Below, one piece after another: positions 1 through 38,675 of a DNA stretch of 38,675 nt. This stretch comes from Candidatus Levyibacteriota bacterium (lineage in GTDB: Bacteria; Patescibacteriota; Microgenomatia; Levybacterales; UBA12049): positions 1-38,675 of the forward strand of contig JACQHJ010000003.1 of NCBI GenBank assembly GCA_016199085.1. The letters are read 5' to 3'. Made by a program: the position numbers and the translations under genes. The first letter of the stretch is position 1; each line of letters starts with the position of its first letter. The notes under the pieces are model-generated. The model did not search any database. It saw nothing but the letters and a program-made list of their open reading frames with translations, and had not been told where the DNA came from.

Positions 1-652
1 CCAAAATATATTTTTTAGAAAGGGCAAATATTTCTTTTCTAAAAATAAGAAGCAGGGTTATAACTAAAAGAGGCGTAAATACTTTCTCGCTTTGATAAAT
101 GTAAATCGAAAGACCGGCAAACACTGCAGACAAAATAAATAACCAGGGTTTCTTAATTGCTTTAACGAAGAAAAGTACAGTTAGGATATTAAACGAACCG
201 GCGACATTAGACTCAAATCCCACTCTTGAAAACTGAAGAGACCAAGGCGAAATTGCCATTAAAAAGGCTGAAACAAGGGAAATATAATCCCTGTATTTAT
301 GCTTTTCAAAAATCTCTCTTGTTAGGAAAAAGACTGCAATAACTGAGATGACGCCAAATACGGCTGAAGGAAATCTCACTGCGAAAACGCTTAAATCAAA
401 TAGAGAGATTGCCGGAATTATTAAATATGCATACAAAGCCGGCTTATAATCGTCAAAGGATCTAAGTACTACAGGAAGGAACTTACCGAATTCATCTTTT
501 CCCGTTTGCATTATCGAATATGCATCATAGCCTAAGGCAACTTCATCCCAGTCGGGAGACGGCGGAACATTTCCAAGCTGGTAGATTCTTAAAACCGCAG
601 CAATTACTATAATTACGCTTATTAATATTAAAAGTAATCTCTTATTAATCAT
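1..652 (-). CDS. GT39-like (PMT_2/ArnT-type) membrane glycosyltransferase, partial (C-terminus outside window)
   Basis: Not in ORF track because it runs off the window. Reverse-strand translation from ATG at 652 begins MINKRLLLILISVIIVIAAVLRIYQLGNVPPSPDWDEVALGYDAYSIMQTGKDEFGKFLP, matching the N-terminal motif of the neighbouring GT39-like proteins. Confidence 0.85.
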   Translation of the reverse strand, partial: MINKRLLLILISVIIVIAAVLRIYQLGNVPPSPDWDEVALGYDAYSIMQTGKDEFGKFLPVVLRSFDDYKPALYAYLIIPAISLFDLSVFAVRFPSAVFGVISVIAVFFLTREIFEKHKYRDYISLVSAFLMAISPWSLQFSRVGFESNVAGSFNILTVLFFVKAIKKPWLFILSAVFAGLSIYIYQSEKVFTPLLVITLLLIFRKEIFALSKKYIL

Positions 653-2276
653 ATGTATAGGCAACTAACTCTGGTTTTCCATCTAACAAATAAAATGTTT
701 TGAGAACGTGAATGTTTTTTGGAAGATTATAGGGAGTATTGATATATAAAACCTTTTTGGTCTTGCTTAATTCATAGCTATATACTTTGGGGAAAAGATA
801 TTTCCCTACCCTTTCGACAGTTACAAAGCCAAAAGGATCTCTTTGAATTACGGAATTTTCCCTAAAATACTCAGGTGATATATTTTGGTACAAAAGATAA
901 TAAATATAGGGTCTGCCAAGAGTTTGGGTAACCTGAACATAATCATAATCATCCTCTACATTTTTAACAAAACTTATTGATTCTTTATATCCGTATTGCC
1001 ATTCTCCCGAAAAGTCAAATCTGTAATGCGTGAAATAGTTACGGGTAAAATAAATGCAGTTTAAAAACAAAAGTGAAAGAAGGAAGATAGTTACCTCTTT
1101 TTTTCTTTTTCTTACAAACTCCAAAAGTTCTATAAACCCATATGCCGTAATAATCTGAAACGTAGGCAGCGTTGTTTCGATTCTTAGTGCATGGGGCGTC
1201 TCTCTTGCAGTTGCTGCTGGAATTATGCCAATTAAAAGCCATAGAGGGATAAGCCAGAAATAACCCTCTTTTCTTTTTAAAAGTAAAAATATTCCGGATA
1301 CAAAGAAAACGATGTCAAATAAATACATCTGGCCAACTTCCTGAGTAGAAAACTTTGGATTTCCGTCACCTCTTATAAATAGAAACAGCGGAGAAAGATT
1401 ATCAAAATAATGCTTTACAAATTCAAGCGAATATAAAACTCTTCGGTTATGAATCACTTTTGACCAGAGCGCATTTTGATCATTTGCAATTTCCTGATTT
1501 GCTGTTTTGACAACTTCGGGATCTGTAAATATATTTACCTCTTTAAATCTAAGTCCTGCCTGAGGAGAAAGCAAAAAGCCGATAAGAGGCGCAAAAATCA
1601 AAAAACCAATGACTACCGCTATGATTGCCTCTTTTTTAATAACAAATAATTGTTTTCTAAAAATGACAGCAAGTATTATAACCAAAAGCGGCACGACGAT
1701 CCTTGCGGTGTTAAATGTGTACATTGAAAGCGCAAAGGAGACAGCCGAAATCACCAAATACCTCCTTTTATCTTCAACTGCTGCCAAAAATCCCCAAATT
1801 CCCAAAACTATAAAAAAAGAAGCTACATTTGCTTCAAAAGCAGCCCTTGATAAAAGGATGTGCCAGGGAGAAATTGCCAAAAACAGTGAAGATAAAAGAG
1901 CATAGTTTTCACTATTTTTAGACTTATAAAATATTCTTTTTACCAAAAAATACGTAGCCAAAACCGTCAAGACCCCAAAAAGCGCCGAAGGAAACCTAAT
2001 GGCAAACTCATTTAAGCCAAATATCTTTATAGGAATAATGTCTAAGTATGCATAGACAGGCGGCTTGAAATCTCCAAATGATTCCAAATACTGAATGGGA
2101 AGAAATTTTCCGAATTCATCCTTTCCGTCAATCCCCAAAGAGTAAGCATTATATCCCCAGGCTGCCTCATCCCAGGTTAGACTTGGAGGATTGGTACTAA
2201 GCTGATAAAACCTTAAAAAAACGGCAGAAAGAATAATCAGAGTAAGCGCTATGATCTTTCTATTAAATAACCTCAT
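645..2276 (-). CDS. GT39-like membrane glycosyltransferase
   Basis: ORF 645..2294; start MRLFNRK at 2276 preferred because it reduces overlap with the upstream gene. Motifs PPSLTWDEAAWGYNAYS...GKDEFGKFLP and ATARETPHALR; multiple TM segments. Confidence 0.88.
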   Translation of the reverse strand: MRLFNRKIIALTLIILSAVFLRFYQLSTNPPSLTWDEAAWGYNAYSLGIDGKDEFGKFLPIQYLESFGDFKPPVYAYLDIIPIKIFGLNEFAIRFPSALFGVLTVLATYFLVKRIFYKSKNSENYALLSSLFLAISPWHILLSRAAFEANVASFFIVLGIWGFLAAVEDKRRYLVISAVSFALSMYTFNTARIVVPLLVIILAVIFRKQLFVIKKEAIIAVVIGFLIFAPLIGFLLSPQAGLRFKEVNIFTDPEVVKTANQEIANDQNALWSKVIHNRRVLYSLEFVKHYFDNLSPLFLFIRGDGNPKFSTQEVGQMYLFDIVFFVSGIFLLLKRKEGYFWLIPLWLLIGIIPAATARETPHALRIETTLPTFQIITAYGFIELLEFVRKRKKEVTIFLLSLLFLNCIYFTRNYFTHYRFDFSGEWQYGYKESISFVKNVEDDYDYVQVTQTLGRPYIYYLLYQNISPEYFRENSVIQRDPFGFVTVERVGKYLFPKVYSYELSKTKKVLYINTPYNLPKNIHVLKTFYLLDGKPELVAYTYD

Positions 2277-4221
2277 AAATCTTAACTGTGCCATGATTAT
2301 ATATTCTTTTCAAATTTTGCACTTTATCTAAATTTTGGGCATTATCAGACGTATAAATATATTTTATATTATTTTTCCTTATAGTGCTTATAACATAGTT
2401 TTCTATCTTATTTGACAGACTAGCTGACGGTGTTGCATAGACGTATGTAGAGAATTGATAAATTATATCTAGTCTTTTTTTAAGTTCTTTTTCTGGAAAA
2501 CCAATTGGACTGTTTGTTAGAAAGGTACTTTTGTTAGCAAGAGCTGGTAAATCAATATCCATACCGTTTGTAAAATTATTAAAAATTGCACTTGTAGTAG
2601 AAATCATTGCTTTTGCAGGAATTTCCATGACTACAAAGCTGTAGTCTCCAATCCCTCTTAAATATTTGTAGGAGTAATATCTCGAGCCCGAAATAACATC
2701 AAATTGTTTAAAAATAATTCTATAATAATCATCAACTAACGTAGGAATGGTTAAAAGAGTAATAATTATAATTATAAAATATACTAATTTTTTAGATTTT
2801 AATTGTAAAAGCCTCATAAAACCAATTGATGAAATTATTGCTACAAAGAAGAGGAAATAGTTAAACATTTGCACTATCTCATAGGGCTTTATTGATTGCA
2901 TAAACAAAAGCGGTACAAAAAAAGAAAAAAGAGTCGCCAGTATAATTAGAATCCCGAATTCAGAAAATAAAACCTTTCTGTGCTTTGAGAAAGGAACCAA
3001 AGCCAGTCCCAAAAGTCTGGTTCCAAGATTTCCTATAAAATAAATGGCAAAAATAAATGTTTCAAAAATGAAAAGTTTAGTAAACTCAAAGTCTTTCATA
3101 TACTTTTCAAACCTGTGTTGGTAAATTAAACCTGGAAAATTACTTCTTACAACGTCATGCGGAGCCCAAAGAGGAGCAAACATCAAAAAACCGGATTTTC
3201 CTACAAAACTCCAATACGTTATATAAAAAATAAGGGAAGTTAAAAAAACAGGAATAATAAAACTAAAATCTTTTTTGATACTTCTCGTAATGGCAAAAAG
3301 AAATAAGATAAAAAACAAAATCATTCCCGAATATACCTTAAACATTGCGGCTATTCCAAAAAAAAGCGGTAAGAGAAAAAGCATTTTCTTATCCCGTGTT
3401 TGAAGGTAATACAAAACAGAGAACAAACCAAATATCAAAATGACTAAAGACATAGCAAATGGAGGGTTTATTAAAGACAGGTCGGGCTGTAAAATACCGA
3501 AAGCACTGTTTAGACTAAGACTACTTTCTCCAAAGAATAATAAAACGAAAGCAAAACTTCCTCCAAATAATGACAACATCACCGAAGCAATTGATATTAA
3601 ATTATTCTTTGTCCATCTCTTAACCAAAATAAAGGTTCCAAAAACCCAGAGAAACGAAGTCAGAAAGGAAAAATACTGGAAATAGGAAAAGGGAAGACCA
3701 ATTGGAAAAATTTGCATAACTTTTGCGATTAGATAATCAGCAAAAAAATGATAAGGATTCATTGCAACACCCGCCATATTAGGATGATTTGGGGGAAAAT
3801 TGGCAACGAGCTCGTTTATAAGAGAAAAATGCCAGGGGGCGTCGATAATTAACCTAATGGAGCTCCCGTTGTCAAAACGTGTAATCATAGGGAGGGTGAA
3901 AACAATAGATAAAGTTAAGAGCAGGAGTACGTTTTTATTTATTTTAAAATCCACTTTAATTTTTTTAAAATCGAGGTTTTTAAGAGAATAAATATTTATA
4001 AGAATAAACAAAGGAATTACAAGATAAAATATTTTTAGTAGGTCAAAGACAAATGCCAAAAGGACAAAAAACACCATGCCCAAGCCAGATGAAAATACAT
4101 GAAACTCCAGGTTTTCTAAATTTAGGTGAAGCTTTTTGCTGATAATATTTCCGGGAAGATAAAAGCAGAAAAAGAATGATATAACGGATAGGAAAAAATT
4201 GAAAAGTAATTCTACTATCAT
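2263..4221 (-). CDS. Multi-TM GT-C-like membrane protein
   Basis: 652 aa, highly hydrophobic, extracytoplasmic-loop motif IDAPWHFSLINELVANFPPNHPNMAGVAMNPYHFFADYL; located inside glycan operon. Confidence 0.7.
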   Translation of the reverse strand: MIVELLFNFFLSVISFFFCFYLPGNIISKKLHLNLENLEFHVFSSGLGMVFFVLLAFVFDLLKIFYLVIPLFILINIYSLKNLDFKKIKVDFKINKNVLLLLTLSIVFTLPMITRFDNGSSIRLIIDAPWHFSLINELVANFPPNHPNMAGVAMNPYHFFADYLIAKVMQIFPIGLPFSYFQYFSFLTSFLWVFGTFILVKRWTKNNLISIASVMLSLFGGSFAFVLLFFGESSLSLNSAFGILQPDLSLINPPFAMSLVILIFGLFSVLYYLQTRDKKMLFLLPLFFGIAAMFKVYSGMILFFILFLFAITRSIKKDFSFIIPVFLTSLIFYITYWSFVGKSGFLMFAPLWAPHDVVRSNFPGLIYQHRFEKYMKDFEFTKLFIFETFIFAIYFIGNLGTRLLGLALVPFSKHRKVLFSEFGILIILATLFSFFVPLLFMQSIKPYEIVQMFNYFLFFVAIISSIGFMRLLQLKSKKLVYFIIIIITLLTIPTLVDDYYRIIFKQFDVISGSRYYSYKYLRGIGDYSFVVMEIPAKAMISTTSAIFNNFTNGMDIDLPALANKSTFLTNSPIGFPEKELKKRLDIIYQFSTYVYATPSASLSNKIENYVISTIRKNNIKYIYTSDNAQNLDKVQNLKRIYNHGTVKIYEVI

Positions 4222-4805
4222 TTTACAATCTTAAACCACATATTGAAACCCAATTCGAAAAATCCACTTCTTACATTTTTAAAACCTTTCTTTGTAAAAA
4301 TCTTTTCTATTGAATCTTTTTTGAGACTATGCTTGTGATCATGTATCTCAACTTTACTTATTAAACCTGTTAAAGCCATCGCGTGAAGAAGCTTATCTGC
4401 CCAGGGAGCAGGTGTTGTAATAATCAGTTCTCCTCTGTCTTTTAAGACTCTTTTAATTTCAGAAAGTACAAAATCTAATTTTTCCGTCTCAATGTGCTCA
4501 AAAACAGCAAGCATAGTAACAGTGTCAAAAAAACTATTTGAAAAAGGAAGTTTTTGCCTTGTGATATCCAGTTTTTGTAAATTGATATCCGAAATTTTGG
4601 AGTCAAAAAGGGCGGGATCTATACCGTATTTTTCATTAAAGTCCGTTGAGGTTAAAAAATAAGGATAAAATCCACAACCAATATCTAAGATTCTTCCTTT
4701 TCTATAATCTTTATTTATTAGGCTGTTTGCTCTTTTTGTCCTTTGTCTTGAGAGAAATCCTTCAAGCAAACCAGAACCTCTGGTGAAGATTTGTGAATTT
4801 TGCAT
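4218..4805 (-). CDS. Class I SAM-dependent methyltransferase
   Basis: 195 aa; motif I ILDIGCGFYPYF, later LDITRQKLPFSNSFFDTVTMLAVFEHI. Confidence 0.88.
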   Translation of the reverse strand: MQNSQIFTRGSGLLEGFLSRQRTKRANSLINKDYRKGRILDIGCGFYPYFLTSTDFNEKYGIDPALFDSKISDINLQKLDITRQKLPFSNSFFDTVTMLAVFEHIETEKLDFVLSEIKRVLKDRGELIITTPAPWADKLLHAMALTGLISKVEIHDHKHSLKKDSIEKIFTKKGFKNVRSGFFELGFNMWFKIVK

Positions 4806-4808
4806 AAA

Positions 4809-5519
4809 TCAGTCAGTAAACCTATATTTAAAAAGATACCAAAACGCCTTGGTTCCGTCTCTGATGGTGTTTAGTTTCTTTCCCTCATCATAGCCTCTTG
4901 GATTAACCTTTATGGGAACTTCCAAAAGTTTATATTTCTTTTTAAGAAGTTTTGACGTTATTTCAGGTTCAAGCTCAAAACCCCTGGCATTTAGCTTTAC
5001 GTTGTCCAGAGCTTTTTTGGGAAAGAGTTTATAACACGTTTCCATATCGGTTACCCATTGACCATATAAAACACTTGTTACAAGACTTAGGAATCTGTTT
5101 CCAAGATAGTGAATTAAAAATTGTAAGGTTCTTTCTTCGCCTTTAAAGTTAGGCATTCTTTTTATTCTTGTCCCATAAACAACATCTGCTCTGTTTTCCA
5201 GTATAGGTTTTAATAAGTCTTTTATAAACTTAGGGTCATACTCTAGGTCAGCATCTTGAATAATAATATAGTCTCCGGTTGCTTTTTTAATCCCTGTTTT
5301 GACAGCAGCGCCTTTTCCTTGATTTTTTTCATGCAGAATAATATCAATGCCTGATGATTTGAACTTCTTCAGTTTTTCTCTTGTTTTGTCCGTGGATCCG
5401 TCGTCAACAACTATTATCTCTTTTTTTACAGATGGTATTGGCTCATCGATAACTCTTTTTAATATTTCTGAAACCGTTTTTCCTTCATTAAAAACTGGAA
5501 TAATTATAGATAATTTCAT
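4809..5519 (-). CDS. GT2 family glycosyltransferase, polyprenyl-phosphate sugar synthase-like (DPM1/Alg5-type)
   Basis: MKLSIIIPVFNEGKTVSEILKRV...EIIVVDDGSTDKT...IIQDADLEYDP; no TM extension. Confidence 0.9.
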   Translation of the reverse strand: MKLSIIIPVFNEGKTVSEILKRVIDEPIPSVKKEIIVVDDGSTDKTREKLKKFKSSGIDIILHEKNQGKGAAVKTGIKKATGDYIIIQDADLEYDPKFIKDLLKPILENRADVVYGTRIKRMPNFKGEERTLQFLIHYLGNRFLSLVTSVLYGQWVTDMETCYKLFPKKALDNVKLNARGFELEPEITSKLLKKKYKLLEVPIKVNPRGYDEGKKLNTIRDGTKAFWYLFKYRFTD

Positions 5520-6436
5520 TAGGAAAATTGTTGCGTTATTTCTTTGTCAGATTTTACAAATAACTTTTTATTATTATATCTTACCGTTAAGCTTTTAGGT
5601 AGAATAATTAAAGCTTTAAAAAAGCCTAAATAGAAAGCTCCATCAAGGCCAATAATTGCTTTTAGCATGTGGTATGGCAGAAACAAAATGTGTTTTATCA
5701 AAAGATCAAAATCTGTTAAATTTGTCCAAACAAAAGTAAACTGATTTCTGTAAGCGATTACTTTTACGTCAAATGGCGAGAATTTCTTTTTTATCACCCC
5801 TTTTTCGTGCTCATGAAAAACAATACTTTTGGGTTCAAACAACACTTTAAAACCTGATTTCAATGCCCTATATGAGAGGTCAATATCTTCCCAGTAAAAT
5901 GGGTCAAAAAGCCTGTTTAATCCTCCAAGTTTTACCCAAATAGACTTTCTAAACATTCCGCTTCCTCCGCTTACCCAAAGGGTATCAGTTCTATCAACCT
6001 CTCCCCTACTATGCACCAAAAATCCTCTTTGCCAAGACCCAATTCCCCGTCCTCTTAAAACAATCTTTTCTTTCTCAATGCTTTTATCCATACACCCTAC
6101 TGCAAAAACTTTTTCGTCCTCAAAACAATCGACTAATGGTCCCAGGAAACCTTTCTCGGGATAAACATCAGTGTTTAGCAAAAGGATTAACTGTCCACTT
6201 GCTTCTTCTACTCCCCTATCAACAGTTGAAGAAAATCCCAAGTTTTTAGGATTTAAAAAAAGCTTAATCTTGGGAAATTTTTTAATAACCTCAATGGAAT
6301 TATCTTCCGATCCGTCATCCACGATGATAATTTCATATTCCTTTCCAAAATCTTCAAGCTCTTTTAGGATTTTGGGTAAATTCTTACCTAAAATCTGTGC
6401 ACCGTTATAATTTGGGATAACTACGCTTAAATTCAT
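5519..6436 (-). CDS. GT2 family glycosyltransferase (rhamnosyltransferase-like)
   Basis: MNLSVVIPNYNGAQILGKNL...IIVDDGSEDNS...LLLNTDVYPEKGFL...WEDIDLSYRALKSGFKV; TAATG junction with the next gene. Confidence 0.9.
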   Translation of the reverse strand: MNLSVVIPNYNGAQILGKNLPKILKELEDFGKEYEIIIVDDGSEDNSIEVIKKFPKIKLFLNPKNLGFSSTVDRGVEEASGQLILLLNTDVYPEKGFLGPLVDCFEDEKVFAVGCMDKSIEKEKIVLRGRGIGSWQRGFLVHSRGEVDRTDTLWVSGGSGMFRKSIWVKLGGLNRLFDPFYWEDIDLSYRALKSGFKVLFEPKSIVFHEHEKGVIKKKFSPFDVKVIAYRNQFTFVWTNLTDFDLLIKHILFLPYHMLKAIIGLDGAFYLGFFKALIILPKSLTVRYNNKKLFVKSDKEITQQFS

Positions 6437-6439
6437 TGA

Positions 6440-8698
6440 TTAATAAAGGGTATTGTAGAAAACCACGGTGTGATTTCCATTAGGTACAATTATGCCCCTA
6501 AAGTTGTAATCGGTCAAGTAAATTTCTGTTTTTTTACCGTCAATTTTGGCATGCCAGGTAGGGTAAAAACTGTCGGTAAGCACCAGGAATCCTTCATCTT
6601 CATTTTGTGTCTTTATAACTATTTCATTTTCACTGTAATTTTCTAAGCTTACTTTCCCAACGCTCCATTTCCTGGAAAGATTTTCATTTAGGCTGTCTTC
6701 CAAAACGGCACGCTTATCCAATGGAATATCTTCATATAATAACTCCATTGCTTCTTGTTTATTTGAAGCCTTTATCGTCTCTCCTACAAAAAATACTCTT
6801 GCAAAAGAACGCATATTTTCGTAAACCAAAGTTGTTCCTTCTTGAAACGCTTTTACGAATCCATCTTCTTCTATCTCTTTAAAGCTTAAGATATATTTCA
6901 CACCCAAAAGGTCAACTAGAGGTGAATTATAGTTTTGGGGAGTAACTATTCTGTTAAATCCAAAAGGTTGAGAGATATCCGGCTTATCCCTTCCCAACGC
7001 TGCAATAAATTCTCCATATCTTTGTAGATATAAGGGGTCGTAGCCGTCGACGCTTTGAATCTTATAAATTAGAGAAAAATTAGGAGGCAATATTCTTGCA
7101 TCCGTTTCCATTATTCTGTAATTATCAATATTTTCCAAAAGGAAATTTATTGTCGCGGTTTTTGGATACAGAAATTGCTGATTAGTAAAGGGCAGAAACT
7201 TCCAGCCAAATCTAAAAAGATCAAAAACCAAAAGCGCAATTATTAAGTAAGGGAAATATTCAATTATTTTTTTATTAAGCTTAAGTTTATCTCTTAGTAA
7301 ATAAGTTATCAAAAGTCCTGCCGATATGACAAAAAGGGTGCTTGGGAAAATTAGGTTTCTTTTTATAACCGAAAGGTTTTCGGCTGAGATAAAATTAAAC
7401 CCACCCGTTACAACAAATAGCCAAAGTCCTCCAAAGATAAAAGCAAAAAAAGAAAGTACTAAGAAAATTTTTTTAAACCCTTTCTCTTTTAAGAATAGAT
7501 CCAGACCAAAAGCGGCCAAAACACTCAAGCTAAAATCAATGATAAAAATAAGCCTCGTTGGTTGTGACGTCGACAGAAACGGAAGTGACAATTTGTAAGG
7601 AAGCTTAGAAATAATGTTTGGGAAAGCAAATATAAAAGCTATTATTAAAAGAATTGTAAAAAATGCAACTTCCCTGTCTCTTTTGAAAACAATTGCAAAT
7701 AAGGCAAGGATTAAGCTTATGACTCCAATATAGCCAATGAATTCTCCGTAATTGAATACGCCAAAATAGTTAAGAGTTGCGGGATTTCCGAAAAAGTCGG
7801 GAACTAAAAATTGGACAATGTTTTGTAAGGGGATAAACCAACCATCTATCATCCAGTTTGCCTGATCGGCTTCTCTGGCTGATAGAAAAATAAATTGTAA
7901 CGAAGGTATCCACTGTATTGCACTTATTATTACAAAAATTGTCCAAAGGACTACAAACCAAATAAGCTTTTTTAAATTCTTGTTCTTTTCAAAAAATCTA
8001 AAGATTAAATATAAAATGCTTGTTACAAAAAGATACATAAATATCTGTATGTGGCCAGCGAAAAAAGAAGCTAGGAGACTAAATATAAAAACTATAGACC
8101 ATTTTAATTTTAAACTTCCAGCTGTATTTATTTTATCTATTGCCAAAAGTATTAATGGAAGCCAAAGCGCGGTTGTCAGTATGTTTCCCCACTCCAACCA
8201 GGCAACAGAGAAACCACAAAAGGCAAAAGAAAACGCACCCAAAATAGAAGCTTTTCTATTTAGCCTAAGGTTATCTAAATACAGAAATGTAAATATTGCT
8301 ATTAAAAGAGGCTGAAGAAAAATCGTAAGGCTCCAGGCAAACGAAAAAGGCAACAGAAAAAAGAGTACATTAAATAATGAAAATGATCCCGACTGGAAAT
8401 TGGCAAGATGAGGAGTGCCGGAAAAATTGTATGGATTCCATAAGGGAAGCTGTAAATTCTTCTCAAGGCTAATAACCAACTCTTTCCAGGGATATTGCTG
8501 TCTTACCGGATCCGTTATTAAAGAGTTTTTAAAAGGCATTCCTCTTGAATAGTCTTTTGCATAAAAATCTCTATATGGATGGTATAAACCGACTATCGTG
8601 TCAGACGGTATGGGAAAATTTCCTTTAACTGCCAGATCTTTGAAAAATAGAGAAACAATAATAAAGACAAAAAACAAAATAATAAATTTTAATTTCAT
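6440..8698 (-). CDS. YfhO-like multi-TM membrane protein
   Basis: 752 aa; QQYPWKELVISLEKNLQLPLWNPYNFSGTPHLANFQSG; C-terminal FYPTWHAKIDGKKTEIYLTDYNFRGIIVPNGNHTVVFY. Confidence 0.88.
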   Translation of the reverse strand: MKLKFIILFFVFIIVSLFFKDLAVKGNFPIPSDTIVGLYHPYRDFYAKDYSRGMPFKNSLITDPVRQQYPWKELVISLEKNLQLPLWNPYNFSGTPHLANFQSGSFSLFNVLFFLLPFSFAWSLTIFLQPLLIAIFTFLYLDNLRLNRKASILGAFSFAFCGFSVAWLEWGNILTTALWLPLILLAIDKINTAGSLKLKWSIVFIFSLLASFFAGHIQIFMYLFVTSILYLIFRFFEKNKNLKKLIWFVVLWTIFVIISAIQWIPSLQFIFLSAREADQANWMIDGWFIPLQNIVQFLVPDFFGNPATLNYFGVFNYGEFIGYIGVISLILALFAIVFKRDREVAFFTILLIIAFIFAFPNIISKLPYKLSLPFLSTSQPTRLIFIIDFSLSVLAAFGLDLFLKEKGFKKIFLVLSFFAFIFGGLWLFVVTGGFNFISAENLSVIKRNLIFPSTLFVISAGLLITYLLRDKLKLNKKIIEYFPYLIIALLVFDLFRFGWKFLPFTNQQFLYPKTATINFLLENIDNYRIMETDARILPPNFSLIYKIQSVDGYDPLYLQRYGEFIAALGRDKPDISQPFGFNRIVTPQNYNSPLVDLLGVKYILSFKEIEEDGFVKAFQEGTTLVYENMRSFARVFFVGETIKASNKQEAMELLYEDIPLDKRAVLEDSLNENLSRKWSVGKVSLENYSENEIVIKTQNEDEGFLVLTDSFYPTWHAKIDGKKTEIYLTDYNFRGIIVPNGNHTVVFYNTLY

Positions 8699-9774
8699 TA
8701 GCTAAATATATTTAGAACTTTTTGGCAAAAACTATCTGTAGAAAACTGCTGAGCTTTTTTTGACGCATTCTGGCTTATCCTTGTAAATAGCTTTTGGTCG
8801 TTTGTGACCATAAAAGTTTTTTCAATAAGTTCTATGTCGTTTGTCCACAAGAACCCCGATTCTGCTTCTTCCACTATTTCTTTTTGCCCTCCGGCTTCTA
8901 TAACAATAGGGACAAGACCGTTTAACATTGCCTCAACGGTTGTTATCCCGAAATGCTCTGCGCGTTCAGGATGAACGGAAAGATCCTCGCCAACACCTGC
9001 GGCATGCCAGTAAATTTTGGATTTTTTATATTGCTCTAATAAATCTTTATATGAAACGTTTTCCATAATTTTAATAGGGTATTTTCCTATTGATTTCTTA
9101 AGGCTTTGAACAAATTCCCCCTCTTTCTGGGTAAAACTGATTACTAGATAAAGCTGCCAGCCTAAAAGGCCTTTGTCGTACATCGACTTAAAAGCCTCTA
9201 TCATAAACTCCTGCTTTTTTACGCTCCCTCCGTTTGGAAACCTGGCATATCTGCCTACGTTTAAGATTATGTTTTGCTTTTGACTTAAATCTACTTTTGG
9301 CATTTTTGATTTAAAATACGTTGGGGGATATAAAACAATACTTTCCCTGTTAAACTTTTTATCAATATGCTCTTTTGTATAATTAGAATTACAGACTATC
9401 TTTTTAATTCTTCTTATTTTTAGTGAGTTAACAAATCCTTTTGTATCAACCCATTCAACCGGAAACTGAAAATGAACGCAAAGGTCTGTGCCAACAAGCG
9501 GCAGGCTACCGTCGCTTAGAAAAAAGATGGCATCGAATTTTTTGCTTTGTAAAAACCTTTTCTGGGTTGAAACATCCTCGCTAAAGATATTTGACACTAC
9601 ATTTACTCTAGATAGGTCTATGTTAAATTTTTCCTGAGCCTTTGAAAGCACTTCTTCCTGATTCCAGAAGAGGGCAACATCGTGTTTGGTTGAAAGAGCC
9701 GAGGCTGCGGTAAGCATGTATTTCTCCCCACCACCTAAGATATCTAAATATGGACTATAAATACCTATTCTCAT
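8698..9774 (-). CDS. GT4 family glycosyltransferase
   Basis: 358 aa; GGGEKYMLTAASAL N-terminus, VGRYARFPNGGSVKKQEFMIEAF, C-terminal PERAEHFGITTVEAMLNGLVPIVIEAGGQKEIV. Confidence 0.92.
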   Translation of the reverse strand: MRIGIYSPYLDILGGGEKYMLTAASALSTKHDVALFWNQEEVLSKAQEKFNIDLSRVNVVSNIFSEDVSTQKRFLQSKKFDAIFFLSDGSLPLVGTDLCVHFQFPVEWVDTKGFVNSLKIRRIKKIVCNSNYTKEHIDKKFNRESIVLYPPTYFKSKMPKVDLSQKQNIILNVGRYARFPNGGSVKKQEFMIEAFKSMYDKGLLGWQLYLVISFTQKEGEFVQSLKKSIGKYPIKIMENVSYKDLLEQYKKSKIYWHAAGVGEDLSVHPERAEHFGITTVEAMLNGLVPIVIEAGGQKEIVEEAESGFLWTNDIELIEKTFMVTNDQKLFTRISQNASKKAQQFSTDSFCQKVLNIFS

Positions 9775-9805
9775 TTATGAATAGTTTATCAAGTTTTAGT
9801 CTTGA

Positions 9806-9835
9806 TTGCATATTTGAAAAAGATTGGTATATAAT
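9806..9835 (+). promoter_or_regulatory. sigma70-like promoter of DUF5652-like gene
   Basis: TTGCAT (9806-9811), N18, TATAAT (9830-9835), 7 nt before ATG 9843. Confidence 0.65.
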
Positions 9836-9842
9836 ATGTCCA

Positions 9843-10079
9843 ATGGATAATTTATTCGGCAGTTCTGATTTTCCCGCTCTCTTATTTTTCGGAGTATATC
9901 TTTGGTCAATATTTTGGAAAGGACTTGCTTTGTGGAGAGCGGCAAACTTAAAACAGAGAAATTGGTTTGTCGGTCTTTTAATTCTAAATACAATCGGGAT
10001 TGCAGAAATTGCCTATCTTTTCTTTTTTGCAAAAAAGAGAATGACCCTAACAGAGCTTAAATTTTGGCAAACTTCATAA
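9843..10079 (+). CDS. DUF5652-like small membrane protein
   Basis: 78 aa from internal ATG of ORF 9750..10079: MDNLFGSSDFPALLFFGVYLWSIFWKGLALWRAANLKQRNWFVGLLILNTIGIAEIAYLFFFAKK. Promoter directly upstream supports this start; family recalled from memory. Confidence 0.8.
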   Translation: MDNLFGSSDFPALLFFGVYLWSIFWKGLALWRAANLKQRNWFVGLLILNTIGIAEIAYLFFFAKKRMTLTELKFWQTS

Positions 10080-12399
10080 ACCTTCCCCTAAGAAAAACTA
10101 CTAAAACCATTGATACAAGCCCCAAACCAAATAAAATTAAACCAAGCTTAAAAGATATTGGATCGTATACAAACTTAACAGTATGTTCACCTTTTGGAAC
10201 AATAACAGACCTGAATGCAAAATCCGATCTTAAAATTTCTGATTCTTTACCGTCAACCAAAGCTTTCCAACCAGGATAATATGGATCTGATAAAAACAGC
10301 AGGGAATTTCCATCAGAAACTGTCTTAATCGTTACTTCGTTAGGTAAATATTTGTCTATAGTTGCACTCCCCTTTTTAAGACCTAACTTTGTACTTATAT
10401 CTTTTTCCAAAACCAGTGTCTTTGTTAAATCCAAGTCTTCCAAAAGCATCGCATTTAATATTTCCTGCGGATCGGTTCTGACTTTATAGCTATCTACTAA
10501 AAATGCCCTTTTATATGCTTTTGTGTTTTCAAATATCTGGTATACCCCATCATCATAGATAGAGTTAAACTCATCCGGATAATTCCAGAATGGAAATACC
10601 CACGGACTTCGACCATCGGCAATTTTATGGACAAAATATCTAACATTTAAAAAGTTAAGCCCAAGTCTTGAATACAGACCGTTTTCAGGAAATGAAACCA
10701 CGGATCTTGCAGAATTCTCTAAATCACCGTTTTGCAAAGAAGCGATAAACTGACCGTATCTTTGATTATAGACTGCATCATATCCTACAACTGTGGGTAA
10801 TTTATAGTAGATTGTCGCCTCTCCCCCAAGATTCCCATAAACTCTTTCAAAACCGCTTATTTCCCTAAATTTTTCTTCAACCGCCACTTTTGGAAACGCA
10901 AGACTTTTGGGAGAGAATTCCTGCCACTTATTGGCAAACCTAAAAAGATCAAAAGAGATAAGTACTACTATTACAAAAGGCAAGATTATAAAAAGCTTAT
11001 TAAGTTTTTTTATTTTAAGTGATATAAAACTTAAAACAAATACGCTTACAAGACTTGCTAAAAGAAGAGTTGGCAAAATCAGATTTTGTCTTGCAATAAT
11101 GATTTTATCTATTGGTAGTATAAGCTTTCCCAATACCACTACCCAAAGTAAAGCAAAAATTATAAGAGTTGCAATCAGCCAGTAAATTATTCTTCCTTTA
11201 TTTTGTTTTTTTAAGTCTTCAAATAACCATTCGATACCAAAAGAAGACAAAACAGCTATTGAAAAACTAAACAAGACAATAATTCTGCTTGCCGCAGAGG
11301 TTGAAAGAACAGGAACCTTTAGGAATACTATTAAATCAATAACGGGTGAGGGAAAACAAAGTAAGATCGATAACACTGCCGTAAAGATAAAAAACCATAC
11401 TTTCTTAATCCTTTCTGAAAAAAGAGTATAAAGAGCAAGTATTATCGTGATCGTACCAGCAAAACCGTTCCATTCTGCATAATGACCAAACCAGTCGTTT
11501 CTGGTTACCGGATTTCCTAACATATCTGGTGCAAAAAACGTTGCAACATATCCCCAGGGGATTATCTCTGTTTTTTGGAAAATACCGCTTCTTAAAGATT
11601 GACCATAAGCCTCAATCGAGACAAGAACTTGAGGCATTGTTAGGAAAAGACCAAATAAGAAATACAAAAATGTATAAATAAAAAACTTAAGATTTCTTGT
11701 TTGTAAGTATTTATATATTAAATACAAAAGGACAAATATTAAAAAATACAGACTTATCTGAAAATGTCCGCTGAAAAAAGATAACGGTAAGGAAATTGAA
11801 AGAAGAAAGAGATACTTAAATGTCTTTAATGCATAAAATTTTTCTATGGCAAATAGGGCTAGAGGCAAAAACAATATTGCATAACCTAGGGTTTCATAAC
11901 CCATCCAGGTAGTGATAAAACCACAAAACATAAAAGAAACGCTTCCGACAGTTACGGAGAAGTTTTTTAATAAAAGCGATCTTAAGTATAAATACATAAA
12001 TAGTCCTGCCAGAAGAGGCTGAAGCAGTACGGCTATACTCCAAGCGTCTATAAAAGGAAGGATAAAAAACAGTAAGTTTAAAGGCGTAAGTACCGCAGAT
12101 TGATAATTGGCAAGATGGGCAGTACCAGAGAAGCTATATGGATTCCAAAGCGGAAGTATCCCCTGTTTTAGAGAATCAATCGTAAAAGTTTTCCAAGGAT
12201 AAATCTGAGAAATTACGTCAGGCATTGCGTTATTTTTGACAGGACCGGAAAAACCAGGATACGCATTCCACGGAGCAAAGAAGTTTACTTGGTAAGTCGA
12301 GGCAAAGGGCACTCTACCTTGCAGAAAATAAGGAGAACTGAAAACAAACCAAATTACAACCAAAAAAAGAATTGGCCAAAATACTTTCAATAATTTCAT
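10057..12399 (-). CDS. YfhO-like multi-TM membrane protein
   Basis: ORF 10057..12480; start MKLLKVFWPILF at 12399 abuts the upstream stop. QIYPWKTFTIDSLKQGILPLWNPYSFSGTAHLANYQSA and YYPGWKALVDGKESEILRSDFAFRSVIVPKGEHTVKFVYDP. Confidence 0.88.
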   Translation of the reverse strand: MKLLKVFWPILFLVVIWFVFSSPYFLQGRVPFASTYQVNFFAPWNAYPGFSGPVKNNAMPDVISQIYPWKTFTIDSLKQGILPLWNPYSFSGTAHLANYQSAVLTPLNLLFFILPFIDAWSIAVLLQPLLAGLFMYLYLRSLLLKNFSVTVGSVSFMFCGFITTWMGYETLGYAILFLPLALFAIEKFYALKTFKYLFLLSISLPLSFFSGHFQISLYFLIFVLLYLIYKYLQTRNLKFFIYTFLYFLFGLFLTMPQVLVSIEAYGQSLRSGIFQKTEIIPWGYVATFFAPDMLGNPVTRNDWFGHYAEWNGFAGTITIILALYTLFSERIKKVWFFIFTAVLSILLCFPSPVIDLIVFLKVPVLSTSAASRIIVLFSFSIAVLSSFGIEWLFEDLKKQNKGRIIYWLIATLIIFALLWVVVLGKLILPIDKIIIARQNLILPTLLLASLVSVFVLSFISLKIKKLNKLFIILPFVIVVLISFDLFRFANKWQEFSPKSLAFPKVAVEEKFREISGFERVYGNLGGEATIYYKLPTVVGYDAVYNQRYGQFIASLQNGDLENSARSVVSFPENGLYSRLGLNFLNVRYFVHKIADGRSPWVFPFWNYPDEFNSIYDDGVYQIFENTKAYKRAFLVDSYKVRTDPQEILNAMLLEDLDLTKTLVLEKDISTKLGLKKGSATIDKYLPNEVTIKTVSDGNSLLFLSDPYYPGWKALVDGKESEILRSDFAFRSVIVPKGEHTVKFVYDPISFKLGLILFGLGLVSMVLVVFLRGRFMKFAKI

Positions 12400-12400
12400 T

Positions 12401-13147
12401 TTATTTTTTTTGTTTCTTCTGTAATTCCCAAAGTTTTGCGTAAGTAATAAAAATACTAAATGACTGATAAATACTTTCAATTAGACCCGCTGTTTTTGCC
12501 CTAAAACCGCCTTGTAATATATATGAATTTATAAATGCGGTAAGTATGACTCTTGGAAACCTCCACCAGACAACCGGAGGGTGGTTTTGATTAAATCTCC
12601 CTACTGCCTCTGTCGATGACCAAATTAGAGTCTTACTAACCATTGATTCCAAATCCCTATGGGTAAAATGCAAAATAAATCCGTTTAAAACTCCTGACGT
12701 TCCCACTGTTATTGGTGTTTCATGCAAGTCTCCTTGCCAGCCTTTTAGATTTTCTTTTTTAAAGAGTCTTTGCATCTTTTCAATATATGGCCATTCATTT
12801 TTACCTAAATAGTAGTTTTTTCTTTTGAGGAAATAGAAATCGCGGAGATTTTGGTCCACAGCTTTTAATATCTCATCTTTAAGCTCCTGATTTATCCTTT
12901 CGTCGGCGTCTAGGTACAATACCCATTCATTTTCCGACCTGTCTAAACCCATGTTTCTTCGCTCTGAAAAACTGGGCGACTTGGTCTCATAAACCTTGGC
13001 TTTTAGCTCTTGGCAAATCTCTTTTGTTTTATCGGTTGATCCGTTATCTATAACGATTATTTCATCACAAAAAGAAAGACTTTCAAGACAGTCTCGTATC
13101 ATTGTTTCTTCGTTTTTTGTTAAAACTATGGCTGAAATCTTACTCAT
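12401..13147 (-). CDS. GT2 family glycosyltransferase (WaaE/KdtX-like)
   Basis: Start MSKISAIVLTKNEETMIRDCLESLSFCDEIIVIDNGSTDKT...LYLDADERI. Confidence 0.88.
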   Translation of the reverse strand: MSKISAIVLTKNEETMIRDCLESLSFCDEIIVIDNGSTDKTKEICQELKAKVYETKSPSFSERRNMGLDRSENEWVLYLDADERINQELKDEILKAVDQNLRDFYFLKRKNYYLGKNEWPYIEKMQRLFKKENLKGWQGDLHETPITVGTSGVLNGFILHFTHRDLESMVSKTLIWSSTEAVGRFNQNHPPVVWWRFPRVILTAFINSYILQGGFRAKTAGLIESIYQSFSIFITYAKLWELQKKQKK

Positions 13148-14054
13148 TTGTCTTAAAACTTCCCTTTCCAAAACGGCGAAGATAGAAATCTTTAACTCCA
13201 GTTCTTTGCCATTTTCTTCCAAGCAAAAGTAATCTTATGCTTTCCCTAATAAGAGCAAGTTTAACCCTAAGGGCTGCGTACCTAAAGCCAAAAAGAAGCC
13301 TGTTTCTGGTTATATAATAGTCCTGCAAAGGCGAGCCTGTACCCGTTGCGGCAGCGTTTTTGTGCCAAAGGACTGCTTTTGGTACGTAATAAATCTGAAA
13401 TCCCTTTTTCTTTACCCTTTGTGAAAGATCCGCATCCTCATAATAGAGAAAGAATTTCTCATCAAAAATTCCTGCGGCCTCCAAAACTTCTCTTTTCAGC
13501 AGCATGCAGCAGCCTGTGGCAACTTCGGTCTCTTCTGACCTATCAAACTGCCCTTTATCAACCTCATCAACGCCAATGTGACGGCCTATTACGTTTCCCC
13601 AGTCGATTTCAGCTCCAGCATACCAAAATACTTTTCCTTTTTCATTTTCAGAGTATCTCTCCTTATGATATTCAAAGCCTTTTGCAAAATATATTTTAGG
13701 GGATACTATGCCAATACGCTTATCATCCAGCGCATTTAAAAGTTCAATAACCAAATTCTCATCCACTACCACGTCATTATTTAGAATTAAAATAAAATCA
13801 CAGGCATTTTCCAGCGCATATTTAATGCCTAGGTTTTGTCCGCCCGAGAATCCTAAGTTTTTACTGCTTCTAATAATTTTTAAATCAAAGTTTTTATACT
13901 CCCTAGCTATTTTAAACTCTTTACTGGAAGCATTGTCTATTACAACCACAGAAAGATCGAAGTCTGTCTTTTTTAACCTCTCAAGGCTGTCTAGGCACTC
14001 TTTTGTAGAATTATCATCGTTGAAAGTGATGAGCGAGATAAATACTTTTGGCAT
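13140..14054 (-). CDS. GT2 family glycosyltransferase (rhamnosyltransferase/WbbL-like)
   Basis: MPKVFISLITFNDDNSTKECLDSL...VVVIDNASSKE...NLGFSGGQNLGIKYAL...FILILNNDVVVDENL. Confidence 0.9.
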   Translation of the reverse strand: MPKVFISLITFNDDNSTKECLDSLERLKKTDFDLSVVVIDNASSKEFKIAREYKNFDLKIIRSSKNLGFSGGQNLGIKYALENACDFILILNNDVVVDENLVIELLNALDDKRIGIVSPKIYFAKGFEYHKERYSENEKGKVFWYAGAEIDWGNVIGRHIGVDEVDKGQFDRSEETEVATGCCMLLKREVLEAAGIFDEKFFLYYEDADLSQRVKKKGFQIYYVPKAVLWHKNAAATGTGSPLQDYYITRNRLLFGFRYAALRVKLALIRESIRLLLLGRKWQRTGVKDFYLRRFGKGSFKTNE

Positions 14055-14057
14055 AAA

Positions 14058-14978
14058 TTAGTTTGTAATCTTACTTTTTATCTTTACTGCCACTTTTTTA
14101 AAGGGGTTTTTGATGTTTTCAAGCTTTTGTTTTGTAACCCAATATACAATTTCTTTGCCTGCGTCTTTGAACTGCCTCTCCGTTTGTTCCATGAAGTCCT
14201 GTTTTTCGTATTTAACAAAATCTTTTTTCTCCCAGATATAGCAAAAAACAAGGAAATGATAAAACGCCATAAGCAGGGAAAGGATAAGGCCGTGGAATTG
14301 GTCTTTATAACCTTTTCTTGCAAAAAACCTGCTTAAGAATTCACTTAGCGGAAGCTTGATTGCGTCAAAGTATGAAAACTGGTAGCCTTTATCCAAATAG
14401 TTATCCGCTTCATTTTTTGCATAGACAAAAGTCTTTTCTAAAAATTCCGAAATAGTCTGATAATGATGATGAATTAGATGCTGACTCAGGTTAGCACTTG
14501 TCCCTTCTAGAGTGATATCTTCATGGATATGTCTTTTTGTATATTTTGCCTTACCCTTTCTAAAAAGTCGAAGCTGTAAATCTGGATACCAACCCGTATG
14601 CTCAATCCACTTACCAAAGATTAAGTTTTTTCTGGGAATCCAAAATCCATTTATTTGGGAAATAGTAGATGGCTTTGCCGATAGGATTCTTTTTATTTCT
14701 TGGGCTAGTTGACTTGTTACTGTTTCATCGGCATCGATAGAAAGTATCCATTCATTTGAGGCTTTTTCAAACCCGAAGTTTTTTTGGATATCAATTTCAC
14801 TTGGATTATTTTTTTGCTTAAATACCTTTTTTGTATACTTTAAGGAAATTTCAGAGGTTTGGTCTATCGATTCGTTATCTACAACAATAATTTCATCCGC
14901 AAAACTTAAGGACTTAAGACACCTTTCAATGTTTTTCTCTTCGTTGTAAGCGCTCACTACCGCGGAAATCTTATTCAT
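14058..14978 (-). CDS. GT2 family glycosyltransferase (WaaE/KdtX-like)
   Basis: MNKISAVVSAYNEEKNIERCLKSLSFADEIIVVDNESIDQT...LSIDADETV; paralogous to 12401..13147. Confidence 0.88.
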   Translation of the reverse strand: MNKISAVVSAYNEEKNIERCLKSLSFADEIIVVDNESIDQTSEISLKYTKKVFKQKNNPSEIDIQKNFGFEKASNEWILSIDADETVTSQLAQEIKRILSAKPSTISQINGFWIPRKNLIFGKWIEHTGWYPDLQLRLFRKGKAKYTKRHIHEDITLEGTSANLSQHLIHHHYQTISEFLEKTFVYAKNEADNYLDKGYQFSYFDAIKLPLSEFLSRFFARKGYKDQFHGLILSLLMAFYHFLVFCYIWEKKDFVKYEKQDFMEQTERQFKDAGKEIVYWVTKQKLENIKNPFKKVAVKIKSKITN

Positions 14979-14979
14979 A

Positions 14980-16434
14980 TTACCTTTTTAGGCTTTGTCT
15001 AATAAGGGCAAAATCTTTCTTAATCTGTTCTTTTGCCAGTATAAAGCTTACTAAAAAGTATAACATAGCCGAAAATAGAATACATACAAATACGCCCAAT
15101 AAACTTGAGGCTATAACTGAAGCCAGGAAATATAAGACCACGCCCATAACTGACGAGCTAAGTATTGGATAAAAAACGGCGCTTTTGATGTTAAATGAAA
15201 TATACCTTTTGACAAGTATAACTACCAAAACAACGGACAAGGATATAATAGCCGAAGCAATTGCTACACCGTTAAAACCAATTTTTATTATAAGAAATGG
15301 CGTTAACACCCAGGTAGAAATAGTCCAAAATATCATTAAGTAAAGCGTTGTTTTTATTTTGCCAATCGCATTTAGAGCATTTGTCAAAGGCGTTGAGACT
15401 GATGAAAGCGCAGCATTTATGGAAAAGAAAAACAAAGATAGTAAAGCAGGCTCCCATTTAATGTATTTGGGTATTAGGTTAATAAAGTAAGGAGACAGGA
15501 TAACTAAGCCGGTGAGAGCCGGAAAGATTAGAAAACAGGCTGCAAAGATGGATTTCTCTATTGCTTTGCTCAAAACTTCTTTTTCATCCTGAAGCCTTGA
15601 GAATGAAGGAAAAGTAATTCTTATTACATTATCCATAATAAGCCTTAAGGGCATTAAAGCCCATTTTTGGGCAAATCCGATGTAACCGACCTGGGCAAGA
15701 GGCAAAACCTTTCCAAGATAGACTATTAGTAAATCGTCTTTTACTAAAGCAAGAAAACTGTTTAGCTGGAAAGGGAAACCAAATGACAAAAGCCTTCTTG
15801 CGCTTTGTTTTGTAATACCAACAGATATCCTCCAAGGACTAATTAAATACATTGTGATAAGTCCTGTTAGTCCCCTTGCCAAAACCGCATAAGTAAAGCT
15901 TGCTACGCCAAATCCCTGGATAGCAAGCACGACAGCGACCACGTTAAAGAAAAGAGTTTCGACAATCTGGGGAATAACTAATTTTTTAAAATCAAGATTT
16001 CTTTCCAAAATGATAGATGGAATTGTTTTTAACGAGGAAAGAAAGAAAGATACTGATAAGGCCTGGAAAAGCAAAATCCCATCGCTTGTTAAATTATAAA
16101 ACCTTCCTATAATCCCCGAAGAAAGCAAAGCTATTAAAACAACCGTTAATACCAGAATCTGCTGAATCGTAAAAGTTGTTTTTAAATCATCCTGGGTAAT
16201 GTTTTCCTTTTTTTGAATTAAAGCAGCCGCAAGACCGATATCAGAAAAGTATGATAAAAAAGCAATAGCCGCAGAGACTACAAAAAATATTCCAAATACT
16301 TCGGGGGCTAGATAAATAGTTAATAAAAGATTTGAAATAAAGGTAACTATTTGTATAAAAAATGTTCTTGTGGTTAGCGCAAAAACTCCATGAATGGATT
16401 TTTTGGTAACTCTTGCTGTGTCAAGCTCTTCCAT
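14980..16434 (-). CDS. Wzx-type polysaccharide flippase (MOP superfamily)
   Basis: 484 aa, ~12 TM; LAPEVFGIFFVVSAAIAFLSYFSDIGLAAALIQKKENITQDDLKTTF typical of Polysacc_synt family. Confidence 0.9.
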   Translation of the reverse strand: MEELDTARVTKKSIHGVFALTTRTFFIQIVTFISNLLLTIYLAPEVFGIFFVVSAAIAFLSYFSDIGLAAALIQKKENITQDDLKTTFTIQQILVLTVVLIALLSSGIIGRFYNLTSDGILLFQALSVSFFLSSLKTIPSIILERNLDFKKLVIPQIVETLFFNVVAVVLAIQGFGVASFTYAVLARGLTGLITMYLISPWRISVGITKQSARRLLSFGFPFQLNSFLALVKDDLLIVYLGKVLPLAQVGYIGFAQKWALMPLRLIMDNVIRITFPSFSRLQDEKEVLSKAIEKSIFAACFLIFPALTGLVILSPYFINLIPKYIKWEPALLSLFFFSINAALSSVSTPLTNALNAIGKIKTTLYLMIFWTISTWVLTPFLIIKIGFNGVAIASAIISLSVVLVVILVKRYISFNIKSAVFYPILSSSVMGVVLYFLASVIASSLLGVFVCILFSAMLYFLVSFILAKEQIKKDFALIRQSLKR

Positions 16435-17137
16435 AAGTAAATGTTATATTTTTCCAAAGAATCAAGCTTTCCTTTACGGCTCTTAGAATTACCCTTATAT
16501 TTCCGCCGCTTTGATCACCATATAACCTTGGGTAATGATGGACCTCAACTTGGGAAATTTTTAACTTATTCTTCTTTGCCTTGGCCAAAATCTCAGTTGT
16601 AATCATAGCCCCTTCGCTTATTAAAGGCTGTATCTTTGATATTGCTTCTTTTCTAAAAAGCTTAAAGCCGCAATCAATATCTTTAAACGTGAAACCGAAA
16701 AATACAAAATCCCAAATCTTTAACATATTCATTAAAATATGTCTAAAAGGATGGTCAAGTCTTTTTTTTCTAAAACCTATTACCATATCTGATGTATCAA
16801 TTTTGTCCATTAGTTTTGTAACTTCAGAGAAATCAAATTGCCCGTCTCCATCGTTGAAAACAACATAGTCATACTTTGCTTTCTCAAATCCTGTTTTTAA
16901 GGCTGCGCCGTATCCCCTGTTAATTTTATGTGAAACGGCAATAAGTCTTTTATCTTTTAAGGATAGTTTTTTCATCTTTTCCAAAGTGGTATCTGAGGAG
17001 CCGTCATCAACCATAATTATTTCCCATTTTTTTGCCACTTTCTGGGCAACAGGTATAGCTTTTGCAACAACCGTTTCTACATTATCCTGCTCATTCCAAA
17101 ATGGGAAAAAAATTGATAATTCCTCAAACCTTACCAT
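16421..17137 (-). CDS. GT2 family glycosyltransferase, polyprenyl-phosphate sugar synthase-like
   Basis: LSIFFPFWNEQDNVETVVAKA...IIMVDDGSSDTT...VVFNDGDGQFD...DIDCGFKLFRKEA. Confidence 0.9.
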   Translation of the reverse strand: MVRFEELSIFFPFWNEQDNVETVVAKAIPVAQKVAKKWEIIMVDDGSSDTTLEKMKKLSLKDKRLIAVSHKINRGYGAALKTGFEKAKYDYVVFNDGDGQFDFSEVTKLMDKIDTSDMVIGFRKKRLDHPFRHILMNMLKIWDFVFFGFTFKDIDCGFKLFRKEAISKIQPLISEGAMITTEILAKAKKNKLKISQVEVHHYPRLYGDQSGGNIRVILRAVKESLILWKNITFTYGRA

Positions 17138-18812
17138 AGGCTTTCCTAGAATAGATTATACCAGCAATGAGGGTAATTATGCCAGCAAGAGAAAGAAGAT
17201 TTGCTAAGTTTTCTACGGTTGTCGATTCGTATTTAAGTAAAATTTGAGACTCGCCTTTCGGCACCCTAATTTCAATTCCTTTTTTATTTTCTATGACATT
17301 TACAGATTCCTGATTGACATAACCTTTCCATGCAGGAAAATATGCGAGTGGATAAATTATGCTTTGTTGCCTTTTCGAATTAACATTAAGTTTTATAAGT
17401 TGTGTTTTTTGTTCTTGCGAAATTACTTCCAGATCTTCGTTTTTTATCGAGTCAATATTTGCAATCTCTGAAAATTGTTTAGGCTTTGAAAAGCCCTTTG
17501 GCATGTATTCGCTTGTAATGTTTGAAATATTCCATTTTATGGTTTCAGTATTTGTATAGTCTTTTGCCGTTTTTGTATTGATATATTGCGGGGTAAAGAA
17601 CTTTAGGTTTAAAAACAAAATGATTACTAAAAGAACTAATCCTACTGTTATTAGATAACTTCCTTTTATAAATTTATTTAAAAGCCAAATGAAACTTCCC
17701 GAAATGAAGGAAAGAGAGAAAGTTGTAATTATTAAAAATCTCCAAGGATATTGGAAAAAGGCCATGGGTTTTAGAAGTTCCCAGATAAATTTTGACAAAT
17801 CTAACATTAAAAATATTGAAAAAGCACTAAAGAGGAAAAAGACTAAGATATAGAAAATATTTTCCATATCTTTTTCAAATATTGTCTTTTTTATAAAAAA
17901 TAACACTGCAACTGCAATTAATGAAATTAGGAAAAGCACTATATGGGTCTTTCCTACCATAAATGAGAGTCCGTCAACGCAACCCTTTGCTGATCCACCG
18001 TACCCCCAAAGACTTGACCAAAGCTGGCTAAAGCAGACAAAGTGATCCCTAAAGTCTGCTCCGCCACCAACCTGCGAAATTACATTTGTATAGTTCATTT
18101 CCAAAAGAGCAGGGATGAAATAAAAAGAGGAAAGCAAAAGTCCCAATACAAAAGAGACTAAAATTCTTTTAATGCTTTCTCTTTCTCTAAAAACTGTAAA
18201 AAGAGCAAACATAATCAGAAAAGGAGTTAACATAAAAGCAGTAAGGTTATGGGAAATAATGACTAAGGCAAATGAAATGGAAGTAACAAAAATATATTTA
18301 AAATCTTTTTCCTTAGAAACTTTATATAATCCCCAAAAAACAAGCGGGGCAATGGCGTACGCATAGAATTCAGCTACATCTCCTCTGACATAAATATTAA
18401 GTGCGTTATAAGGGGCAAAAAGATAAAGAAGGCAAGATACAAGTCCTCCTATTTTTCCAAAAAATTGTCTGGCAAAGATAAACATGGAAACTCCAGACAG
18501 CGAAATTGCCAAAATCATCATTAGCTTTGTTGAAACCAAAGCATCTTGAATAAATAAATTTATAAACCCTCCGACGTAATAAGCAAAAGGTGCGTAGAAG
18601 TTAAATATCGGATAACCAAATCCAAATCCCAAATCACTACTCCACCTTACGGGAAACATTCCATCAGTTAACGCCTTTGTCATCTCAAATACCCTTGCAA
18701 CCTGAGTATCATCGTGTATTGGGAAAAAGCCGGATGTAAGTAGCGGTTTAAATGCAAGAAAAGAAATAATTATTATTAAAATGTATGGAATAAATCTTTT
18801 AACTAGATCCAT
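17124..18812 (-). CDS. Multi-TM protein of the '6-pyruvoyl-tetrahydropterin synthase-related' membrane family
   Basis: PIHDDTQVARVFEMTKALTDGMFPVRWSSDLGFGFGYPIFNFYAPFAYYVGGF; C-terminal YFPAWKGYVNQ...VPKGESQILLKY. Confidence 0.8.
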   Translation of the reverse strand: MDLVKRFIPYILIIIISFLAFKPLLTSGFFPIHDDTQVARVFEMTKALTDGMFPVRWSSDLGFGFGYPIFNFYAPFAYYVGGFINLFIQDALVSTKLMMILAISLSGVSMFIFARQFFGKIGGLVSCLLYLFAPYNALNIYVRGDVAEFYAYAIAPLVFWGLYKVSKEKDFKYIFVTSISFALVIISHNLTAFMLTPFLIMFALFTVFRERESIKRILVSFVLGLLLSSFYFIPALLEMNYTNVISQVGGGADFRDHFVCFSQLWSSLWGYGGSAKGCVDGLSFMVGKTHIVLFLISLIAVAVLFFIKKTIFEKDMENIFYILVFFLFSAFSIFLMLDLSKFIWELLKPMAFFQYPWRFLIITTFSLSFISGSFIWLLNKFIKGSYLITVGLVLLVIILFLNLKFFTPQYINTKTAKDYTNTETIKWNISNITSEYMPKGFSKPKQFSEIANIDSIKNEDLEVISQEQKTQLIKLNVNSKRQQSIIYPLAYFPAWKGYVNQESVNVIENKKGIEIRVPKGESQILLKYESTTVENLANLLSLAGIITLIAGIIYSRKAYGKV

Positions 18813-20356
18813 ATCCTTCTCTTTCTAAAATAAAAAGTTAATAAAATAAGCATTCCCAGGCTAGCAACGGAAATAATATCACTTAGTATTCTAACATTAG
18901 TTTCTCCAAATATTACCAATACGCTGTTTTTGCCTTCATTTAAATTTAGGTTTATAAGTCCGTCTTTTAAATAATCAATATTTACTCTTTGTCCGTTAAC
19001 ATATGCGCTCCAGCCGGGAAAATAAACTGTATTAACTCTTATAATTTTTGGGGAATTTAAATCCACTTCAAAACCTGTTTTGTTGGGCGTATTGGATATT
19101 AAATTTATCGGCTCAATCCCTGTTGTATTCTCCACCTTTGCTTTATACATTTGGGCTGGAATATTTTTCACCCATTTAGGCATATACTCATTTTTAACAG
19201 TAGTCGTATCTTGGTTTGTTGAATAAAAAGTATCCGGATAGTTTTGAGACTGATAAACTTTTGCAAACGGCAGGGAGAAATAATACGTAAGTCCCAAAAG
19301 CAATACTGCTACTACCACTTTTGTTTTTTTATCTAAAACGGAGGTGACTGCGGCGGCTTGGAATGAAATTGAAATTAGCGTTAAAGACAGGAAGCGGAAG
19401 GGAAACTGAATAAATGTCACAGGGAGCATATTCCACAAAGCTGCGCTAAAAGGTGTGGCAAAGAAAATTGATACAAGAGAAACAATTAACATAACAATTG
19501 TCAAACGGTGTTTTGTAATATTTAATTTTTTTGTAAAAATAAAAAGAATTGTTAATAAGATGACCAGAATTGATACCACGCCTACCAATTTTTCATTTGC
19601 AAAATACGAGCTGTATTCGGAAATCTTTGTCTGGGTAAAAACTGTATATTGCAGATCAAACACTGCAGGAATCCAAAAGAAGGAAGACATGGCAAACCCA
19701 AAACCCAAAATACCAAGATTTTTATAGATTAAGTTCTTTCTTTTACTTGATACATAAATATTCAAACCCATATAGATAACAATTAATCCAAGGAATAAAA
19801 CTGCAAGGCTATTGTGAGACAAAATCAGAAGTGATATTCCGATGCTTGAAAGAAACAGGCTTCCCTTTTCTATCTGCCACAAAACAAATGGTAAGACCGA
19901 CAATGAAAGTGCTTCGCCGACCGACCCCCTTTTATAGACATCGAGTAAGTGATAGGGTAAGTAGACATATATTAAACTTCCTACAAAAGAAGAAAGATTG
20001 TCAAAAAATTTCCTAAGCCAAAGAAAAGTAAAAAGAGAAGAAAAAACCAGACTTAACGCCAATACCGCCTTAATGCTTTCTACAAAACTTAGTCCCAAAA
20101 TATGCAAAGGTGTTGCAAAATACATAAACAAAGGATACAAAAAGTCGGCAACGGGATACCCGTATCCGTTATTTAATCTCATCAAAAACCTAACCGGCAG
20201 CTGACCATCTCTTAAGGATTCATAAAAGGCAGAAAATCTTATAACCATCCAGTTACCGTCATCGGTAAGAGGAAATCCGGATTGAAGAAGACCAATAACC
20301 GAAGGGATTGACAGTAAAATTAGTAATAGAGCAATAAATTTAAAATTTCTTATCAT
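18803..20356 (-). CDS. Multi-TM protein of the PTPS-related membrane family
   Basis: PLTDDGNWMVIRFSAFYESLRDGQLPVRFLMRLNNGYGYPVADFLYPLFMYFATPLH; C-terminal YFPGWSAYVNGQRV. Confidence 0.8.
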   Translation of the reverse strand: MIRNFKFIALLLILLSIPSVIGLLQSGFPLTDDGNWMVIRFSAFYESLRDGQLPVRFLMRLNNGYGYPVADFLYPLFMYFATPLHILGLSFVESIKAVLALSLVFSSLFTFLWLRKFFDNLSSFVGSLIYVYLPYHLLDVYKRGSVGEALSLSVLPFVLWQIEKGSLFLSSIGISLLILSHNSLAVLFLGLIVIYMGLNIYVSSKRKNLIYKNLGILGFGFAMSSFFWIPAVFDLQYTVFTQTKISEYSSYFANEKLVGVVSILVILLTILFIFTKKLNITKHRLTIVMLIVSLVSIFFATPFSAALWNMLPVTFIQFPFRFLSLTLISISFQAAAVTSVLDKKTKVVVAVLLLGLTYYFSLPFAKVYQSQNYPDTFYSTNQDTTTVKNEYMPKWVKNIPAQMYKAKVENTTGIEPINLISNTPNKTGFEVDLNSPKIIRVNTVYFPGWSAYVNGQRVNIDYLKDGLINLNLNEGKNSVLVIFGETNVRILSDIISVASLGMLILLTFYFRKRRIWI

Positions 20357-20364
20357 TTCTTACC

Positions 20365-20380
20365 TTGTGTTTTGACACAA
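20365..20380 (-). promoter_or_regulatory. Inverted repeat/hairpin in 5' leader adjoining the SD of the 20356 gene
   Basis: TTGTGT-TTTG-ACACAA perfect 6-bp arms (plus strand); minus-strand leader reads CUUUUGUGU CAAA ACACAAGG UAAGAA AUG, with GG of the putative SD able to pair U-G. Confidence 0.45.
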
Positions 20381-20393
20381 AAGCTTTAGTTCA

Positions 20394-20422
20394 AGTTTAC
20401 ATTAAGAAATTAAACATATCAA
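20394..20422 (-). promoter_or_regulatory. Candidate promoter of the leftward glycan operon
   Basis: Minus strand TTGATA (20422-20417), N17, TAAACT (20399-20394). Confidence 0.45.
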
Positions 20423-20533
20423 TTTTTTAGTTTTTTTAAGTATTAAATAGTAAACCTAAATTTGTAAGACAGCAGGCCAATTAGTACTTTATTTTGGGGA
20501 AAATTTCATATACTATTACATATAGCCGTAACC

Positions 20534-22222
20534 ATGAAGTTATTTCTTCTTATTCGAGAAAATATAGTTCTTATTGCTATATTTGCTCTTGCGCTTTTTC
20601 TTAGAACATATCAGCTAGCTGATTTCCCGGTCGGCCTTCATGGCGACGAAGCAAGTATAGGCTATAACGCATATTCAATTCTAAAAACTGGTCTTGATCA
20701 AGACGGAAAACGGTCTTTGGCAATTGATCAATTTGGGGACTTCCGCCCTGCCGGATACCATTATATAGACGTTCCATTCGTAGCTCTTTTAGGCTTAAAT
20801 GAAACCGCGGTAAGGCTACCTGGAGCCCTATTTGGATCATTAAATGTAATTTTGATTTATTTATTAATAAATAGACTTTTTAAAAAAAGAAACATGGCGC
20901 TACTTGGAGCGGGACTTTTAGCAATTCTTCCTTGGGATATTAATATTTCAAGAGCTACGTCTGAAGGTATAATTGCCTCTTTTTTTGTTACTTTAGGTAT
21001 ACTGCTATTTATAACTTCGCTTGAGAAAAAAAACCGAGTACATCTCTTTTTTGCATTAAGCGCTGTATCTTTTTTAACTAGCTTTCTTTTTTATCACGCT
21101 GCAAGATATTTTACCGTTTTATTTGTTCCCTTCCTTACCTTACATACCTACCTGACTGATAAGAAAAGGTTGTTACTTTCTTTTATAGTTTTAGTAGCGG
21201 TGGGTCTGGGAATTTTCTTTTTTCTAAGTATCGGTAAAGGTACGGGCAGAGTCTCTGAAGTAAGCCTTCTTTCAATACCCGGAGGAACAGTCCACTTAAA
21301 ACAGGCTATGGATGAAGAGGGAACCGCAAATCCCCTGATCACAAGATTTTATAGCAATAAACTTATCTATTATGGACGATTCTTCGTTACTTTTTATTCA
21401 CAGCATCTATCGGGAGATTTTTTGTTTGTTAACAACGGAAGCCCGATTAGATATTGGGTTCCTTTTACGGGAAACCTCTATTTGATACAAGCTCCGTTTC
21501 TACTCTTAGGTCTGGCATTTTTATTAACAGAGGGTCTAAAGTCTAAAAAGTATCATTATTTAATTCCTGTTGCCTGGCTTTTAATAGCACCTATTCCTGC
21601 AGGATTAACCTGGGAGGATCTTCCAAATATTCAAAGGTCAAGCCTTATGATTATTCCCCTAGTCATTATTACCGTTTTCGGATTTGTCGAGCTTCTTTCG
21701 CTTTTAAAAAACAGGTTGAAAATTTTGGTTATCGTGATAGTAATACTTTCTCTTGCCCATGGATTTTTGTACTTTTACCACAATTATTTCTGGCGTCTTA
21801 GAATCCATGAACCATGGCATAGAGGATACGCAACAAAGGAATTGGTATTCAATATTGAAAACATAGGAAAAGAAAATCCTAAGGCAAAGTTTATTATGAC
21901 GACTCAAAATTATAATAACTTTATCTTTTACCTTTTTTTCACCAAATTCGACCCCAAAACTTTCCAAAACTTAGGATCTCCAAAAGAAGAAAATAACTTA
22001 AAGTTTGCAAATCTCACCTACATAAACGATGACTGCCCGATAAGGGGAAGCTCGGATATAAACGCTACCGTTGAGCCAAATATCTATTATGTAGGAAAAC
22101 CGGAGTGTCCACTTCCAAAAAATGCTGAAATTGTAAATGTTATAAGAAGAAGCGATGGTCTTCCGGCATTTCATATTGTAAAGCTAAACGATCCGATACT
22201 TGATACAAATTCTAATAAATGA
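20534..22222 (+). CDS. GT39-like membrane glycosyltransferase
   Basis: FPVGLHGDEASIGYNAYSILKTGLDQDGKRSLAIDQFGDFRPAGYHYIDVPFVALLGLNETAVRLPGALFG; ATGA overlap with next gene. Confidence 0.88.
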   Translation: MKLFLLIRENIVLIAIFALALFLRTYQLADFPVGLHGDEASIGYNAYSILKTGLDQDGKRSLAIDQFGDFRPAGYHYIDVPFVALLGLNETAVRLPGALFGSLNVILIYLLINRLFKKRNMALLGAGLLAILPWDINISRATSEGIIASFFVTLGILLFITSLEKKNRVHLFFALSAVSFLTSFLFYHAARYFTVLFVPFLTLHTYLTDKKRLLLSFIVLVAVGLGIFFFLSIGKGTGRVSEVSLLSIPGGTVHLKQAMDEEGTANPLITRFYSNKLIYYGRFFVTFYSQHLSGDFLFVNNGSPIRYWVPFTGNLYLIQAPFLLLGLAFLLTEGLKSKKYHYLIPVAWLLIAPIPAGLTWEDLPNIQRSSLMIIPLVIITVFGFVELLSLLKNRLKILVIVIVILSLAHGFLYFYHNYFWRLRIHEPWHRGYATKELVFNIENIGKENPKAKFIMTTQNYNNFIFYLFFTKFDPKTFQNLGSPKEENNLKFANLTYINDDCPIRGSSDINATVEPNIYYVGKPECPLPKNAEIVNVIRRSDGLPAFHIVKLNDPILDTNSNK

Positions 22223-24576
22223 AAATAAAATATCTTCTCTCTCCTCTTTTGTTATTTGTCGCAGTAACCGTCCTCTTTTTTTATAAGTTTTTCTTTTTGG
22301 GCTTAATTCCCATGCCGGCAGATCTCTTAATTTCGGAAAATAACCCCTGGAAAGAATATTCATATCTTGGATATTTACCCGGAACATATCCTTCTAAGTT
22401 TCAGTACGGAGATGTTACGCATCAAATATATCCATGGAAAACGTTTGCTATAGAATCGTTAAAGCAAGGACAAATTCCTCTTTGGAATCCGTATAGCTTT
22501 TCGGGCCACCCATTCCTTGCGGATATTCAGGCTGGAGTATTCCAACCCCTAAACCTTCTATATTTCATATTCTCCCAAGCCCAAGCTTGGGCAATAAGCA
22601 TTGTCTTTCAACCGCTTTTGGCACTAATCGGCACCTATCTTTATACAAGAAAAATTGGACTGAAAAAAACCGCAGCAATCTTTTCTTCGGTTTCTTTTAG
22701 CTTTTGCCTTTTTATGAGCACTTTTCTTGAGTACAATACGATCGGGCATATACTTTCTTACCTTCCCATAACTTTGTACAGTATCGAACTATTGACAAAG
22801 AGAGTAAATATTTTAGGAATTTTACTGTTTGCCTTATCGATTTCCCTAACTATCTTTGCGGGCCACATACAACTAGCCGGATTTAACCTGATTTTTATTT
22901 TTCTTTATATCCTTTTCAAGCTTAAAGACTCCAAAGAGAAGGTAAAAAGAGCAATTCTTTTTTTAATTCTTTTAGTCTTTTCTGTTGGAATAACAGCGCT
23001 TCAGCTTTTACCAACAATTGAGTTAATTGGGCTTTCGGCAAGAATACCCCAAAATTACACGTTTTTGATTGAGAAACTCTTAATCCAGCCTTTCCAGGTA
23101 ATAGTGTTTCTCTCCCCAGATTTCTTCGGAAATCCCGTAACAAAAAACTATATGGTTTTAGACTCATATCCCGGAAACTCTCTGTATATCGGCATTGCAC
23201 CGTTAATACTGGCTGTCACTTCCATATTATATTTTAAGAAAAACAAGTTTATATCTTTTTTTACAGTTTCATCGTTTGTTCTTCTGCTTTTGTTTTTCCG
23301 CACCCCTTTGTCTGAGTTGTTTTATAAATTGAATATTCCTTTTTTCTCCACCGGCTCTCCCACAAATGCGATTTATCTTTTAAGTTTTTCACTTTCCGTT
23401 CTTGCAGGGTTTGGAATTGAAAGGCTGGAAACTAAAAATCTTAAAAGAATTTTACTTGTTTCTTTGCTGTTTTTTGTATTTATCCTCATAAATATGTTCC
23501 TGCTTAAAGATATTTCATATCTAAGAAACGCTTTGCTGTCGTTATCCTTACTTTTTGTTATCACAATCGTTTTTCTATCTGGTTTTCTAAAACGTTTTAA
23601 AGGCAAATTTCTAGCGCCTTTGCTTATCATAATTACGGTTTTTGATCTTTTCTTTTTCTTCCAAAAATTCAACCCCTTTGTTGCCAAAAATTTAATTTTT
23701 CCAGAGACTAAAATATTTAGCTATATCCAAAAAAACATTGGTATTAATAGGCTCTGGGGATACCCATCAGCAAGCATAGAACCCAACTTTACTACACAGT
23801 TTAAAATACAATCTCCTGAGGGCACAGATCCCTTATATCCCAAATGGTACGGAGAATTCATACAAAGTGCGGATACAGGAAAAATAGGACGAGGATTTAC
23901 CAACCAGACAAGGTCTGACGCAATTATCTCTCCACGTTTAAATATAGACCTTTCGGAAAATACAACCAGATCAAGACTTTTGGAAATGCTTGGAACAAGA
24001 TTTATTTTAGATAAACAAAAAAGCGGTACTTCATTAAAAGATTTTCCGCTCGACAGATATTCGATTTCGTATGAAGATGACATCTGGAGAATATTTGAAG
24101 ATAAAAAAACAGCAGACAGAGCTTTTTTTGCCGAGAAGGTTAGTTTTTACTCAGGTAAAGACGACTTTGAGAAGAAATTCTTTGACCCCAGGTTTAATCC
24201 TACTAATGAAATCCTTTTGGAAAGTGGCTCCATCTCTAAGGATCTTGTTGTCGGGATAGGAAAACCCTCAGTCCTAAAACTTATAAACTATTCGCCAAAT
24301 AAAGTGACTTTCAATACTGAAAGTACAAATAAGCAAATACTTTTCTTATCTGATACGTATTATCCCGGATGGCAGGCAGATATCGATGGAGTAAAAACAG
24401 ATATTGTCAAAGCAAATTATGCCTTTAGGGCAATTGCCGTTCCCAAAGGTTCACATACAGTAAGCTTTACATATCTTCCTTTCTCTTTTACGTCTGGTCT
24501 TTTTGTCTCCCTGGCTTCATTGGCAGCGGTATTTATTTTATGTATACTAAGTTTAAAGAAGAAATATCTTGAGTAA
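22219..24576 (+). CDS. YfhO-like multi-TM membrane protein
   Basis: QIYPWKTFAIESLKQGQIPLWNPYSFSGHPFLADIQAG; YYPGWQADIDGVKTDIVKANYAFRAIAVPKGSHTVSFTYLPFSF. Confidence 0.88.
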   Translation: MKIKYLLSPLLLFVAVTVLFFYKFFFLGLIPMPADLLISENNPWKEYSYLGYLPGTYPSKFQYGDVTHQIYPWKTFAIESLKQGQIPLWNPYSFSGHPFLADIQAGVFQPLNLLYFIFSQAQAWAISIVFQPLLALIGTYLYTRKIGLKKTAAIFSSVSFSFCLFMSTFLEYNTIGHILSYLPITLYSIELLTKRVNILGILLFALSISLTIFAGHIQLAGFNLIFIFLYILFKLKDSKEKVKRAILFLILLVFSVGITALQLLPTIELIGLSARIPQNYTFLIEKLLIQPFQVIVFLSPDFFGNPVTKNYMVLDSYPGNSLYIGIAPLILAVTSILYFKKNKFISFFTVSSFVLLLLFFRTPLSELFYKLNIPFFSTGSPTNAIYLLSFSLSVLAGFGIERLETKNLKRILLVSLLFFVFILINMFLLKDISYLRNALLSLSLLFVITIVFLSGFLKRFKGKFLAPLLIIITVFDLFFFFQKFNPFVAKNLIFPETKIFSYIQKNIGINRLWGYPSASIEPNFTTQFKIQSPEGTDPLYPKWYGEFIQSADTGKIGRGFTNQTRSDAIISPRLNIDLSENTTRSRLLEMLGTRFILDKQKSGTSLKDFPLDRYSISYEDDIWRIFEDKKTADRAFFAEKVSFYSGKDDFEKKFFDPRFNPTNEILLESGSISKDLVVGIGKPSVLKLINYSPNKVTFNTESTNKQILFLSDTYYPGWQADIDGVKTDIVKANYAFRAIAVPKGSHTVSFTYLPFSFTSGLFVSLASLAAVFILCILSLKKKYLE

Positions 24577-26296
24577 AGTGAAGAATTTATATATTGTTTT
24601 TTTTGTTTTAACTTTGGTTCTTGCCTTTGTACTAAGGTTTTATGCTCTTGATAAAGTTCCCCCTGGTTTATATCAGGATGAAACTGCAATCGGTTATAAC
24701 GCCTATTCTATACTTAAAACCGGGAAAGACGAATACGGCAAAAGCTTCCCTTTATACTTTAAATCATTTGGAGACTATAAACTTCCGGTTTATATTTATG
24801 CGACAGTCCCTTCGATTTCAGTCTTTGGGCTTACGCCTTTTGCCGTTAGGCTTCCTTCAGCTCTCTTTGGATTTTTAACAGTGCCTGTCTTTGCTTTATT
24901 TATTTATCAGCTGACAAAAAACAAAAACCTTTCGCTTTTGTCGACAGTTTTACTTGCCGTAACACCCTGGCATTTGCATTACAACAGAGCTACTTTTGAA
25001 GTCAGTATTTCTCTTTTTCTTTTTACCCTAGGTGCATATCTTATTCATAAAGCGCTAAATATGGAAAAAGCCAGGGGGTTATTTTTCCTTGGAACGATAT
25101 CATTTGTTTTAGGATTATATACTTATAATTTAACAAGGCTTCTTGCTCCCATTTTATTTATTTTAATTCTTTTGATTTTTAGAAGAAAAATAAAGGCAGT
25201 TGGTAAAGCTGAGTTAATTTTGACTTTTGTAACTGCGGTAATTACGCTTATTCCCTTTTTAATAACGTTTCTTTCAGGCGGAGGGGCTTTGTCTGCAGCG
25301 GGAACGCTTATTAATTCAAGCGCCGTTGTCCAGGCTCCACTTCTTGAATTCAGATCATATCTTGTAAGTTCGGGCTTTTTTCTGCCCGGACTATTGTTTA
25401 ACAAATTATTATTAACCCTCTGGCAATATCTAAGCAATGTCTTTTCCTATTTTTCCGTAGATTTCTTTTTTATTTCAGGCTCTCCACACGGCAATCATGG
25501 AATAGGAAATGTCGGCCTCTTTTATCTTTTTGAGCTTCCGTTTTTGATCTTAGGACTTATCGGCGTATTTAGAAGAAAACTTGAATGGGGATATTTTTTG
25601 ATTCTCTGGGCAGTTTCCACTATAGCCGTTGCGTCTTTAACACGGGAGGTTCCGCACGCAACACGAAGCTTCTTTTTAATTGTTCCTCTAACCGCTTTTA
25701 TAGCTCTTGGCATTTTAGAATTTTATGCGTTTGTTAAAAATAAAAATAAGCTTTTGAAATATTTGCTTTTGGGGGTAATTTTACTTGTTTCCTTCTACAA
25801 CGGGCTGTATTACTTTGCTTCTTATTATTTTAGATTCCCAGTTAAATACGCAAAAGCCTGGAGTTCAACCGATTCGCAGTTGTCTACATTTCTAAAAATG
25901 CGTAATAAAACCTATGAGAGGATTATCGTAGATAAAGACTCGGGATTAAAATATACGTCTCTTCTTTTCTATCTTGCCTATCCCCCTCAAAGTTTTCAAA
26001 ACACCGTAGTTAGAAGAAGAGATGATTCAGAAGGATTTAGCGAGGTAAAATCTTTTGGAAACTTTGAATTTAGAGAAGTTGACTGGTTAATTGATTATCA
26101 GTCGCCCAATACTCTTATTATTACAAGAGCGGATAAAGTACCATCTCAAATAACACCCTTAAAATCCTTTTTCTATCCAAAGCGCCCGGTTGTAATATCA
26201 AATGGACAGGCCATTTTACAGTATCCGGTTATAGATTCGTCTTATGTTCTGGTAGAAAGCATAACCCCCGTGGAACAACTTGTGCAAACTAAATAA
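24569..26296 (+). CDS. GT39-like membrane glycosyltransferase (TTG start)
   Basis: Start TTG within TTGAGTAA overlap; VPPGLYQDETAIGYNAYSILKTGKDEYGKSFP and TREVPHATRS. Confidence 0.87.
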   Translation: MSKVKNLYIVFFVLTLVLAFVLRFYALDKVPPGLYQDETAIGYNAYSILKTGKDEYGKSFPLYFKSFGDYKLPVYIYATVPSISVFGLTPFAVRLPSALFGFLTVPVFALFIYQLTKNKNLSLLSTVLLAVTPWHLHYNRATFEVSISLFLFTLGAYLIHKALNMEKARGLFFLGTISFVLGLYTYNLTRLLAPILFILILLIFRRKIKAVGKAELILTFVTAVITLIPFLITFLSGGGALSAAGTLINSSAVVQAPLLEFRSYLVSSGFFLPGLLFNKLLLTLWQYLSNVFSYFSVDFFFISGSPHGNHGIGNVGLFYLFELPFLILGLIGVFRRKLEWGYFLILWAVSTIAVASLTREVPHATRSFFLIVPLTAFIALGILEFYAFVKNKNKLLKYLLLGVILLVSFYNGLYYFASYYFRFPVKYAKAWSSTDSQLSTFLKMRNKTYERIIVDKDSGLKYTSLLFYLAYPPQSFQNTVVRRRDDSEGFSEVKSFGNFEFREVDWLIDYQSPNTLIITRADKVPSQITPLKSFFYPKRPVVISNGQAILQYPVIDSSYVLVESITPVEQLVQTK

Positions 26297-26312
26297 AAGT
26301 TTCTTTGAAGAT

Positions 26313-27836
26313 TTATCTTGGAATAACCTGATACAAACGGTAGAAGGAATCTCTGTCTCCCTGCCTAACCTCAAACACCAGTTTTAAAGGAAAATCCTGA
26401 GGCATTACCTGAAGTTCTTTTTGATAGAAAATAAAATAGGTTGGCATTTTTTTGGACATTTCTAAAACTTCTTTAGAAACATTGTCAACCGGCCAATATC
26501 CCTTTATGGTTATATTTTTATTATTAATTAAATATAATTCCATTGCTTGTGGCATTAAACCAAACGTTCCCTGCGTTGCCACAAATATTTTTTGTGTTTT
26601 TGCCTTATCTCTAAAAAATTCAACGCTTTCCTTAACCCCCCATCCTGCTGCCCAACTGTTTATATATTGCCTGTTATCGGCATATGCAATTTTTGAATTA
26701 ATTGGGGAAGCGGCAAATTGTAGACAAACAAACAGAGGATAGGAAACAAATAATGCCGTAAGAACAATTGTATAGACAGTCTTTGGTAAACTTAATTTAA
26801 TTCTCTTTTCCATAAAAGAAATTAGCTCTTCAAGTCCCAATGCCGCCAGTGGTAAAAGCATTAAGCTCATAAAGAAAATAAATCTTGGAAAGATAATCCT
26901 TCCAAAGAGTGCAAGTGCCACAAAGGGAAGAGCAAAATAAAGTGTTAGAAATATTTTTTCTTTTGTGAATTTGGTTATTAATAAATAAGAAACGGCAATA
27001 AGAATTATATATGGAATATTTAAATACTCAAAAAGCCAGCTAAGGAGTCCATAAAGATTTCCTATAAAAAATGTGAATGGATGTTGTAGCCATTCATTAA
27101 GAGGATAGACAAAGATTGCGTTTTTGAGGGTAATCATTTCAAAAAGCGGAGACAGTCTTAGAACATTATAAAGTCCATAGGCGATTGCCACACCAAAGCC
27201 TGTAAATAGAACCCACCTGAGAATTCTATTTCCAACTGGTTTTTTCTTGAAATCAAACAAAAGCAATGTAAAGGGCAAAAGATAAATACTGAAAAAATTA
27301 GCTGTTTTGGTAAGAACTCCGGCTGCAATAACAAAACCTAATGTATAAGCAATATCTAATCTTACTTTCCTAACCAAAAGTACTGAAAAATAAGTAGCCC
27401 AGACAAAAAATGTCCCCACCATACTGTCATACAATGCCATTCTGTCCAAAACTTGCGCAAACGGATAAAAGATATAGATGATTGAAGCTAAAAACGCTAC
27501 CCTTTTATTTTTAAATAACTCATAGGTTAGGACAAAGACACCAATCATTGTGAAAAATCCGCTCACAACAGACACAAGCCTTGCGGCAATCAGCGGATCA
27601 TTGATAAATTTCATAGTCAAAATTGCCGCCCAGACAAACATAGGTTGTTTGCCGTCAGTCAGGGATATAAATCTCCAAGCAGAATCGTTTAAAGCAATCT
27701 GTGCCCACCTCGTGTAGATAGCCTCATCCGTAAACATCGGGAGATTGCCAATAAATACTAGTCTTAGAAGAAAGTATGAAGCTATTAAGAGAATACTTAG
27801 TAGTATCTCGTTTCGAAATTTGAATAAAAACTTCAT
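26313..27836 (-). CDS. GT39 family (ArnT/PMT_2-like) membrane glycosyltransferase
   Basis: LPMFTDEAIYTRWAQIALNDSAWRFISLTDGKQPMFVWAAI; multi-TM. Confidence 0.88.
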   Translation of the reverse strand: MKFLFKFRNEILLSILLIASYFLLRLVFIGNLPMFTDEAIYTRWAQIALNDSAWRFISLTDGKQPMFVWAAILTMKFINDPLIAARLVSVVSGFFTMIGVFVLTYELFKNKRVAFLASIIYIFYPFAQVLDRMALYDSMVGTFFVWATYFSVLLVRKVRLDIAYTLGFVIAAGVLTKTANFFSIYLLPFTLLLFDFKKKPVGNRILRWVLFTGFGVAIAYGLYNVLRLSPLFEMITLKNAIFVYPLNEWLQHPFTFFIGNLYGLLSWLFEYLNIPYIILIAVSYLLITKFTKEKIFLTLYFALPFVALALFGRIIFPRFIFFMSLMLLPLAALGLEELISFMEKRIKLSLPKTVYTIVLTALFVSYPLFVCLQFAASPINSKIAYADNRQYINSWAAGWGVKESVEFFRDKAKTQKIFVATQGTFGLMPQAMELYLINNKNITIKGYWPVDNVSKEVLEMSKKMPTYFIFYQKELQVMPQDFPLKLVFEVRQGDRDSFYRLYQVIPR

Positions 27837-27842
27837 ATAAAG

Positions 27843-27871
27843 ATTATATTCTAAGAAAGAGTTGCAATCAA
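27843..27871 (-). promoter_or_regulatory. sigma70-like promoter of 26313..27836
   Basis: Minus strand TTGATT (27871-27866), N17, TATAAT (27848-27843), 6 nt before ATG 27836. Confidence 0.65.
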
Positions 27872-29049
27872 TGCTTTGGGGAAAATCTGTTTATTAAGTA
27901 AAATAGCACTGTTGTAAAAAGCATAATCAATAATCCCCCGTATACAATGTTTCCAGCTACTTCCGGGTAGTCTTTTGCATAATCTGTCATATAAACATAA
28001 GCTACGTACAAAGCTGTTAGAAAGATTGAGGATATAAGGGTTGGAATAAAGATATAATATTTTCTTGATATAAATGCTCCCATACTAATCGGAAAAATAA
28101 GATACCATGGTTGAAAAGTTGTTCTAAGCGTTGCAAAGATAACTGCTACCAAAGACAGGACAACCGACAATAAAAATATACTTTCCCACGGAATTTTTTT
28201 ACTTGTCCTCTCCAGATAATAAATTAAACCGAAAACTGGAAGTAAAGCTCCTGTTGAAAACTTAATTCCGATTGAGAAAATTAAGGATACAAATGACAAG
28301 ATTTTTCTTTTAACTAAATAGAGATAGATTGCCAAAAGTGCAAAAAATACTAGCGGGAAATCATTGTGTGCGGAAACTAACCCTTCAATTAAGACAAGCG
28401 GGTTAAAAGCAAAGAAAACCGTATTAAAAATTGCACTGCCTGGAAAAAGAATTTTAGATATTTTATAAATTAGATAAACGCTTCCAAGATATGTTAAGCC
28501 TATTAGTAATTTGAAAAGGAAAAATGTTGGCAGGAAGAAATTAAGCCCAATAAAAGACAAAGGGACTGTCAGGATTAACCAGCTTGGACCATATGGGTAA
28601 AGTCTATGAGTCCAGCGCATAAAGTTAAGCATAGGATCCTGGACAAAGTCCAAAGGCTTATGTAAATACGGGTTTTGCCCATAATGAGTCAGTATCTTGG
28701 CGTCAAAAATATAATTAAATAAATCATAAGAAAAAGCGTTATAAGAAAAAACCAAAATTATAAATGTTACAAGGACCAAAATCTTTGTGGAAGAAAGCTT
28801 CAGTTTATCTTTTTTTGCCAAATACAAAAAGGAGAGATAGAAAACAAATAAAAGTACGGCAATAACGGAAAATATTGCAGAAGAAAGTGGCCTATTGAAA
28901 AAACCAAGATATTGAAATTGTTTTTGGAGTATTTGCCAAAAAGAACTTTGGGAAAGCGTTAGGCTTAAATCAACCTGGGTAAAGCTAAATAAGAATAAAG
29001 CAAAGACTACTATTATATAGGAGAAGAGGAAAAGAGAAAGTCTTTTCAT
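27868..29049 (-). CDS. Polyprenol-phosphate-mannose-dependent mannosyltransferase-like (MptA/B or GT87-like) membrane protein
   Basis: HYGQNPYLHKPLDFVQDPMLNFMRWTHRLYPYGPSWLILTVPLSF; NPY..P and YGPSW motifs; multi-TM. Confidence 0.72.
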   Translation of the reverse strand: MKRLSLFLFSYIIVVFALFLFSFTQVDLSLTLSQSSFWQILQKQFQYLGFFNRPLSSAIFSVIAVLLFVFYLSFLYLAKKDKLKLSSTKILVLVTFIILVFSYNAFSYDLFNYIFDAKILTHYGQNPYLHKPLDFVQDPMLNFMRWTHRLYPYGPSWLILTVPLSFIGLNFFLPTFFLFKLLIGLTYLGSVYLIYKISKILFPGSAIFNTVFFAFNPLVLIEGLVSAHNDFPLVFFALLAIYLYLVKRKILSFVSLIFSIGIKFSTGALLPVFGLIYYLERTSKKIPWESIFLLSVVLSLVAVIFATLRTTFQPWYLIFPISMGAFISRKYYIFIPTLISSIFLTALYVAYVYMTDYAKDYPEVAGNIVYGGLLIMLFTTVLFYLINRFSPKH

Positions 29050-29804
29050 AAATTATTGTATTTTCCGCTTAAAGAATTCATCCTTATACGGACAAGGTCC
29101 TGAACAGCTTCTATGGAATCTTTAATAGGACTCACTCTTCGTGATTCAACGTATAGCCACTCAACGGCAACTTCCTTTATCTTGTATCCCATTTTTTCCG
29201 CAAGATACAAAAGTTCAACGTCAAAGCCCGCTTTTACAGACGACCCATGTATTTTTGTGTAGCCCCTATGCAAAGTTTTTATCTTAGAAAAAAGATCGTC
29301 TGATGCATCTTTTCTAAATAACTTAAAACCACACTGCGTATCGTTAATCCCCCTAACTCCTACAACAATTGATCGCAAAACCATCATTCCCTTTGCCATC
29401 AGTAACCTTGTCCAGGGTGCCCCTTTTCTCTGTGAATTTCTGCTTCCGATTACAATGTCGAATTTTTTCGTAAAAGGCAACAGATTGCTTACCTCCTCAA
29501 TTGGCGTAGCCTGGTCCATATCGGTAAATAAGACGTATTCACCTTTTGCAGAAAGCATTCCGGCAGTTACGGCTCCGGCTTTTCCTAAATGCTCAATTTT
29601 TATTATCCTAAATTCTGGACTTTCTTTTATAAATCTTTCTACGTATTCAATGCTTCCATCATCTGATCCGTCATCAACGACAATTACCTCATAATTAAAC
29701 TTTTGTCTTTTTAGGAAATGTTCAACCCTATCCAAGACGCCTTTTCGAAGATTTGTCATTTCGTTATACGAAGGGATTACGACTGAAAGGTATATTTTGT
29801 CCAC
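29046..29804 (-). CDS. GT2 family glycosyltransferase, dolichyl-phosphate glucosyl/mannosyl synthase-like (GTG start)
   Basis: YLSVVIPSYNEMTNLRKGVLDRVEHFLKRQKFNYEVIVVDDGSDDGS...LFTDMDQATPIEE...NDTQCGFKLFRKDA. Confidence 0.9.
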   Translation of the reverse strand: MDKIYLSVVIPSYNEMTNLRKGVLDRVEHFLKRQKFNYEVIVVDDGSDDGSIEYVERFIKESPEFRIIKIEHLGKAGAVTAGMLSAKGEYVLFTDMDQATPIEEVSNLLPFTKKFDIVIGSRNSQRKGAPWTRLLMAKGMMVLRSIVVGVRGINDTQCGFKLFRKDASDDLFSKIKTLHRGYTKIHGSSVKAGFDVELLYLAEKMGYKIKEVAVEWLYVESRRVSPIKDSIEAVQDLVRIRMNSLSGKYNNL

Positions 29805-29810
29805 ACAAAG

Positions 29811-29839
29811 ATTATAGCGAAAAAGTAATGACTAAACAA
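29811..29839 (-). promoter_or_regulatory. sigma70-like promoter of 29046..29804
   Basis: Minus strand TTGTTT (29839-29834), N17, TATAAT (29816-29811), 6 nt before GTG 29804. Confidence 0.6.
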
Positions 29840-29852
29840 ATTCTTAATTAGA

Positions 29853-30236
29853 TTAACCGGGGACGTAGCGGCAGACCGAATGAATTCTGACTCTATCTCC
29901 CGCTCTTGTTACTGCATCAAAGATACAAACAGGTGGAGAATCTTTGGTAATTGGAAATACACTGATTTCATGCCTTAACGCAACATTAGAACCAGGCTGC
30001 ATATCTTCAAGTCTATATGTTTCATACCTAGGAGATCCATCCATACCAAGTACGACCCTATGAAACGTATTTCCCGTAGTTATCTCAAGCCTACCCTCTA
30101 CTGTGTCGTTTGGCCCGAGAATTTTAGGTGCTGTTTTGCCATAATATCTCCCCTCTGCAATTTCTCTTGCAATATGATCTACCCTTTCAATAGGTACGAT
30201 AAGAGAAGGTATTAATCGAATGTTTTCTATAGGCAT
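29853..30236 (-). CDS. Hypothetical protein (127 aa)
   Basis: ORF with own promoter; no family recognised (MPIENIRLIPSLIVPIERVDHIAREIAEGRYYGKTAPKILGPNDTVEGRLEITTGNTFHRV...). Confidence 0.7.
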   Translation of the reverse strand: MPIENIRLIPSLIVPIERVDHIAREIAEGRYYGKTAPKILGPNDTVEGRLEITTGNTFHRVVLGMDGSPRYETYRLEDMQPGSNVALRHEISVFPITKDSPPVCIFDAVTRAGDRVRIHSVCRYVPG

Positions 30237-30244
30237 AGTTATGA

Positions 30245-30273
30245 ATTATACCTGTAAGCAGAGCTTGATTCAA
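30245..30273 (-). promoter_or_regulatory. sigma70-like promoter of 29853..30236
   Basis: Minus strand TTGAAT (30273-30268), N17, TATAAT (30250-30245), 8 nt before ATG 30236. Confidence 0.6.
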
Positions 30274-30279
30274 GAATTG

Positions 30280-30308
30280 TTGTTTGACAAGCATATTTGA
30301 GGTAAAAT
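30280..30308 (+). promoter_or_regulatory. Candidate promoter of tRNA-Glu
   Basis: TTGTTT (30280-30285), N17, TAAAAT (30303-30308), 8 nt before mature tRNA 5' end. Confidence 0.5.
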
Positions 30309-30316
30309 AAGCGTAT

Positions 30317-30390
30317 GCCGCCATCGTCTAGTGGCCTAGGACGTCGGATTCTCATTCCGAAAATCGCGGGTTCAACTCCCGCTGGCGGTA
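30317..30390 (+). tRNA. tRNA-Glu (anticodon CTC)
   Basis: GCCGCCA...TGGCGGT acceptor stem (G-U at 1:72), anticodon arm TCGGA-TTCTCAT-TCCGA, T arm GCGGGTTCAACTCCCGC; CCA not encoded. Confidence 0.95.
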
Positions 30391-30542
30391 CTCAATGGGA
30401 TAGCGACCCAAAAAGCTTTCTTTTAGCCTCGAATTAAGGTTCGACCTAAAATTTAATACTCCTGAGGTCTTGAAGCTAATTTGATTTGACGTCAATGGGA
30501 ATCGAAACCAGAATAGGGTTCTTGACTTTTCACAATGTTCCT

Positions 30543-30564
30543 AGTTCCTAGCGTACTAGGAACT
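30543..30564. repeat. Perfect 9-bp inverted repeat
   Basis: AGTTCCTAG-CGTA-CTAGGAACT; additional CTAGTTCCTAG direct half-copy to the left. Confidence 0.85.
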
Positions 30565-30609
30565 TTAAATATGAGGTTGACGTCAGATAAAATCAATAAC
30601 TTTCATTTA

Positions 30610-31212
30610 TTAATGGATTAAGGGTTTATCAGTCTCACTTACAACGTCATACCAGATATTAGGCAGCATAACGATATTATCCCTTACCTCTACCCGTCTA
30701 ATCTCCTGTTTGTCTCCGTTTTGATCTTCTATAGACACTGTTGCAGTTTCAAACTTAGGCGTTTTGTACTCAAAAATTACTCTTTGTATATCCGATGCAT
30801 TTAATGTTCCTTCATCTTCTAATCCAACTGCTATTGCATTAATCTCATCTTTTTTGGCGGCTGCGGCAATTCTTGCTGGGCCAATCAACGAATCAGGATT
30901 ATAGCCCATTGCCCAAACAATGTTTAAGTCATGCGATGTTCCCCGAGGACCTAAAACAGCATGGGGCCCAACTGCTGCTATAGGGTCCGGTCTCCCATCG
31001 GGTTCTGTCGTCCCTAAAGCATTACCACTTGGAATAATAGTTGCTTTTTTTGTTTTTCCCAAAGCAGTATGTATTCCTTCATGAATAGCAACTTCATCCT
31101 TGGGTAATCTTTTTGGCATTAGGTTTTCACCTTTTGCAGTTAAGATCATGTTGTTTATCACAAACCTTTTATCTATGCCAAAATTCATTCCAGCCTCAAT
31201 TAGTCTATTCAT
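30610..31212 (-). CDS. Stand-alone peptidase M41 (FtsH protease domain)-like putative metallopeptidase
   Basis: KDEVAIHEGIHTALGKTKKATIIPSGNALGTTEPDG contains HExxH plus TIIPxGxALG; followed by GTSHDLNIVWAMGY matching the FtsH GAsNDlkxATxiA third-ligand region. No Walker motifs, no TM segment. ATG at 31212 preferred over TTG at 31218. Confidence 0.65.
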   Translation of the reverse strand: MNRLIEAGMNFGIDKRFVINNMILTAKGENLMPKRLPKDEVAIHEGIHTALGKTKKATIIPSGNALGTTEPDGRPDPIAAVGPHAVLGPRGTSHDLNIVWAMGYNPDSLIGPARIAAAAKKDEINAIAVGLEDEGTLNASDIQRVIFEYKTPKFETATVSIEDQNGDKQEIRRVEVRDNIVMLPNIWYDVVSETDKPLIH

Positions 31213-31220
31213 GGTCAAAT

Positions 31221-31248
31221 TTTATAATTTTTAGAGGTTAAATTGCAA
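31221..31248 (-). promoter_or_regulatory. Candidate promoter of the M41-like gene
   Basis: Minus strand TTGCAA (31248-31243), N16, TATAAA (31226-31221), 8 nt before ATG 31212. Confidence 0.5.
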
Positions 31249-31254
31249 ACTAAA

Positions 31255-31476
31255 CTATATCCCAACAGGAGGTCTATGACTTGTCCTTCCACTTGATGAA
31301 AGAAGACGCGTTAATCTTCTATCATTTTGCACTATTCCTGCCCTATATTCTCTCCACTCTCTTCTTTCTCCTTCTGTACGAAAATCATGCCTTACATAAA
31401 TTCTGAAAAAATCTTTTACCTGTTGAGGGGGAGATGGAATAATATCTCCACTGCAAGTTTCAATAATTGCTGACAT
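31255..31476 (-). CDS. Hypothetical small protein (73 aa)
   Basis: MSAIIETCSGDIIPSPPQQVKDFFRIYVRHDFRTEGERREWREYRAGIVQNDRRLTRLLSSSGRTSHRPPVGI; start at 31476 supported by promoter position. Confidence 0.6.
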   Translation of the reverse strand: MSAIIETCSGDIIPSPPQQVKDFFRIYVRHDFRTEGERREWREYRAGIVQNDRRLTRLLSSSGRTSHRPPVGI

Positions 31477-31482
31477 GGTTTT

Positions 31483-31510
31483 AATATACACCCTTTTATT
31501 GGCTTGTCAA
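31483..31510 (-). promoter_or_regulatory. sigma70-like promoter of the 73-aa ORF
   Basis: Minus strand TTGACA (31510-31505), N16, TATATT (31488-31483), 6 nt before ATG 31476. Confidence 0.65.
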
Positions 31511-31513
31511 TAG

Positions 31514-33241
31514 TTAGCCAAAGGTAAATGCAAAAGCTTGTATGCCACTATCTTCAAATTCAAGTTTTAAAATATGCGTTCCTGTATTTCCTTTTAAATC
31601 AATAATGTTATATAACCTGTCTGTATCTATTGTTATTTCTCCGTCTTTAACATCAGTTCCAGCATTTTCCTCATCAACCAACTTACCATCTAGAAAGACT
31701 TTTACTTTTGAACTTTTATTAATACCCGGTCTTAGAACCAAAAATACTTTATCTGCATAAAAATTGTAATTCAAAACGCTGTCTTTTATTGTTACCGCGT
31801 TTTCATCTTCAATCCTCCATCCCCCTGAAAGACTAAAAGTATTTGGAGAAAGGTTTTCAGATAGGGCTAAATCGTAAGAACCGCTGACAAGATTACCTGA
31901 AGGGTAATAATACTGCATTCTTTTGGAACCTAAATAAGTTTCTGGAGAAAGTCTGGTAGTTGGTGTCTCATCTGGCATTTCTTCAATTTTTGTACTAATA
32001 TTTTTTCCAGCCTGTTTTAGAAGAAGCTGAATAGCCATTTCCATTTCTTCATACTCACCCTCTCCGAAATGAAACTTTCTGATATTGCCATTAGTATCTA
32101 TTAAATACTTTGCCGGCCAATACTGGTTTGAATAATTTTCCCAGGTCGCATAATCATTGTCTTGGGCGACAGGATATGTAATATTGTATTGTTTAATTGC
32201 ATTTTCAACGTTTTTTGTATCTTTTTCAAATTCAAACTCAGGAGTATGAATTCCAAGTACGACAAAGCCTTCATCTTTGTATTTTTCATACCAGCTTGTT
32301 ACATGCGGGAGAGTCCTTATGCAGTTAATACACGTATATGTCCAGAAATCTACCAAAACAACCTTTCCTTTTAAGTCTCTTAAAGTTAAAGGCTTGGAAT
32401 TTAACCAGTTACTTATTCCAATAATTTCCGGTGCTTTGACGTTTACGTTTAGAAGTCCGCTTGTATCCGGAATAATTGAGGTCTTATTATTTTTAATTAA
32501 ATCAAGCTCCTTTTTTACGCTTTCATTACTTTCAAGACTGACGATAAAATTGCCGTATGAGGGGAAAAGATCTAAAAGCTTTGCCTGCAAAACCTTGTCG
32601 TAATTTGTGGCAATTAAAACTGCAGAAATAATCATAACTACTCCGAAAATCTGCTGAATTCTTCCCGTATATTTTGATAAAACTCTGGATCTTGTAAAAA
32701 TATGCTTCCCAAGAGTTGCAAAAATAAAAAGAGGGATACCTACTCCCAAGATGTAGAAAAAAGTTACCAAAAAGATTCCTAAGTTAACTGACCCTGTTGC
32801 GGCCAGAGTTGCAATAGTTGCAAGAATCGGTCCTGCACAAGGCGTCCAGACAATACCCAGTGAAAGACCTGTGATAAAACCAGACCAAAAACCAGGATGA
32901 TTTGAAGTACCTACAAAATTAAAGTTAGAACTAAGTCTACTGACAAAACCTTCGAGTATTTGGGAGAGTTTTGGAATAATAAGAGTAAATCCTAAAAGCC
33001 CTATTATAAAAACCGCAAAGTATCTTAAGATTTCAGGATCAAACGGAATAATCTTTACAATATAGGAAATACTTAAAGTTAAAAGGCCAAAGGAAAGCAT
33101 AATTCCAAGAGTGATTCCCAAAGGTTTTCTATGACCGCCAGTTGTAGTTGAAGACAAAATTATTGGAAGAAGCGGCCATATGCATGGCGCAAATATAGTA
33201 ACCAAGCCTGATATGAAAGCGAAAATAAAGAGTATTCCCAT
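31514..33241 (-). CDS. DipZ-like protein: CcdA-type membrane domain + TlpA-like thioredoxin domain + C-terminal DipZ-type domain
   Basis: CcdA motifs APCIWPLLPI and GIVWTPCAGPILA; thioredoxin LVDFWTYTCINCIRTLPHVTSWYEKY; C-terminal LRPGINKSSKVKVFLDGKLV. Confidence 0.9.
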   Translation of the reverse strand: MGILFIFAFISGLVTIFAPCIWPLLPIILSSTTTGGHRKPLGITLGIMLSFGLLTLSISYIVKIIPFDPEILRYFAVFIIGLLGFTLIIPKLSQILEGFVSRLSSNFNFVGTSNHPGFWSGFITGLSLGIVWTPCAGPILATIATLAATGSVNLGIFLVTFFYILGVGIPLFIFATLGKHIFTRSRVLSKYTGRIQQIFGVVMIISAVLIATNYDKVLQAKLLDLFPSYGNFIVSLESNESVKKELDLIKNNKTSIIPDTSGLLNVNVKAPEIIGISNWLNSKPLTLRDLKGKVVLVDFWTYTCINCIRTLPHVTSWYEKYKDEGFVVLGIHTPEFEFEKDTKNVENAIKQYNITYPVAQDNDYATWENYSNQYWPAKYLIDTNGNIRKFHFGEGEYEEMEMAIQLLLKQAGKNISTKIEEMPDETPTTRLSPETYLGSKRMQYYYPSGNLVSGSYDLALSENLSPNTFSLSGGWRIEDENAVTIKDSVLNYNFYADKVFLVLRPGINKSSKVKVFLDGKLVDEENAGTDVKDGEITIDTDRLYNIIDLKGNTGTHILKLEFEDSGIQAFAFTFG

Positions 33242-33793
33242 TTAGAATTTAGAGAGTTCTTCAATAAGTTTAGCTTTATCCCATGTATCCATGTCTTTTA
33301 AAACAATATTTCCGTTTTGCAATATTACTTTCGTATGTTGATAGGAAACTTCAAATTCTTTAGCCAAACCTTTCTCAGCCTCGTCGGTATCGGAATCATT
33401 GAAATTAACTCTGAAGCCTACTACATTTTTATTGTCCAACATATTAAATCCTTCATTTAGCTCTGGGGCTTCTGCCCTGCAGATTGGACACCAGTTTGCA
33501 TAGAAATCAAGAAAAATTACTTTCTCCTCACTTTTTGCTTTTTCATAATCTTTCTTTGTAAAGTCAAGAAAAGGAGTAGTATTTCCCGAAAGCAACTGTC
33601 CCGCATATCCTTCTTTGGTCAAAGGCTTTTGATCTTTATCCTCCATCATTTTATCCTCCGAAACCGTAGGAGATTTTTCCATCATGGAATCTGAAGATTT
33701 TGTTGAATTTAGACTGTTTTGATAAAACAAAACGGTTCCTAAGGCTAGGATAATTATCCCTGTGATTACAATCCAGATTGTATTTTTATTCAT
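33242..33793 (-). CDS. Membrane-anchored thioredoxin-family protein
   Basis: Start MNKNTIWIVITGIIILALGTVLFY at 33793 (avoids overlap); VIFLDFYANWCPICRAEAPELNEGF. Confidence 0.88.
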   Translation of the reverse strand: MNKNTIWIVITGIIILALGTVLFYQNSLNSTKSSDSMMEKSPTVSEDKMMEDKDQKPLTKEGYAGQLLSGNTTPFLDFTKKDYEKAKSEEKVIFLDFYANWCPICRAEAPELNEGFNMLDNKNVVGFRVNFNDSDTDEAEKGLAKEFEVSYQHTKVILQNGNIVLKDMDTWDKAKLIEELSKF

Positions 33794-33801
33794 ACATTTT
33801 A

Positions 33802-34173
33802 TTAGTGCCTGAAATGGCCATAAACTAAGCCAATGAGTTTCGAAAGTAAGATTACACAGACTGCGATAATCAACCACGGATCAACAGCATTGTATGCGCT
33901 TTGATAAATTATCCCTAAAACCAAAACCGTAATTGATGCAAAATATGCAAATCTTGCCGCTATGTACCTATGAAGTTGTTCTCTTTCGTCTGCAGCTTTT
34001 TCCTTCCAGATTATTGCCGTAAATACGACAAACAATAAAACCAGGGTTGGAATCATAAATAGATGCAGTTCTTTTGGCATTAAAAGATCAAGAGGATTTA
34101 CAAAAAAAATCAAAAGCCCGACTAAAAAAAGCGAAATTAAAGTCTCACCTAAAAAATTTAAGTTATTTTTCAT
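33802..34173 (-). CDS. Small multi-TM protein (DUF2178-like)
   Basis: 123 aa, ~4 TM, KEKAADEREQLHRYIAARFAYFASITVLVLGIIYQ. Confidence 0.65.
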   Translation of the reverse strand: MKNNLNFLGETLISLFLVGLLIFFVNPLDLLMPKELHLFMIPTLVLLFVVFTAIIWKEKAADEREQLHRYIAARFAYFASITVLVLGIIYQSAYNAVDPWLIIAVCVILLSKLIGLVYGHFRH

Positions 34174-34375
34174 ATTTATACATAAATACGTCTTCTATTT
34201 GTTTCTTAAAAAATCTTGCAATCTTTATTCCCAGTAAAAGTGACGGAATATAGTTTCCCTTCTCGATTGCAACAATAGTCTGCCGTGAGACATTAACCTC
34301 CTTTGCAAGCTCCTCTTGTGTGACGTTATTTTGTTTACGAAGTTGAGAAACATTATTTTGTACATATTCTTTCAT
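34163..34375 (-). CDS. XRE-family HTH transcriptional regulator (YozG-like)
   Basis: 70 aa; LRKQNNVTQEELAKEVNVSRQTIVAIEKGNYIPSLLLGIKIARFF. Confidence 0.93.
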   Translation of the reverse strand: MKEYVQNNVSQLRKQNNVTQEELAKEVNVSRQTIVAIEKGNYIPSLLLGIKIARFFKKQIEDVFMYKYEK

Positions 34376-34409
34376 AAAAGTTAAGGATAAAAAACTGTGT
34401 CATCAAACT

Positions 34410-34438
34410 ATAATAAACACATAATTTAAAAATGTCAA
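34410..34438 (-). promoter_or_regulatory. Candidate promoter of the XRE/redox operon
   Basis: Minus strand TTGACA (34438-34433), N17, TATTAT (34415-34410). Confidence 0.6.
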
Positions 34439-34460
34439 GTGGACTTTACATTTAGAAAGG

Positions 34461-36830
34461 TTAATCAACCTTTTGCGGAGTTGCGTGTAAAACAGGGTGG
34501 GCTGCAAATTCTCCTGACTGTTTCCTGGCCAGATGTCTTGTGAAAGCAATGTCTAAAACCTCATCCATATGCGATACGAACTCAAACTTAAGGTCTTTAA
34601 TAACCTCCTTTGGTACATCTTCCAAATCTTTTTTGTTTTCTTTAGGAAGAATTACTGTTTTAAGTCCGGCGCGGTGAGCTGCAATGACTTTTTCCTTGAC
34701 TCCTCCGATTTCCAAAGCTCTACCTCTTAAGGTAACTTCTCCAGTCATACCTACCTTTCTATTGACAGGAATCTTTGTTAATGCCGAAGTTATTGCCGTT
34801 GCAATAGCAAGACCGGCTGATGGTCCGTCTTTTGGAACAGCGCCTTCGGGAACATGGACGTGAACGTCTAATTTTTGATAGAATCTTTCATTAAGTCCCA
34901 AGGTTGTGGCTCTTGCCCTGATATAACTCATCGCGGCCCGGCAGCTTTCTTTCATAATATCTCCCAGCTGACCCGTTAAAATAAGCTCTCCTTTACCTGG
35001 CATCAAGGCTACTTCTATAAAGAGTACGTCTCCCCCAGCTTCTGTCCAGGCAAGACCTGTCGACATACCAACCTCATCTTTTTTCTCAATTAAAGTGGAG
35101 CTTACCTTGATTGGACCCAAGAACTTTGGGATATTTTTATCTGTTATTGTATATTTCTCTTTCTTTCCCTCGGCAACTTTTTTAGCAATTTTTCTAAAAA
35201 GTGCGGCAATTTGGCGCTCTAGACTTCTGACTCCTGCTTCTCTTGTATAATGATCAATGATAAAGCGGATCGCGCTATCTTCCATTTTTAGGTTTGTATC
35301 GGAAAGACCGTGCGCTTCCATTTGTTTTTTCAAAAGAAAGTCTTTGACAATTCTGAATTTTTCTTCCTGAGTGTAGCCTGCAAAATGAATTACCTCAAGT
35401 CTGTCGCGAAGAGCCGGTGGAATAGTATCCAAAACGTTTGCAGTTGTGATAAACATAACATCCGATAAGTCAAAAGGAACTTCTAAATAATGGTCCGAAA
35501 AAGCGTGGTTTTGTTCAGGATCTAAAGCTTCAAGTAAGGCTGAAGATGGATCGCCTCTGAAATCTGCTCCTACTTTATCAATTTCATCAAGCATAAATAC
35601 AGGATTTCTAGTAGCTGCATCTTTTATTCCCTGAATCATTCGTCCAGGCAATGCGCCTACATAGGTTCTCCTGTGTCCTCTAATTTCAGCTTCGTCTCTT
35701 ATGCCTCCCAAGGAGACTTTGACGAATTTTCTGCCCAAAGCTCTTGCGATTGATTTTCCGATTGAAGTCTTACCTACTCCGGGTGGTCCTACGAAACAAA
35801 GAATTGGGCCTTTCATCTTACCCGCAAGCTTATGAACCGCCAAGTACTCTGTAATTCTTTCTTTGACTTTCTCAAGTCCGAAGTGATCTTCGTCGAGTAT
35901 TTTCTCAGCCGCCTTTATATCGACATTGTTTTTGCTCTCTTGGCTCCAAGGAAGATCCAAAAGCCAGTCGAGATAGTTTCTGATATAGCCGGATTCTGGA
36001 TTGAACTGGTTCATTTGGGAAAGTTTTTTAATTTCTTTTTTGGCTTTTTCCTCAACGTCTTCAGGCATCCCGGCTTTCTTTAATTTATCGAAAAGCTCTT
36101 TGATCTCGCCGTCTTCGTCTGACTCACCAAGTTCTTTTTCAATTGTCTTTAGCCTCTCTCTTAGCATTACCTCTCTTGCACCCTTTTCAAACCTCTCCTG
36201 AGTTTTAGAAGCAATTTTTTTCTCAAGCTCAAGTACTTTTATCTCCTTTGCCAAAACTTCAATGATTCTCTCAAGTCTCTTTCTGACGTCTGTCTCTTCC
36301 AAAAATTCCTGTTTTTCAGTTGGTTTAATATCCAAAACCGAAGCAACAAGATCTGCAAGCTGGGAGGGTGAATTATCGCTCATAACGTTCATAAAGACGA
36401 GGAAATCAACAAATTTACCAAGATTTACTGCGCGTCTAAATTCATTGATCAGGTGGTTTGTCAAAGCTTTAATTTCTGGGCTGTCAACTGGTGCATCCTC
36501 AATTTCTTTTACTCTTGCCATCAAAAATGGCGCATCTTGTACGTATTCAAGGATCTTTATTCTTGTTAAGCCCTTAACCTGAGCGTTTATTTCACCGTCA
36601 CTTTTTATCATTCTTTCAATATGCGAAAGAGTTCCGATTGCATAAAGGTCTCCTGAGGAGGGTTCGTTTAGCTTGGCGTTTTTCTGAAGCACAAAACCTA
36701 CTACACGTTCTTGATTAAACGAGGATTCCAAGGCTGCCAAGCTTTTGGGCCTGCCAAAAGTTAAGACTGAATCCGTATAGGGGAAGATTATTCCGTCCCT
36801 GATTGGAATTATGGGAATTACTTTATCCAT
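34461..36830 (-). CDS. lon: ATP-dependent protease La (LonA)
   Basis: GPPGVGKTSIGKSIARALGRKFVKVSLGGIRDEAEIRGHRRTYVGALPGRMIQ, FMLDEIDKVGADFRGDPSSALLEALDPEQN, catalytic PKDGPSAGLAIATA. Start MDKVIPIIPIRD. Confidence 0.98.
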   Translation of the reverse strand: MDKVIPIIPIRDGIIFPYTDSVLTFGRPKSLAALESSFNQERVVGFVLQKNAKLNEPSSGDLYAIGTLSHIERMIKSDGEINAQVKGLTRIKILEYVQDAPFLMARVKEIEDAPVDSPEIKALTNHLINEFRRAVNLGKFVDFLVFMNVMSDNSPSQLADLVASVLDIKPTEKQEFLEETDVRKRLERIIEVLAKEIKVLELEKKIASKTQERFEKGAREVMLRERLKTIEKELGESDEDGEIKELFDKLKKAGMPEDVEEKAKKEIKKLSQMNQFNPESGYIRNYLDWLLDLPWSQESKNNVDIKAAEKILDEDHFGLEKVKERITEYLAVHKLAGKMKGPILCFVGPPGVGKTSIGKSIARALGRKFVKVSLGGIRDEAEIRGHRRTYVGALPGRMIQGIKDAATRNPVFMLDEIDKVGADFRGDPSSALLEALDPEQNHAFSDHYLEVPFDLSDVMFITTANVLDTIPPALRDRLEVIHFAGYTQEEKFRIVKDFLLKKQMEAHGLSDTNLKMEDSAIRFIIDHYTREAGVRSLERQIAALFRKIAKKVAEGKKEKYTITDKNIPKFLGPIKVSSTLIEKKDEVGMSTGLAWTEAGGDVLFIEVALMPGKGELILTGQLGDIMKESCRAAMSYIRARATTLGLNERFYQKLDVHVHVPEGAVPKDGPSAGLAIATAITSALTKIPVNRKVGMTGEVTLRGRALEIGGVKEKVIAAHRAGLKTVILPKENKKDLEDVPKEVIKDLKFEFVSHMDEVLDIAFTRHLARKQSGEFAAHPVLHATPQKVD

Positions 36831-36840
36831 TAACAATGTA

Positions 36841-36867
36841 TTAGCACTCTATCACACTGGTTGCTAG
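36841..36867. promoter_or_regulatory. CIRCE-like operator (HrcA) upstream of lon
   Basis: TTAGCACTC-N9-GGTTGCTAG versus consensus TTAGCACTC-N9-GAGTGCTAA: left arm 9/9, right arm 6/9, exact 9-nt spacer. Confidence 0.7.
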
Positions 36868-36875
36868 ATTGTCAA
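36846..36875 (-). promoter_or_regulatory. Candidate lon promoter
   Basis: Minus strand TTGACA (36875-36870), N18, TAGAGT (36851-36846); overlaps the CIRCE-like element. Confidence 0.45.
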
Positions 36876-36903
36876 GACTTAAACACAAAGTAATTTTAGG
36901 GGG

Positions 36904-36933
36904 TTGACATAAGAAAAACAAGAAAACTACAAT
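36904..36933 (+). promoter_or_regulatory. Candidate promoter of PRC/MgtE_N gene
   Basis: TTGACA (36904-36909), N18, TACAAT (36928-36933), 9 nt before ATG 36943. Confidence 0.6.
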
Positions 36934-36942
36934 TAAAGGATA

Positions 36943-38130
36943 ATGATTTATTTAAGTAATTTACTTAACAAAAACGTCTTTTTTGAGCGAAAAATCTTTG
37001 GCAAAATGGTTGATTTTGCCGTGCTTGAAAGCTCTCCTACTCCATCTGTTTCAAAGATTGTTGTAAAACAAAATGGTAAAAAAATTACCATTTCCCCTTC
37101 CGAGATTACACTTAGAAGCTTTGGGGCAGTTTTAAACTCCACCAAAAGTCCCTTTCTTCCCTACGATGAAAGGGATTTTTACTTAAATGAAGATCTACTC
37201 GACAAACAGGTAATTGATATTGACGATAGGCGTTTGGTTAGGGTCAATGACGTCGTTTTGGAAGCTAACGGGCAGTTAAAGGTAATTGGAATTGATATCG
37301 GAGCAGCAGGAATTATCAGAAGACTGGGCTTGGATAAGCTGATTAAGACAGAGCCTAAGATAATACCTTGGCAGATGATTGAGGCTTTTGACTACCAAAC
37401 GGGAAACGTAAAAATCAGTCTTTCTCAAAACAGGCTCAATAAGATACACCCAAGTGAGCTTGCAGATATTCTGGAAAACCTCGGAAGCAAAGAAAGGGTC
37501 TCAATCGTTGAAAGCCTTGATCCGAGAAGTGCGGCGAAAGTAATTGAAGAAACAGATATCAGAACAAGAGAGGCAATCCTTGAAGGACTAAAAGCTTCAG
37601 CATTGGGACAAGTAGTTGCTAAAATGCACGTTGCCTCAATTGCAGGACTTTTTTATAAACTAAATCCTTTAAGAATTAGGGAGATTCTAAAACTCATAGG
37701 GCAAGAAAGAGCTCAAAAAGTGGAAAGAGTCTTGGATTTTGGATCGGAAACCGCAGGAGGAATGATGAGAACGACTTTTTGGCAGTTTGACGGTAATCTG
37801 ACTGTAAAAGAAACCTATAACAAACTATTCGAAGAGTCTCCAAAACCCGAGGCAATTGTTGTTACGAATGGAAATGAAAAGCTGGTTGGAATTATTTATA
37901 CAAAAGACATTTTAGATAGCGATTCGCTTGCTCAGCTAAAAGATATTGTTGCCGAGCGAAAATTTGTTCACCCGGAGGTTTCCGTAAACGACCTTATAAC
38001 ACTTTTTAGTAGATACAACTTAAGACTCCTACCCATAGTTGATAGAGATAAAAAACCCATAGGAGTAGTCAAGATTGACAATATTTTGGAAAAAATCGAG
38101 GAAAGAACAAGAGTAGATGAACTTATTTAA
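36943..38130 (+). CDS. Soluble PRC-barrel + MgtE N-terminal domain + CBS pair protein
   Basis: N-terminal MIYLSNLLNKNVFFERKIFGKMVDFAVLE (PRC-like); IHPSELADILENLGSKERVSIVESLDPRSAAKVIEE (MgtE_N); C-terminal CBS pattern LRLLPIVDRDKKPIGVVKIDNIL; no TM segment. Confidence 0.85.
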   Translation: MIYLSNLLNKNVFFERKIFGKMVDFAVLESSPTPSVSKIVVKQNGKKITISPSEITLRSFGAVLNSTKSPFLPYDERDFYLNEDLLDKQVIDIDDRRLVRVNDVVLEANGQLKVIGIDIGAAGIIRRLGLDKLIKTEPKIIPWQMIEAFDYQTGNVKISLSQNRLNKIHPSELADILENLGSKERVSIVESLDPRSAAKVIEETDIRTREAILEGLKASALGQVVAKMHVASIAGLFYKLNPLRIREILKLIGQERAQKVERVLDFGSETAGGMMRTTFWQFDGNLTVKETYNKLFEESPKPEAIVVTNGNEKLVGIIYTKDILDSDSLAQLKDIVAERKFVHPEVSVNDLITLFSRYNLRLLPIVDRDKKPIGVVKIDNILEKIEERTRVDELI

Positions 38131-38675
38131 AAGAAAAATTATCGCTTTCTTGCCGATTTTGGCCATCATGGGCCCTGGTATTATTGCCGCCTCGGCCGAC
38201 AATGACGCAGGAGGCATAACTACCTATTCAGTAGCCGGTGCAACCTACGGTCATTCGCTTTTATGGGTTTTGGTATTTACAACGCTTGCTTTAGCAATAA
38301 CCCAGGAGATTGGTGCAAGAATGGGTCTGGTTACTGGAAAAGGGCTTGCATCTTTAATAAGAGAAAAATTTGGCATCAGATGGACTGCTTTTGTAATGGG
38401 AGTCTTGTTTATAGCAAATTTGGGTACAATTGCCGCCGAATTTGCAGGCATTGCGGCTGCTTTTGAGATTTTTAATGTCTCCAAGTATATTTCCGTTCCC
38501 ATTGCTGTCCTTGCTATGTTTTTCCTTGTTACAAAAGGAAGTTTCAAGCGCCTGGAGAAAATATTTCTACTTTTTTCTTTTTTCTTTATCGCTTATGCAA
38601 TTTCCGCATTCACCCTAAAGCCCGACTGGGGCAGTGCAATCTCAAGTTTAGTAGTACCTAGTTTGCAACTTGATA
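38117..38675 (+). CDS. Nramp-family divalent metal transporter, partial (3' end outside window)
   Basis: ATG 38117, overlaps upstream gene by 14 nt; MNLFKRKIIAFLPILAIMGPGIIAASADNDAGGITTYSVAGATYGHSLLWVLVFTTLALAITQEIGARMGLVTGKGLASLI. Confidence 0.88.
   Translation, partial: MNLFKRKIIAFLPILAIMGPGIIAASADNDAGGITTYSVAGATYGHSLLWVLVFTTLALAITQEIGARMGLVTGKGLASLIREKFGIRWTAFVMGVLFIANLGTIAAEFAGIAAAFEIFNVSKYISVPIAVLAMFFLVTKGSFKRLEKIFLLFSFFFIAYAISAFTLKPDWGSAISSLVVPSLQLD

Follow-up and report, generated by a model that had tools for sequence, protein, structure and literature searches.

We found a small gene in a genome of Candidatus Levyibacteriota that encodes a free-standing relative of the FtsH peptidase domain. 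By computational analysis, the encoded protein (P0001) is homologous to the M41 peptidases and has the M41 fold and conserved metal-site residues, with neither the AAA+ motor nor the membrane anchor of FtsH. P0001 is probably a compact, soluble, ATP-independent zinc peptidase, where the binding of zinc, the proteolytic activity, the cellular location, and the type of substrate are all predictions. These are the gene and its parts within the window (the whole 38,675-nucleotide stretch of DNA that we analyzed):

31219-31224, minus strand: -10-like box, TAAAAT, 6 bases 5' of the ATG
30610-31212, minus strand: stand-alone M41-like metallopeptidase gene (200 amino acids plus a stop codon)
31069-31083, minus strand: HEGIH (residues 44-48), with two predicted zinc ligands and the predicted general base, in predicted helix 40-51
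31000-31053, minus strand: beta hairpin TKKATIIPSGNALGTTEP (residues 54-71), the counterpart of TIIPRGxALGxT in FtsH
30910-30936, minus strand: helix 93-101, starting from SHDLN, with Asp95 as the predicted third zinc ligand
30763-30897, minus strand: C-terminal helices of the M41 core (residues 106-150)
30646-30744, minus strand: variable beta-strand tail (residues 157-189), a low-confidence part of the model (pLDDT of 43-63 by block)

A first-pass annotation of this DNA had proposed the open reading frame without giving its strand. The frame is real and lies on the minus strand; as we read the window, it starts with the ATG at 31212. The genome has one copy of this short M41-like gene.

Active-site residues

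The first-pass annotation had described an HExxH motif followed by an FtsH-like TIIPxGxALG segment, and both are present (HEGIH and, at residues 58-69, TIIPSGNALGTT). It had also proposed the aspartate of an HDL motif as the third zinc ligand. That residue is Asp95, within HDLN, and it is invariant in 18/18 relatives. In established FtsH structures, the third zinc ligand lies at the start of a helix, and Asp95 similarly lies at the start of a predicted helix. Across the alignment of 18 relatives (27% mean column identity), just five columns are invariant: Glu45, His48, Gly67, Gly91, and Asp95. His44 is kept in 17 of the 18, and so is an intact HExxH. The exception, L010, has YEAEH instead and, judging from its sequence, may be inactive.

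Other parts of FtsH are missing or altered, much as the annotation had it. Pfam finds no AAA+ domain in P0001, where just 43 residues precede HExxH. There is no transmembrane segment (the maximum Kyte-Doolittle mean over a 19-residue window is 0.57), and no signal peptide is evident. The GGRxAEE segment is absent, and the short clade has an AAVGPHA-type sequence in its place; GGR.AE is conserved in the local FtsH. The spacing after HExxH is shortened as well. As taken from the alignment (as it was for several other proteins), the distance from the second histidine to the aspartate is 46 in P0001. The short family as a whole has about 45-53 and the local FtsH has 70-71; other stand-alone relatives fall in between, at about 58-66. 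In E. coli FtsH, this spacing is 74 (PMC11266112). Because GGRxAEE is missing and the interval is about 25 residues shorter, the geometry of the active site may differ from that of FtsH.

These changes raise the question of whether P0001 is a protease at all. It could instead be a zinc-binding, non-proteolytic derivative that acts as a regulator, an adaptor, or a decoy, and its partner or substrate might be FtsH itself. The loss of GGRxAEE and the shortened interval would fit, the YEAEH of L010 indicates that the family tolerates the loss of a ligand, and inactive M41 proteins do exist: the FtsHi proteins of plastids are pseudo-proteases that kept the AAA+ motor and lost active-site residues (PMC11266112). 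But all 18 relatives have Glu45, a residue that catalysis requires and metal binding does not. Also, FtsHi proteins have lost most of their active-site residues (PMC11266112), while the short family keeps them. FtsHi and P0001 are both M41 homologs with altered sequences, but P0001 is the reverse case, with the motor absent and the active site kept. We consider a non-proteolytic role to be unlikely. Similarly, the annotation had suggested a catalytically altered derivative as one option; this is disfavored for P0001, given that the catalytic glutamate, the second histidine, and the aspartate are invariant. Its first option, a soluble ATP-independent relative of M41, is supported by the homology, the fold, and the absence of a motor and a transmembrane segment.

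If P0001 is an active peptidase, then His44, His48, and Asp95 would bind one zinc ion, as in FtsH, and Glu45 would be the base that activates water. The hairpin after HExxH would form the substrate-binding edge, again as in FtsH. With no AAA+ domain, anchor, or evident signal peptide, P0001 would be expected to act in the cytoplasm and without ATP. It would act on peptides, on disordered stretches, or on a single specific site that is exposed, but not on folded proteins.

Sequence and structural evidence for M41 homology

The sequence of P0001 gives a weak signal when it is analyzed alone. Residues 38-69 match Pfam's M41 model (PF01434) with E = 0.11 and 12.8 bits, which is below the gathering cut-off of 29.9; among the 18 members, the best E value is 3e-5. 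So by that model P0001 is a homolog of M41 but not a formal member of PF01434. As a single sequence, P0001 has no match in NCBIfam or in a scan of genome contigs, and a phmmer search of the PDB ranks unrelated proteins at the top. Because the single-sequence signal is so weak, reading the motifs required homologs. (P0001 has no match to defence families. Residues 140-183, in the tail, weakly match phrog_7942, with E = 0.0012, and this match is absent from the other members.)

Profiles give a clear answer. First, when the 18-member profile was compared to the entire PDB, the top 13 chains were all FtsH or YME1 (E = 1e-4 to 7e-3), and the next hit had E = 0.17. Second, profiles built from 10-15 homologs match the M41 domains of FtsH in many genomes, and the 15-homolog profile matches FtsH throughout the phylum, with E values down to 2e-8. 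Third, the real 18-member profile scores 23.2 bits on FtsH, compared to a maximum of 10.2 bits in 100 shuffles of its columns. Fourth, hhalign aligns the family profile to the local FtsH from HExxH to ALGxT (probability 93%, E = 2.7e-7). In the PDB search, the alignment to YME1 is co-linear, running from HExxH to ALGxT and then through the last helices of M41. The first-pass annotation had likened EDEGTLNASDIQRVI, which sits within the last helices of the P0001 core, to the C-terminal helix of FtsH. The co-linearity with YME1 (profile positions 111-147 align to YME1 394-430) speaks for this, but this part scores just 2.7 bits when taken alone.

We also predicted the structure with AlphaFold2, from six sequences, two of them partial. 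The mean pLDDT is 72.8. The core (residues 41-150) is mostly confident, with means of 91-96 for ten-residue blocks over residues 41-140 (except for 72 at residues 61-70), and the N-terminus and the tail are poorly modelled. The predicted structure has the M41 fold: when it was compared to the PDB with Foldseek, ranks 1-47 were all FtsH or M41 proteins (FtsH, YME1, AFG3L2, and FtsHi), with E values from 1.8e-4. By query length, the TM-scores are about 0.33-0.44, which is modest, and the rmsd across the full aligned length is large; both reflect the shortened core and the poor quality of the model at its ends. The first-pass annotation had named two outcomes that would count against its reading, a predicted structure unlike M41 and a loss of HExxH among close homologs, and neither one was observed.

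Alternatively, P0001 might belong to a different group of small zincins (an ImmA/IrrE-like protein, for instance, or a mini-zincin) and have come to resemble M41 convergently in the region of HExxH. Motifs as short as HExxH occur widely, and two members of the family weakly match Pfam's M50 profiles (best E = 0.038). However, all of the significant matches, by sequence or by fold, are to FtsH, and the TIIPxGxALGxT hairpin and the downstream helix with G-x-x-x-D are features of M41. This explanation is very improbable.

Comparison to known M41 proteins

P0001 shares HExxH, the TIIPxGxALGxT hairpin, the downstream aspartate ligand, and the fold with FtsH, YME1, and AFG3L2 (PF01434). It differs from them in lacking AAA+, the transmembrane segments, and GGRxAEE, in its histidine-to-aspartate spacing (46 instead of 70-74), and in scoring below Pfam's cut-off. 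The first-pass annotation was right that M41 is normally fused to AAA+, though stand-alone M41 proteins are already known from plants and phages. VIR3 from Arabidopsis (At1g56180) belongs to the metalloprotease superfamily and is an HExxH protease without an ATP-binding domain; its function requires its HExxH, and the abundance of its binding partners varies inversely with its own (PMC9166295). Unlike P0001, VIR3 is a plastid protein with transmembrane segments and with HEAGH at 235-239, and we liken the two by description. In a fold search of a viral library, the matches include FtsH proteins and two short stand-alone proteins. These two are A0A6J5RJ76 (a 214-residue phage "Peptidase M41 domain-containing protein") and I4AZJ7 (230 residues, unnamed); both are similar in size to P0001, at 11-16% identity to it. 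A partial literature search found no paper about stand-alone M41 proteins from Patescibacteria.

Genomic surroundings

The gene is flanked by a 78-residue open reading frame on one side and a tRNA on the other. Nearby are:

29853-30236, minus strand: second small open reading frame (no match in Pfam)
30317-30391, strand opposite to the M41-like gene: tRNA-Glu
31255-31491, minus strand: the 78-residue open reading frame (no match in Pfam)
31514-33241: DsbD/thioredoxin gene, beyond the 78-residue frame

A comparison of gene neighborhoods found no partner gene that is shared across the loci of the family. One relative, L108, shares with the window the DsbD/thioredoxin block upstream of the gene, and L117 shares with the window a glycosyltransferase/membrane block and Lon that flank the gene. 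These common blocks suggest vertical inheritance, not a functional pair.

A -10-like box lies 4-13 bases upstream of 19/24 genes in the family, compared to 43/118 control open reading frames (P = 2e-4, Fisher's exact test). A box this close to the ATG suggests, from sequence, that each gene of the family has a leaderless transcript of its own.

Distribution and evolution

Among 73 genomes of the same taxonomic family, we found 9 relatives, with 23-35% identity over the alignment. There are further relatives in the order and the class; those with names are from Levyibacteriota, Daviesbacteria, and other Microgenomates, which by relatedness places the host in the class Microgenomatia of the Patescibacteria. 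The distribution is patchy, with strong members in 13 of 374 sampled genomes of the class. In a partial sample of the phylum, strong matches were confined to this class, nearly all of the other matches were the size of FtsH, and no member of the short family turned up in any other class. Searches of phage records and of viral contigs gave no relatives.

Could the gene be a functionless, degraded fragment of FtsH, given that the resemblance is limited to the protease part? This idea is refuted by conservation across genera and has almost no chance of being correct: the open reading frame is intact and a promoter-like box marks a start region of its own, homologs of mostly similar length are found in at least 17 other genomes from several families, P0001 is far from the local FtsH in a tree, and FtsH is encoded elsewhere in the genome. 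Since that separate FtsH is full-length, with a normal M41 domain, the short gene is neither the sole copy of the protease nor half of a split FtsH.

A tree of 36 sequences separates the short family from FtsH with good support and puts stand-alone proteins with longer inserts in between. (Many branches are long, so the placement among FtsH proteins is only indicative.) We tentatively suggest, at somewhat less than even chances, that Microgenomatia have an old and undescribed family of minimal M41 peptidases that work without ATP on a dedicated substrate of their own, with graded intermediates to FtsH in the histidine-to-aspartate spacing. If so, these proteins might qualify as a new peptidase family on the M41 branch. 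In any case, they show the protease domain of FtsH in a shortened, free-standing form, probably as an enzyme, in genomes of about 1 Mb that still have a full FtsH. Curated libraries miss this short family, which offers a small and tractable M41 protein for testing what the peptidase domain does without its motor.

Some other stand-alone relatives have distinctive features. L035, L036, L037, L059, L063, and L064 are longer M41-like proteins (about 240-350 amino acids); several have HEL.H, and most have a cysteine-rich, zinc-knuckle-like tail at the C-terminus (CxxC...HxxxC). L060, L061, and L062 (about 146-245 amino acids) are stand-alone M41 proteins that keep a GG-x-x-A-like segment and are intermediate between FtsH and the short family.

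Finally, in the genome's own FtsH (G000:C2, L125:3-3029), the AAA domain is split by an intein-like insert with LAGLIDADG-like stretches. The borders of the insert are GVGA|SVTGDTPILIKQ ... LLHN|SRVRDLF. FtsH frames of 1047-1082 amino acids from other Microgenomatia (G187, G199, G144, G154, G227, and G066) may contain the same insert.
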